Assembly (NCBI GenBank): GCA_945903545.1
Contig: CAMDOO010000012.1
Location: 1 to 52,610 of the forward strand
DNA: 52,610 nucleotides
Direction of reading: 5' to 3'
From: Opitutus sp. GAS368
Lineage (GTDB): Bacteria; Verrucomicrobiota; Verrucomicrobiia; Opitutales; Opitutaceae
Numbering within the stretch: position 1 is the first letter of the stretch; every line of letters starts with the position of its first letter. The notes beneath the pieces were generated by a model. That model saw nothing but the letters and a program-made list of their open reading frames with translations, was not told the DNA's origin and searched no databases. A program made the position numbers and the translations under genes. This document shows, piece by piece, positions 1 through 52,610 of the stretch.

Positions 1-432
1 ATGGGCGATCGTTCCGCCGGCAGGGTGGTTTTCGCCAGCAGCTGTGCCGTCTGTCACACTCTCTTTGGCGAAGGAGGCAAGATTGGACCTGACCTCACCG
101 GTGGCCAGAAGCGCCGGAACCTCGACACGCTGCTCGCCAAGGTCGTTGACCCCAACTCGGAACTCCCGCTCGAGTCCCGCCTCACTGTCGCCAAGCTGAA
201 GGACGGCCGCACCGTGGCCGGCATGGTCGCCAACCGGACCGCCAGCACCCTGACCCTGAAGGCCATCGGAGACCCGGTCACCGTGGCGCTCAGCGACATC
301 GCCTCGACCGAACTGGCGCCCTATTCCCTCATGCCCGAGGGGCTGCTTGAGGGCCTCGATGCCACCCAGCGACGCAATCTCGTGGCCTACCTGATGGGCG
401 ACGAGCAGGCCCCGCTTCCCGCCACACCATGA
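1..432 (+). CDS. PVC-type putative haem-binding domain protein, 3' fragment
   Basis: The window opens inside this reading frame, so the Met at position 1 is probably internal and the true protein larger. The visible 143 residues start just before a class I cytochrome c haem motif, CAVCH (C15, C18, H19), followed by GPDLTG, a typical distal haem-side sequence, and a beta-rich tail (LTVAKLKDGRTVAG). This matches the C-terminal haem-binding module on large secreted dehydrogenase-like proteins of Planctomycetes and Verrucomicrobia. The expected role is covalent haem c carriage and periplasmic electron transfer from a sugar or polyol oxidoreductase; that role is inference because the catalytic part lies outside the window. 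A ThuA-domain gene follows 53 bases downstream, a frequent neighbour of such proteins. I am confident of the domain and unsure of the full-length protein. Confidence 0.8.
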   Translation: MGDRSAGRVVFASSCAVCHTLFGEGGKIGPDLTGGQKRRNLDTLLAKVVDPNSELPLESRLTVAKLKDGRTVAGMVANRTASTLTLKAIGDPVTVALSDIASTELAPYSLMPEGLLEGLDATQRRNLVAYLMGDEQAPLPATP

Positions 433-484
433 TGAATTTTTCCGACCCCAGTTGCCCCCACCACCCAGCCCGTAACGATACCCC

Positions 485-1684
485 ATGAAAACGAAATATA
501 CCGGCAGTCTCGTCGTGATCAGCATCGCGGCCCTCACCTTCGTCGGTCTGACGGCGCAGAACGCCCCCGCCCCCCAGCCGGTCGCGGTGGCTCCGACCAT
601 GACCTCGCTGACCCCGCCCCAGCAGGCGGCGGTGGTGGCGATGAATAACAACCTGACAGCCCTGACGCAGGCGCGCACGACCGCCCAGGCCGCCCTGGCC
701 CAGGCAACGTTCACACTGAGTGGGAGCGCGGCGGATCGTCAGTCGAAGGCGGCGGCCCTGGGCGCGGCCGAACAGGCGCTGGCGCTCGCCCGCGCGACCG
801 CGATGGCGCAAATCCAGGCTGGTCCCAGTCGACTTTCCGTGGCGCAGATCCAAAACGTCGCGCGCGCGGCCGGAGCCCTGCCCGCGAAGAAGCGCCTCTT
901 GATCTGGGCTGACACCCGGAATGGGGTGTCCCAGCATGACTTCACCTCCCACGCGATGGCGGTGATCGAGCGCATGGGCTACGAGTCGGGACTGTGGGAC
1001 ACCTTCATCCGCACGGATTCGGAGATCATTTCCTATCAGCCGCAAAAGACGGCCGGGCCGGACGGCAAGGCGCAGGGTGGCGCGAGTGGCGGCCCGAGCC
1101 TCAACAATGTCGATGCGATCTTCTCGCTGGCGCACCGCGAGGCACCGCTGAGCGACGCCCAGAAAGCCGACCTGTTCAAGTTCGTGCGTGATGACGGCAA
1201 GGGATTCATCACCGGCCACACCGGACTTACCGCCATGACGCAGTGGCCCGAGTTTCGCGAAATGATCGGCGGCGATTACGGCGGCCATAATATTGGCTAC
1301 GCCCACACCCTCGTCGTGGAGGACCCGAAGTGGCCCGGTGCCAGCGCCTTTCCGGCCCGCATCGAGATGAGCGAGGAGTGGTACCATCTGCTGAACTACT
1401 CGCGGGAGAAGATCCGCGTCATCATGCGGCTCGATCTCTCCAAGTTTGAAGGCGGTAATGCCGCGGTTCAGGCCGGCGGCGGTGACTTTCCGGTCGCTTG
1501 GGCCCGCCAGTACGGCAAAGGCCGCGTCTTCGGCTCCACCTTCGCGCACGCGACCGAAAGCTGGGACAACCCCATGATCCAGACCCTGTATTTTGAGGCG
1601 ATCAAATGGGCCCTCAAGCTGCAGGACGCCGACGTCACGCCCCGGCCGGTGCCGGCCGCAGTGACGCTGGGGAAGAAACAATAG
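485..1684 (+). CDS. Secreted ThuA-domain protein
   Basis: This 399-residue protein has an N-terminal signal peptide (hydrophobic segment about residues 9-24, then an Ala/Pro-rich stretch). Residues about 45-135 are rich in Ala and Gln (TALTQARTTAQAALAQATF) and look like a helical coiled coil. From about residue 138 a ThuA-like fold begins (KKRLLIWADTR, with SQHDFTSHAMAVIERMGY), containing GFITGHTG and the late FGSTFAHATESWDNP stretch. ThuA-like proteins have a class I glutamine-amidotransferase-like fold and are linked to sugar use, especially 3-keto-sugar and trehalose metabolism. In PVC bacteria they often sit beside haem-binding dehydrogenases, as here. The exact substrate cannot be read from sequence. 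The N-terminal helical insert is not part of the core fold. Confidence 0.82.
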   Translation: MKTKYTGSLVVISIAALTFVGLTAQNAPAPQPVAVAPTMTSLTPPQQAAVVAMNNNLTALTQARTTAQAALAQATFTLSGSAADRQSKAAALGAAEQALALARATAMAQIQAGPSRLSVAQIQNVARAAGALPAKKRLLIWADTRNGVSQHDFTSHAMAVIERMGYESGLWDTFIRTDSEIISYQPQKTAGPDGKAQGGASGGPSLNNVDAIFSLAHREAPLSDAQKADLFKFVRDDGKGFITGHTGLTAMTQWPEFREMIGGDYGGHNIGYAHTLVVEDPKWPGASAFPARIEMSEEWYHLLNYSREKIRVIMRLDLSKFEGGNAAVQAGGGDFPVAWARQYGKGRVFGSTFAHATESWDNPMIQTLYFEAIKWALKLQDADVTPRPVPAAVTLGKKQ

Positions 1685-1808
1685 ATTTTTTGATTTCCGG
1701 CCGGCGGGGGCATGTGAACTATGCCTCCGCCGCCGGATTGCCAGCCGGCGGCGTGCCTGGAGGGCGGGCTCCAGACACGCTTGTCAGTTTTATCCCAAGA
1801 CTTTTTCG

Positions 1809-2642
1809 ATGAAAAAAACACATTCAAACGGCGAGACCAACGGCGCCATGCAGGGCTGGAAGACATCGATCGTGACGTCCGACCCCGGTAACATCTGGAT
1901 CCGCGGCTACGACACCGTGAGCCTGATGCAGCGCGGAAGCTTCGCCGACGTCATCTACCTGCTGCACCGCGGCGAACTGCCCAGCGCCGCCGAGCGCCGC
2001 CTGATCGAGGCGCTGCTGATTGGCATCTCCGACCACGGGGCCGGGGCCCCGTCCTGCGCGGTGGCGCGCATGGTGGCCTCCAGTAACCGCCAGTCGGTGG
2101 CCGCCGCCGTGGCGGCCGGGGTGCTAGCCATTGGTGACGAGCATGGTGGGGCGGGCACGCCTTGCATGGAACAGATTGCTGATTGCCTCGCCCGGGTGAG
2201 CAACGATGGCGTCAGCCTGCAGGAGGCCGCCGCCGCCGTCGTCGGCAAGGCGATCATCGAGAAGCGCCGACTCGCCGGCTTCGGCCATCGCGTGCACCAC
2301 ACGAAGGACCCGCGCATCGATTTCATTTTCGGCCTGGCCCGCAAGCACAAGGTCGCCGGGGATGGCGTCCGCGCCGTCCTCGCCCTGGAGGCGGAAATCG
2401 CGCGCCGGATCAAGCCGCTGCCCGCCAATATTGACGCCGCGCTGGCCGCCATCCTGCACGACCTCGGTTTCCCGCCCTCCGCAGCCCGCTTCATCTTCAT
2501 CGTCGGCCGCGTGGCCGGCATCACCGCGGAGATCGCCGAGGAGTACATGCGCGAGCGGCCCATGCGCGTGCGCATTCCTGTGACTTACGACGGCAAGGCG
2601 CCGCGCAAGCTCGGCGTTGCCAAGGGGAAAACCCGCCGATGA
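1809..2642 (+). CDS. Citryl-CoA lyase-like protein (citrate synthase superfamily)
   Basis: The 277-residue protein is a compact citrate-synthase-fold enzyme, much shorter than a full citrate synthase (about 430 residues) and close in size to stand-alone citryl-CoA lyases. The three residues matching the citrate synthase catalytic triad are present: H112 in GDEHGGAG, H160 in GFGHRVHHTKDPR, and D209 in PANIDAALA. It should therefore cleave or form a citryl-CoA-like thioester, with the acyl-CoA partner unknown. Its stop overlaps the next start by four bases (2639-2642), so it is translationally coupled to an acylating aldehyde dehydrogenase. A ThDP enzyme and an anion transporter follow. It could run as a synthase or as a lyase; the context suggests it handles an acyl-CoA made by its neighbour. 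The fold is certain, the substrate is not. Confidence 0.8.
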   Translation: MKKTHSNGETNGAMQGWKTSIVTSDPGNIWIRGYDTVSLMQRGSFADVIYLLHRGELPSAAERRLIEALLIGISDHGAGAPSCAVARMVASSNRQSVAAAVAAGVLAIGDEHGGAGTPCMEQIADCLARVSNDGVSLQEAAAAVVGKAIIEKRRLAGFGHRVHHTKDPRIDFIFGLARKHKVAGDGVRAVLALEAEIARRIKPLPANIDAALAAILHDLGFPPSAARFIFIVGRVAGITAEIAEEYMRERPMRVRIPVTYDGKAPRKLGVAKGKTRR

Positions 2643-4063
2643 GCGCCGCCGTCGCCGCCAAGCCCCCCAAGGTTCTCACCGAGCAGGAACGCCGCCACGC
2701 GCAGGACCTGCTCCAGCGCGCCCGCGCCGCGATGCAGGCCGTCGCCGGCTACGACCAGGCCGCCGTCGACCGGCTGTGCCGCGCCGTCGGCTGGGCCGGC
2801 GGCAACCTGCCGACTGCGACCCGCCTCGCCAACATGAGCGTCGATGAGAGCGGCATGGGCGGCCGCGAGCCGACCCGCCGCGCCAAGGTGCAGGGTGTCC
2901 TCCGCGACGCCCTTCGCCAGAAGAGCGTCGGCATCATCGAGGAGATCGCGGGGAAGGGGATCGTGAAGTACGCCAAGCCCGCCGGCGTCATTGCCTCGCT
3001 CGTCCCCGTCACCAGTCCCTACGTCACCCCGATCACCACGGCGATCTACGCCCTGAAGTGCGCCAACGCCGTCGTTTTCTCGCCGCATCCGTCGAGCCGG
3101 AAGACCACGGCCGAGACGGTGCGCATCATGCGCGCCGCCCTGAAAAAGGCCGGCGCTCCCGAAGATCTTATCCAGTGTGCGGAGAATCCCTCCATCCCGC
3201 TGGCCAATGAGATCATGCGCGTGTGCGACCTCACGATCGCCACCGGCGGTCCGGCGATGGTCCGTGCCGCCTACAGCTCCGGCAAGCCCGCGTACGGCGT
3301 CGGCGCGGGGAACGCGACCATGGTGATCGACGAGACGGCCGATGTCATCGAGGCCGCGCGCAATTCCGCGATCAGCAAGACCAATGATTACGGCTCCGGC
3401 TGCTCGGCCGACGGCAACCTCGTGATCGATGCGTCCATCTACGCCGCGATGCTCGACCGGCTCCAGGCCGAGGGCGGCTACCTCGTCAACGCCGTGGAGA
3501 AGGCGAAGCTGCAAGTCGCCTACTGGGATACCGAGGGGCTCCGCACCGCGGATACCATCGCCCGGCCCGCCACGGTCGTCGCCGCCAAGGCCGGCATCGC
3601 GCTCCCCGCGGGCAAGACCTTCTTCGTCGTCGAGGAGACCAACATTGGCCGCGAGCATCCCTTCTCGAAGGAGAAGCTCGGCGTCGTCATGGGCGTCTTC
3701 AAGGCCCGCGACTTCGACGATGCGCTCGATCTCGTGCGCCGGATCTTCGAGACCGGCGGCCGCGGCCATTCCTGCGGCATCTACTCCCACAACGACGAGC
3801 ACATCAACCGCCTCGCCCTGATGGCGCCCGTCAGCCGCATCATGGTCCGCCAGGTGCAGTCGCGCGCCAACGCCGGCAACTTCAATAACGGCATGCCCAT
3901 GACCTCGAGCATGGGCTGCGGCATCTGGGGCGGGAATATCACCAACGAGAATATTTCCCTGAAGCACTACATGAACGTGACCTGGGTGAGCCGCCCCATC
4001 CCCGAGGACCGCCCCTCCGAGGCCGAACTCTTCGGCGAATTCTATAACACCGAGACCTTCTAA
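2639..4063 (+). CDS. CoA-acylating aldehyde dehydrogenase, sulfoacetaldehyde dehydrogenase (SauS)-like
   Basis: The 474-residue protein belongs to the acylating branch of the aldehyde dehydrogenase superfamily. These enzymes oxidise an aldehyde to an acyl-CoA with NAD(P)+. The likely catalytic cysteine is C255 in YGSGCSADGN. The N-terminal cofactor domain is recognisable (GVIASLVPVTSPYVTPITT) and the C-terminal part has GGRGHSCGIYSHNDEHI. The overall pattern resembles SauS, the sulfoacetaldehyde dehydrogenase of bacterial sulfoacetate degradation, and EutE/PduP-like enzymes. The start overlaps the upstream lyase-like gene by four bases, and the stop overlaps the next ATG (TAATG at 4061-4065). 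No sulfoacetate-CoA ligase or sulfoacetaldehyde acetyltransferase (Xsc) is adjacent, so a sulfonate substrate is only one possibility. Confidence 0.83.
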   Translation: MSAAVAAKPPKVLTEQERRHAQDLLQRARAAMQAVAGYDQAAVDRLCRAVGWAGGNLPTATRLANMSVDESGMGGREPTRRAKVQGVLRDALRQKSVGIIEEIAGKGIVKYAKPAGVIASLVPVTSPYVTPITTAIYALKCANAVVFSPHPSSRKTTAETVRIMRAALKKAGAPEDLIQCAENPSIPLANEIMRVCDLTIATGGPAMVRAAYSSGKPAYGVGAGNATMVIDETADVIEAARNSAISKTNDYGSGCSADGNLVIDASIYAAMLDRLQAEGGYLVNAVEKAKLQVAYWDTEGLRTADTIARPATVVAAKAGIALPAGKTFFVVEETNIGREHPFSKEKLGVVMGVFKARDFDDALDLVRRIFETGGRGHSCGIYSHNDEHINRLALMAPVSRIMVRQVQSRANAGNFNNGMPMTSSMGCGIWGGNITNENISLKHYMNVTWVSRPIPEDRPSEAELFGEFYNTETF

Positions 4064-5865
4064 TGAGCCTGCACCCTAAACCCGATTCCTCCGCCGTCCG
4101 CTACGACCTGCCCCCCGGCCCGCGCGTACGACCCACCGCGGGCAAGCGCCTCGCCTCCGATCTCATGGTCCAGTACCTGGAGCGCCTCGGCGTCGAGGTC
4201 ATCTTCGGCCTCTGCGGCCACACCGTCATCGCGGTGCTGGACTCGCTCAGCCGGAGCAAAAAAATCCGCTTTGTCACGACCCGCCACGAGCAGCTCGCCG
4301 CCCACGCGGCCGACGGCTATGCGCGCGCCTCGGGCAAGGTCGGCGTCATGCTTTCGCACCTCGGGCCCGGCCTGACGAACGCTGCCACGGGTGTGGCCAA
4401 TGCCGCGCTCGATTCCGTGCCCCTCGTGGTGATCGCCGGTGACGTGCCCTCCTATTACTTCGGCCGCCACCCGCACCAGGAGATCAACCTGCACTCCGAT
4501 GCCGACCAGTCCCAGGTTTACCGCCCGTTCTGCAAACGCGTGTACCGCGTGGACCGGGTCGAGGACCTCCCGCGGGCGCTGGAGCGCGCCTTCCACCTCG
4601 CCCAGAGCGGGCGCCCCGGCGCCGTGCTGGTGAGCGTGCCGATGGATCTCTTCTCGGCCGAGCTCCCGGTCGAGGCCTTTTCCAAGTTCCCCACGCCTGT
4701 CCCGCCGCCCGCGATGGATCCGGTGACCGCCGCGAAGATCGTCGACGCGCTGGCCCAGGCCGAGCGTCCGGTGCTCTACGTCGGCGGCGGGGTGATCTCC
4801 GCGAAGGCGACGCTCGAGCTCGCGGCCCTGGCCGAGGCCCTTGAAGTGCCGGTGGCCCACACCCTGATGGGCAAGGGCTGCCTGCCGCACGCGCATCCGC
4901 TGCTCCTGGGCCAGACCGGCTTCTGGGGCATCCCGATCTCCAACGAGACTTGCCGCAATGCGGACCTCATCGTCGCCATCGGCACGCGCATGGCGGAGGC
5001 CAACTCCAGCTCCTGGGAGGAGGAGTACACCTTCAAGATCCCGTCGACGCGGCTCATCCACATCGACATCGATGCCGCCGAGATCGGACGCAACTACCCG
5101 ACCGAGCTTGGCGTGGTTGCCCACGCCAAGGTGGCGCTCGCCGCGCTGGCGGACGCCGCCAAGGGCAAGGCCCACAAGTCCCGCGGCAAGCTCCGCGAGA
5201 CGATCAAGGCCGGCCGCCAGGCGTTCGCCGCCAACTGGGCCGACCAGTGGAGCTCCGACCAGTTCCCGATGCGCCCCGAGCGCATCCTCAGCGAGCTGCG
5301 CAAGCACGTCCCCGCCGATGGCTTCATCGTCACCGATGTCGGCTGGAACAAGAACGGCGTGGCCCAGCAGTTCATCTTCGATGTGCCCGGCACGTTCATC
5401 ACCCCGAGCGGCCTCGCCACGATGGGCTTCGGCCCGCCCGCGGCGCTCGGCGCGAAAATGGCGCACCCGAACCGCGCCGTGGTCGCCCTCATCGGCGACG
5501 GCGGCTTCGGCGCCAACCCGTCCATCCTCGCCACCGCGATGGAGACCGGCCTGCCCGTGATCTTCCTCGTGATGGATAATGCCTGCTTCGGCACCATCGC
5601 GGGCCTCTCGAAGATGCACTACGATTCCGACTTCGGCTGCACGTTCGACCGCGAGGGGAAGAACTACCGCGTCGACTACGCGGCCATTGCCCGCGGCTAC
5701 GGTGCCGAGGGCATCCTGCTCAAGTCCGCCAGCGAGCTCGGGCCGGCCCTGCAGAAGGCCCTCGCCTCGAAGTTGCCGACGCTCATCCAGGCCCCGATGG
5801 AGAACGCGCCCACGCCGACTCCCGGACACTGGAACATCAACGATATCTACCGCAAGGGACCCTGA
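4063..5865 (+). CDS. Thiamine diphosphate-dependent enzyme, acetolactate synthase-like (2-oxoacid decarboxylase or carboligase)
   Basis: The 600-residue protein has the three-domain layout of the acetolactate synthase/benzoylformate decarboxylase family. The N-terminal Pyr domain carries the ThDP-activating glutamate E76 in TRHEQLAAHAADGYAR. A central domain spans about residues 210-350. The C-terminal PP domain has the ThDP/Mg motif starting GDGGFGANPS near residue 478 and ending at the Asn of VMDNACFG. This family decarboxylates 2-oxoacids or joins two carbonyl compounds. It is preceded without a gap by the acylating dehydrogenase and followed after 96 bases by an MFS transporter. The natural reading is that it produces the aldehyde oxidised by its neighbour. 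Sulfopyruvate, oxalyl-CoA, glyoxylate or phosphonopyruvate-type substrates cannot be separated by eye. It is not a plain biosynthetic IlvB by context. Confidence 0.82.
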   Translation: MSLHPKPDSSAVRYDLPPGPRVRPTAGKRLASDLMVQYLERLGVEVIFGLCGHTVIAVLDSLSRSKKIRFVTTRHEQLAAHAADGYARASGKVGVMLSHLGPGLTNAATGVANAALDSVPLVVIAGDVPSYYFGRHPHQEINLHSDADQSQVYRPFCKRVYRVDRVEDLPRALERAFHLAQSGRPGAVLVSVPMDLFSAELPVEAFSKFPTPVPPPAMDPVTAAKIVDALAQAERPVLYVGGGVISAKATLELAALAEALEVPVAHTLMGKGCLPHAHPLLLGQTGFWGIPISNETCRNADLIVAIGTRMAEANSSSWEEEYTFKIPSTRLIHIDIDAAEIGRNYPTELGVVAHAKVALAALADAAKGKAHKSRGKLRETIKAGRQAFAANWADQWSSDQFPMRPERILSELRKHVPADGFIVTDVGWNKNGVAQQFIFDVPGTFITPSGLATMGFGPPAALGAKMAHPNRAVVALIGDGGFGANPSILATAMETGLPVIFLVMDNACFGTIAGLSKMHYDSDFGCTFDREGKNYRVDYAAIARGYGAEGILLKSASELGPALQKALASKLPTLIQAPMENAPTPTPGHWNINDIYRKGP

Positions 5866-5874
5866 ACCTGACCG

Positions 5875-5946
5875 GATAGGGCGCGACGGGTTCGGCGCGC
5901 CACGCCCACGGACAATCCCGGCGGGCCGAACCCATCCCGCCCTACC
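5875..5946. repeat. Intergenic inverted repeat (GATAGGGCG / CGCCCTACC family), copy 1
   Basis: The left arm begins GATAGGGCGCGACGGGTTCG and the right arm ends with the near-complement CGAACCCATCCCGCCCTACC, separated by a short spacer containing GGACAATCCCGGCG. The same spacer and arms recur at 49271-49339, so this is an interspersed repeat and not a chance hairpin. It starts ten bases after the stop of the ThDP enzyme gene and could fold in the operon mRNA before the transporter gene. Confidence 0.75.
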
Positions 5947-5961
5947 TGTTAACCCATCCCC

Positions 5962-7260
5962 ATGACACCCCAATCCCCCAGCTCCACCCCCACGCGCGCG
6001 CGCTTCGTGATCCTCGGCCTCCTGCTCGTCGGCACGCTGATCAATTACCTCGATCGCACGGTCATGAGCATCGCGGCACCCTCGATGCGGAAGGATCTCG
6101 GGCTGACCGCCACCGAGATGGGTTATCTATTCTCGGCGTTTTCGTGGAGCTATGCAGCAGCGCAGCTTCCGGGCGGTTACATCCTGGACCGGATCGGCGT
6201 GAAGCTGACCTACTTCATCTCGGTCACCAGCTGGTCGTTCTTCACCCTCTGCCTCGGGTTTGGCCAGGGCTTCAAGTCCCTGCTTGGCCTCCGGCTCGGT
6301 CTCGGTGCCGCGGAGGCACCGTGTTTCCCGGCGAACAGCCGCGTGCTCAGCGCCTGGTTCCCGCAGCAGGAGCGCGCCCGGGCCACGAGTGTGTTTTCGC
6401 TCGGGATGTACGCCGGCATCGGGTTCCTCAGCGTGCCGCTCAATCTGATCGTGCAGCACTGGGGCTGGCGGGTGCTGTTCTACATTGTCGGTGCCCTCGG
6501 CATCGCGTTCGGTCTGCTCTGGATGCGGTTGTACCGCGAGCCGCTGGAAAGCACCTCGGCCAACCAGGCGGAGATCGATCATATCCGGGCCGGCGGCGGC
6601 CTCGGGCACCCGGCCAAGCCGATTCCCTTTTCCTGGGTAAATCTCGGCTTTCTGCTCCGCCAGCGCCAGGTCGTGGGCGCCGCGATCGGCCAGTTCGCGG
6701 GCAACTGCACGCTCGTGTTTTTCCTCACCTGGTTCCGGCCCTACCTTGCTGACGCCCGCGGGATGGGCTGGATGCTGAGCGGGATTTACTTGTCGCTGCC
6801 GTTCCTGGCCGCCGCCGTCGGCTGCCTGTCGGGGGGCGCGCTCTCCGACTATCTCCTGCGCCGCACCGGCTCGGCCACGCTGGCCCGGAAGCTCCCCATC
6901 ACCTGCGGCTTCATCATGGCCTCGACCATCATCGCTGCAAACTATGTCACGAGCGATGCCGCCATGATCACCGTGATGTGCATCTCCTTCTTCGGTCAGG
7001 GCTGGATCAACCTCGGCTGGACGCTCATTACCGATGTCGCGCCGAAGAAACTGCACGGCCTCACCACCGGCTTCTTCAACTTCTGCACCAACCTGGCGGG
7101 CATCATCACGCCGATCGTGATCGGTTACGCGATCCAGACGACGGGTTCGTACGCGCTGGGACTGACCTTCATCGCCGGCATGGCCGGTGTGGGCGCCATC
7201 TCGTATTTCTTCGTGGTGGGTGACGTAAAGCGGATCGAGTTCGAGGAGAAAACAGCCTGA
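5962..7260 (+). CDS. MFS transporter, anion:cation symporter (ACS) family
   Basis: The 432-residue inner-membrane protein has about 12 hydrophobic segments in two sets of six. It shows MFS features of the ACS group (phthalate, hexuronate, glucarate and sulfoacetate-type transporters): NYLDRTVMSIAAP in the first helix, LPGGYILDRIGVK in the loop 2-3 signature, and GAAEAPCFPANSRVLSAWFP in helix 4. The family imports organic anions with cations. Its position directly behind the three soluble enzymes suggests that it imports the operon's substrate, much as SauU follows SauS in sulfoacetate users. The only interruption is a 72-base inverted repeat. No regulator gene is adjacent. Confidence 0.88.
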   Translation: MTPQSPSSTPTRARFVILGLLLVGTLINYLDRTVMSIAAPSMRKDLGLTATEMGYLFSAFSWSYAAAQLPGGYILDRIGVKLTYFISVTSWSFFTLCLGFGQGFKSLLGLRLGLGAAEAPCFPANSRVLSAWFPQQERARATSVFSLGMYAGIGFLSVPLNLIVQHWGWRVLFYIVGALGIAFGLLWMRLYREPLESTSANQAEIDHIRAGGGLGHPAKPIPFSWVNLGFLLRQRQVVGAAIGQFAGNCTLVFFLTWFRPYLADARGMGWMLSGIYLSLPFLAAAVGCLSGGALSDYLLRRTGSATLARKLPITCGFIMASTIIAANYVTSDAAMITVMCISFFGQGWINLGWTLITDVAPKKLHGLTTGFFNFCTNLAGIITPIVIGYAIQTTGSYALGLTFIAGMAGVGAISYFFVVGDVKRIEFEEKTA

Positions 7261-7282
7261 GCGGCTTTCCCCGCTGCCGGGG

Positions 7283-7358
7283 GGTAGGGCGGAGATGCCA
7301 TCTCCGCCGGGCTTGACGGCCGTGGCGGACACGGCGGACATGACATGTCCGCCTTACC
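7283..7358. repeat. Composite intergenic palindrome with GGTAGGG / CTTACC ends
   Basis: Shortly after the transporter stop lie two small hairpins of the same design. GGCGGAGAT and ATCTCCGCC form a 9-bp stem with a 3-base loop (7288-7308). GGCGGACAT and ATGTCCGCC form another (about 7334-7354). The whole block is bounded by GGTAGGG and CTTACC. It fits the pattern of GGTAGGG-type elements seen after several other genes here and may also end transcription of the operon. Confidence 0.65.
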
Positions 7359-7443
7359 TCAAGGTGGCACGGCAAGATCCGCGCAATGTCGGGGCTTGTC
7401 TGTCCGTCGCCGCGGGGCGTTGATGGTCATCGCCTTCGTCCCC

Positions 7444-7893
7444 ATGAAGAAACTCAAGAAGCTGCTGTGGATTTCCCTCGGTCTGCTGGTGCTGATCCAG
7501 CTCGTGCCCTACGGCCGGTCGCATGCCAATCCGCCGGTGGTGAAGGACGTCGCCTGGGACTCGGCCCAGACCAAGGCGCTGGTGCGCCGGGCCTGCTATG
7601 ACTGCCACAGCAACGAGACGGTCTGGCCGTGGTACACGAATGTCGCGCCGGTTTCATGGCTCGTGCAACGCGACGTCAATGAAGGCCGGGAGCACCTGAA
7701 CTTCTCCGAGTGGAACCGCGAGCAGCGCCATGCCAAGGACGCGGCCGCGAGTATCGAGGAGGGCGAGATGCCCATGTCGATCTACCTCCCGCTCCATCCG
7801 GAGGCCCGCTTCACCGACGAGGAAACGAAGGCGCTGCTGGCCGGGATCGCCAAGTCGCTTGGACCGCAGAATGCGGCGGGCCAGAAGCGGTGA
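7444..7893 (+). CDS. Small secreted haem-binding domain protein (monohaem c-type)
   Basis: I chose the ATG at 7444 because it directly precedes a basic-hydrophobic signal or anchor sequence (MKKLKKLLWISLGLLVLIQL). The longer frame upstream reads through repeat-like sequence. The 149-residue product has one c-type haem motif, CYDCH (C51, C54, H55), then SNETVWPWYTNVAPVSWLV, which is characteristic of the short bacterial haem-binding domain family. Further motifs are HLNFSEWN and a late EGEMPMSIYLPLHP. The expected role is periplasmic, membrane-tethered electron transfer or haem sensing. It stands alone between repeat elements, so no partner is evident. Confidence 0.82.
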   Translation: MKKLKKLLWISLGLLVLIQLVPYGRSHANPPVVKDVAWDSAQTKALVRRACYDCHSNETVWPWYTNVAPVSWLVQRDVNEGREHLNFSEWNREQRHAKDAAASIEEGEMPMSIYLPLHPEARFTDEETKALLAGIAKSLGPQNAAGQKR

Positions 7894-7900
7894 TTCCTCG

Positions 7901-8065
7901 GATTTTTTGCCACAGAGGCAGAGAGCTCACAGAGCCCAGGCAGTTTTTAACGACTGATTGCCCGGATGGTTTTCGGCTCCGACCCAATCCGTGGCATCCC
8001 TTAAATCCGTGGATAAAACGCTTCGAAGGTTCGTCCTCTGCGCGCTCTGCTCTGTGGCAAAAATG
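7901..8065. repeat. Composite inverted repeat with CACAGAG outer arms and ACGGATT-like inner arms, copy 1
   Basis: The outer left arm reads TTTTTTGCCACAGAGGCAGA and the outer right arm ends GCTCTGTGGCAAAAA, its near-complement. Between them a second, degenerate inverted pair is nested: TTTTTAACGACTGATT against AATCCGTGGATAAAAC. The same nested architecture recurs at 23758-23965 and 24510-24691, and CACAGAG arms alone recur at 35503-35611, 42158-42271 and 45230-45276. No open reading frame of interest lies inside. Confidence 0.75.
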
Positions 8066-8177
8066 GATTGGGCCGCCGATCTCACAATCAGGATCATCCC
8101 CGGTTAGAGGTCTACCCGGCACCAGTATCGTGAGTAGCGCCGGCAGACCTCTGCCGGCGGCGATTGAGGGGCACAAA

Positions 8178-8209
8178 AAGGCCGGTGCCCTGGGAAGGGC
8201 ACCGGCCTT
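8178..8209 (-). terminator. Rho-independent terminator of the TonB-dependent receptor gene
   Basis: A 13-bp perfect stem (AAGGCCGGTGCCC with GGGCACCGGCCTT) encloses a 6-base loop. On the minus strand it is followed by TTTTTGTGC. It lies 17 bases past the stop of the receptor gene. The geometry and U-run are those of an intrinsic terminator. Confidence 0.85.
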
Positions 8210-8225
8210 GTGCTGGCGAGTGGAA

Positions 8226-11200
8226 TCAGCGCCCGCCGCCGAAGCTGTAGGTGCCGGTCAGCTTGTAGCTGATCGGTTCCTTGAGGCGGCTGGCGAGACT
8301 GGGCAGTGGGGCCCGGTTCGGCAGGGTCAGATTGCCGCCCGGCTGGCGTGAGGCGGCACCGGAGTTGGGTCCACGTGAGGCGTCAACGAAGTCCACGCCC
8401 CGATCATTGATCGGATTGGAGACGACGAGGTTGACGGCAAGGCTCGTGCGGTTCTTCAGCTGGAAGGTGTACGCCAAGGTTGCGGTCGTCTTGTATGATC
8501 CCTTCAGGTAAGTGAAGTCGTTGCCGTCGACGCTCGGGTCGTCGATGGCAGTCGGGATCGGACTATTCGGGTCCAGGATGGTCCGGTTGGCCAAGGTGGC
8601 GAACGGAGTGGAGCCCTGCCACTGCACGCCACCACCCATGCGCAGGCCGCGCGCCACGCCCGACTGGAGCGTGTAGTCGATGAATCCATTGATCACCGGC
8701 TGGTTCGGCTGACGCAGATCACGCGAGGTGTTCATGCTCTGGTAGTTGATCCAGATGTTGTTGTACGCATTGACCGCCTGCTGCTGGTCGAGCAGCGGCC
8801 CCGTGATGGTTGCATTGACCACCGCCAGGCCCGGGGCGTTCGGGGCACCGATCGGCTTTTGGGACGTGTCGAGCCGGCCGCCCGCATCCTGGAGGATCGT
8901 CAGGAATTCATCGGCATGGTCCGGGACATAGGCCTTGGAGAGCACGAAGTTGTTGGAGTTGGTCGTGAAGCCCCAGCCGCCGTTGAGCGTCAGGCGCATG
9001 CCGCGGAACAGATTGGCGCCGATTTCAACCTCGCGGCCATCGCTTCGGTTGTCGCGGTAATCGCCGTTGCCCGGGAGGTCCTCGAGGCCGATCGCATTGC
9101 GTCCGGACGCGCTGCTGTCGCTGTCGTCGAAGCGGTTCGACTGGTAGAGCGAGTTGATCGGCGCTGCCACGGGGGCGGTCGCGGTGTTGTTCTTCCGGGT
9201 GTTCTTGTAGTAGTTCAACCGCAGGGTGAGGTTGCCCTTGAACAGCCGGAGATTCGTACCCATGTCGTAGCCGAAGGCGTCCGTGGGCTTGATCTTGTCG
9301 AAGTTGATGTCGAGGGCCGTCGAGCTGGGCGGCGTGTAGCTCGTGCTGTAGTTGAGGTACGGTGCGAACCACTTGGTGGCGTTCCAGACGATGCCGACGT
9401 TCTTCGAGTTGCTGTACGAACGCCGCGAGGGGGCGTTGTAGTCGTTCCGGAAACGCTCATTGGCGAAGATCGGATTCCGGATCGACAGGCCGCTGACCGG
9501 ATCCGTCGTGCGCGGCCGGGAGGTCGCGAGCACCGGCTTGGTGGAGGTCACGGCACCCGTTGAGGTGTTCTTCTGGATGTAGGTCATCGTGAAGTAGTCC
9601 TTCGGGGCATCGGGCAGGTAGAAGGCCGTCATCGCATCCCAGTTAGCGGGGAGATCGCCATCACCCACTCCGGACTTGCGGTCGCGGAAAGCGAAGGCGC
9701 GGCGATAATCGCCGGTGACGACGAACATGTTGTCGAAGTACTTGGCTTGGACGTGGGCGAGGTAGAAACGGTCCTGGTCGAAGCCCTTGCTCAGGCCCGA
9801 GCCGCCGACGCCCTGGGCGCGGCCCAGGATCATGCGGGGCTTGGCCACGGTGGTCGGCATGATCACCGGGGCGTTGGCATTGGTCCAATCGACGTTGCCC
9901 GTGTAGTTCAGTGTGCTTGGGATGTAGTAGGTCTTGACCGGGTCATACCAGTTGGTGCGGATGCGGAGCGTGTCGCTCGCGACCCACCGGCGCGGGTCGG
10001 CGTTCTGCGCCGCGACCAGCACATAGGGGACGGTCTGCGTGTCGCGCTGGGAGGCGCCGCCCTGAAAGTTGAAGCTGTAGTTACCCCACTTCTTCAGGTC
10101 CAGGTTGGTGTAGGCCACGGTGAGACGGACGCCTTGGTCGGCGGTGTAGTCGTTACGGGGGCCCGGATTCAGCGAGGTGTACGGCTCGAGGAAGTGCCGG
10201 TTCGGGGTGCCATCGGGGCTCAGCTGGTTGACGTCGATGAACTCATTGCGGCCGCCCTCGGGGGTGCCGCCGCTCGGTTGATCGAAAGTCTGCTGGGCGG
10301 AGTGGACCCGGTTGATGTCACCGCTCAAGTCCACGAACAGGTTCTGCCCGACGCGCTGGGTCAGGGTCGTCTGCAGGCCCTTGGCCCAGCTCCAGGTGGT
10401 GGGGGTGTCGATCGTGCCCGTGAAGCGGTAGCTCGGGGAACGGAATAGGGAGTTTTCCTCGGCCCGATACCACATGTCGGCCGGGAGGCCCTGCTTGGTG
10501 GTCTTGTAATGGGTCTGACGGCCAATGCCAAACGAGGGCTGGATCTGGCCGTTGCCCTGCAGGGGCAGGGAGCCGTTGCCGGCGCGGACGAAGTACTGCC
10601 CGTTGGGGGCGCTCCGGGACCAGAGCGGGGTGCGGCTGGTCTGGTCAGCCTTCACCGTGACTGGCTGATTCTGGTAGTTCATCAGCGTGCCGGTATGGAG
10701 GTCGGCCATGAGGAAGACGCCGGCGAGGCGGGTGATGCCGTTCGGTTCACCGTTGAATGTCAGGCCCACGCTGCCGGTGATCGGGTTGACGCCGAAAATC
10801 TGGCTGCCGCCCGAGGAGGTGGCTCCCACGGTCGCGTTGCTGGAGTACATGGCGTTGGTGATGGGGCCGCGGAAAACGGTCACACCATCCCAGCCGGAGG
10901 CATGGTCGTCGTAGCCATTGCCGACCACGTGGGCCTGCTTCATCTCGTGCGAGACATCCAGGCTGAAGTCGGTCGTGTTCGTAATCTTCCACGTCAGCGT
11001 GCCGGAGAGCCCGCGGGTGGTGAAGGACTCGCGCTGGCGCCAGCCATCACCATTGAGGGCGACCGCGTTGAGGCGGATGCCCACCCGCTCGGAGATCGGG
11101 CGGTTGTAGTCGATCGTGGCCCGCTGGTAGTTCCAGGAACCGGTCACAACGGAGATGACAGTCTTCGCCGCATCGAGGCGGGCCTTCTTGGTCTGGGTGC

Positions 11201-11912
11201 TGGAGATGCCGCCGAGGCCGCCGCCACCCGAGCCGCCGCCGAAGAGCGCCGCGTTCGGCCCGCGGCCGAAGTCGAAGCTCTCGACGTTGTAGCTGTCGTT
11301 GATCTGGTTGGCCGTCTGGAACGAGTTGCGCTGCGTGCCGGTGCCGCTCTCGGCCCCGGTGCTGACCACCTGGCCGCGCTGGAAGTACTGCTGCGAGCTG
11401 TTGTTGGTCAGGCCGCCGTTGTTCGTCGAGAGGAAGCTCTGGTTGGTCGCCCAGGCGGCCGCCTCACCCATGTCCGTGAGGCCGAGGGCCTCGATGAACT
11501 CGCGGTTGATGATAGAATAGGAAACGGGCGTGTCAGCCAGGTTCACCTTCATGCGGGCCGTCGTGCCGACGGATCCGGTCTGGAAGCCGCGGTCCGTGTC
11601 CGACGTAACTTCGAAGGGGCTCAGTTTGATCACATCGCCCGTGGACTTGGCGTCCGCGTCGATCCTCGCCTGTTCGTCGGCATCGATGAACCCGTTGGCG
11701 TTCTTGTCGTACTTGGCCAGCGTGTCGGCGCTGACCGAGGGGGCGGGTGCCACCTGCGCGTCGAGGCGCGCCAGGGACAGGAGGATCAGCCCTCCCAGCG
11801 CGCCCCAAGAGGGCCACTGGCGGGTGATTCGATTCAGTTGGGTCAAAGCGGGAACGAAATGTCCCCGGGCGGATCTGCTGTCAGTTCCTGTGAACCTATT
11901 TTGGCAGTTCAT
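8226..11912 (-). CDS. TonB-dependent outer-membrane receptor with N-terminal EF-hand loop
   Basis: I place the start at 11912 (MNCQNRF), just before the signal-anchor-like hydrophobic stretch WGALGGLILLSLARLDAQ. The frame stays open upstream but looks non-coding. The product is 1228 residues. After the signal peptide comes a canonical 12-residue EF-hand loop, DKNANGFIDADE (69-80). Next is the motif LSPFEV (98-102), typical of Opitutaceae-type receptors. The plug domain has DTPVSYSIINREFI and FDFGRGPNAALFGGGSGG, a TonB-receptor plug signature. The rest is a long beta-barrel rich in aromatic strands, ending with GTYSFGGGR. Such receptors import bulky ligands, typically oligosaccharides or siderophores, using TonB-ExbBD energy. 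No SusD-like partner or TonB gene is adjacent. The ligand is unknown; it could be saccharide given the local esterases, which is inference. Confidence 0.9.
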   Translation of the reverse strand: MNCQNRFTGTDSRSARGHFVPALTQLNRITRQWPSWGALGGLILLSLARLDAQVAPAPSVSADTLAKYDKNANGFIDADEQARIDADAKSTGDVIKLSPFEVTSDTDRGFQTGSVGTTARMKVNLADTPVSYSIINREFIEALGLTDMGEAAAWATNQSFLSTNNGGLTNNSSQQYFQRGQVVSTGAESGTGTQRNSFQTANQINDSYNVESFDFGRGPNAALFGGGSGGGGLGGISSTQTKKARLDAAKTVISVVTGSWNYQRATIDYNRPISERVGIRLNAVALNGDGWRQRESFTTRGLSGTLTWKITNTTDFSLDVSHEMKQAHVVGNGYDDHASGWDGVTVFRGPITNAMYSSNATVGATSSGGSQIFGVNPITGSVGLTFNGEPNGITRLAGVFLMADLHTGTLMNYQNQPVTVKADQTSRTPLWSRSAPNGQYFVRAGNGSLPLQGNGQIQPSFGIGRQTHYKTTKQGLPADMWYRAEENSLFRSPSYRFTGTIDTPTTWSWAKGLQTTLTQRVGQNLFVDLSGDINRVHSAQQTFDQPSGGTPEGGRNEFIDVNQLSPDGTPNRHFLEPYTSLNPGPRNDYTADQGVRLTVAYTNLDLKKWGNYSFNFQGGASQRDTQTVPYVLVAAQNADPRRWVASDTLRIRTNWYDPVKTYYIPSTLNYTGNVDWTNANAPVIMPTTVAKPRMILGRAQGVGGSGLSKGFDQDRFYLAHVQAKYFDNMFVVTGDYRRAFAFRDRKSGVGDGDLPANWDAMTAFYLPDAPKDYFTMTYIQKNTSTGAVTSTKPVLATSRPRTTDPVSGLSIRNPIFANERFRNDYNAPSRRSYSNSKNVGIVWNATKWFAPYLNYSTSYTPPSSTALDINFDKIKPTDAFGYDMGTNLRLFKGNLTLRLNYYKNTRKNNTATAPVAAPINSLYQSNRFDDSDSSASGRNAIGLEDLPGNGDYRDNRSDGREVEIGANLFRGMRLTLNGGWGFTTNSNNFVLSKAYVPDHADEFLTILQDAGGRLDTSQKPIGAPNAPGLAVVNATITGPLLDQQQAVNAYNNIWINYQSMNTSRDLRQPNQPVINGFIDYTLQSGVARGLRMGGGVQWQGSTPFATLANRTILDPNSPIPTAIDDPSVDGNDFTYLKGSYKTTATLAYTFQLKNRTSLAVNLVVSNPINDRGVDFVDASRGPNSGAASRQPGGNLTLPNRAPLPSLASRLKEPISYKLTGTYSFGGGR

Positions 11913-12457
11913 TTTGGTATTGGGTTTCGGTTTCAATCTATCAATCAAACGGCACCTTGATCGCGTCGACGAACGCCGGGCTGCGGCGGGCGGCAATACG
12001 ATCAGGGTAAGGCAAAAGTCCCTTGGCAGGGGCAATTGAAGGGTGAGGTATGGGGTCGGGGGTCGCCTGAGCCCAGGGGCTGCCCAGGCAAGCGGTTGAA
12101 GAGATCTTAGATTCAAATGGAATTTCGCGCCATACCTTAGAAAATAGCATACATTACTTTAGGGTCATGATCAGGGGGGTAACATATGGCTCGCATTGCA
12201 CTTTCCAAGGAAAGGCCGCGTTTCAGGTCCGGGCGATTCGCCCACGCTGCCTGCGTGCGGGGTTGGCGGGACTGCTTGTCCGTCATGGGCTTGGCAAAGA
12301 CCGATCGCTGGAACGCGCGTTGGCCGGTGGAGGGCGGGCTAGGAGCGTTGGTTGGTCTTGCGGCTTTTGTGCTTTTCACCCGACGCCGCGCACCGCCGGG
12401 GAAATTGGGATGCACCGGCCATCCTGGGCTGCTTTCGCTGCCCTGCGTCTCAGGCGT
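11913..12457. other. Gene-free stretch between receptor and protease genes
   Basis: About 545 bases hold no reading frame that I can support on either strand; the open frames have no recognisable domain and overlap only non-coding sequence. The part around 12120-12185 is AT-richer than the rest (TTAGAAAATAGCATACATTA) and could hold the receptor promoter. I cannot point to a clear -35/-10 pair. Confidence 0.5.
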
Positions 12458-13288
12458 TCACTCGCTCCGACGCACCTCGATGATCGGGGGCTCCCGGTTT
12501 TCCGCCGTGGGTGGCAGATCATCGAGGATCGGTGGTTCACCGGCCTGGGCGGGAAACCGCGCCAGGATTTCCCGCCAATGCGCGTCCTCGATCTCCCGGC
12601 GACGGATGGCGCGATATTCGGCCTCGCCGGCGAAGAAGATGAAGGCGAAGAGCACCGCGGTGAGATAGGCCTGATATTGGAGGATCGCGATGCTGATCCC
12701 GACCACCGCGAGAAACTTGCCCACGGTCGCCGCCCAGAACGTGGCGCGCAGGTAAGGCATCACGGTCGCGAGCAGGGCGCGCAGGATCCGGCCGCCGTCC
12801 ATGGGGAAGACGGGGGCGAGATTGAAGCAGCCCATCCAGAGGTTCCAGTGCAACAACAGCTGGGAAAAACCAAGCGCCGTCGCCGGGTAGTCGTCGAGGG
12901 TCCAAAACGACCAGCGTCGCGGCAGGCCAACCGCGGTGAACAGGAGGGCGGAGATGACGAAGTTCACGGCGGGCCCGGCGATGGCGATCAGGAACTCCTC
13001 GCGCGGCCGGCGCGGCATCCGGTCGAACTCGGCCATCCCGCCGATCGGCATGAGCAGGATCCGCGGCACGCCGACCCCGAACATCCGGGCGGTGAAGGAG
13101 TGGCCGAGCTCGTGCAGCACGACGCAGGTGAAAAACACCACCAGCAACGCCACGCTCCAGCCCAGCCCGGCCCAGCCGTCGAGCTGCCAGCCCTCGAATC
13201 CCACGTAGGCCAGCAGGAGGAGGAAACTCCCGTGCAACGAGAGTTGGATTCCCCGGATTTTGAAGAGACGGAACGACCAGCGCAGCAT
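12458..13288 (-). CDS. Site-2-protease-type zinc metallopeptidase (M50 family)
   Basis: The 276-residue membrane protein has the intramembrane metalloprotease motif HELGH (H59, E60, H63) within [20 protein letters not shown]. The second zinc-ligand motif, [18 protein letters not shown], lies near residues 156-173. Several hydrophobic segments surround both. A hydrophilic C-terminal tail (about 60 residues) lacks a recognisable CBS or PDZ domain. Site-2 proteases cut membrane-spanning regulators such as anti-sigma factors or signal-peptide remnants. The gene is divergent from an NtrC-type regulator 93 bases away. That suggests but does not prove a regulatory link. The substrate is unknown. Confidence 0.9.
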
Positions 13289-13380
13289 GCGGCACGCAAC
13301 ACCGCCCCGGTGGGTTTCGCCAGCATTCTCTGGGTGCGAAATCTGGACACCAGTCGGCCCGCCTGAAAGCGTTCCCGGGC

Positions 13381-14870
<1,490 letters not shown>

Positions 14871-14874
<4 letters not shown>

Positions 14875-15509
14875 GGCGCGAGAATTCGCACGTTTCGAAA
14901 AGCGATCCGGCCCGCCCGGGGATCGCGGACGCCTTCGTTGATCCGCAATCCGATCACCACCTGCTTCGCCGCCTTGACCCGGGAGAAATCGAAATCGAGC
15001 GAGCCGCTGCGCCATTGCCGGTCTAGGCCGTGGGCTTCGGGCACCGCAAATCGCGACCGCAGCGGGGAGAATCCGTTCCGGGGGTTGTCGGCCGATTCCG
15101 CGCCAACTTCAATCAGTCGGGAGCCGGCCGGACCGGAGTCGGACAGGGGAATGGCGTACACCGCGAACTGACCCGTCCCCTGGCTTGACTCCACCACGCT
15201 GTATTCGAATTCGATCCGACCTCGCCGCACGGGAAATAATTTGTTCGCCCCGACCTTCGAGGTGTCGGCGGTGCGCAGGGTCAGGATGACGCTGCCGGAA
15301 GCGACGCGGTCTATGGTCACGGACGTGGCGATTTCTCCGGCCGGCAGGTAACGCGGCCAGGTGGCGAAGTTATCCTCGAGGGAGGCATAGACCAGCCGCT
15401 GAGGGACGGCGGCAACCGGCCCCTCGGTTCTGCCGCAGCCGGCCAGGACGGCTCCCGAGACGGCGACGAGAAAGGGAATTGCGCACGGAGGAAAGGGAAG
15501 ACGGCTCAT
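14871..15509 (-). CDS. Lipoprotein of unknown function, last gene of the Cys-rich peptide operon
   Basis: The start at 15509 is chosen because it gives a clean lipoprotein signal sequence with lipobox VLAGC (C25) and a four-base ATGA overlap with the upstream glycosyltransferase stop. The product is 211 residues. After the lipidated cysteine the protein looks beta-rich, for example [19 protein letters not shown] and a final [13 protein letters not shown]. This resembles a jelly-roll or carbohydrate-binding-like sandwich, but I cannot name a family. Coupling to the operon suggests a role tied to the secreted peptide, for example an outer-membrane anchor, receptor or self-protection protein; that is inference. 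It ends tail-to-tail with the NtrC-type gene. Confidence 0.78.
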
Positions 15510-16738
15510 GGCGAAGCGACCGCGAAGGCCCGGTTTTTTTGGTGATGTTGCTGGCAGGTCGTCTCGATGAAGGCGGTCAGGTTCATCAAGTCCTGGGCTG
15601 GGTGCATGTGGCTGCCGACGGTCTGCGAACGCAGCCGGTAGGAAGGCTGATGCAGCAGGCCGGCCAGGTGGTGTGCCGCCGTGTCGGCGTTGAAGCACTC
15701 CGGTGGGACGACTCGGGCGACCCCGAGGCGCCGCATCAGTTCGGCGTTCACGGGCTGGCCAAAGACGCGGGGCACCACCAACTGGGGCACGCCGTGGTAG
15801 AGGGCGAGGGCGCTCGTTCCGATTCCTCCGTGATGCACGAGGGCGGCGGCATTCGTCAGCAGGCGCTCCAGTGGGATAAATCGTTCGCAGCGGAACCAGG
15901 GAGGGACGATCGCGCGCAGGGAGGCATCCGTGGCTCCCAGCAGGATGCCCTCGGCGTCCAGGCGCCGGCAGATTTCAATGCAGGTGCGTCGGTATGCTTC
16001 CTCCCAAGCCGCCACGGTTCCGGTGGTCCCGGTGACAAAAACGAGGAGCGGCCGCGCGCCGGCGGGACGTTCGCGGGGTGATTTCACTGCCTCCAGAATG
16101 AAGCCGAACGCGCGGGTGGTCTGAAGGCGGGTGCCCTGACCCACAATCCAGGCCGGCCAAAGCCCGAGCCGGGGAAGTCGGGGCAAAATCGAGCGACTGA
16201 GCCGAACGATCTGGCTGGGTCCCGAATTCCAGCCCCGGTTGCGCAGCCGACTCTCCCAGGAGCGGTAGATCCCGGCACTCAGATTCGATTGGGGACGGCC
16301 GAAGGGAAGCTGTTCAGGCAGCCGCCAGTGGCGCGGCACGGGTACGTCCGTGACGAGGCGCATGCACGGCATGTTCCAGCGGGAATGGCAGTAGAGGTCC
16401 GCCCAGGCGAAGGGGCGATCGACGCTGAGGATCGCGGGAAACCGGGGCGCCGATTGCGCGACCGCAGCCAGGAGCCGTTCGTTCCAGTTGACGGCGTGCC
16501 GCTTGATGAACAAGGCCCGGTAGCGGGTGGAAAGAAGCGGCATGTCGCGGACAGCCGCCCGATGCCCGGACTCGTCCGCGCTGGGAAAGAAATCCAGACC
16601 GCTGGACACCGCCCGTTCCCGAAAGACCGGGGCGGCGACCAAGCCGACGCGATGCCCCCGGCTGCGGAGCGCGCCTCCCAGCCGGATGACGGGCATGACG
16701 TCGCCGCTGGTTCCAAATGAAGCGATGAGAAAGTCCAT
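15506..16738 (-). CDS. GT1-family glycosyltransferase (UDP-glycosyltransferase / MGT-like)
   Basis: The 410-residue protein has a GT-B fold. The N-terminal half begins MDFLIASFGTSGDVMPVIRL, typical of acceptor-binding domains of GT1 enzymes that glycosylate lipids, sterols or natural products. The C-terminal half has the donor-binding signature HHGGIGTSALALYHGVPQLV and PRVFGQPVNAELM. GT1 enzymes transfer a sugar from a nucleotide-sugar to small hydrophobic acceptors, or rarely to peptides. It lies nine bases after the ABC-permease-like gene and overlaps the lipoprotein gene by four bases, so it belongs to the operon. Whether its acceptor is the Cys-rich peptide, a lipid or another metabolite is unknown. 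Confidence 0.85.
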   Translation of the reverse strand: MDFLIASFGTSGDVMPVIRLGGALRSRGHRVGLVAAPVFRERAVSSGLDFFPSADESGHRAAVRDMPLLSTRYRALFIKRHAVNWNERLLAAVAQSAPRFPAILSVDRPFAWADLYCHSRWNMPCMRLVTDVPVPRHWRLPEQLPFGRPQSNLSAGIYRSWESRLRNRGWNSGPSQIVRLSRSILPRLPRLGLWPAWIVGQGTRLQTTRAFGFILEAVKSPRERPAGARPLLVFVTGTTGTVAAWEEAYRRTCIEICRRLDAEGILLGATDASLRAIVPPWFRCERFIPLERLLTNAAALVHHGGIGTSALALYHGVPQLVVPRVFGQPVNAELMRRLGVARVVPPECFNADTAAHHLAGLLHQPSYRLRSQTVGSHMHPAQDLMNLTAFIETTCQQHHQKNRAFAVASP

Positions 16739-16747
16739 GAGAGAGCC

Positions 16748-17437
16748 TCAAAATCGGCGGAACGTGAAGCCGCCGATGGCAAACACCGTAACCACCAGCG
16801 CCGAGCAGAGCAGGGCGAGGATCCGGGAACGGATGGAAACGGCGGCAAACACGCCGATGGCGAGCCAAACGTCCCAGAGCAGCAGCATCGCGGGATGATC
16901 GAATCGCGGAATCGGGACACCGCGCACGCCGATGCCGTTGAACAGGGCGACGAAGCCGAGGCCATGCGCCAGAAGAGCGAAGACCGAACGCGAAAAGGGC
17001 AGAGTCGCGTGCAGGCAGAGCAGCAGAAGGGCAGGATAGATACTGATGGCGGAGCCGGAGGCGGCGGCAATTCTGTCGCCGGGGCCCGGCAGCAAAAGCA
17101 GGGGCACGCCAAAACCGATCGCGATGGCCGCTAGCTTCGCCCCGTAGATCGCGGCCGACGAGATGGGTTTGCCCACGGCGAACGAGCGGGCGTGCCACGG
17201 ACAATCAAGCGTCACGGCGGCAAGCGTTCCCAAGTAGGCAATGAACGTGGCGGAACCTGCGGCGTACTGGCCAAGCAGTCTCTCGGGCGCGGGCCAACCG
17301 ATGAGCGCGACCAGTCTGGAGAGAACCGAGGCCGCGGCGAGGCCCCAGACGCACGCGGCATACCCGCGGACATAGTACAGATCCTTTTTGACGAACGCCT
17401 CCAGGAAGCGGGCCGAGCCGTGGGAAAAGGCCCTCAT
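16748..17437 (-). CDS. Putative ABC transporter permease, polytopic membrane protein
   Basis: The 229-residue protein has about six hydrophobic segments, including ACVWGLAAASVLSRLVALIG near the N-terminus and ILALLCSALVVTVFAIGGF near the C-terminus. I recognise no family motif. Its ATG overlaps the stop of the ABC ATPase gene by four bases (17434-17437), which is typical of a permease paired with its ATPase. The size fits a single-polypeptide half of an ABC-2-like exporter. It is followed after nine bases by the glycosyltransferase. Function as the membrane part of an exporter or immunity pump for the operon's peptide is inference from context. Confidence 0.75.
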   Translation of the reverse strand: MRAFSHGSARFLEAFVKKDLYYVRGYAACVWGLAAASVLSRLVALIGWPAPERLLGQYAAGSATFIAYLGTLAAVTLDCPWHARSFAVGKPISSAAIYGAKLAAIAIGFGVPLLLLPGPGDRIAAASGSAISIYPALLLLCLHATLPFSRSVFALLAHGLGFVALFNGIGVRGVPIPRFDHPAMLLLWDVWLAIGVFAAVSIRSRILALLCSALVVTVFAIGGFTFRRF

Positions 17438-18066
17438 GGTATCACCACCATCCCGGACGCCACGCCCTCCGCATCCTCGTTCCGATGAGCACTATAAAGG
17501 ATTCCTCCGATGCCCTCGGCCCGCCAGGCCGCGAGGCGGGTTCGCAGGTAGCCGCGGCTGGACGTGTCGAGCGTCTCGAAGGGTTCATCGAGCACGAGAA
17601 AGCGGGCGCCGGAGGCGAAGGCGCAGGCGAGCCGGGCCTTCAGGCGCTGGCCGCGGGAGAGGGTCGCCAGCGTTTGGTCCATGGGCACAGCGGTGTCGGT
17701 GCAAAAGCGATGGGCGTCATCGTCGTTCCAAAGCCGATAGAGCGCGCGATGCACCACCGCGTATTGGCGGAACGTCAGGAAGTCATAGGGCGTCTCGGGC
17801 TCGATCACGCTGTATAAATCGCCGCAGGCCGTTGTTGGGTGCGCCGTCAGGTCCACGCCCAGCACGGAAACCGTGCCGCGATCCGGCCGCAGCAGTCCGC
17901 CGGCGATGCGCAGCAGCGTGGTCTTGCCGCGGCCGTTCTCGCCGAGGAGGGCGATCACCTGTCCCGGTTGGATCTTCAGGATAAAACGATCGAGCACGCG
18001 TCCGACCGGCCGCATCGACACGGTGATGTTATCCAATTGGGCGATGGCCGGAGGTTCAGGTTCCAT
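17434..18066 (-). CDS. ABC transporter ATP-binding protein
   Basis: The 210-residue protein is a single nucleotide-binding domain. Walker A is GENGRGKTT (42-50), with Arg in place of the more usual Ser or Ala. The ABC signature is LSRGQ (136-140) instead of LSGGQ. Walker B is FLVLDEP (156-162) and the switch histidine is in YSAHR. It should drive the neighbouring membrane protein with ATP. Its start lies inside the end of the MauE-like gene (11-base overlap), and it overlaps the permease by four bases. Stand-alone ATPases of this size typically serve ABC-2-type exporters, including those for peptides and for self-immunity. Confidence 0.92.
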   Translation of the reverse strand: MEPEPPAIAQLDNITVSMRPVGRVLDRFILKIQPGQVIALLGENGRGKTTLLRIAGGLLRPDRGTVSVLGVDLTAHPTTACGDLYSVIEPETPYDFLTFRQYAVVHRALYRLWNDDDAHRFCTDTAVPMDQTLATLSRGQRLKARLACAFASGARFLVLDEPFETLDTSSRGYLRTRLAAWRAEGIGGILYSAHRNEDAEGVASGMVVIP

Positions 18067-18550
18067 GGCGGTCGGGGGTTCCAGACTCGGTCACGACCGG
18101 GGCGTTATTGGCGCGGGTGCGCAGAAGGCTGACGACCGCGAGACCCAGCAGGCCGGCATTGCGGAGCACGTAGATGTATTGAGGCGAGGTCGCTGTGCTG
18201 CCGAAGGTGAAGCAGGGACAGCTGCTGGCGGGCCGGCCGGCCAGGCCAGTCTGGCCGGCGACGGCCACCTGGTAGACGAAAAAGACGGCGAACATCGCCA
18301 GCGACGCGCTTGCAGCCGTATCGTCATCGCCCCGATTCAGCACGAGCCTGATGCCCACCACCAGCTCGGCCGCGGGGAGGAGCATCGCGAGGGGCTTCCA
18401 TCCGGCCCACTGCAGGAAGGGGAGTACGGAGAAGGCGCGGACAAATTCCTCCAGATGGGTGAGCTTGGCGAGGGCGGCAAGCAGCAGCACGACGCCGAGC
18501 GCGATGCGCAGCAGCGACCGCAGCGAGGAAGGAATCAACGGGTTATTCAT
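18056..18550 (-). CDS. MauE/DoxX-like redox-associated membrane protein
   Basis: The 164-residue protein has four hydrophobic segments: SLLRIALGVVLLLAALAKL, a second around residues 50-68, a third around 82-100, and one near 126-144. A CxC pair, SCPCF (C111, C113), sits before the last segment, as in MauE-like proteins. MauE and its partner MauD are needed for correct disulfide formation in the methylamine dehydrogenase small subunit. A MauE-like protein encoded beside a secreted 8-cysteine peptide therefore suggests oxidative folding of that peptide; this is inference. The gene overlaps both neighbours (8 bases with the rhodanese, 11 with the ABC ATPase). Confidence 0.85.
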   Translation of the reverse strand: MNNPLIPSSLRSLLRIALGVVLLLAALAKLTHLEEFVRAFSVLPFLQWAGWKPLAMLLPAAELVVGIRLVLNRGDDDTAASASLAMFAVFFVYQVAVAGQTGLAGRPASSCPCFTFGSTATSPQYIYVLRNAGLLGLAVVSLLRTRANNAPVVTESGTPDRHGT

Positions 18551-19001
18551 GGGGAAGACCCAGGGCGTTCCATTCGGTCCAGCCGCCGGGGTAGACCGAG
18601 GCGTTGCGGCCGGTGGTCTCCTTAATCATCCGCGCCATTCGGGCGGAGGCCAGGCAGCCACTGCTGTCGCAATAGACGATCAGATTCGGCCCGGCCGGGA
18701 GACGGAGCAGGGTGTCGGGCTCGATCAAGGCCGCCTCCAGGGGAAGGTTGATCGCTCCGGCAATATGCCCGCGCGCAAATACTCCGGGCGGGCGCGCGTC
18801 CACGATCACCGAAGCAGGCTGCCGGGTGAGCAGCATCATCTCGGCCAGCGTCAGCACCTGGGGTTTCAGGGGGTCCAGTTGGACGGGGCTGGCCGTGGCG
18901 GCGCGGGCAGCCGCGGCGATTTCGTCAGCCGCAACCACATAGATGGTCACCGCGCATCCCACCACCTGGGTAACCAGCAGGAAGCTGCGTCGAAATTTCA
19001 T
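18543..19001 (-). CDS. Membrane-anchored rhodanese-like protein
   Basis: The start at 19001 gives a protein of 152 residues with an N-terminal signal or anchor (SFLLVTQVVGCAVTIYVVAA). Frames upstream of it run antisense-like through the Cys-rich gene. A rhodanese-like domain follows: VIVDARPPGVFARGHIAGAI (66-84) and the active-site loop VYCDSSGC, with catalytic C111 and a second cysteine at 116. The end has YPGGWTEWNALGLP, typical of the fold. Rhodanese-like domains carry sulfur as a persulfide or act as thiol-redox modules. It faces the periplasm if the N-terminus is an anchor. Its position between the Cys-rich peptide and the MauE-like gene points to thiol chemistry in the envelope. Confidence 0.87.
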   Translation of the reverse strand: MKFRRSFLLVTQVVGCAVTIYVVAADEIAAAARAATASPVQLDPLKPQVLTLAEMMLLTRQPASVIVDARPPGVFARGHIAGAINLPLEAALIEPDTLLRLPAGPNLIVYCDSSGCLASARMARMIKETTGRNASVYPGGWTEWNALGLPHE

Positions 19002-19016
19002 GACACGAAAACGCCA

Positions 19017-19053
19017 AGACCAGCCGGAAACGCGGCGCGCTTCCGGCTGGTCT
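19017..19053 (-). promoter_or_regulatory. Hairpin after the Cys-rich peptide gene, likely leaky terminator or mRNA stabiliser
   Basis: A 13-bp perfect stem (AGACCAGCCGGAA with TTCCGGCTGGTCT) closes an 11-base loop. On the minus strand it starts 16 bases after the peptide stop and lies 16 bases before the rhodanese start. A weak TTTT follows a few bases later. This is the only sizeable gap in the otherwise overlapping front of the operon. Hairpins in this position often raise the level of a small secreted peptide relative to the downstream processing genes. Confidence 0.7.
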
Positions 19054-19068
19054 GGCACAGGCCCGGAA

Positions 19069-19413
19069 TCAGGCGCAGTTGGAGAGGCACGCCGCGTGTT
19101 CCCAGTCGGCGATTCCGATGCAGTTCTGCATGAAATCGTAGGTGCTGCCGAAGCACGCCTGGGTTTCCTCCGGCGAATTGTTGGCGACCCCCAGGAGGCA
19201 GCCCGCGTAGAGAATATCCCCGGCGGTGCCACAGCTGTACTGCAGGGCGAGCCACTCGCCGTCGCAGGCGTACAGGCAGGCGCCGGTCGTGATGCGGTCC
19301 CAGAAGTAGGAAAAGAAATCCGAAATCCATCCGGCGTGCGCAGGCGTGGCCGACATGCCATAAAGCGTGGTGGCAGCCACCATCGCTCCGAGCTTTTTTC
19401 TGGTGTATATCAT
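19069..19413 (-). CDS. Secreted 8-cysteine peptide with palindromic cysteine spacing
   Basis: The 114-residue product has a signal peptide with a likely cleavage after SATPAHA (27/28), leaving about 87 residues. The mature part opens with an aromatic, amphipathic stretch (GWISDFFSYFWDRITTG). It contains eight cysteines at 46, 50, 61, 72, 87, 98, 109 and 113. The gaps between them are 3, 10, 10, 14, 10, 10 and 3 residues, a perfect mirror pattern. I checked this by translating the minus strand by hand. It suggests two helical hairpins stapled by disulfides, or a pseudo-symmetric four-helix fold. I do not recognise the family. It starts with a four-base overlap from the upstream gene and is followed by a hairpin. 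A structural envelope peptide, toxin or bacteriocin, signal or metal-binding peptide are all possible. Function is unknown. Confidence 0.85.
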   Translation of the reverse strand: MIYTRKKLGAMVAATTLYGMSATPAHAGWISDFFSYFWDRITTGACLYACDGEWLALQYSCGTAGDILYAGCLLGVANNSPEETQACFGSTYDFMQNCIGIADWEHAACLSNCA

Positions 19414-20333
19414 GGTAGGACTATTTTTGGGTTTTGGTTGATCCGGGACATGAGCGTGTAGTGGCGCGAAAGGGCGGTGTACTCGTTCATGTCCTTCGGA
19501 AAGTGGAGGGTGGCGCCGGCCGGGACGGCGAAGTCCGCGGGGGAAAACGGCGGGGCCAGGTTCACCATGCGGCAGGCTTCATCGGTGATCGTTTGGCCAT
19601 TGCCGGCTATGATGTGGCGCCGGACCACGAAGTTGAGGTTCGGATCCACATAGTACTCGGTCCGGGCGACGGCGAACGACTCCGGGTCGTGACTCTCCGT
19701 CTTGGTGCCGCCCGCGGCGGCCGTTTGCTGCTGTGCGACCATCCGACGCAGCGCCTCGCCATGCTGCGCGACGGTGTCCGGATGCTCGATGCGCACGATC
19801 ACGGTGCAGGCGCGATCGTTCCAAGTTTCGGTACGGACGAGATAGCGAGAAGGGCGGCGGGTGGATTTTGGGACCTCGGCAAGAACCGCCTCGATCGGTG
19901 CGGTTTCCATGCCTGGGTATTTGATCGCGGCCCCCGGGAAGAGCCGCCAGCGGCCGGATTCGTTGAGCACGGTCACATCGGTCGTGGTCAGGAGCTGGCC
20001 GTCGCCGCTGGTCCTGCCTGCAAACTCGCGCGTGGTCTGCTCGGCTAGGACCCCATGGGCCAGCCTCATCCGGCGCCTCGTCAGGGTCAGGGTCATGCCC
20101 TGCGCGAGGGCCTGGACCTGGACCGTTTCGTACGCCGCCAGCGTTCCCTCGTGGCGCAGGGCCGCGGTCAATGCATCCGGGACCTTGGGACTGGCCTGCT
20201 CGTAGAGTGACGCCTGTGCACTCAACGGCCGGGACGCCAGGCGCGGCAGGAACACCGCGCCGCAGCCGACCAAGACGGCTCCGAGGATCAGCGCGACCGC
20301 GCGGCGGGAGAGAAAAGGGCCGGCGGGGTTCAT
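19410..20333 (-). CDS. Envelope-anchored protein with LolA-like features, unknown function
   Basis: The 307-residue protein has one N-terminal hydrophobic segment (about 12-29). This contains a lipobox-like LVGC at C24, so it may be either a lipoprotein or a membrane-anchored protein. The remainder looks beta-rich with features of LolA/LppX-type sheets: TLTLTRRRMRLAHGVLAE, then YLVRTETWNDRACTVIVRIE, then EYYVDPNLNFVVRRHIIA, and a terminal PADFAVPAGATLHFP. Proteins of that fold carry lipids or lipoproteins across the periplasm. I would not assign a function. It overlaps the gene before it and the Cys-rich peptide gene after it by four bases each, so the three are translated as a unit. Confidence 0.72.
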   Translation of the reverse strand: MNPAGPFLSRRAVALILGAVLVGCGAVFLPRLASRPLSAQASLYEQASPKVPDALTAALRHEGTLAAYETVQVQALAQGMTLTLTRRRMRLAHGVLAEQTTREFAGRTSGDGQLLTTTDVTVLNESGRWRLFPGAAIKYPGMETAPIEAVLAEVPKSTRRPSRYLVRTETWNDRACTVIVRIEHPDTVAQHGEALRRMVAQQQTAAAGGTKTESHDPESFAVARTEYYVDPNLNFVVRRHIIAGNGQTITDEACRMVNLAPPFSPADFAVPAGATLHFPKDMNEYTALSRHYTLMSRINQNPKIVLP

Positions 20334-21292
20334 TTCGGTGCAGCCGGTTGCTTCATCAACTCCAGGCCCCGCATGGTGCCGAGAGTGCGTTCCCTCTGGA
20401 ACTGGCGAAATGCCTCCAGTTGGCCGGGCGCAAGCACGGCGGCGGCTTGGGCGGAAGCGCGCTCATCGTTCTCCTCCATCGCCTGGCGGAGCCGGCCGAG
20501 GGCGACATCGTCCACGACCCCTTGGGGCAGTCCGCTCATGGCCGTGTCCATGGATCCTTGGGAGGAACGGGACGACGCGAGAAGCGCGACGAGTGCCGCC
20601 TGCTGATCCGGTACGAGCGGTTCGGAGGTGCGCGCCAGGCGTTGGGTCAGGGCGTCAACCTGCAGCCTGATCGGAAGGGATTCCGTGAATTCCCGGAGCT
20701 CGGCGTAATGCTGCGGCGTGAGCGCGGCCTGAAGGCGCTGGTCGAGCGCACGCTGGCTCTCGGCAAATTCCTCGGTCAACCGGACGCGTTCTTCGGGGCT
20801 GGCCGCGACCAGGCTCATGCCATGGTCGGTATTGGCCAGGTCGCCCTCGAGCAAAAGGTCGAACACCGCCTGACGGTCATTGGGCGCGAGGTCCCATTGG
20901 TTCAGCAACCGGCCGTAACGTTGATCGAGCTGGACCCGCTTCAGGGCGGCCATCCGGTCCCGCAGCGGAGTCGACTTGGCGAATTCGGCGGCAAGTCGTG
21001 CGGGGGTGGTTGGAGCTTCCATCTCCCGCATCGGGGCAAGGGCGGCTGAGCCCGGCTGGGATGAAGGCGCGCCTTCGACGGCGGTCGACACTGCCGCGGT
21101 CGACGGATGGCTGGGCCGCGCCGCCGGTTTCTTCGGGCCCATGGGAGAGGCGACATGCCCGAGGGGGTTCGCCTGCGTGCGGGAAAGCCACTGCGACACG
21201 GCGAACCCGGCGGCTCCTGCGGCAAGGGCCACCAGAACGATGAAAGCACCCCGGTATTTGGGGTGGTAAGGGCCGCGTGAGGAGGAAGACAT
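20330..21292 (-). CDS. Membrane-anchored protein with four LTxxQ-like helical repeats, first gene of the operon
   Basis: The 320-residue protein has a single transmembrane segment (about 14-36), then a Pro/Ala-rich linker (about 45-95). A helical periplasmic region follows, in which a motif like L-T/A-P-x-Q-x-x-A recurs: LAPNDRQAVFDLL (135), LTPQHYAELREF (191), LVPDQQAALVALL (226) and LAPGQLEAFRQF (287). LTxxQ motifs mark Spy/CpxP-type periplasmic chaperones and stress sensors, so a chaperone or sensing role is a reasonable guess. The similarity is by motif only. It is the first gene after a 336-base upstream region containing an AT-rich palindrome. It overlaps the LolA-like gene by four bases. 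Confidence 0.7.
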   Translation of the reverse strand: MSSSSRGPYHPKYRGAFIVLVALAAGAAGFAVSQWLSRTQANPLGHVASPMGPKKPAARPSHPSTAAVSTAVEGAPSSQPGSAALAPMREMEAPTTPARLAAEFAKSTPLRDRMAALKRVQLDQRYGRLLNQWDLAPNDRQAVFDLLLEGDLANTDHGMSLVAASPEERVRLTEEFAESQRALDQRLQAALTPQHYAELREFTESLPIRLQVDALTQRLARTSEPLVPDQQAALVALLASSRSSQGSMDTAMSGLPQGVVDDVALGRLRQAMEENDERASAQAAAVLAPGQLEAFRQFQRERTLGTMRGLELMKQPAAPK

Positions 21293-21484
21293 GACGGGCT
21301 TGGCTATTCACCCTGACTCGACCGACTTAGGCGGAAGCGGAGGTGCTCGATTCCCCGATCACTTGGAAGGATTGCTGACACCGCCAGGGCTAGGCGGGCC
21401 GGCTGGAACTGAACGGAGTCGGAAACGGAATTCCGGGCTTGAGGCATGGGGATCGGCAGAAAACCTGTCGTTGCAACAAGGGAT

Positions 21485-21526
21485 GTTAACGGATAATATA
21501 TAAGTCAATTAACAATATCCGTTAAC
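21485..21526. promoter_or_regulatory. AT-rich 11-bp inverted repeat, candidate operator and promoter island
   Basis: GTTAACGGATA (21485-21495) and TATCCGTTAAC (21516-21526) are perfect inverted repeats separated by 20 very AT-rich bases, in a region otherwise high in GC. They lie about 190 bases upstream of the first start codon of the minus-strand operon and about 100 bases before tRNA-Arg. On the minus strand the island has a weak promoter-like layout: TTAACG, 17 bases, then TATATA. A dimeric regulator site is my reading; a hairpin or an integration-related site are alternatives. Confidence 0.55.
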
Positions 21527-21628
21527 CGGAGAGGGGTGCGAGTCGCGGCGGCGCTTGGGCCTGGCCGGGGAAACCTCAGCGTTCAGGCTGGCAACCCTTG
21601 CGCATCGCTGTTTTCTCCGGGACTGCTC

Positions 21629-21705
21629 GTCCCCGTAGCTCAGCTGGATAGAGCATCGGTTTTCTAAACCGACGGTCGCGTGTTCGAGCCACGCCGGGGA
21701 CGCCA
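21629..21705 (+). tRNA. tRNA-Arg (UCU anticodon)
   Basis: The cloverleaf is complete. The acceptor stem pairs GTCCCCG with CGGGGAC. The D arm is GCTCAGCTGGATAGAGC. The anticodon stem TCGGT/ACCGA encloses loop TTTCTAA with anticodon TCT. The T arm is GCGTG-TTCGAGC-CACGC. The discriminator G is followed by an encoded CCA. It reads AGA codons, which are rare in this GC-rich genome. Confidence 0.95.
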
Positions 21706-21779
21706 GCCTCCGCCGAGCCTACGGCTGGCTGCGCCAGTCGTGCCGATAGGGCGAACACTCCGTGGGCGCCGGATCATCG

Positions 21780-21866
21780 AGGGTAGGGTTGCCTCGACGA
21801 GGCGACCGCGATGATGAATCGATCCGGCTGGGTCGTCAGCCTTCGCCCGGCCTACGGCTGACAAGT
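21780..21866. repeat. GGTAGGG...CTCGACGAGGC intergenic element, copy 1
   Basis: GGGTAGGGTTGCCTCGACGA opens a block that continues into GGCGACCGCGATGA. The same block, with small changes, follows genes at 35457, 42108 and 46576. Here it lies between tRNA-Arg and the end of the PepF gene and continues into CGTCAGCC...GGCTGAC, a small inverted repeat. Confidence 0.6.
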
Positions 21867-21876
21867 ATACCCAGCA

Positions 21877-23703
21877 CTACCGTGGTTTGGCGGTCAGTTC
21901 CGGCACGAGCGTCTCGAGCTGCTTCAGCGGGTGGTCCATCGCATGCACGGCCTCGGCCCAGAAGTCGGGCTGGGTGATATCGCGGCCCAGCGTCTCCTTT
22001 ACCGCCACTTCGCAGGTCGCGCTGCCGGTGCGGCGCAGGAAGGCCTCGTAGCGCGGCAGGAAGTCCGGGCCCTCGCGGCGGTACTGCGCGAAGAGCGCGT
22101 GGCTGAGCAGGTACCCGAAGAGATAGGGATAGTTGTAGAACGAGATCCCCGAGATGAAGAAGTGCTGCTTCGAGGCCCAGAAATAGGGATCCTCGCCGCC
22201 GGCCTCCAGCGCGTCGCCGAACACGTGGCGCTGCGCCGACGCCATCAGCTCCTTCAGCCGGCTCACCGGCACTGTTCCCGCCGCCCGCTCCTCGTAGAAG
22301 TGCTTCTCGAACTCGAAGCGCGCCGTGATGTTGAGCAGGTAACCCGGTGCCCGGCTCACCTCGCAGTCGAGCAGGAACGCGCGCTGCGCGGTGCTCAGTC
22401 CCGGTTCCCGCAGCAGGCCGTGGATCAGCAGCATCTCGCCGAAGTTCGACGCCGTCTCGGCCAGGGTCATCGGGTACCACGTCGCCACCGGGCGCTCCGT
22501 CCGCAGCGTATAGGAGTGGAACGCGTGGCCGACCTCGTGCGCGAGCGTGATCACATCGTGCATCGTGTCGGAATGCGTCATGTAGACGCGCTGCTCGCGG
22601 TTCAGCTCGGAGCCGGTGCAGAACGCGCCGGGGCGCTTGTTCGGGCGCTTCTCCGACTCGATCCAGCGCTTCCGCAGCATATCCTCGAAATAATCGCCGA
22701 GCCCCGGGTACTGCTCCGAGAACGCTTTGGCCACGAGGGCGCAGGCGTGTTCCCACGGCACCGGCGGCTGGGGCGGGAGCTGCATCGGCGCCTCCTGGTC
22801 GTACCAGGCCACGCCCTGCGTACCCTGAAGGCGCCCCATGAGCTTCAGAGCGCGGCGGGGCAGGGCGGTGGTGGCGTGCACCGCCGCGTGCATCGCTTCC
22901 ACCGTCGCGCGTGAGATCGCGGCGTCGAACATCGAGGGCTCGAGGAAGTGCCTGATGCGCCGGTGCCGGTTCAGGCTGAGGCGCGTGCCGGCGATGCTGT
23001 TCAGCGCGGCGGCGAGGGTGTCCTCGTGCGCGGCCCAGACGACGTTGCCGTTCTCATGGGCCGCCTTGCGCACGCGCCGGTCGGTGTGCGCGGTGAGCGC
23101 CCGGCGCTGGCTCATCGACAGCGTCTCGCGGCGGCCGTCGGGCCATTCCATGGTGAAGTTCATCTTGCCCGTGAGCGTCTCGTAGAGCCGGCCCCACGCG
23201 TGGAGGCCGTCGACATTCAGGTCGGCGGCGAGGGTTTCCTCGGGGGTCGACATCCGCCGGCCCGCTTCCTGGCGCAGGCGGTCGATGAAGAAGTCCGCGC
23301 CCTGCAGGACCGGTTCACCGCGCAGGAGCGCGAACGCCCGGTCGCCCGCGTGGTTCACGCCGCGGAGCAGTTCGCTCCGCAGCTTCTCCAGCTCGGCGCC
23401 CAGCAGCGAGAGCGCGGCCTCCTCGGTCTGGTAGGCCTCGGCCGCGGCGTCGGCGGCGGAGAGGCAACCCACAAACGAGCCGAGGTGCCCGAGCTTCGTC
23501 GCGAGATCCTCGTAGGCGACGATCCCGTCACGCCAGATCGCGACATTGTTTTCGGAGAGTGGCTCTTGCAGCGCCACGTGCTTCAGTTGCCGGCTGATCG
23601 CCTCGCGCAGGGTTTCCTTGAAGTTTTTATACTCGGGTCCGGCGAAACCCGGAAAGTACCCGCTCAGATCCCAGGTGCGGCCGGCGTCGATGGGGTGGCT
23701 CAT
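21877..23703 (-). CDS. pepF: Oligoendopeptidase F-type M3 family zinc metallopeptidase
   Basis: The 608-residue cytoplasmic peptidase has the M3 active site HEVGH (H389, E390, H393) within TLAHEVGHAFHSYTL. A downstream third zinc-ligand region is AETASNFGEMLLIHGLL. The N-terminal helical domain (about 20-200) is typical of PepF. Family members cut peptides of about 7-17 residues and recycle peptides from proteolysis or signal-peptide clearance. Length matches the family's usual 600. The start at 23703 gives MSHPIDAGRTWDLSGYFPGF. It stands alone, with a repeat-filled gap on its 5' side. Confidence 0.92.
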   Translation of the reverse strand: MSHPIDAGRTWDLSGYFPGFAGPEYKNFKETLREAISRQLKHVALQEPLSENNVAIWRDGIVAYEDLATKLGHLGSFVGCLSAADAAAEAYQTEEAALSLLGAELEKLRSELLRGVNHAGDRAFALLRGEPVLQGADFFIDRLRQEAGRRMSTPEETLAADLNVDGLHAWGRLYETLTGKMNFTMEWPDGRRETLSMSQRRALTAHTDRRVRKAAHENGNVVWAAHEDTLAAALNSIAGTRLSLNRHRRIRHFLEPSMFDAAISRATVEAMHAAVHATTALPRRALKLMGRLQGTQGVAWYDQEAPMQLPPQPPVPWEHACALVAKAFSEQYPGLGDYFEDMLRKRWIESEKRPNKRPGAFCTGSELNREQRVYMTHSDTMHDVITLAHEVGHAFHSYTLRTERPVATWYPMTLAETASNFGEMLLIHGLLREPGLSTAQRAFLLDCEVSRAPGYLLNITARFEFEKHFYEERAAGTVPVSRLKELMASAQRHVFGDALEAGGEDPYFWASKQHFFISGISFYNYPYLFGYLLSHALFAQYRREGPDFLPRYEAFLRRTGSATCEVAVKETLGRDITQPDFWAEAVHAMDHPLKQLETLVPELTAKPR

Positions 23704-23757
23704 GCCTGAAGCGTACGCCGGCCGGCGCGACCCGCAACCCTGAGATGATAAATCACT

Positions 23758-23965
23758 TCAAACCCCGTTATTGCCACAAGGCACGGAGAGCACTGAGCCC
23801 AAGCCTCGTCGATTTTCGAACTCCGGGAATTTTTAACCACGGATTGCACGGATTTGGGTTTCCGAACTCCGAACCAAAAAGCGTGAGGTTTGGCTTCCGG
23901 AACAATAATCCGTGGAATCCGTGCAATCCGCGGTTAAAACGGCTTGTCTGCTCCGCCCGTTCCCC
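23758..23965. repeat. Composite inverted repeat with CACAGAG-like outer and ACGGATT inner arms, copy 2
   Basis: An outer left arm ATTGCCACAAGGCACGGAGA precedes TTTTTAACCACGGATTGCAC. Further on lies the complement of the second, AATCCGTGGAATCCGTGCAA, ending GCGGTTAAAAC. The inner pair is a strong inverted repeat of about 30 bases per arm. A second pair, TTTCCGAACTCCGAACC with GGCTTCCGGAAC, lies between them. No gene is inside. Confidence 0.75.
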
Positions 23966-23977
23966 GACGATCCGCGC

Positions 23978-24388
23978 ATGGTCAAGATCTCCGGCGAATA
24001 TCAGGGCAATCTCCACTGCCGGGCCGTCCACGGCCCGTCCGGCGGCGTGCTGTTCACGAGCGCGCCCGTCGACGTGGGCGGGACTGGCGATGCCTTCTCG
24101 CCGACCGACCTCATGGCCACGGCCCTCGCCACCTGCATCGCCACGACCCTCGCCAACGCGGCGCGCAAGCAGGGGGTCGAGCTGCGCGGCATCCGCTGGG
24201 AGGTGGTGAAGGAGATGTCGGCCGACACCCCGCGGCGCATCGCCCGGCTCCCGCTGAGTTTTGCCCTGCCCGTGAAGCAGACCCCCGACCTCGCCGCGCT
24301 GCTGGACGAGGTGATCAAGACCTGTCCCGTGCACCAGAGCCTGCACCCCTCGATCGAGGTGCCGGTGACGATCGTGTGGGCGAGGTGA
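23978..24388 (+). CDS. OsmC/Ohr-family peroxide-reducing protein
   Basis: I use the ATG at 23978 (MVKISGEYQGN) because the longer frame extends into the repeat element; this gives 136 residues. Two cysteines stand where the OsmC family keeps its peroxidatic and resolving pair: C53 in MATALATCIATTLAN and C116 in IKTCPVHQSLHPSI. The SPTDLMATAL stretch is a family hallmark. OsmC and Ohr proteins reduce organic hydroperoxides in the cytoplasm. It is a single gene, with no Ohr regulator beside it. Confidence 0.9.
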   Translation: MVKISGEYQGNLHCRAVHGPSGGVLFTSAPVDVGGTGDAFSPTDLMATALATCIATTLANAARKQGVELRGIRWEVVKEMSADTPRRIARLPLSFALPVKQTPDLAALLDEVIKTCPVHQSLHPSIEVPVTIVWAR

Positions 24389-24702
24389 TCCTTCGCCCCC
24401 GGTTCGGGGTTGTGGGTGTGGGGCCTGACGAATTTCAGATTTGAAATCTCAGATCTGAGATCCGGCGCCGATCGCCCGCGGTTCATGGTTTTGGATTTAA
24501 GACCCAAGCCTTGATTTGCCACAGAGCAGCTCACGGAGCCCAAGCATCCGGATTTTTAACCACGGATTTCACGGATCCCACGGATTGAGTCCCGATCTAC
24601 GAACGAAAACAAAGAGGCTCGGGCTCTGCTTACCTCGGCGTAGCTCGCAGAGCTAAGACGGGTGAGCTTTGTGCCTCTGTGGCAAAAACCGGTTCGAGTG
24701 TC
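24389..24702. other. Repeat-filled spacer between the OsmC gene and a small secreted protein gene
   Basis: This stretch holds no gene. At 24432-24461 small palindromes follow each other (GATTTGAAATC and GATCTGAGATC types). From about 24510 a CACAGAG-type composite repeat takes over and continues to 24691, close to the stop of the next minus-strand gene. Confidence 0.65.
24510..24691. repeat. Composite inverted repeat with CACAGAG-like outer arms and inner ACGGATT arm, copy 3
   Basis: The left arm reads GATTTGCCACAGAGCAGCTC and the right arm GTGCCTCTGTGGCAAAAACC. An inner single arm TTTTTAACCACGGATTTCAC lies after the left arm. Compared with copies 1 and 2, the right inner arm is degraded. 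Confidence 0.7.
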
Positions 24703-25152
24703 CTACTTTCCAAACCGATAGGTGGTATTGAAGATCAGCTCGATCCGTGGCGACACCCAGATGCGGATCTTGAGCTTGCCGCTCGCGGCGTCGGCCGGCG
24801 TGGCCTTGCCTTCCACGTTACGCAGCTCGCCGTCTGCGTTCCGACCCTCCCCCTTGAAGTCCACCGTCTCGCCCTTTGCCAGTTTCACGAGGTCCTCATC
24901 GGTGATCGTGACCGCGATCTTGCCTGCTTCCCCCATCCAGAAATACGGGAAGACCTTGGCCGTGTAGGTCGAGGTGTAGTCACTGCCTTTGCGTACAAAC
25001 ATCGGGGCCGCGAGTGTCACGCTGCCGACGTAGATCGAGGTCTTCACGGTCGGGATCGTGACGGTGGGGTAGATCGCCGCCGCCGGCTCCGCCGCCCGCA
25101 ACCCGCCGGTGACCAGGCCGAGCGCGCACAGCAGGAGTAACCGGGAAAGCAT
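24703..25152 (-). CDS. Small secreted protein of unknown function
   Basis: The 149-residue protein has a signal peptide (LLLLCALGLVTGGLRAAEP, likely cleaved after LRA). The mature part looks all-beta, for example YVGSVTLAAPMFVRKGSDYT and LKIRIWVSPRIELIFNTTYR. This suggests a periplasmic or surface beta-sandwich. I do not recognise a family or catalytic motif. It is a single gene flanked by repeats on both sides, and coding quality supports it as real. Confidence 0.72.
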   Translation of the reverse strand: MLSRLLLLCALGLVTGGLRAAEPAAAIYPTVTIPTVKTSIYVGSVTLAAPMFVRKGSDYTSTYTAKVFPYFWMGEAGKIAVTITDEDLVKLAKGETVDFKGEGRNADGELRNVEGKATPADAASGKLKIRIWVSPRIELIFNTTYRFGK

Positions 25153-25204
25153 GGTTCGAATGTGGGGTAGGGGGCGTCCCGCTCAAGCCGGTTTCGGACT
25201 GTGT

Positions 25205-25366
25205 GGCACGCAAAGACGCAAAGAACGCCAAGGTCGATCCTGAGTTGGGGTGGCCCGTTGTCCGGAACTATCCGGGCTGGTTCCTTGGCACCCGAATCGC
25301 TCTCTGAGTAAACCCCGTCCCGTGCCCCCCGGATCGACCTTGGCGTTCTTTGCGTCTTTGCGTGCC
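25205..25366. repeat. GGCACGCAAAG family inverted repeat with 36-bp perfect arms, copy 1
   Basis: The left arm (25205-25240) starts GGCACGCAAAGACGCAAAGA and ends GTCGATCC. The right arm (25331-25366) is its exact reverse complement over 36 bases. The loop is 90 bases. The element ends 57 bases before the argH start. Related but less perfect copies lie at 45301-45413 and 49361-49482. Such arms would form a stable hairpin in the RNA. Confidence 0.85.
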
Positions 25367-25423
25367 ATCCGGCCGACGTTTTCGCGTTGCGCGGGGTGGC
25401 GCCCCGGCGTGTGCTCGCGCCCC

Positions 25424-26824
25424 ATGGCCAAGAAATCCCAAGCGACCTGGGGCGGGCGGTTTTCCGCCTCGCCCGCCGACCTGATGCTGCGGTTCAGCGA
25501 GTCCGTCTCGTTCGACCGCCGCCTCGCGCCGTTCGACATCGCCGGGAGCAAGGCCCACGCCGCGATGCTGGCCAAGGTCGGCCTCATCACCCGCCAGGAC
25601 CGCGACGCGATCCACCGGGGACTCGACGCCATCCTGAAGGAGATCAAGGCCGGCAAGTTCACCTGGAACACCGCGCTCGAGGACGTCCACATGAACATCG
25701 AGCACGCGCTGACCAAGCGCGTGCCCGCCGCTGCCCGGTTGCACACCGCGCGGAGCCGGAACGACCAGATCGCGACCGACATGCGGCTGTTCTTCAAGTA
25801 CGCCTGCGCCGCGCTCGGCGAGAAGATCGTTGGCGCCCAGCGGGCCCTGCTCGCCGTGGCCAAGGCGAATCCAGAGGTGCTGATTCCCGGTTACACCCAC
25901 CTGCAGCGCGCGCAGCCGGTTTACCTCGCGCACCATCTCTTCGCTTGGCTCGAGATGCTCGAGCGCGACCGGCTGCGGCTGGCCGAGGTCTTTGCGAAGG
26001 CCAACTGGTGCCCGCTCGGTTCCGGCGCCATCGCCGGCACCACGCTGCCCATCAACCGCGAGTACACCGCCAAGCTCCTCGGCTTCGTCGACGCGCAGGG
26101 TCGCCCGCAGGTCACGCAGAACTCGATGGACGCCGTGGCCGACCGCGACGTGCATCTCGAGTTTGCCTCGGCCTGCGCGCTCTTCGGCGTGCATCTCTCC
26201 CGGATCGCCGAGGACCTGATCCTCTGGATGAGCAGCGAGTTCGCGTTCGTCGATCTGCCCGATGCGTTCTGCACCGGCTCGTCGCTCATGCCGCAGAAGA
26301 AAAACCCCGACGCCTGCGAGCTCCTGCGTGGCAAATCCGCCCGGCTGCAGGGCAACCTGCACACCCTGCTCACCCTGGTGAAGGGCCTGCCGCTGACCTA
26401 CAATCGCGACTTGCAGGAGGACAAGCCGGCCGTCTTCGACAGCTTCGACCAAGCCATGCTCTGCGCCGACGTTCTGGCCGGCACCGTCACGGGCCTGAAG
26501 GTCAAGCGCGCCGCCTGCGCCGCCGCGGTGGCCGATCCCGCGCTGCTGGCGACCGATCTCGCCGACTACCTCGTCATGCAGGGCGTCCCGTTCCGCGAGG
26601 CCCACCACGCCGTGGGCGCGGTCGTGCGGCTCGCCGAGCAGAAGAAGGCGCCGCTCAACCGGCTGACCCACGCCGACGTGTTGACCGTCCATGCCGCCTT
26701 CGCCGCCGACTGGGTCAAGGTCTTCGACCTTCGCACCGCGCTCGCCAAGCGCCATGGCACCGGCATGCCCGGCCCGCTGCAGGTCACCCGGCAGTTCGCC
26801 CGCTGGAAGAAGCTGCTGGCGTGA
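25424..26824 (+). CDS. argH: Argininosuccinate lyase
   Basis: I start at 25424 ([20 protein letters not shown]), which is the usual N-terminus; the longer frame runs through the upstream inverted repeat. The 466-residue enzyme splits argininosuccinate into arginine and fumarate, the last step of arginine synthesis. Signatures are [18 protein letters not shown], the conserved [16 protein letters not shown], and the fumarase-superfamily loop [16 protein letters not shown] (about 285-300) holding the catalytic serine. Length is normal. argG is not adjacent, so the gene is not in an arg operon here. Confidence 0.97.
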
Positions 26825-26826
26825 GG

Positions 26827-27046
26827 GAAAGTGACAGGTGACGAGTGACGGGTGACGAGAGGGGAGAGGACGCCACAATCCGTTCTCGGGCAGGGGTGGG
26901 CTTCGGAATTGTAGGAGCCTGCTTGCAGGCGATCCGGTTCGGCAGGCTTGAGCGACCCTCGCCTGCAAGCAGGCTCCTACAAGGATGCTGCGAAAAAGTG
27001 CGCTGCTAATATCTCGTCACTCGTCACCTGTCACTCGTCACTCCCC
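26827..27046. repeat. GTGACGAGTGAC inverted arms enclosing a REP-like hairpin
   Basis: GTGACAGGTGACGAGTGACG (from about 26831) and CGTCACTCGTCACCTGTCAC (from about 27015) form an outer inverted pair. Inside, at 26909-26982, lies a separate 24-bp perfect hairpin of the GTAGGAGCC family. One repeat family has therefore inserted into, or assembled within, another between argH and the SLOG/SLATT gene. The same outer arms occur at 38107-38178 and 51540-51644. Confidence 0.75.
26909..26982. repeat. REP-like element GTAGGAGCCTGC, copy 1
   Basis: Two 24-base perfect inverted arms (TTGTAGGAGCCTGCTTGCAG plus GCGA, and its complement) flank a 26-base spacer. An almost identical pair lies at 48357-48434 with a 31-base spacer. 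The arm resembles the well-known Pseudomonas REP consensus GTAGGAGC...GCGA. Two REPs in inverted order form a REPIN-like unit, mobilised by a RAYT transposase; none is in the window. Confidence 0.85.
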
Positions 27047-27048
27047 GA

Positions 27049-28530
27049 TCAATGCGACTCCGTGAAGCTCGTCACCGAGTGCCACTCAAAGACCTCCTGC
27101 AGGAGGGCGCGCTCCACCTTGGCGATCACGCGCTCGAGCGCTCCCCACGTCTGGGCAAAGCTCGCCTCCTTGCGGGCGGTCTCGAGGCGCATGCGCATCT
27201 CGCGGTAGCGCGCCACGCGCCGGTGCAGGTCGTTGATCGAGATGAGTGACATGCAGCCGGCAGCCAGCACGGGCAGTACGATGGGGCCGAACCCGAAGAC
27301 CCATTCCTCCACCCAGACCGGCGCCACGGCCTCGGGCAGCAGCGTGTTGATCGCGTAGGCGGCGGTGCAGGCAATCGCGAGGATCGAGCTCGCGAGGAAC
27401 CCCGCCCGCAGGCGGCGCAGCAGCGGACCCGAGCGCTGCTCGTTGCGGACGAAGTAGGCCAGCTGACCGTCGATCCGCTCCCGGAGGTAGCGCTGCTTGA
27501 ATTCATCGAAGGCCTCCGGGCGGAGGCGGGCGGACCGCCGGTGCAGGACATCGAGCGAGCGGCGCAACGGCTCCAGTCCCGACCAGTCCATGTGGTCAAA
27601 CAGTCGGGCCGCCCGCGGCAGGCCCCAGGTGGCAAGCGCGCTGCGCGAGATTTCCGCCGCCAGGCGGCAGCGCACCCAGTCGTGACGCTCGTGCTGGCGG
27701 CGCAGGACCACGGCGACCCCGAGCGCGCCGAGCAGGCAGGAGAGCTTGCCCCACGGCAGGGCGGCGGCATGCAGGTCGAAGGCCAGTGTCGCGGTCGCCA
27801 GGCCCGTGGCGAGGACGTGCAGCCCGACGGTCACCGTGGTCAGCAGGCGGAAATGCGGGGCGCTGCGGGTGGCGGCCGCGTCCACCTTGTGCTGGAACTG
27901 GAGGGCGGCGCGCAGCCCGGCATCACTGTGGTCGGGCAAGCCCGCTTCCGGCGGCGGGAGTTGGTTCAGCAGCGCGAGATGACGGTCGCCGAACCGGAGT
28001 TCCTCCAACCGTTCGCGGCGCACCGCGAGGGTCGTCGGATCGATCAGGATGAGCGGCCGCCCGATCTCGCGGGCGTAGGACACGATCTCGGCGGTGCCGC
28101 CGCGGCCGCGCGGAGGTTTCCCGTCCCAGACGGCGAGCAGCAGGTCGCAGTGGTTCACTGTCTCCGTGCCGCAGTCGAGATAGGCGTCGTTGCGGTCGAC
28201 GCGCTCGCCGATCACGCGCACCTGCTCCGCCTCGGCGAGCAGGGCCTCGACCTCGGCCCAGGCGGGTGGCTCAAAATCTTTCCGGAATTCGGCGGGCGGG
28301 AGCGGCAGCAGGGCCTCCCAGCCCAGTTTGAGCTCGAGCGCCACGCGGGCAAAGATCAGGTCGGAGCCATCGGCCAGCGAGGACAGCGCCAGCCACTCGA
28401 CGCGGTTCTTGTCCTTCAGGTCCGCCAGCACCCCGCGGATCGCCCCGGCCACGCCCACGGCATCCGCCACCTGCCGATGCCCCGTGAATCCCACAACGTG
28501 GAAGACGGGAAGGGGAGCGGCATTGGCCAT
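27049..28530 (-). CDS. SLOG-like plus SLATT-like membrane protein, predicted nucleotide-sensing effector
   Basis: The 493-residue protein begins with a Rossmann-like SLOG-type domain (about 10-175): VVGFTGHR (12-19), SSLADGSDLIFARVAL, and LLAVWDGKPPRGRGGTAEIV. The last is the usual nucleotide-binding stretch of these domains. After a helical linker come two membrane helix pairs (about 228-285 and 380-440). Cytosolic helices follow, rich in Arg and Glu, ending LLQEVFEWHS, as in 2TM SLATT effectors. Comparative work by others predicts that SLOG domains sense nucleotides and that SLATT domains act as pore-forming effectors in anti-phage or conflict systems. Here both are in one protein without a nearby cyclase or nuclease. 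The fold call rests on motifs seen by eye; a role in defence is inference. Confidence 0.72.
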   Translation of the reverse strand: MANAAPLPVFHVVGFTGHRQVADAVGVAGAIRGVLADLKDKNRVEWLALSSLADGSDLIFARVALELKLGWEALLPLPPAEFRKDFEPPAWAEVEALLAEAEQVRVIGERVDRNDAYLDCGTETVNHCDLLLAVWDGKPPRGRGGTAEIVSYAREIGRPLILIDPTTLAVRRERLEELRFGDRHLALLNQLPPPEAGLPDHSDAGLRAALQFQHKVDAAATRSAPHFRLLTTVTVGLHVLATGLATATLAFDLHAAALPWGKLSCLLGALGVAVVLRRQHERHDWVRCRLAAEISRSALATWGLPRAARLFDHMDWSGLEPLRRSLDVLHRRSARLRPEAFDEFKQRYLRERIDGQLAYFVRNEQRSGPLLRRLRAGFLASSILAIACTAAYAINTLLPEAVAPVWVEEWVFGFGPIVLPVLAAGCMSLISINDLHRRVARYREMRMRLETARKEASFAQTWGALERVIAKVERALLQEVFEWHSVTSFTESH

Positions 28531-28941
28531 GCGCGGACTCTGCCCGAACCGAACCGGTGCCTGTCAACGGCGAAGCTGATGCGAACGGTGCGCAGAGGGT
28601 GCGCATGACAGGCCCAATGACGGGCCGCCGTTAATTAAGAGATGACGTTGGCGTGCGATTGGATCGCGTTATCACCCCGCTTTTCCCGGGAATTCGCTTT
28701 CGAATTCACTCCGGAAGCGTTCGCCGCTTTGAGGTGCCAGATTGGCACCTCTAAAGGAAAGGGTAGCTGACGTTACCTCCCACGAAGGAGATGGGCTTCC
28801 ACACCCCCAGCGAAAGCCCTGACCAAGGGGATTTCAGTCAGCTTTACCGTAACTATGCCGCCCTCTTGCCCCGGGCACGACCTGGGTCCCATTCTTCGGT
28901 TACCCTCTTTGGCGCCCTTCGCCGGCTCACCCCGTCCCCTG
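28531..28941. other. Gene-free stretch with two hairpins
   Basis: About 410 bases separate the SLOG/SLATT gene from the esterase on the other strand. Two perfect palindromes lie inside: GAATTCG-CTTT-CGAATTC (28690-28707) and GAGGTGCCA-GAT-TGGCACCTC (28731-28751). Neither is followed by a T-run, so they look more like operators or structured leaders than terminators. I see no supported gene; short frames overlapping the esterase 5' end lack coding character. Confidence 0.55.
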
Positions 28942-29796
28942 ATGATTGCGTTCACGTTTTTTATTCGGCTGGTCGCTGCATGGATGTTGTTGGCCGTTCC
29001 CATCCTCCTCGCCGCCGAACCTCTGGCGGCTCCTTCCATCCCCACGATCTTCGTCTGCGGTGATTCCACCGCGAAGAGCCCGGGTGACATCATGGGCTGG
29101 GGGACGCCGATCGCGGACTACTTTGACGCGGCCAAGGTCATGATCAACAACGTCGCGCACGCCGGCACGGCGAGCCGCACGTACTTCGAAACCGACTGGC
29201 CGAAGGTGTTGCCGCAGATCAAGGCCGGGGACTTTCTACTGCTCGTGTTCGGCATTAACGACGGCGGGCTCCGCACGCCGCCGGGGCTGGGCGACGAGGT
29301 CGACCCGGTCTCGGGCTATCACACCTACGGCTGGTACATGTCGAAGATGGCCACCGACGCCCGGGAAAAGGGGGCGCGGGTTTTTCTGCTGACCGTCACG
29401 GCGCGCAACTGGTGGCTGAATCCCCGCGCGACCTATCGCAACGGCACCATCGTCACGCAGCAGGAGGGCTACGATCCGTTGGAGGACCGGATCGAGCGCG
29501 GCACGGGCGACGGGCGCTACACGCAGTGGACAAAGGACGTCGGCCAGCGCCTGAACCTGCCGGTTCTCGACCTGACCAACCTGCTGGCCGACCGCTACGA
29601 AAAGATGGGACGCGCGTCGGTCTCCGTGAACTACAAGGACCACAACCACACCTTTCCCGCCGGGGCCGACATCGTGGCCGCCACGATCGTCTCGGGCCTG
29701 AAGGCGTTCCGCGAAAGCCCGTTCACGCCGCTCCTCTCGGCCAAGGGCCGCGCGCTTGAGACGGCGGACAAGAAATATGTCACGAATCCTCAATAA
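28942..29796 (+). CDS. SGNH-family esterase, rhamnogalacturonan acetylesterase-like (first of tandem pair)
   Basis: I start at 28942 (MIAFTFFIRLVAAWMLLAVP), which provides the signal peptide; 284 residues. The SGNH block I motif is GDST (nucleophile S42), followed by an AGTASRTYF stretch, block III FGINDGG, and a C-terminal NHTFPAGADIVAATIV supplying the histidine. Rhamnogalacturonan acetylesterases of this fold remove acetyl groups from pectic side regions. Secretion and a second family member 99 bases downstream, itself preceded by an inverted repeat, suggest a pectin-side-chain deacetylation pair. The exact ester is not determined by sequence. Confidence 0.85.
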   Translation: MIAFTFFIRLVAAWMLLAVPILLAAEPLAAPSIPTIFVCGDSTAKSPGDIMGWGTPIADYFDAAKVMINNVAHAGTASRTYFETDWPKVLPQIKAGDFLLLVFGINDGGLRTPPGLGDEVDPVSGYHTYGWYMSKMATDAREKGARVFLLTVTARNWWLNPRATYRNGTIVTQQEGYDPLEDRIERGTGDGRYTQWTKDVGQRLNLPVLDLTNLLADRYEKMGRASVSVNYKDHNHTFPAGADIVAATIVSGLKAFRESPFTPLLSAKGRALETADKKYVTNPQ

Positions 29797-29809
29797 TCAG
29801 CAGTCTGCG

Positions 29810-29882
29810 GGTAGGGTTGGGGCGGTGCCTCAGCCGGGATCGGCGATCGACATCGCGGCTGAGGCACCGCCTCAGCCCTACC
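29810..29882. repeat. GGTAGGG-type inverted repeat between the two esterase genes
   Basis: A left arm GGTAGGGTTGGGGCGGTGCC plus TCAGCCG pairs with CGGCTGAGGCACCGCC plus TCAGCCCTACC. Sixteen inner base pairs are perfect. It starts 14 bases after the first esterase stop and ends 13 bases before the next ATG. It could act as a processing hairpin in a shared transcript. Confidence 0.7.
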
Positions 29883-29895
29883 TCACAATCTCAAA

Positions 29896-30762
29896 ATGAA
29901 TCCCATGTCTTTTTTGCGCCTCTTGTGCCTTTTTGCGGCCATTGGGTTGGGGTGTTCCGCTGCGTCGGCTGAACTGCAGCCGGGCGACATCCCTCGCGCC
30001 ACCCAGATCGGCACGGGACCAATCCCGGAAGGCAGCAAAGCGGCACCGGCGCTACCGGCCGACGCCACGCTGCCGAGCCTGTGGCTGATCGGCGACTCGA
30101 CGGTCCGCAACGGCTCCTTCGGCGACGGCACCAACATGAACCAGTGGGGGTGGGGCGCGCCGCTCGTGGCTTTCTTTGAAGCGAAGAAGATCAACGTCGT
30201 GAACCGCGCCTGGGGCGGCACCAGCAGCCGTAGCTTCTACGAGGGCTGGTTCTGGAAGCTACTGAAGCCCGAGATCAAGCAGGGCGACATCGTGATGCTG
30301 CAGTTTGGGGCCAACGATAACGCCCGCGCCAGCCTCCCGGGCACCGGCGACGAGACCGAGGGCAACCTGCATACCTTCGGTTGGTACCTGAAGCGCTACG
30401 TCGAGGAGACGCGTGCCGCCGGCGCGACGGTCATCATCTGCTCGCTCACGCCGCGCAAGGCCTGGACCCCCGAGGGCAAATTTGTCCGCGACAACACCAC
30501 CCACGTCGCCTGGGCCGCCCAGGTGGCGAAGGAGACGAACACGCCCTTCATTGACCTCTACGAGCTGATCGCGCGCCGCTACGAGACGCTCGGCCCGGCC
30601 ATGGTCGACCCGCTCTATGTCCCGTCACCCACCGAACGCCTGCACACCGGCTGGGACGGCGCCGTCGTCAACGCCGAGTGTATCATCGCCGGCCTCAAGG
30701 CGCTGCAGCAGAACCCGCTCGCGGGGTTCTTTAATGAGCGAACCAAGGCAGTCACGCCGTGA
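29896..30762 (+). CDS. SGNH-family esterase, rhamnogalacturonan acetylesterase-like (second of tandem pair)
   Basis: The 288-residue protein has a signal sequence with a lipobox-like IGLGC (C20), so it may be a lipoprotein; otherwise it is cleaved after ASA. Catalytic blocks are IGDSTV (S68), NRAWGGTSSRSFYEG as block II, GANDN as block III, and LHTGWDGAVVNAE near the end with the catalytic histidine. The closest family by motif is rhamnogalacturonan acetylesterase. It sits next to another member with the same fold but divergent sequence. Two different acetyl positions or an inner/outer arrangement are possible. Confidence 0.87.
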   Translation: MNPMSFLRLLCLFAAIGLGCSAASAELQPGDIPRATQIGTGPIPEGSKAAPALPADATLPSLWLIGDSTVRNGSFGDGTNMNQWGWGAPLVAFFEAKKINVVNRAWGGTSSRSFYEGWFWKLLKPEIKQGDIVMLQFGANDNARASLPGTGDETEGNLHTFGWYLKRYVEETRAAGATVIICSLTPRKAWTPEGKFVRDNTTHVAWAAQVAKETNTPFIDLYELIARRYETLGPAMVDPLYVPSPTERLHTGWDGAVVNAECIIAGLKALQQNPLAGFFNERTKAVTP

Positions 30763-30891
30763 CGGTTCAGGGTCTTGAGTGGGAATGCCATCAAGCCTTG
30801 GTTGGCCATAGAGGCAGAGAGACACAGAGCCCAAACCTCATTGCCAATAACCACGGGCCGGGTCCTGCGAAGCAGGATTCCACGCCTCAAT

Positions 30892-31284
30892 TTACAGCCG
30901 CGGGCTCGCCGAGCCGACCCGCAGGATCTCGGCGGCCAGTTTTCGCCAGCTGAAGGGCTTGGGCAGGATGCCGCGCAGCTCGGGAATCTGCTCCAGGTTC
31001 CGGCTCTCCAGATCGCCCACGTGGCCGGTGATGAGGAGAAAGACGAGGCCGGGTCGCTCCTGCCGCACCCGGGTAATCAGCTCGATCCCGTCGATGCCCG
31101 GCATGTTGAAGTCCGTCACCACCAGGCCGAGGTCCAACGTCGGCAGGGCATCCAGGAATTGCTGGGGATGGGTGTACGCGTGGATCGGGTTGAGGAAAAA
31201 CTCGCCCAGAGTGACCGCGAGGAGATCCGTATAGGACTTCTCGTCGTCGACGATCGCGATGCCTGGGAGTTTTTTCGCGTTCAC
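30892..31284 (-). CDS. Single-domain response regulator (CheY-like)
   Basis: The 130-residue protein is a bare receiver domain: acidic pair VDDE near the N-terminus, phosphoacceptor D58 in VVTDFNMPGIDG, the conserved Thr/Ser region LLITGH, and the Lys in LPKPF. No output domain is present. Such proteins work by protein-protein contact in phosphorelays. No kinase gene is adjacent, so the partner is unknown. Confidence 0.9.
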   Translation of the reverse strand: MNAKKLPGIAIVDDEKSYTDLLAVTLGEFFLNPIHAYTHPQQFLDALPTLDLGLVVTDFNMPGIDGIELITRVRQERPGLVFLLITGHVGDLESRNLEQIPELRGILPKPFSWRKLAAEILRVGSASPRL

Positions 31285-31471
31285 AGGATTGGGGATGCGA
31301 TAGTTTTATCCGCGCGCGGAATTCCCGGTAAAGCAACGGATTGGCAAAGACTACTTAGGGGCGCGTAAGTGGGAATGCCGCCTCGGAAACGCCCGCGTAC
31401 TTGGATCTTTCCGGCGGCAACTGGAACGTGCTGTGCTTGTCGCCCGCCGTTCCACTCCTACGTTCCCACCC

Positions 31472-31945
31472 ATGCTGCACGTTGTCCTCCATGAGCCCCA
31501 GATCCCGCAGAACACGGGCAATGTCGGCCGCATGTGCGCCTTCACGGGCAGCCGGCTGCACCTCATCCACCCGCTGGGCTTCGTGATCAACGACCGGAAT
31601 CTCCGCCGGGCGGGGATGGACTACTGGAAGGCCCTCGACGTCCACGAGCATGCCGACTGGGCGCAGTTCCGGCTCAGCGCCGCGACCCCGAAACGGCTCT
31701 GGCTTTTCACCACCCATGGCGAGCGTCCGTTCTGGGACGCGCCTTTTGCCGACGGCGACGGCCTGGTGTTCGGCAATGAGGGCGAGGGCGCGCCGTCATG
31801 GCTGCACGAGGAGATCGGGGTCGAGAATCGTCTCGTGATTCCCCATGCCGGCGTGGCCCTGCGCTCGCTCAATCTCTCCACGGCGGCCGGGATCGCGACC
31901 TACGAGGCCCTGCGCCAGACGGGCCTGCTCGCGCGCAAAGGGTAG
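31472..31945 (+). CDS. trmL: tRNA (cytidine/uridine-2'-O-)-methyltransferase TrmL
   Basis: I use the ATG at 31472 (MLHVVLHEPQIPQNTGNVGR), giving 157 residues, the same length as E. coli TrmL. SPOUT-fold motifs are NTGNVGRMCAFTG in motif 1, LVFGNEGEGAPSWL in motif 2 and IPHAGVALRSLNLSTAAGI in motif 3; the trefoil knot lies around motifs 2 and 3. The enzyme methylates the ribose of the wobble base 34 in tRNA-Leu isoacceptors with SAM. It is a single gene; its stop runs straight into a GC-rich hairpin. Confidence 0.95.
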   Translation: MLHVVLHEPQIPQNTGNVGRMCAFTGSRLHLIHPLGFVINDRNLRRAGMDYWKALDVHEHADWAQFRLSAATPKRLWLFTTHGERPFWDAPFADGDGLVFGNEGEGAPSWLHEEIGVENRLVIPHAGVALRSLNLSTAAGIATYEALRQTGLLARKG

Positions 31946-31967
31946 GGCCCGCCGTCCCCGGCGGGCC
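31946..31967 (+). terminator. Hairpin directly after trmL
   Basis: GGCCCGCCG and CGGCGGGCC form a 9-bp stem with loop TCCC, starting right after the TAG. TTGGTTGG follows, not a clean U-run, so it may be a weak or partial terminator. It starts with the GGTAGGG motif shared by other post-gene elements. Confidence 0.5.
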
Positions 31968-32173
31968 TTGGTTGGTCCCATTCGACCTCTCGGTCGGATC
32001 TGGCGGATCGGTCCGATCTAATAATCCGCGGTTCGCGAGGATTATCCGGGCTGCTTCCCGCCGGCTGATTGGAAAAACCATTTGCCCAGCTCCGGGGCCA
32101 AGCTCAACGTGCCGCTTCCATGTCGCGCGGCTTTCGCCCCGCGATGCACCCTCCAACACTCGTCCTTCCCAAC

Positions 32174-32647
32174 ATGCCTATCGCCGTCGGTTCCAAAGCC
32201 CCCGATTTTACTCTGAAGTCCAAGACCTCCACCGGCTTGGTTGATGTCAAACTGAGCGATAACTTCGGCAAACAGCAGACCGTCATTCTTTTCTTCCCCC
32301 TGGCCTACACGGGTGTCTGCACGCAGGAGATGTGCGATCAGACCTCCGGCCTCGGCGAATACGAGAAGCTTGGCGCCTCGGTTCTCGCCATCAGCGTCGA
32401 CAGCCCGTTCGCGCAGGAGGCCTGGGCCAACACCAACAAGATCGGCATCAAGCTCGCCAGCGACCTCAACAAGACGGTCATCAAGGCCTACGACGTTGTG
32501 TTCCCCATGCTCGCCGGCGTCGGTGACACCGCGGCCCGCGCCGCCTTCGTGATCGGCCAGGACGGGGTCGTGAAGTACGCCGAGCAGACCGCCACGCCGA
32601 AGGACCTCCCGAACTTCGCCGCGATCAAGGCCGCCCTCGCCAAGTAA
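32174..32647 (+). CDS. Peroxiredoxin, PrxQ/Bcp-like (atypical 2-Cys)
   Basis: The start at 32174 gives MPIAVGSKAPDFTLK, the typical N-terminus, and 157 residues. The peroxidatic cysteine is C49 in FPLAYTGVCTQEMC. A second cysteine five residues later (C54) is the resolving position of PrxQ-type enzymes, forming an intramolecular disulfide. The Pro of the common TPVC motif is Gly here, a known variant. The role is thioredoxin-dependent reduction of hydrogen peroxide and alkyl peroxides in the cytoplasm. A strong 25-bp hairpin lies between it and the aconitase gene. Confidence 0.93.
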   Translation: MPIAVGSKAPDFTLKSKTSTGLVDVKLSDNFGKQQTVILFFPLAYTGVCTQEMCDQTSGLGEYEKLGASVLAISVDSPFAQEAWANTNKIGIKLASDLNKTVIKAYDVVFPMLAGVGDTAARAAFVIGQDGVVKYAEQTATPKDLPNFAAIKAALAK

Positions 32648-32658
32648 GTTTTTCCTGG

Positions 32659-32718
32659 TGTAGGCCGGGTGCCCTCACCCGGCTTGCGCCATCGCCGGGT
32701 GAGGGCACCCGGCCTACA
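32659..32718. repeat. 25-bp perfect hairpin between peroxiredoxin and aconitase genes
   Basis: The arms TGTAGGCCGGGTGCCCTCAC plus CCGGC and their exact complement (32659-32683 and 32694-32718) enclose a 10-base loop. There is no T-run. It starts 11 bases after the peroxiredoxin stop and ends 37 bases before the aconitase ATG. Its TGTAGG...CCTACA ends match the GTAGG-type families elsewhere. Confidence 0.85.
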
Positions 32719-32755
32719 TGTTTTTGCCCACCGTCTTCCGTCCACCGTCCAAGCC

Positions 32756-35455
<2,700 letters not shown>

Positions 35456-35456
35456 G

Positions 35457-35489
35457 GGTAGGGCTGCCTCGACGAGGCGGCCGCGATCA
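35457..35489. repeat. GGTAGGG...CTCGACGAGGC intergenic element, copy 2
   Basis: GGGTAGGGCTGCCTCGACGA continues as GGCGGCCGCGATCAA immediately after the acnA stop codon. Matching blocks lie at 21780, 42108 and 46576. It is followed by a CACAGAG-like inverted pair (35503-35611). Confidence 0.6.
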
Positions 35490-35502
35490 AGCCACCGGAT
35501 AT

Positions 35503-35611
35503 TTTGCACACCGTGACACGGAGGTCACAGATCCAGACCTTGGATTGGTTCGTAACCCCAATCACCCCCGTGCTCTGTGTTCCCTGTGTCTCGGTGTGAA
35601 AAAGGTTCGGA
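35503..35611. repeat. CACAGAG-type inverted repeat, copy 4
   Basis: The left arm TTTTGCACACCGTGACACGG and the right arm CCTGTGTCTCGGTGTGAAAA are near-complements. Between them lies TTGGATTGGTTCGTAACCCC, part of the same family of nested arms. The element lies between acnA and the membrane glycosyltransferase gene. Confidence 0.65.
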
Positions 35612-35680
35612 ATCATCCGGCCGGGTCGTCCTGCGACGCTCTTTGAGCTAGGCAGGGCACGGTCGACCCAGCCGTACCTT

Positions 35681-37141
35681 ATGTTCCGGACCGTCTCAGC
35701 ACTCTTCCTCGCCGCCTACGCCGTCTTTCTCGCGGCGTATTTCGCGGCGGTGCCGGCGGGCTCCGATTCCTCCGGGTATTTCAACACCGCGCGGTTGCTG
35801 ACCGAGGGCCGCCTCGCGACGCCGCTGCGCGGGATCGAGGGTTTCACCGCCTCCTCGCCCTGGGTGTTCACGCCGCACGGCTTTACGCCCGAGGGGGCGC
35901 AAGCGGGCCTGACTCCGACCTACCCGACGGGACTCCCGCTGCACTACGCCGTCGGGGCGGGGCTGCTTGGCTGGCACTGGGGTCCGCTGGGGGTGGCGGT
36001 ATTGGCCTCGGTCGCGACCGTGCTGCTGACGTTTCTCATCCTGCGGGAACTCGGCGTCGGCCGTCCGCTGGCCGTGGCGGGAGCGACGGCAATCGCGGTG
36101 TCCCCCTTGTTTCTTTTCGTCTCGTTCATTCCGATGAGCGATGTGCCGACGACGGCATGGCTGACGCTGGCCGTGCTCGGGGCGCTGCGGGCGCGAAGCT
36201 CCGCCGGCTGGGCGGTCGTCGCGGGCCTGGCATTCTCCGCCGCCGTGGTGATCCGACCGACGACGGTGGTCTTGGCCCCGGCGTTTGCGCTGCTCCTCGG
36301 CGGACTCCGGCCGATCGCCTGGGCCGGCCTTGGCGCGGTTCCCGGCGTGGCTTGGCAGGCCTTTACCGGGGTTACGCTTTACGGCGGTGTGTTTCGGACC
36401 GGCTATGGCGCCTTTGGCGACTCCTTTGGCTGGGAGTACCTCATACCCTCTTGGCACAACTACGTGATGACGTTTCCCTCGGTGCTGCCGCTCGCGCTGG
36501 TAGCCGCGCTGCTCGTGCCGTGGTGGCCGTGGAAAAGTCGGATCCGTGAATGGGTTGCCTTGGGACTGTTGGCGGCCGGCCTGCTGCTCTTTTATTCATT
36601 CTACAACGTCACGAAGGACGTCTGGTGGTATCTGCGTTTTGTCCTGCCGGTCTTTCCGGTGCTGGTCGCGCTGGCGCTGGTCTGGTTGCAGGGATTCATG
36701 GAATACCGGAAAATTTCCGCGGACGTTGGCCGGGCGGCCTGGATCGTCCCGGCATTGGTCATCGCGGCCAGCCTCGTGCCTTCCGTGCTCTGGTCGCGGA
36801 AGCAGCATGTGCTGATGATGAAGTCATTCCAGCAGCCGTACGCCGCGGCCGGGGAGTGGGCGCGGGATAATCTGCCGAAGGGCGCGGCCGTGGCGGCGAT
36901 GCACCTGAGCGGCACGCTCTATTTCTACTCGGACCTGCCGATCGTGCGGTGGGACCTGATTTCCACGGAGGATGTTGCGGCGCTCCGGCGCACGCTGACC
37001 GGCTCAGGACGGAGGATCTACGCGATGGTGCACCCCTTCGAGGGTGACACCAAGCTGCGCGAACAATTCCCCTGGCGCTGGGAAAAGGTGGCCGAGGTGG
37101 AGGGCGTGGTGGTTCTCCGTTCCGGCGGAGAGGAACGGTAG
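35681..37141 (+). CDS. GT-C fold membrane glycosyltransferase (ArnT/PMT-like)
   Basis: The 486-residue protein has roughly ten hydrophobic segments. An early periplasmic loop carries DSSGYFNTARLLTEGRL, the acidic-motif region where GT-C enzymes hold their catalytic Asp. The family uses polyprenyl-phosphate-linked sugars to modify lipids, proteins or polysaccharides on the outer face of the inner membrane. The C-terminal soluble part (about 385-486) contains YAAAGEWARDNLPKGAAVA and LPIVRWDLIS, common in bacterial members. No partner genes are nearby, so acceptor and donor are unknown. Confidence 0.8.
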   Translation: MFRTVSALFLAAYAVFLAAYFAAVPAGSDSSGYFNTARLLTEGRLATPLRGIEGFTASSPWVFTPHGFTPEGAQAGLTPTYPTGLPLHYAVGAGLLGWHWGPLGVAVLASVATVLLTFLILRELGVGRPLAVAGATAIAVSPLFLFVSFIPMSDVPTTAWLTLAVLGALRARSSAGWAVVAGLAFSAAVVIRPTTVVLAPAFALLLGGLRPIAWAGLGAVPGVAWQAFTGVTLYGGVFRTGYGAFGDSFGWEYLIPSWHNYVMTFPSVLPLALVAALLVPWWPWKSRIREWVALGLLAAGLLLFYSFYNVTKDVWWYLRFVLPVFPVLVALALVWLQGFMEYRKISADVGRAAWIVPALVIAASLVPSVLWSRKQHVLMMKSFQQPYAAAGEWARDNLPKGAAVAAMHLSGTLYFYSDLPIVRWDLISTEDVAALRRTLTGSGRRIYAMVHPFEGDTKLREQFPWRWEKVAEVEGVVVLRSGGEER

Positions 37142-37196
37142 GGGGCGACTCCGTCACCGCCGTTTCGATCTCTCACCGCCCTGCCAGGGCACAAGC

Positions 37197-37973
37197 CTAC
37201 TTGGCTGGCGGGAGCGTCGCGGCCGCCGTCGGCGGGACGTAGTCGACCAGGGTCGCGACCCCGGCACCGAACCGGAATTCGAGCTCGAAGCGGACGGGCA
37301 GGCGGCGCGGGTCGTCCTGCGCAATCCAGATGCGCACGGTGTTGCCCCGCTTGAAAGTACCCTTGGGCGGGGTCTTCTCCATCTTCGGGCTGAGCAGGAG
37401 CGTGTTGAATTTCCCGATCGGGGTACGGATGTCCTCCAGGAGCTCGGCGTGGATCGTGAGCTCATAGAAATCATCGTCCCAGAGTACGAGGGTGTCCTGC
37501 TTCTCGCCGGGCTTGAGGGTCCAGTTCCGGGTGGCGAGCAGCGAGGTGATGAGATCGACGGGGCTGCCGGCGGGCATGGGCAGGTCGCGCGGCTGGGCCG
37601 AGGGTTCGGTGTAGCGGGCGATGGACTTCGCGTAGTCGAAGGTGACGGCGTGCTCCTTGATTTTGCCGCGCTGGTCGCTGCGCTCGGTGAAATTCTGGAT
37701 CCGGCCGGAGACCGGCTCGAAGAAGGATTCCCCCTTGGCGTCAAACTTCAGGAGCGACCGGGCCAGGCCCTTGGTTGACGTCGTGGTCGTGATGACAAGG
37801 CGCGGTTTCCCGTCCACGGTGGTCTCGCGGGCCTCCATCCTGATCTCGCCGGCGGTGATGCCGCCGTAGGTGACGCGGTAGGTCAGGCGCTCTCCGGGCT
37901 TGAGCGCAAGCGGAGCCTGCGCGGCCAGCGGGGGGACAAGGGTGAGGAGCATGAGGAGCCACCACGGCTTCAT
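37197..37973 (-). CDS. DUF3108 family secreted protein
   Basis: The 258-residue protein has a signal peptide (MKPWWLLMLLTLVPPLAAQA). The mature part looks like an antiparallel beta-barrel of the DUF3108 type: GERLTYRVTYGGITAGEIRM, ITTTTSTKGLARSLLKF, HAVTFDYAKSIARY and the late RIWIAQDDPRRLPVRFELEF. This family is periplasmic and uncharacterised, with lipid-binding or envelope roles proposed. Its stop lies 55 bases from the convergent GT-C gene stop. I would not go beyond the family name. Confidence 0.83.
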   Translation of the reverse strand: MKPWWLLMLLTLVPPLAAQAPLALKPGERLTYRVTYGGITAGEIRMEARETTVDGKPRLVITTTTSTKGLARSLLKFDAKGESFFEPVSGRIQNFTERSDQRGKIKEHAVTFDYAKSIARYTEPSAQPRDLPMPAGSPVDLITSLLATRNWTLKPGEKQDTLVLWDDDFYELTIHAELLEDIRTPIGKFNTLLLSPKMEKTPPKGTFKRGNTVRIWIAQDDPRRLPVRFELEFRFGAGVATLVDYVPPTAAATLPPAK

Positions 37974-38106
37974 GGGCGAAGTCGTTTAACGGGCAAACCG
38001 GCGGAATGCACGTTTGAAGACAAGGAGGTGGTGGGGCTTACCATCGGAAGGAAAGAGAGTTACCCAGACCCGGCTATTCCGTTTTGGTTGCGGGATATTC
38101 GGCAGT

Positions 38107-38178
38107 GGCAGGTGACGAGTGACGAGAGGGGCGATTCAGCGGTCTTTGGTTTCTCTCGTCACTTGTCACTCGTCACCT
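38107..38178. repeat. GTGACGAGTGAC-type inverted repeat, copy 2
   Basis: GGCAGGTGACGAGTGACGAG on the left pairs with TCTCGTCACTTGTCACTCGT on the right around a short spacer. It ends two bases before the stop of the MBL-fold gene. Same family as 26827-27046 and 51540-51644. Confidence 0.75.
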
Positions 38179-38180
38179 CC

Positions 38181-39161
38181 TCACCCCCCGAGGGTGAGAT
38201 CCAGCTGGTTGTCGCGGCCGACGGCCATGGCGTCCCAGCCGCGGGCGCGGAGGGTGGCGGCGAATTCCCGGGCGAAGCCGTGCAGGGTGAGGATCTTTTT
38301 GGGGCGGACGAGTTCGACGAAGCGCAGCAGGTCGGGGTAGTCGGCGTGATCCGAGAGGGGGAAGGCGGCGTCAGTGCGAAAGCGGTAGCGTGCGCTGGAA
38401 TCGATGGCCCAGCCGGTCACGACCGCGGTCTTGGCCGCCGGGATGCGTTGCAAGAGGGACGGGGTGTGGGGTGGGCAGATCACGATGTGGCCGCCGAGTG
38501 CCCGGGCGTCGAATTTGCGGTATTCCGGGAAGGTCATCCCGAGCTGGCCGTAGACCTCGGTGAGGTAATGGCCCTGCTCGTGGAGCATCACCGGGATCCC
38601 CGCCGGGGCGAGGGCGCGGAGCACCTCCTGGGTCTTGCCGAGGCTGTAACAGAAAAGCACCGGCGTGCGCCCCTCGGCGAGCGCCTCGCGGCAGAACGCG
38701 ATCATGGCCGCAACGACCTCGGCGTCGGGCGGGAAGACGTACTTGGGCAGGCCGAAGGTGGTTTCCATGACCAGCACCTCGGCTTGGGGCGTGGCACAGG
38801 CCTCGGCCGCGTGGCCGGGCCGCAGCTTGAAGTCGCCCGTGTAGAGCAGGGTGCCGTGCTCGGACTCGAGATGCACCATGCTCGAGCCGAGCACATGGCC
38901 GGCGGGGAAGAGCGTGGCCTTCAGCCCGAACTCGATCTCCCGGCTCTCGCCGAAGTCGAGGAGGGTTTCCTTGCGCTGGCCCGGCATCCGGGCGCGCAGG
39001 ATGCGGGCGGTGCCGGGGGTGCAGACGACCTCCGCGTGGCGGGCGATGTGGTCCGAGTGGGCATGCGTGATGAACGACCGCGGCGCCTTGGTCTGGCCGT
39101 CGAGCCACCAGGCGATCTGAGGAAGCCAGACGCCCTTCTTGTAGTGGATGTCCCATGCCAT
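38181..39161 (-). CDS. MBL-fold exonuclease-like protein (ligase/Lhr-associated type)
   Basis: I start at 39161 (MAWDIHYKKGVWL); 326 residues. The metallo-beta-lactamase motif is THAHSDH (H33, H35, D37, H38). Further ligands are in PAGHVLGSSMV and LYTGDF, and late SLGKTQEVLRALA, PLSDHADYPDLL and ILTLHGFAREFAATLR complete the beta-CASP-type layout. Proteins of this group are annotated as predicted exonucleases, often encoded with an ATP-dependent DNA ligase and the Lhr helicase. Neither is adjacent here, so the pathway is not supported by context. Nucleic-acid processing is the best guess. Confidence 0.82.
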   Translation of the reverse strand: MAWDIHYKKGVWLPQIAWWLDGQTKAPRSFITHAHSDHIARHAEVVCTPGTARILRARMPGQRKETLLDFGESREIEFGLKATLFPAGHVLGSSMVHLESEHGTLLYTGDFKLRPGHAAEACATPQAEVLVMETTFGLPKYVFPPDAEVVAAMIAFCREALAEGRTPVLFCYSLGKTQEVLRALAPAGIPVMLHEQGHYLTEVYGQLGMTFPEYRKFDARALGGHIVICPPHTPSLLQRIPAAKTAVVTGWAIDSSARYRFRTDAAFPLSDHADYPDLLRFVELVRPKKILTLHGFAREFAATLRARGWDAMAVGRDNQLDLTLGG

Positions 39162-39277
39162 GCGCGAGGGACGGAAGGGAACGCCAAGCCAACGTTCAAC
39201 GTTCAACTCTTAGCGCTAAATTTGAGCCGCCAAGCATGCTGTCCGGCTTGTGACTTGAGCGTTGAACGATTCCTGAA

Positions 39278-39538
39278 TCAGCGGATCCCGAGGGCGCCAA
39301 GGATCAATAGCACCAGCAGCCCCAGCCCCACGACGATCCAGTACCACGCGACGCCGCGACGGAGGGGTGGCGGCACCGGCTCATCGTGGCCTTCGTCCGG
39401 GAGATCCAGTCCGTCGTAGATCGAACTTTCGCGCCAGCCGGTGCGCTCGTCGGCGCCGCAGGCGGGGCACGCCCGGGCGGTGCGCGGGATCTCCGCACCG
39501 CAGTGGGCGCACTCCTCCGGCGGGGGAGGCCGGCTCAT
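39278..39538 (-). CDS. Small zinc-ribbon membrane protein
   Basis: The 86-residue protein has a compact double CxxC zinc ribbon, CAHCG and CPACG (C10/C13 and C24/C27). One C-terminal transmembrane helix follows (WYWIVVGLGLLVLLILGALG). The linker is acidic and proline-rich. Its ATG overlaps the stop of the AI-2E-type permease gene by four bases, so it is coupled to that permease. It could be a small regulatory or assembly factor; function is unknown. Confidence 0.78.
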   Translation of the reverse strand: MSRPPPPEECAHCGAEIPRTARACPACGADERTGWRESSIYDGLDLPDEGHDEPVPPPLRRGVAWYWIVVGLGLLVLLILGALGIR

Positions 39539-40692
39539 GGCCGCGGCTCGCGGACCGGCTCGAAGTATTTGTGCCGCGCGAGGCGCCAGGCCGTGACAAA
39601 GAACGCGGTCAGCGGGATCGCCAGCAGCATGCCGAGCACGCCGCCAAACGCGGTGCCCCAGAAAAAGATCGCCACCATGATCGCCACGGGGTGGAGGCCG
39701 GTGCGGTCGCCCATGATCTTGGGGGTGAGCACCCAGCCCTCGATCAGCTGCACGCCGATCTTCACCAGCAGGACGAGACCGACGAGCTTCCAGCCGCCGT
39801 CGGGCTGGAGGAAGGCGAGGGGTAAGGCGGCGACGAGCCCGAGGATGGTGCCGAGGTAGGGCACGATGTTGAGCACGCCGAGGGCGAGGCCGATGAAGAG
39901 CCCGAACTTGAGGCCGATGACGGAGAAGCCGAGGGCTAGCAGCACGCCCATGATCAGGCCGATGAGGAGCTGGCCGCGGAAGAACGACTCGATGATGGCG
40001 ACAAACTCACGGACGAGGAAGAGCACGTCGTCGCGGAGCCCCCGGCTGAGGAAGGGCAGGTGGTTGGCGAGTTTTCCCGTGCCCTCGACGCGCGAGAGCA
40101 GGAAAAAGAAGAGGTAAACCGGCACCACCGCGAGGTGGGTGATCGCCGCGACCGCACCCAGCACGCCGCCGCCGGCGGCCTGCAGCGAGGGCATGAGCCC
40201 GGTCGTGAGCTTCTGCGCCTCCTGGCCGAGGTGCTGCACCACGCGCTGGACGGCGGGATTCGCGAGTTGCTTTTGGACGAAGTCGGCCAGCTCCGGGTGC
40301 TGCTCGACGAGGTACTTGTGGGGGTCATCCATCACATTGCCGAGGTAGATGAGCAGGTCCGTCAACTGGGCGACCAGGGGCGGGAGCAGCTGGGTGACCA
40401 AGGCCATCACCAGCAGCAGGAAAACGCCGTAGAGCAGGATCACCGCCGCGAGCCGGCGGAGCTTCAGCCGTTGCTCCAGCACGGTGACCACCGGACGCAG
40501 CACCATCGCGAGCACGCCGGCCACGGCGAGGGGCCAGAGCACGCCGGAGAAAAACCCGACCAGCCGCCCCAGCACGATCAGGGCGGCGATCAGCCCCGCC
40601 GCGATGGCGAGGAGAGCGGCGAAGGCCGCGGCGAACCCCACCAGCCGGCGCTGGGCGGGGTTGAGGATGCCGGGCTCGGGGTCGGACGCCAT
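39535..40692 (-). CDS. AI-2E family (UPF0118) transporter
   Basis: I start at 40692 (MASDPEPGILNPAQRRL), giving 385 residues; the longer frame adds a non-hydrophobic, repeat-like extension. About seven to eight transmembrane segments are visible, with a long extracytoplasmic helix region between about 100 and 190 and the family motif LNIVPYLGTILGLV. The C-terminal VLTPKIMGDRTGLHPVAIMV is characteristic. Members include TqsA-like proteins and Na+/H+ antiporters; the transported substrate cannot be read here. The gene is coupled to the zinc-ribbon protein. Confidence 0.88.
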   Translation of the reverse strand: MASDPEPGILNPAQRRLVGFAAAFAALLAIAAGLIAALIVLGRLVGFFSGVLWPLAVAGVLAMVLRPVVTVLEQRLKLRRLAAVILLYGVFLLLVMALVTQLLPPLVAQLTDLLIYLGNVMDDPHKYLVEQHPELADFVQKQLANPAVQRVVQHLGQEAQKLTTGLMPSLQAAGGGVLGAVAAITHLAVVPVYLFFFLLSRVEGTGKLANHLPFLSRGLRDDVLFLVREFVAIIESFFRGQLLIGLIMGVLLALGFSVIGLKFGLFIGLALGVLNIVPYLGTILGLVAALPLAFLQPDGGWKLVGLVLLVKIGVQLIEGWVLTPKIMGDRTGLHPVAIMVAIFFWGTAFGGVLGMLLAIPLTAFFVTAWRLARHKYFEPVREPRP

Positions 40693-40891
40693 GCCGCCAG
40701 TGTCCGGGCAATGCCGCCTGCGCCAAGCAAAAGCGGAGGGAATTGCGCCGCGTCGAATTTCCCGCGCCGCCACCTGCAAAGCTGTTGCCGGCCGCTGCTT
40801 CAACAGATTGGCTCCGCATTTCTAGAGGTATTCGCAGGTCGCTGATAGTCTCCGGCCCGTCTCCACCTCGTTTTTCGTACCCCCCCATCCC

Positions 40892-42085
40892 ATGCATCCC
40901 AAATTATCCTTCCTCCGTGCTTTCCCCTTGATCGCCTGCGGCCTGTTCCTCGCGACCCTGCCGGCCCGGGCAGCCGAGGCCCCGGCCGCCGCCACGGCCG
41001 CCCGGGACAGTGGCGCGTCGATGTTCGGCGCCGGTGCGTCCTCGCCCGTGGTCCTGGCGGACCGCCGGGTCACCTTCAACGTGACGGCCCCCGAGGCCCG
41101 CAAGGTCCAGCTGACTTCGCCGGATTTCAACCTGGGCGGCGGCACGATCGAGTTCGTCAACCTCGGGCCCGAGCTGAAGAAGGACGCCCAGGGCGTCTGG
41201 ACCGTGACCGTCGGCCCGCTCAACCCCGGCCTCTTCCGCTACACGTTCCTGATCGACGGCGTCTCCACGGTGGACCTCCGCAATCCCGATTCGGCCGAGG
41301 ACCTCAGCGGCGTGGAGAGCATCCTGCGCGTGCCGGGCTCTGACTTCATGGACATCAAGAATGTCCCGCACGGCACGGTGAGCCAGGTGTGGTATTACTC
41401 GACGACCCTCGGCCGCCACCGCCGGATGACCGTCTACACCCCGCCGGGCTACAACGCGGGCAAGGACAAGCTTCCGGTCTTCTATCTCCTGCACGGTGCC
41501 GGCGGCAGCGATGGCGCCTGGGTTTCGGTCGGCAACGCCAATTTCATCCTGGATAACCTGATCGCGGCGAAGAAGGCGAAGCCGATGATCGTGGTCATGC
41601 CCGACGGTCATATCGGCTCGACCTTCGACATGGCGACGATGGGCCGGGACCAGTACGTGCCCGACTTCCTCAACGACGTGGTCCCCTACGTCGAGAAGAA
41701 CTACCGCGTGCTCCCGAACCGCGCCAACCGGGCGATCGCCGGCCTCTCGATGGGCGGGGCGCAGACGCTCAGCATCGCGATCCCGCACCTCGACATGTTT
41801 TCCGCCATCGGCGTTTTCAGCTCCGGTCTTTTCGCCGGCCCGGATGATCCGATGGTGAGGGCCAACGCTGCCGCCCTCGACAATCCAGCGCTGAAGAAGG
41901 GCCTCAAGGTCCTCTGGACCGCCATCGGCAAGAACGACTCACTCGCTGCGCCCGGCAATGCGGCCATGCTCAAGGTCCTCAAGGAACACGGCTTCAAGGT
42001 CGACAGCCACACGACCGAGGGTGCGCACGACTGGGTGAACTGGCAGAAATACCTCAACGAGTTCACGCCGCTGCTGTTCAAATAA
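40892..42085 (+). CDS. CE1-like carbohydrate esterase with N-terminal CBM48-like domain
   Basis: The 397-residue protein has a signal peptide ([20 protein letters not shown]). An N-terminal domain (about 45-145) with [15 protein letters not shown] and [15 protein letters not shown] looks like an E-set/CBM48-type module. The alpha/beta-hydrolase domain (about 160-397) carries GLSMGG (nucleophile S286), D349 in GKNDS and H379 in GAHDW. The family holds feruloyl esterases and xylan esterases that act on hemicellulose side groups. Like the two SGNH esterases, it points to plant-polysaccharide use. The exact substrate is not determined. Confidence 0.87.
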
Positions 42086-42107
42086 GACTCCGATCCGGAT
42101 GGATTGG

Positions 42108-42143
42108 GGTAGGTAGGGCTGGCTCGACGAGTCGGCCGCGATG
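42108..42143. repeat. GGTAGGG...CTCGACGAGTC intergenic element, copy 3
   Basis: GGTAGGTAGGGCTGGCTCGA continues as CGAGTCGGCCGCGATGAG. It lies shortly after the esterase stop and is followed by a CACAGAG-type inverted pair. The doubled GGTAGG at its start is unique among the copies. Confidence 0.55.
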
Positions 42144-42157
42144 AGTTCAAGTCGGTT

Positions 42158-42271
42158 GTTTGCCACAGAGTCACAGAGACACGGAGGTCGGACGATTTCG
42201 GAGTTCGGAAACCCAAACCAAACAACGAGGCTTGGGCTCTGCGCGCGCTGTGCCTCTGGGGCAAAACATCC
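42158..42271. repeat. CACAGAG-type inverted repeat, copy 5
   Basis: GTTTGCCACAGAGTCACAGA on the left and GCTGTGCCTCTGGGGCAAAA on the right form a near-complementary pair, with TTTCGGAGTTCGGAAACCCA between. The element lies upstream of uvrA. Confidence 0.7.
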
Positions 42272-42368
42272 GGTATCGGCTCGTGGCGCCCAACCCGGGG
42301 GAATCGCACCCCAAACCGTCTTCCCGCTTTGACCTTGGCGGGTTTTCCGTAAGTTGGCGGTCCCCCGC

Positions 42369-45218
42369 ATGCAGGCCGCAACCCATATCCACGTCAAAGG
42401 CGCCCGTGAGCACAACCTGAAGAACCTGGACCTGCGGATCCCGCGGGGGAAGCTGGTGGTGATCACCGGCCCGAGTGGCTCCGGGAAATCCTCGCTGGCC
42501 TTCGACACGATCTACGCCGAGGGCTACCGGAAGTACATGGAGAGCCTGTCCACGCAGGCGCGGCAGGTCCTCGAGCAGTTGAAGCGGCCCGACGTCGACT
42601 ACATCCACGGCCTCTCGCCCGTGCTGGCCATCGAACAGCGCACGGGCGGCGGTTCGCCCCGCAGCACCATCGCCACGGCGACCGAGATCGCCGACTACGC
42701 CCGGCTACTCTGGGCGGTGGTGGGGCAGCAGTTTTGCCCGAAGGATGGCGGACGGGTGGTGCAGCGCTCGCTCGATGACAACGTGAAGCGCGTCCTCGCG
42801 GAGTGTCCCGGGGAGCGGATCATGCTCCTCGCCCCGTTCATGACCGCCAAGCCCAGCGTGCTGCGCGACGAACTCCCGCGGCTCCGCCAGCGCGGCTTCC
42901 AGCGCGTCCGGATGAACGGTGAGGTCCGCAATCTCGACGAGCCGAACCTCGTGTCGACCGGCACTGCACCCATTGTCGTCGAGCTCGTGATCGACCGCCT
43001 TGTCGCGCAGGCCGACCAGCGCAGCCGGCTGGCGGACTCGCTGGAGCTGGCGTTCCGGGAGGGTCATGACCGTGCGGCAGTGCTCGCGCAGAAGACCGCC
43101 GAGGCCCCGTGGCGGGAGATCGCGCTGAGCCAGTCGCTGTCCTGCGAGCACTGCGGCGACATCTTCGAGAAGCTTACTCCGCGGCATTTCTCCTTCAACC
43201 ACGCCGAGGGGGCGTGTCCGGACTGCGGCGGCCTTGGCCGGCAAATGCGCTTCGTGCCCGACCTCGTGGTGCCCGACCCGGCCAAGTCCGTGCGCGAGGG
43301 GGCGATCAAGCCGTGGCGGATCGGCGGAAAAAATCTCATCATCAAGCACAACGCCCAGCTCAAGCAGCTGGCCGAGCAGCTGCCCTTCGATCCCGACGTG
43401 CCGTGGGAGAAGCTGCCGGCGGACACCCGCAAGGCGATCCTGCATGGGGCGGGGGAGCGGCAGTTTGCCTTCAAGCTCCGCCGCATGCGCGAGGCCAAGG
43501 CCATGCCCTTCGCGGGCGTCGTCGCCGACCTCGACGAGAGCTGGCGGGAAACCGAGAGCGAGGGCTTCCGCGCCCGGCTCACCACCTACATGGTCGCGGG
43601 CGGCTGCGCCGGCTGCCATGGTGCCCGGCTGAATCCGCGCAGCGGGGCGGTGACGGTGGATGGGTTGAAGTTTCCCGAGTTCATGCGGCTCGACATCGGC
43701 GCCGCCCATGCCCGCGTGCAGGGGCTGGCCGCGGCGCAGGCGGGGAACGAGGCGGCGCGGGAGGTGGTCACGGGCATCGAGCAGCGCCTGCACTTCCTCC
43801 TCGAGACCGGGCTCGGCTACCTGACGCTCGACCGCGAGTACACGACGCTCTCGGGCGGCGAGGCCCAGCGCGTGCGGCTTGCGACCCAGCTCGGCATGGG
43901 CCTGATGGGCGTGATCTACGTGCTCGACGAGCCGAGCATCGGTCTACACGCGCACGACAACCGCAAGCTGCTCGATAACCTCGTGGCCCTGCGGGACCGC
44001 GGCAACACGGTGCTCGTGGTCGAGCACGACGAGGATACCCTCCGGCTGGCCGACGAGCTGATCGAGCTCGGGCCCGAGGCGGGCGTCGAGGGTGGCAATC
44101 TGCTTTTCCAAGGCACCCCGGCGGACTGCGCGAAGTTGTCCGCGAAGGACTCGCGCACGGGCCCATATCTCTCGGGCAAGCTGCAGGTCATCAAGGACGC
44201 CAAGACCAAGGCGCCCGATGGGGCGTGGCTCACGGTGCGTGAGGCCAAGGAGCACAACCTGCAGGGCATCGACGCGAAATTCCCGGTCGGCCTGCTGACG
44301 TGCGTCACCGGCGTGAGCGGCTCCGGCAAGAGCACGCTGGTGAACGACATCCTGGCCGCCGGCGCGGCCAAGAAGCTCAACGGCGCCCGCACGCTGCCCG
44401 GCAAGCACCGCAGCATCGAGAACCTCGATCTCTTCGAGAAGCTCGTGCAGGTGGATCAGGAACCGATCGGCCGGAGTCCGCGCTCCAATCCTGCCACCTA
44501 CACCAAGCTTCTCGACCTGCTGCGCGACCTTTACGCCCAGGTGCCCCTCGCCAAGGTCCGCGGCTACAAGTCGAGCCGCTTCTCCTTCAATGTCCGCGGT
44601 GGCCGCTGCGAGCGCTGCCAGGGCGACGGTGCCATCAAGCTCGACATGCAGTTCCTCGCCGACGCCTACGCGCCGTGTCCCAGCTGCGGTGGGCGGCGCT
44701 TCAACCGTGAGACGCTGGAGGTGCTGTTCCACGGCAAGTCGATCGCCGACGTCCTCGATATGACCGTGCGCGAGGCGATCACGCTCTTCCGCAACATCCC
44801 ACGGATCGTGGACAAGCTCGCGACGCTCGACGCCGTCGGCCTCGGCTACCTCACGCTCGGGCAGTCGGCGACGTCCCTCTCCGGCGGCGAGGCCCAGCGG
44901 CTCAAACTTTCCCTGGAGCTGAGTAAACGCCAGCAGGGCGACACGCTCTACATCCTCGACGAACCCACCACGGGGCTGCACTGGGTCGATATCCAGAAAC
45001 TGATGGACCTGCTCTTCAAGCTGCGCGATGCCGGCAACACCGTGATCGTGATCGAGCACAACCTCGACGTGATCCACCTCGCCGACTGGATCATCGACCT
45101 CGGCCCCGGCGGCGGCCGCGAGGGCGGGCGCCTGCTGTACGCCGGCCCGAGGTCCGGGCTCGAGGCTGCTTCCGGCTCACTGACGGGTGAAGCGCTGCGG
45201 ACGTGGCACAAGCATTAA
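42369..45218 (+). CDS. uvrA: Excinuclease ABC subunit A (UvrA)
   Basis: I start at 42369 ([20 protein letters not shown]), giving 949 residues, normal for UvrA. There are two ABC ATPase halves. The first has Walker [10 protein letters not shown] and signature LSGGEAQR. The second has Walker [10 protein letters not shown] and the same signature, with DEPSIGLH and DEPTTGLH as Walker B regions. Zinc modules are CEHCG...CPDCG and CERCQG...CPSCGG. Nucleotide-excision repair damage recognition with UvrB is the function. The stretch after the first Walker [21 protein letters not shown], differs from the usual IDQKSTSHNPRST pattern, so this could be a divergent clade or paralogue. Confidence 0.95.
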
Positions 45219-45229
45219 GCCGCTGCAGG

Positions 45230-45413
45230 TTTTTGCCACAGAGGCACAGAGAGCACAGAGCCCAAGCCTCGTCTTTTGTTTGGGGCCGAACCACGGAATT
45301 GTGTCACGCCAAGACGCAAAGCCGCGAAGCTCGGATATAGAGGATGGCGGTACGACCCCCAAGAAATCTGAATCCTCCTCCGAGCTTAGCGTTCTTCGCG
45401 TCTTCGCGTGCCA
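45230..45413. repeat. CACAGAG arm followed by GGCACGC-family inverted repeat, copy 2
   Basis: A left-type CACAGAG arm (TTTTTGCCACAGAGGCACAG) lies at 45230-45276 without a clear right partner. It runs into GTGTCACGCCAAGACGCAAA (45301-45335) and its imperfect complement CGTCTTCGCGTGCCA (about 45380-45413). That second pair is the same family as 25205-25366. The block lies between uvrA and ebfC. Confidence 0.7.
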
Positions 45414-45494
45414 AACTTCCGAGGATTTGGCGTGAGTCCGCGGGGATCGTGCGGCTTAACTGACGGTCCGTTTTAATCCCAACCCACTCATACC

Positions 45495-45803
45495 ATGGCC
45501 GGCGTAGGCAAACTCCTCAAACAAGCCCAGAAAATGCAGCGCGGCATCGAGTCGCTCCAGACCCAGCTCGACGCGAAGGAAATCGACGTCACCAGCGGCG
45601 GCGGCGCCGTGAAGGTGAAGATCAGCGGCGGCAGCAAGTGGCTCGCCCTCCAGCTCGACCCCGAGTTCCTCAAGGAGGACGCGAAGCTGGTGAGCGACAC
45701 CGTGCTCGCGGCGATCCAGGACGCGGCCAAGCAGGCCAAGGAATATCACGACGCCGAGATGCAGAAGGTCACCTCCGCCTTCCAGATGCCGGGATTCATG
45801 TAA
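45495..45803 (+). CDS. ebfC: YbaB/EbfC family nucleoid-associated protein
   Basis: The 102-residue DNA-binding protein has the YbaB layout. An N-terminal amphipathic helix (LLKQAQKMQRGIESLQTQL) is followed by a three-stranded sheet (VKVKISGGSKWLALQLD) and a C-terminal helix (SDTVLAAIQDAAKQAKEYH). It forms tweezer-like dimers that bind DNA. It is located before recR, its usual partner. dnaX is not upstream here, so only part of the classic cluster is kept. Confidence 0.93.
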   Translation: MAGVGKLLKQAQKMQRGIESLQTQLDAKEIDVTSGGGAVKVKISGGSKWLALQLDPEFLKEDAKLVSDTVLAAIQDAAKQAKEYHDAEMQKVTSAFQMPGFM

Positions 45804-45826
45804 GCGCACGATTGCGCGCTTACATG
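45798..45826 (+). terminator. Hairpin overlapping the ebfC stop codon
   Basis: CATGTAAGCGC and GCGCTTACATG form an 11-bp stem with a 7-base loop; the stop TAA lies inside the left arm. No U-run follows. The inverted pair of a GGGAGATGG/CCATCTCC family follows (about 45824-45945), so transcription may be modulated before recR. Confidence 0.5.
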
Positions 45827-45961
45827 GGAGATGGAAGTTGGGAGATGGGGAAAACAGAAGGCCGCAGCGATTCCGATGCCTTTCCCTATCTCCCAACTCC
45901 CAGCTGCGATCTACGATCTGCCATCTCCTAACTCCCAACTCCGGCTCAATGGAGCCCTCCC

Positions 45962-46561
45962 ATGACCCCGTCTTTTGAAAAGCTGCAGCAGGCCCTGAAG
46001 CAGCTGCCGGGGATCGGCTACCGGTCGGCGGAGCGGATTGCGCTGAATCTGCTCGTGGAAAAACCGGCGCGGCTGCCGGCGCTGGTGGCGGCGCTGGAGG
46101 AAGCGGCCCAGTCGGTGCGGCGCTGCGCACGCTGCGGCAACCTGGCGGAGGGCGACGCACCCTGCGCGGTCTGCGCCGACGAACGCCGCGACGCGGGCGT
46201 GGTGTGTGTGGTCGAGCAGGTGCCCGACCTCGTGGCGATCGAGCGCTCGGGGGCGTTCCGGGGCGTGTACCACGTGCTCCATGGCAAGCTGTCGCCGATC
46301 AACGGGGTGGGGCCGGGTGATCTCAACCTGGCCACGCTGCTGGTCCGGGTGGAGTCGGGTGAGGTCCGCGAGCTGATCCTGGCGCTCTCCAACGACGTCG
46401 AGGGCGAGGCGACCTGCCATTACCTGACCCAGCACCTGCCATCCGCCAACGCGGTGAAGGTCTCCCGCATCGGCTTCGGCCTCCCCAGCGGCGGCGGCGT
46501 GCTCTACGCGGATTCGGTGACGCTGAAAAGCGCGCTGGATGCGCGCAGGAACTACGATTGA
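45962..46561 (+). CDS. recR: Recombination mediator RecR
   Basis: The 199-residue protein has a helix-hairpin-helix (LKQLPGIGYRSAERIAL), a four-cysteine zinc finger (CARCGNLAEGDAPCAVC) and a Toprim domain (VCVVEQVPDLVAIERS, then LALSNDVEGEAT). A Walker-B-like C-terminus (SRIGFGLPSGGGVLYADSVT) completes it. RecR loads RecA at gaps with RecF/RecO. Length and motifs are normal. It follows ebfC after a repeat-bearing spacer of 158 bases. Confidence 0.96.
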   Translation: MTPSFEKLQQALKQLPGIGYRSAERIALNLLVEKPARLPALVAALEEAAQSVRRCARCGNLAEGDAPCAVCADERRDAGVVCVVEQVPDLVAIERSGAFRGVYHVLHGKLSPINGVGPGDLNLATLLVRVESGEVRELILALSNDVEGEATCHYLTQHLPSANAVKVSRIGFGLPSGGGVLYADSVTLKSALDARRNYD

Positions 46562-46890
46562 GGGCGATTGGCTGGGGGTAGGGCTGACCCGCCGGATCGG
46601 CCGCGATATTTCCTAACCCCGGATTGGTTTCACGCAGAGAAGTCCAGCCTTCGCCAAGCCTACGGCTGGCCAAGGCAAAGGGCGCGGAGATTCGGATTCA
46701 AATCAGCTGGGAACGCTGATCTTCGCTGATCGACGCTGAGGCTGATTTCTCTGTGCCCTTTGTGTTCCTCTGTGCCAAAGGATCGTGGCAATCGCGGACC
46801 GCGGGGATGTCAGCCTTCTGGCGCCGGACCCGCCCCCGAAACCGGGACTTGTCATCGGCCATTGAATGCCGCACTTAATGCGCCGGTTTT
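46562..46890. other. Repeat-bearing spacer between recR and tRNA-Gly
   Basis: It starts with the GGTAGGGCTGACCCGCCGGA element (46576-46609), copy 4 of its family. An unpaired arm of the GCTGATCTTCGCTGATCGA type follows at about 46719. A single right-type CACAGAG arm (TTTCTCTGTGCCCTTTGTGT) follows at about 46745. I see no supported gene. Confidence 0.55.
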
Positions 46891-46965
46891 GCGGGCATAG
46901 TATACCGGCTATTATGTGTGCTTCCCAAGCATGAGAAGAGGGTTCGACTCCCTCTGCCCGCACCA
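46891..46965 (+). tRNA. tRNA-Gly (CCC anticodon)
   Basis: Acceptor stem GCGGGCA pairs with TGCCCGC. The anticodon loop is TTCCCAA with anticodon CCC. The T arm is AGGGT-TCGACTC-CCTC-like, and discriminator A is followed by encoded CCA. The D arm (GTATACCGGCTATTAT) is slightly irregular, as in other tRNA-Gly of this type. Confidence 0.92.
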
Positions 46966-47025
46966 ACCCCGACGTGTCGGGGTGACCCTGCGTAGTTCGA
47001 AGAACGAAGCAGGGCATTGAATCCG

Positions 47026-47056
47026 TAAAAAAACCCGCCGGCGGTCCGGCGGGTTT
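47026..47056 (-). terminator. Rho-independent terminator of hpf
   Basis: AAACCCGCCGG and CCGGCGGGTTT form an 11-bp stem with loop CGGT. On the minus strand a run of T follows (the plus strand shows AAAAAAA before the stem). It lies 22 bases past the hpf stop. The position and U-run fit an intrinsic terminator. Confidence 0.85.
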
Positions 47057-47078
47057 GGGCTTTCAGAATGGAGCGGCG

Positions 47079-47453
47079 TCAGATCGCTTTGGGAAACTCG
47101 GCGTCTAGATCCACGGCGTGGAGATCGTGGCGGCGGCTGCGGAAGAGCTTGGCGCGGCGGCCGAGCATGCGGTCGAGCTTGTCGACCAGGAGGGCCACGG
47201 CCTTGTGGCACTCCTCGGCCTCGACGGAGGCGTTGAGGTCGGGGCCGTGGATCATGACATGACCCTTGGCCTTGAAGCGCGCACCGACCGCCTGCTTGGC
47301 ATCGAACTCGAGTTCCACGCGGAGCCGGATGATTCGCTCCTCGTGGCGGAAGAGGCGCTCGGCCTTGTCTTGGACGAAGCTTTTCAGCGACGGGGTGAGC
47401 TCGAGGTGGATGCCGGAAACGATCATGTCGTGCGAACTGTTTTGTCTGTTCAT
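47079..47453 (-). CDS. hpf: Ribosome hibernation promoting factor, short form
   Basis: I start at 47453 (MNRQNSSHDMIVSGIHLELT); 124 residues. The fold's first strand and helix read MIVSGIHLELTPSLKSFVQD. Further motifs are RVELEFDAKQAVGARFKAKG and VSVEAEECHKAVALLVDKL-type helix sequence. HPF binds the decoding centre of 30S subunits and makes 100S dimers in resting cells. The long-form dimerisation domain is absent, so this is the short type. It is divergent from an SDR gene with only 39 bases between them. Confidence 0.88.
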   Translation of the reverse strand: MNRQNSSHDMIVSGIHLELTPSLKSFVQDKAERLFRHEERIIRLRVELEFDAKQAVGARFKAKGHVMIHGPDLNASVEAEECHKAVALLVDKLDRMLGRRAKLFRSRRHDLHAVDLDAEFPKAI

Positions 47454-47492
47454 GGTTCGGCCTATTCGTTGGTTTGAGCGGGCGCCGGCGGA

Positions 47493-48347
47493 ATGTCGGC
47501 CCCGGGAAAATTTCCATCCGACCGCTTTGTGTCCTCGCCTCGCGAAGTACTCCAAAAACTCTCCGCTGTCATAGTGACAGGGGGATCTTCCGGTATTGGA
47601 AAATCGTTCATCGGAACGACTGCAAAGCTGCAACCGTCACTCCCGTTTTGCAACCTTTCGCGCCGAATTCCGGACATAAATCTTCCTGAGCTTAAGTTGC
47701 GCCACTTCGCCTGCGATTTGTCGAAGCCGGATGAAATTGAGGAGACGGTGCCGCAGCTCGTAGCGCATCTCAAAGCCGTCATGCCGCAGGGTAGAGTGTT
47801 GCTGATCAACAACAGCGGCTTCGGCGCCTACGGGCGTTTTCCCGAGCCCAATCTTGGTGAACAGCTGGAGATGGCCGATGTTAACATGCGCGCGGTGCTG
47901 CATCTCACGGGCCTGCTCCTGCCCGAACTGAAGCGGCGCGGCGGGGCGATCATGAACATCGCCTCGACGGCGGCGTTCCAGCCGACGCCCTACCTGGCCA
48001 CTTACGGAGCGACCAAGGCCTTTCTGCTGCACTGGAGCGTGGCGCTGGGCGAGGAGCTCCGCGGTTCGGGCGTGCAGGTGCTCGCGGTGTGTCCGGGCCC
48101 GACCGCGACGGGCTTCTCGCAGCGGGCGGGACTCAAGCCGGGGCAACTGGCGGAGGGGCCGCGGATGACCTCGGAGGACGTGGTGATGGCCTCCTACCGG
48201 GCCCTGGCCGCCGGGAAAAGCATCGTCATCCCGGGCGCCAAGAACCGATTCCTGGCGGGCCTGGCGGCCCTGACCCCAAAACCCTTGGCGGCACGGATCG
48301 CCGGCAGGGTGATTGCCGGCAGCCGGTTGCCCCCGGAGCAGCGGTGA
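47493..48347 (+). CDS. Short-chain dehydrogenase/reductase
   Basis: The 284-residue protein is a classical SDR. The cofactor motif is VTGGSSGIGKS (about 29-39). NNSG replaces the usual NNAG. The catalytic pair is Y and K in YGATKAF with serine in NIASTAAF. C-terminal CPGPTATGFSQ is typical. The substrate is unknown; membrane-associated SDRs of this branch act on lipids or sterols. Its start lies 39 bases from divergent hpf, so a shared promoter region is likely. Confidence 0.87.
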   Translation: MSAPGKFPSDRFVSSPREVLQKLSAVIVTGGSSGIGKSFIGTTAKLQPSLPFCNLSRRIPDINLPELKLRHFACDLSKPDEIEETVPQLVAHLKAVMPQGRVLLINNSGFGAYGRFPEPNLGEQLEMADVNMRAVLHLTGLLLPELKRRGGAIMNIASTAAFQPTPYLATYGATKAFLLHWSVALGEELRGSGVQVLAVCPGPTATGFSQRAGLKPGQLAEGPRMTSEDVVMASYRALAAGKSIVIPGAKNRFLAGLAALTPKPLAARIAGRVIAGSRLPPEQR

Positions 48348-48356
48348 GTTCTCTTC

Positions 48357-48434
48357 TTGTAGGAGCCTGCTTGCAGGCGATTTTACCCCGGTCGAAGGAC
48401 AGCGTCCCGAATCGCCTGCAAGCAGGCTCCTACA
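48357..48434. repeat. REP-like element GTAGGAGCCTGC, copy 2
   Basis: Two inverted arms of 23 bases (TTGTAGGAGCCTGCTTGCAG plus GCGA, with its complement) flank a 31-base spacer. The arms are the same as at 26909-26982, the spacer is unrelated. It starts nine bases after the SDR stop and ends 19 bases before the pseudouridine synthase start. Confidence 0.85.
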
Positions 48435-48453
48435 TTCATGACTGCGGATTAGA

Positions 48454-49275
48454 ATGAGCGCCGAAGTCAGTTTCCCCACTGGCATTTCCGGCACGGATCC
48501 GCGCCGCGCCTGCGCATGGCCGCGGCGACTCTACCAAGGGCCGGCCCGTCTGATCGCGCTGGATGAGTTAAAGTCGTGGATCCTGTTCGAGGACGAGCGC
48601 CTGCTGGTGGTCAACAAGCCAGGCGACGTGGTCTGTCATCCCTCCAAGGCGGGACCGTGGTCGAGCCTGGTGAGCGCCACCCGCGAGTACACGGGGCTGC
48701 CGACGATGCATCTCGTGTTCCGGCTCGACCGCGAGACGAGTGGTGTGGTGGTGCTGGCGAAGGACGCAAAGACCGCGACGCGGCTGCAGACGGCCATGAT
48801 GCGGCGGCAGGTGGGCAAGACCTACGAGGCGATCCTGACCGGGCGACTGCCGGGGAAGGTCACAGTCGATCAACCGCTGGGTGATGACACGGCGAGTCCG
48901 GTCTTCACCAAGTCGGCGGTGGTGGCGGGTGGCCAGGCCTCGGTGACGCATTTCGATCCACTCAGCGCGACGGATGCCTTCACGCATGTCCGGGTGATTA
49001 CCGACACGGGGCGCAAGCACCAGATCCGGGCGCACGCGCAGTGGCTCGGTCATTCGATCGTGGGCGACAAGATCTACGGGCCGGACGCCCGGCTTTACCT
49101 GCAATTCATTGAAACCGGCTGGACGCCGGCCCTGGCCGAGCGGCTGCTGCTGCCGCGGCAGGCGCTGCATTGTGCCCGGATCGACCTGAGCCCGGCACGT
49201 TGGGAGCAGGAATTCAGCGCGCCGTTGCCGGAAGATATGCGGCGGTTCTGCTCGGAGCACGGCTTGGAGCGATAG
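48454..49275 (+). CDS. RluA-family pseudouridine synthase
   Basis: The 273-residue enzyme has the RluA catalytic motif FRLDRETSG with D92. Around it are LLVVNKPGDVVCHPS, VGKTYEAILTGRLPG and HQIRAHAQWLGHSIVGDKIYG, all family signatures. An S4 RNA-binding domain is missing, so it resembles short members such as RluA or TruC. It isomerises uridine to pseudouridine in rRNA or tRNA; the site cannot be read. The first 40 residues are not part of the core. An internal start is possible. Confidence 0.92.
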   Translation: MSAEVSFPTGISGTDPRRACAWPRRLYQGPARLIALDELKSWILFEDERLLVVNKPGDVVCHPSKAGPWSSLVSATREYTGLPTMHLVFRLDRETSGVVVLAKDAKTATRLQTAMMRRQVGKTYEAILTGRLPGKVTVDQPLGDDTASPVFTKSAVVAGGQASVTHFDPLSATDAFTHVRVITDTGRKHQIRAHAQWLGHSIVGDKIYGPDARLYLQFIETGWTPALAERLLLPRQALHCARIDLSPARWEQEFSAPLPEDMRRFCSEHGLER

Positions 49276-49339
49276 GGCGGGACGGGTTCGGCCCGCCGGG
49301 CAAAAGGACAATCCCGGCGCGCCGAACCCGTCGCTACGC
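49271..49339. repeat. GATAGGGCG inverted repeat, copy 2
   Basis: Arms GATAGGGCGGGACGGGTTCG and CGAACCCGTCGCTACG enclose GGACAATCCCGGCG, the same core as in copy 1 at 5875-5946. The left arm begins within the last codon and stop of the pseudouridine synthase gene. Confidence 0.75.
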
Positions 49340-49360
49340 AGGGCAAATTTTCCGGAGTTT

Positions 49361-49482
49361 TTGGCACGCCAAGACGCCAAGGGCGCAAAGGTCCGAGAGG
49401 GCACAGATTATTTGGCGGTCCGGACCACGAACTGAAAATTCCCTCTTCCGAGCTTTGCGTTCTTCGCGTCATTGCGTGCCAA
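49361..49482. repeat. GGCACGCAAAG family inverted repeat, copy 3
   Basis: TTGGCACGCCAAGACGCCAA (from 49361) faces TCGCGTCATTGCGTGCCAA (to 49482) with a spacer near 52 bases. Arms are imperfect compared with copy 1. It lies between the pseudouridine synthase and bshA-like genes. Confidence 0.75.
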
Positions 49483-49559
49483 CCCGCCGGAACCCGAGCT
49501 TGCCTCACGCGCCCTACCTTCGGACGTAAGCCTATTCTGTGCCTCCAAGTCGGGGCGCC

Positions 49560-50705
49560 TTATCGCCCGCCTGCGTCCATCACGGTCCGGTAGAGTTCGA
49601 GATAGCGGGGAACGATCTGGTCCGCGCTGAATAGCTGCGCGGCCCGGGCGCGGGCGGCGGTTCCCATCCGCTTCCGCAGCTCCGGATTGGCGATCAGGCG
49701 GCTGGATGCGTCGGCGAGGGCCTCGGCGTCACCAAACGGGACCAGATGTCCGGTGACACCATCGTCAATCACCTCCGGGATGCCGCCGACGGCGGTCGAG
49801 ACGCTGGGGACGCCGAAGCACATGGCCTCCAAGATCCCCAGGCAGAAGCTTTCGCTCTCGGAGCTGAACAGCGCGAGGTCGGCGGCCTGCAAGTAATCCT
49901 CCACGCGATTGATCCGCTCGCGCACGATCACCCGGCCTTCCAAGCCGAGGCGGCGGACGTCGGAGTCGAAAGGCGCAAAACTTTCGCCGGCGATGATCAC
50001 GAGCTTGAAGGCATCGGCGGGCTGAATCCGCGCGGCGGCCTCCAGGAGCAGGTCGATGCGCTTCACCGGGCGGAGATTGGAGATGTGCAGGATCATCGCC
50101 TCGGCGCCGATCCCGAGTTCTCGGCGCACCTCGTCGCGCGGGCGCGTCGGGGCCTCGGGCTCGAAGAAATTGTGGATCACCTCGATCGGCCGCTGCACGC
50201 CGAGGTGGTTGATGGTTTCCCGGCGCAGGAACTCCGACACGGCCGTGATGGCGTCCGAACGCTCCAGCGCGTGGCGGATGGCCGGACCGTAGCCTGGGTC
50301 GCGGCCGAGCAGGGTGGTGTCGGTGCCGTGGAGCGTGGTGACGATCCGCAGCTTGTGGCCGGCCGGCAGCATCTCGCGCGCGAGGATGGCGGCGGTGGCG
50401 TGCGGCACGGCGTAGTGCACGTGCAGGATGTCGAGGTGGTGGTCGCGGGCGACTTCCGCCATGCGGACGGAGAGCGGCAGGGTGTAGTCGGGGTACTTGA
50501 AGAGACCGTAGGTGTTGACCGTGACCGGGTGAAAAAACACCCGCGGGTGGTTCGCCGGCAGGCGGAACGGCTTCTCGTAGCTGATGAAATGGACCTCGTG
50601 CCCGCGCGCGACGAGCTCGGCGCCCAGCTCGGCGGCAAGAATGCCGCTGCCGCCCACAGTGGGGTAGCAGGTGATGCCGATCTTGAGGGGAGCGGGATCG
50701 ATCAT
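49560..50705 (-). CDS. bshA: GT4 glycosyltransferase, BshA-like (N-acetylglucosaminyl-malate synthase)
   Basis: The 381-residue GT-B enzyme begins [20 protein letters not shown], the pattern typical of BshA, and has [23 protein letters not shown] and [11 protein letters not shown]. The donor-site region is [14 protein letters not shown] with the GT4 EX7E motif. BshA joins GlcNAc from UDP-GlcNAc to L-malate, the first step in bacillithiol synthesis. A PIG-L deacetylase gene lies 105 bases upstream on the same strand, which supports this reading. The symbol rests on motifs plus context. Confidence 0.85.
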
Positions 50706-50712
50706 CGGCAGG

Positions 50713-50812
50713 TTGTGCCCGCGAATGGGCGCGAATGGATGCGAATATTCTGAGGTGCTGGTTGATCCGCCTTCATTCGGGTGAATTCGCGTCCATTCGC
50801 GCGCAACAATTC
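50713..50812. repeat. CGCGAATGG-type inverted repeat between bshA and bshB
   Basis: GCGCGAATGGATGCGAAT (left) and GTGAATTCGCGTCCATTCGC (right) are imperfect inverted arms. This family is seen only once in the window. Confidence 0.6.
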
Positions 50813-51524
50813 AGAATGCCCGGGCGCTACGGCTCAGCGGGGTGAGCGAGTTGAAGACGGGTGCGTCGGCGGGAAAGAGCGCGATCGCGTGGCCGGTGCC
50901 GCTGCGGAGTCCGTTCAGGCGGGCGCGGGTGAGCTGGAGCTCGACGTAGTTGCGGGTGGCCATCTGGGAGGCGTGGGCGTCCATCGCGCGGGTCCAGATG
51001 TCGAGCTGGGCGGAGACATCGATCAGAATCTTGTTGCCCGCGGGCTCGGCCTCGGGGGTGACGGCGTACCAGAAGAGCGTACCGCAGGCGTGGGGCTGCA
51101 AGGCGCGGAGTTCGCGCACGCCGCCGTAGCGTGCGACGCGGAGGGCATCGCGGACCATCAGGCCGAGCTTGGAGTGGTCCGGGTGCTGGTTGCCCTCGAT
51201 GCTGGGCGCGAGGACCGCGCCGGGCCGCACGCGGCGGATGATCTTGGCGAGGGTGAGGACGTGCTGCGATGACACCTCGAAGTGCGCGTCGCCGCCGAGG
51301 TTCGCGAACTCGATCGAGGTCCCGAGGATCTTCGCGGCGGCGCGGGCCTCGCGGGCCCGGATGGCCGGGGTGCCGCGGGTGGCGGACTCGCCCTTGGAGC
51401 AGACGACAAAATGGGACTTCCGCCCGGCGGCGGTCTCGGCGGCGATGACGCCGCCGCAGCCGAATTCGATGTCGTCGGGGTGGGCGCCGAAGACCAGCAC
51501 GGGAGAAAAACGAGGGGTATTCAT
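50811..51524 (-). CDS. bshB: PIG-L/LmbE family deacetylase, BshB-like
   Basis: I start at 51524 (MNTPRFSPVLVFGAHPDDIE); 237 residues. Zinc-binding AHPDD has H15, D17 and D18, and the later ligand lies in NQHPDHSKLG. This fold deacetylates N-acetylglucosaminyl groups. Together with the BshA-like neighbour it should yield GlcN-malate, the second bacillithiol step. The EFGCGG stretch after the metal motif matches BshB1-type enzymes. The gene precedes bshA in the transcription direction. Confidence 0.85.
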   Translation of the reverse strand: MNTPRFSPVLVFGAHPDDIEFGCGGVIAAETAAGRKSHFVVCSKGESATRGTPAIRAREARAAAKILGTSIEFANLGGDAHFEVSSQHVLTLAKIIRRVRPGAVLAPSIEGNQHPDHSKLGLMVRDALRVARYGGVRELRALQPHACGTLFWYAVTPEAEPAGNKILIDVSAQLDIWTRAMDAHASQMATRNYVELQLTRARLNGLRSGTGHAIALFPADAPVFNSLTPLSRSARAF

Positions 51525-51539
51525 AGTGTCTGGGACCCG

Positions 51540-51644
51540 TGCTAGTGACGAGTTACGGGTGGCGAGTGACAAGAATAGAAGCGGTAAAAGTTGGCGGGTG
51601 CTGTGATGCCGTCTCGTCACCTGTCACTTGTCACCCATCACTGA
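51540..51644. repeat. GTGACGAGTGAC-type inverted repeat, copy 3
   Basis: TAGTGACGAGTTACGGGTGG with GCGAGTGAC on the left faces CTCGTCACCTGTCACTTGTC on the right. It lies between bshB and the next upstream gene on the same strand, and its right arm runs into the stop region of that gene. Confidence 0.7.
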
Positions 51645-52408
51645 TTTTCCCCCGCCCAGGCCTCGTCGGACCGATCAATCGCATCGCGGGCGACGAAGTT
51701 GATGTCGGGGGCGTCGGCCTTGTTCAGGTAGGCCTGCTCGCCGGCGCCGCAGACGTAGTGGGTGCAATGGATCACGGACTGCATCCAGCGCAGGCGGGAG
51801 TCACGGGTGGGGCTGAGCTTGTCCTTGGTTAGCTCGCAGGGTGGGAGCGTGACGTAGCTGTTGCCACCCTCGTGGAGCTTTAGGCAGCCGTCGAGCAGGC
51901 GGGCGCGGACGATCTCGCCCTGGTGGGGCACATCGAAGAAATACTCGGAAACGTCGCAGGCGGCGCGGCGCACGGCCGGGTCGCTGGAGCGGACCACGCG
52001 GACGCCGTCGAGCAGTCCGAGCTGGCGGTACATGCCGAGGCAGAAGTCGGCAACGTTGGTGGCGGCCTCGGCCTTGAAGGCGTCGACCGCGGCGGGGCTG
52101 ACGTAAGTGGGGAGCTGGCGGGCGGTGTTGGCCTGCCAGCCGTCGGGGATGTGCTTGAGGTACTGGGGCGTGAACTTGCGCTGGAGCTTGTTCGTGAACG
52201 TGAAGTTCATCGGGTTCGGCTCGCCCGTGGTGCGGTGGCGCAGGATGGTCTGCGTCTCGCGCGGGTCGTGGTCGCTGTCGTGGCAGAAGAACACGATCTC
52301 CCCGCCGATCTCCGACTGGAGCCGGCGGGCGGTGACGAACTTCGCCTGAAGGAAGCGCCGGGGGAAAAAGCCGCAGGGTTGCTGGCCGAAGCAGATGATG
52401 GGACTCAC
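51638..52408 (-). CDS. Conserved protein next to bshA/bshB, possibly a reduced BshC-like enzyme
   Basis: The 256-residue protein is not clearly assignable. Its start, ICFGQQPCGFFPRRFLQAKF, followed by IVFFCHDSDHDPRET (39-52), resembles the GQQ and HD-rich stretches of BshC, the putative cysteine-adding enzyme of bacillithiol synthesis. BshC is about twice as long, and the N-terminal and coiled-coil parts are absent. WbqC-like proteins with a QPxFFP start are an alternative. The rest is mixed helix and sheet with several cysteines (for example DVSEYFF, VIHCTHYVCGAGEQ). Its place upstream of bshB/bshA on the same strand makes a thiol-synthesis role attractive. The function is inference. Confidence 0.65.
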   Translation of the reverse strand: MSPIICFGQQPCGFFPRRFLQAKFVTARRLQSEIGGEIVFFCHDSDHDPRETQTILRHRTTGEPNPMNFTFTNKLQRKFTPQYLKHIPDGWQANTARQLPTYVSPAAVDAFKAEAATNVADFCLGMYRQLGLLDGVRVVRSSDPAVRRAACDVSEYFFDVPHQGEIVRARLLDGCLKLHEGGNSYVTLPPCELTKDKLSPTRDSRLRWMQSVIHCTHYVCGAGEQAYLNKADAPDINFVARDAIDRSDEAWAGENQ

Positions 52409-52435
52409 AGGAATAAATTCAGGAGGAACAAGGCG

Positions 52436-52610
52436 GTTGAACCACGGATTGCACGGATCTCACGGATTGCAGCAGGGGAACCATTTTTTACAGGAGGGCG
52501 CGGAGGGCAGGGAGATTCCGATTGGGACATTCCCCAAGTGCTCCGTGTCCTCCTGTACAACTGTCCGGGGGATTGGGGGTCTTCATCCGTGTCATCCGTG
52601 AAATCCGTGG
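52436..52610. repeat. ACGGATT inverted repeat with nested arms, cut by the window end
   Basis: GAACCACGGATTGCACGGAT (from 52438) and CATCCGTGTCATCCGTGAAA (from 52583) form the outer pair. Inside, TTTTACAGGAGGGCGCGGAG and CTCCGTGTCCTCCTGTACAA form a second. This is the same nested layout as copies at 7901, 23758 and 24510. The right arm continues to the last base of the window, so the element is incomplete here. Confidence 0.7.

What the first reader, a model, noticed from the sequence alone, without database searches (positions are those of the whole stretch)
19069..19413. Perfectly palindromic cysteine spacing 3-10-10-14-10-10-3 in a secreted 114-residue peptide
Seen: cysteines at 46, 50, 61, 72, 87, 98, 109 and 113, verified by hand translation. 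The mirror symmetry suggests an internal inverted pseudo-symmetry, such as two CX3C helical hairpins back to back. A predicted cleavage AHA/G leaves an aromatic amphipathic N-terminus (GWISDFFSYFW). I recognise no family. Halocin-C8-like or other Cys-rich bacteriocins are only a loose comparison.
Basis: seen in the sequence. Interest (0 to 1): 0.8.

Follow-up and report, generated by a model that had tools for sequence, protein, structure and literature searches.

The report
Disulfide-stapled secreted helical hairpin peptide
A bacterium carries, in a variable gene slot beside a tRNA, a small exported protein whose eight cysteines are spaced like rungs of a ladder so that two helices can be stapled together, next to genes that may make those staples; no relative was found, and it may be a new kind of secreted competition peptide.

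Summary
Steps of 4, 11 and 11 put each half's cysteines on one helical face. AlphaFold2 without an alignment gives two helices (29-78, 81-113; best model pLDDT 90, other four 72 to 38) turning at the mirror axis. Best reading: one antiparallel hairpin with four nested disulfides, not two hairpins back to back. Its gene lies in a tightly packed nine-gene run with a CX4C rhodanese, a MauE-like membrane protein, an ABC pair and a GT1 glycosyltransferase. The rhodanese-MauE pair is common in the phylum; this MauE has CPC where 63 of 63 aligned rows have CGC. The slot beside tRNA-Arg holds other genes in a congener. No homologue was found in 386 other phylum genomes, plasmids, phages or family libraries. 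Function is inferred: an exported antagonism (bacteriocin-like) peptide oxidised by its neighbours, at modest confidence; strong acidity and lack of assay or homologue count against. MauE with precursors of at least 8 Cys is already on record as candidate RiPP clusters (PMC7794033).

The parts
19069..19413 (-). Cys-ladder peptide gene, 114 aa; Sec-type signal 1-27 read from sequence (AHA/G), mature 28-114 with 8 Cys
   Evidence: models
19410..20333 (-). 307 aa protein with one N-terminal TM-like (possibly lipoprotein) segment, no Pfam/NCBIfam/PHROGs match; ATGA overlap with the peptide gene
   Evidence: in 140 other genomes only one E 9.8e-4 stretch with 6 stops
20330..21292 (-). 320 aa protein with one N-terminal TM-like segment, no family over a cut-off; ATGA overlap with the 307 aa gene
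19015..19062 (-). strong RNA hairpin between peptide stop and rhodanese start
   Evidence: -43.6 kcal/mol for 18999-19072, z -5.84, 0 of 200 shuffles as stable; not among the 6 terminator-like sites
18543..19001 (-). membrane-anchored rhodanese-like protein, 152 aa, CX4C (Cys 111, 116)
   Evidence: Pfam Rhodanese 8e-16; both Cys present in 50 of 50 aligned rows of relatives, 46 distinct
18056..18550 (-). MauE/DoxX-like membrane protein, 164 aa, CPC motif (Cys 111, 113)
   Evidence: Pfam MauE 7.2e-18, over cut-off; CGC in 63 of 63 aligned rows of relatives, 59 distinct
17434..18066 (-). ABC transporter ATPase, 210 aa
   Evidence: Pfam ABC_tran 4.6e-20
16748..17437 (-). probable ABC permease, 229 aa, 6 TM-like segments
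   Evidence: no match at E <= 1e-4 in 386 other phylum genomes
15506..16738 (-). GT1-type (EryCIII-like) glycosyltransferase, 410 aa, 9 nt after the permease gene
   Evidence: Pfam EryCIII-like_C 1.3e-20; partial 30-37% matches in 11 of 140 other genomes at E <= 1e-15
14871..15509 (-). last ORF of the run, 212 aa from ATG 15509 (ATGA overlap with the glycosyltransferase gene), lipoprotein-like start; listed mechanically from GTG 15698 as 275 aa
   Evidence: no Pfam match
21629..21705 (+). tRNA-Arg (TCT), edge of the variable slot
   Evidence: same tRNA in congener G002

Best explanation
The gene encodes a precursor exported through Sec (inferred from the N-terminus). The mature part folds as one antiparallel alpha-helical hairpin whose helices are stapled by four nested disulfides, 46-113, 50-109, 61-98 and 72-87 (inferred from geometry and a model). 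The downstream rhodanese (CX4C) and MauE-like membrane protein (CPC) form a thiol relay that makes or shuffles these disulfides outside the cytoplasm (inferred). The strong RNA hairpin after the peptide stop lets the peptide be made in excess over the enzymes (inferred). The ABC pair exports the product or protects the producer (inferred), and the run is a cargo of a variable slot beside tRNA-Arg (shown for the slot in one congener). The likeliest role is a secreted antagonism peptide, bacteriocin-like, made rigid by its ladder of disulfides. Likelihoods: helical hairpin with nested disulfides about 0.75; rhodanese-MauE as its oxidation partner about 0.6; antagonism role about 0.4.
For: All four mirror pairs sum to 159, so the turn should lie at 79.5; the mature model has helices 29-78 and 81-113, with the break there. 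Helical-wheel positions 0/40/60/80 and 0/20/40/80 degrees. The full-length model agrees: helices 45-75 and 81-111. Genes packed with ATGA or short overlaps before and after the peptide. MauE over the Pfam cut-off; Cys-X-Cys kept in 64 of 64 MauE rows and CX4C in 51 of 51 rhodanese rows, window included. Of 30 MauE loci scanned, three carry a Cys-rich ORF about 0.8 kb downstream of MauE; one of them, the only one tested, is methylamine dehydrogenase light chain (PF02975, 6.8e-47). PMC7794033 (passages): MauE is speculated to form disulfides of that subunit, and three candidate RiPP families of Streptomyces hold mauE and a predicted precursor of at least 8 Cys. Cargo nature: congener G002 has the same tRNA-Arg and response-regulator gene on one contig with about 3.9 kb of other genes between; none of nine cassette proteins matched three congener stretches by tblastn at E <= 0.01, while a control gene did. 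RNA hairpin z -5.84.
Against: The mature peptide is acidic (pI 4.05, charge about -9), unlike most membrane-active bacteriocins (recalled). No homologue, so no conservation test. Only one of five models per run is confident (70, 60, 58, 41, 37 and 90, 72, 64, 41, 38). No immunity gene or outer-membrane exit is recognised. The rhodanese-MauE pair usually occurs without such a peptide: 42 of 63 MauE rows have the rhodanese next door and no other Cys-ladder ORF was seen in those stretches, so the pair may be a general redox module that happens to lie here. The 67 nt gap and hairpin after the peptide could also mean separate transcripts.
Confidence: 0.42

Rival explanations
1. The same stapled hairpin, but not a weapon: a periplasmic or envelope protein (structural, signalling, or partner of the anchored 307 and 320 aa proteins encoded just upstream), oxidised by the rhodanese-MauE pair.
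For: ATGA coupling with the two anchored proteins; acidic peptide; elsewhere the rhodanese often follows a secreted CGC protein (14 of 50 loci by motif; the 2 tested were DUF1573).
Against: Not found in the congeners' stretches or in searched relatives, unlike a house-keeping part; ABC pair and glycosyltransferase alongside.
Confidence: 0.33
2. A glycocin-like glycosylated hairpin: the GT1 enzyme glycosylates the loop (Ser80/Thr84 region) and the ABC pair exports it.
For: Glycocin clusters described in PMC12457901 (passages) hold a precursor, a glycosyltransferase, thioredoxin-like proteins and a transporter, and the products have nested disulfides; the run here holds analogous roles.
Against: No C39 peptidase domain in the nine genes, glycosyltransferase of another type; no double-glycine leader seen (common in glycocins, though that paper reports one without). 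Position is the only link between the glycosyltransferase and the peptide.
Confidence: 0.1
3. A thiol or metal carrier: the cysteines stay reduced and bind metal, or take sulfur from the rhodanese.
For: Eight Cys, rhodanese next door; CHCH-type copper proteins are also Cys-bearing hairpins (recalled; titles in the listing).
Against: An exact mirror register is what cross-helix disulfides need; there is no CX2C or CXC motif; MauE is tied in print to disulfide formation.
Confidence: 0.1
4. Spurious ORF or chance symmetry.
For: No homologue in any collection searched; first-position GC lower than in the neighbours.
Against: Third-position GC, ATGA overlap, signal-like N-terminus, mirror probability 6.0e-5 and helical facing.
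Confidence: 0.04

Closest known systems
MauE-containing candidate RiPP families of Streptomyces (decRiPPter, PMC7794033)
   Same: mauE homologue in a compact cluster with a predicted precursor of at least 8 Cys (passages read)
   Different: here a rhodanese partner, Sec-type signal and mirror spacing; the precursor sequences of that paper were not seen, so homology is untested
Glycocins (glycocin F, thermoglycocin)
   Same: nested disulfides in a small secreted peptide; cluster with transporter, thioredoxin-like protein and glycosyltransferase (PMC12457901, passages)
   Different: two nested disulfides there, four proposed here; no C39 transporter in the run, another glycosyltransferase type
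Mitochondrial CX3C / CX9C helical hairpins and Mia40
   Same: helical hairpin with nested disulfides (recalled), CX3C at the open ends, an oxidase with a CPC motif (Mia40 CPC: abstracts in the listing)
   Different: no homology shown; four rungs proposed rather than two; CX10C steps; MauE is a membrane protein
Methylamine dehydrogenase light chain with MauE
   Same: Cys-rich exported protein encoded near MauE (L035)
   Different: other sequence and family; a rhodanese pairs with MauE here

Membership tests
MauE-associated Cys-rich candidate RiPP clusters | MauE homologue in the cluster | tested here: met
   Pfam MauE 65.6 bits, cut-off 27
MauE-associated Cys-rich candidate RiPP clusters | precursor with at least 8 Cys | tested here: met
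   8 Cys
MauE-associated Cys-rich candidate RiPP clusters | precursor homologous to those of the paper | not testable with these tools
Glycocin | C39-peptidase ABC transporter (PCAT) in the cluster | tested here: not met
   ABC ATPase of 210 aa matches ABC_tran, no peptidase family; permease without Pfam match; the rest of the genome was not searched for one
Glycocin | glycosyltransferase of the glycocin type | tested here: not met
   EryCIII-like GT1 enzyme instead; no direct comparison with a glycocin enzyme was run
Glycocin | nested disulfides joining two helices | tested here: inconclusive
   geometry and models agree, bonds not measured
Halocin C8-like or any other curated peptide family | match to a family profile | tested here: not met
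   0 families at E up to 1 in Pfam and NCBIfam, 0 at E up to 0.1 in PHROGs; whether a halocin C8 profile is in those libraries was not checked
Twin CX9C / twin CX3C proteins | two CX9C or two CX3C motifs as the only rungs (recalled definition) | tested here: not met
   CX3C at both outer ends but CX10C steps between, eight Cys
Bacteriocin (functional class) | inhibits other bacteria; producer immune | not testable with these tools
   needs an assay

The most novel reading that the evidence does not exclude
A bacterial counterpart of the Mia40 relay: a CX4C rhodanese and a MauE-like membrane protein that has CPC in place of the otherwise uniform CGC zip up a four-rung CX3C/CX10C helical hairpin, the founding member of a class of ladder-stapled exported peptides carried in a variable tRNA-side slot.
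Probability: 0.18. Interest if true: 0.8.

Novelty: new variant of a known kind. Interest (0 to 1): 0.52.

Why it matters
If right, cysteine spacing alone predicts the disulfide pattern and fold of an orphan peptide, and its neighbours give a testable function to rhodanese-MauE modules, which are common in this phylum and for which no function was found in the papers seen here. A four-rung stapled hairpin would also be a very rigid natural scaffold.

Tried and rejected
Homologues by sequence: own genome, 140 relatives, 386 other phylum genomes, evenly drawn, GTDB genome contigs, viral contigs, plasmids, phages, PDB sequences (one hit at E 0.22). One search gave 12 weak matches at E <= 0.05 and two at E <= 0.01. 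One search printed 8 of its 20 alignments; one search counted kept cysteines for all 20 rows: at most 3 were kept. L011 keeps 3 of 4 covered (50, 61, 72), but in a 356 aa frame with a beta-lactamase-family match; L015 keeps 3 of 3 over 35 residues at 10.6 bits, in a 76 aa frame; L018 keeps 3 of 5. I take all as chance. The one genome-contig hit (L004) keeps 1 of 3 and is a shared 10-residue string in a 570 aa metallo-hydrolase-like ORF that I take for RNase J (recalled).

Structure comparison: Foldseek gave no PDB match with E below 0.8 for either model; the second look gave helical hairpins at Z 8-9 (6fbv_D 9.3, 3.5 A, 77 aligned; 7zcg_B 9.2, 3.6 A, 81 aligned), which the tool warns may be only a common arrangement. 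No fold relative is claimed or excluded.

Idea that the rhodanese-MauE pair marks other Cys-ladder peptides: 70 stretches fetched around MauE genes (L022-L091) scanned, none found; only the methylamine dehydrogenase-type ORFs came up. Idea that the permease or the 307 aa protein leads to sister cassettes: no usable relatives. The glycosyltransferase has partial relatives only, which neither supports nor excludes a link. Paper one search (MauE, disulfide) returned unrelated papers in the 20 listed of 472; one search (Verrucomicrobi, bacteriocin) listed 15 of 1,123, none about such a peptide by title. Statements on print rest on searches only, of which listings were seen, plus passages of PMC12457901, PMC7794033, PMC2474590 and PMC9312934.

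Full report
Observation. The ORF at 19069-19413 is on the minus strand, 114 aa, ATG to TGA. Given eight cysteines and this span, a perfect mirror has probability 6.0e-5, uncorrected for the number of ORFs looked at. In 92 held sequences (529,780 bases, partly overlapping) no other ORF of 40-200 aa with at least 6 Cys had a regular arrangement of this kind; two had four pairs by virtue of 10 and 15 Cys. Third-position GC (0.82) is like the neighbours' (0.77-0.82), first-position GC (0.50) is lower than theirs (0.64-0.73), and the gene overlaps the upstream one by ATGA. The genome and its relatives are unnamed; I take the phylum for Verrucomicrobiota from recalled features, and no call shows it.

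What the symmetry means. In an antiparallel helical hairpin, residues facing each other have a constant sum of numbers. All four pairs sharing one sum is what four cross-helix disulfides need. Within each half the steps are 4, 11, 11 (and 11, 11, 4), which put the cysteines within 80 degrees on one face (a random set of four in that helix is as well aligned in 1.6% of trials; the halves are mirror images, so this is one test, not two). AlphaFold2 from the single sequence gives helices 45-75 and 81-111 (precursor, best mean pLDDT 70.1, residues 1-29 and 36-40 under 50) and 29-78 and 81-113 (mature part, best mean pLDDT 90.3, pTM 0.62, the other four models 72, 64, 41 and 38). The break at 79-80 coincides with the mirror axis at 79.5. 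Sulfur distances could not be read, so the pairing is inferred.

Surroundings. Downstream on the same strand lie a rhodanese-like protein, a MauE/DoxX-like protein, an ABC ATPase, a six-TM protein that is probably its permease, a GT1-type glycosyltransferase and a 212 aa ORF; junctions from the rhodanese on are overlaps of 4 to 11 nt or, once, a gap of 9 nt. Upstream, with ATGA overlaps, lie two anchored proteins without family. The only larger gap, 67 nt, follows the peptide and holds a very stable RNA hairpin (-43.6 kcal/mol, z -5.84, 0 of 200 shuffles), which the consensus scan did not list as a terminator. A hairpin after the structural gene is a common way to raise one product over the rest (general knowledge).

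Redox pair. MauE-family matches occur in 161 of 387 genomes of the phylum at E <= 1e-5, own genome included. From 70 stretches fetched around such genes I collected 63 MauE rows (59 distinct) by iterating from the window's MauE; 42 have a rhodanese within 120 nt upstream on the same strand. Both rhodanese cysteines (CX4C) are present in 50 of 50 aligned rows (46 distinct). MauE's CXC is CGC in 63 of 63; the window's copy has CPC. In 14 of 50 loci an ORF just before the rhodanese carries a CXC(T/S) motif; the two tested are DUF1573 proteins. DUF1573 and rhodanese members are listed among predicted selenoproteins (PMC9312934, passages), which fits redox-active cysteines. About 0.8 kb downstream of MauE in L035 lies the methylamine dehydrogenase light chain, and similar ORFs lie so in L039 and L046. 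PMC2474590 (passages) reports mauBEDA in Methylacidiphilum, of the Verrucomicrobia. PMC7794033 (passages) says MauE has been speculated to make disulfides there and that three candidate RiPP families join mauE with precursors of at least 8 Cys. So a MauE-like protein beside a Cys-rich product is a pattern on record, and this cluster is a distinct case of it.

Mobility. A tRNA-Arg lies at 21629-21705. In congener G002 the same tRNA-Arg and the orthologue of the response regulator at 13381-14874 (89% identity) lie on one contig with about 3.9 kb of other genes between. In congener G001 the flanks lie on two contigs with other genes next to them, so the slot is shown in one congener only. None of the nine cassette proteins matched those stretches at E <= 0.01, while the response-regulator control matched both L104 and L105. 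The best MauE-family scores are 27.3 bits in G001 (just over the cut-off of 27) and 25.5 in G002, against 65.5 here; the own genome has a second one at 27.0. The permease has no match in 386 other phylum genomes.

Function. Export and oxidation are likely; the job is not shown. For antagonism: rare cargo, compact cluster, ABC pair, a peptide that may be made in excess. Against: charge about -9, no homologue, no recognised immunity gene, no outer-membrane exit. A non-toxic envelope role is nearly as likely. The resemblance to glycocin clusters is one of roles only; two features were tested and not met (membership table). The resemblance to Mia40 and its hairpins is one of chemistry; CPC in place of CGC is one substitution in one sequence.

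Noticed in passing
window 18056-19001 and loci L022-L091: A two-gene module, CX4C rhodanese plus CXC MauE-like membrane protein, is common in the phylum (42 of 63 MauE rows collected), in 14 of 50 loci after an ORF with a CXC(T/S) motif; its function was not found in the papers seen.
   Followed up: partly
window 18212-18220 (MauE residues 111-113): The window's MauE has CPC where 63 of 63 aligned rows have CGC.
   Followed up: partly
window 19015-19062: Near-perfect inverted repeat with a very stable RNA fold between the peptide gene and the rhodanese gene.
   Followed up: partly
L105 313-3945 and L104 5586-10903: The slot in congener G002, and the stretch after the response regulator in G001, carry other genes, among them a protein of about 540 aa in G001 without Pfam match that by eye resembles two adjoining ORFs in G002.
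   Followed up: no
L035 2658-3215 (similar ORFs in L039, L046): Methylamine dehydrogenase light chain about 0.8 kb from MauE in class-level relatives.
   Followed up: yes
L004 5531-7243: A 570 aa RNase J-like ORF shares the string LYACDGEWLA with the peptide by coincidence; a warning about short-word matches.
   Followed up: yes
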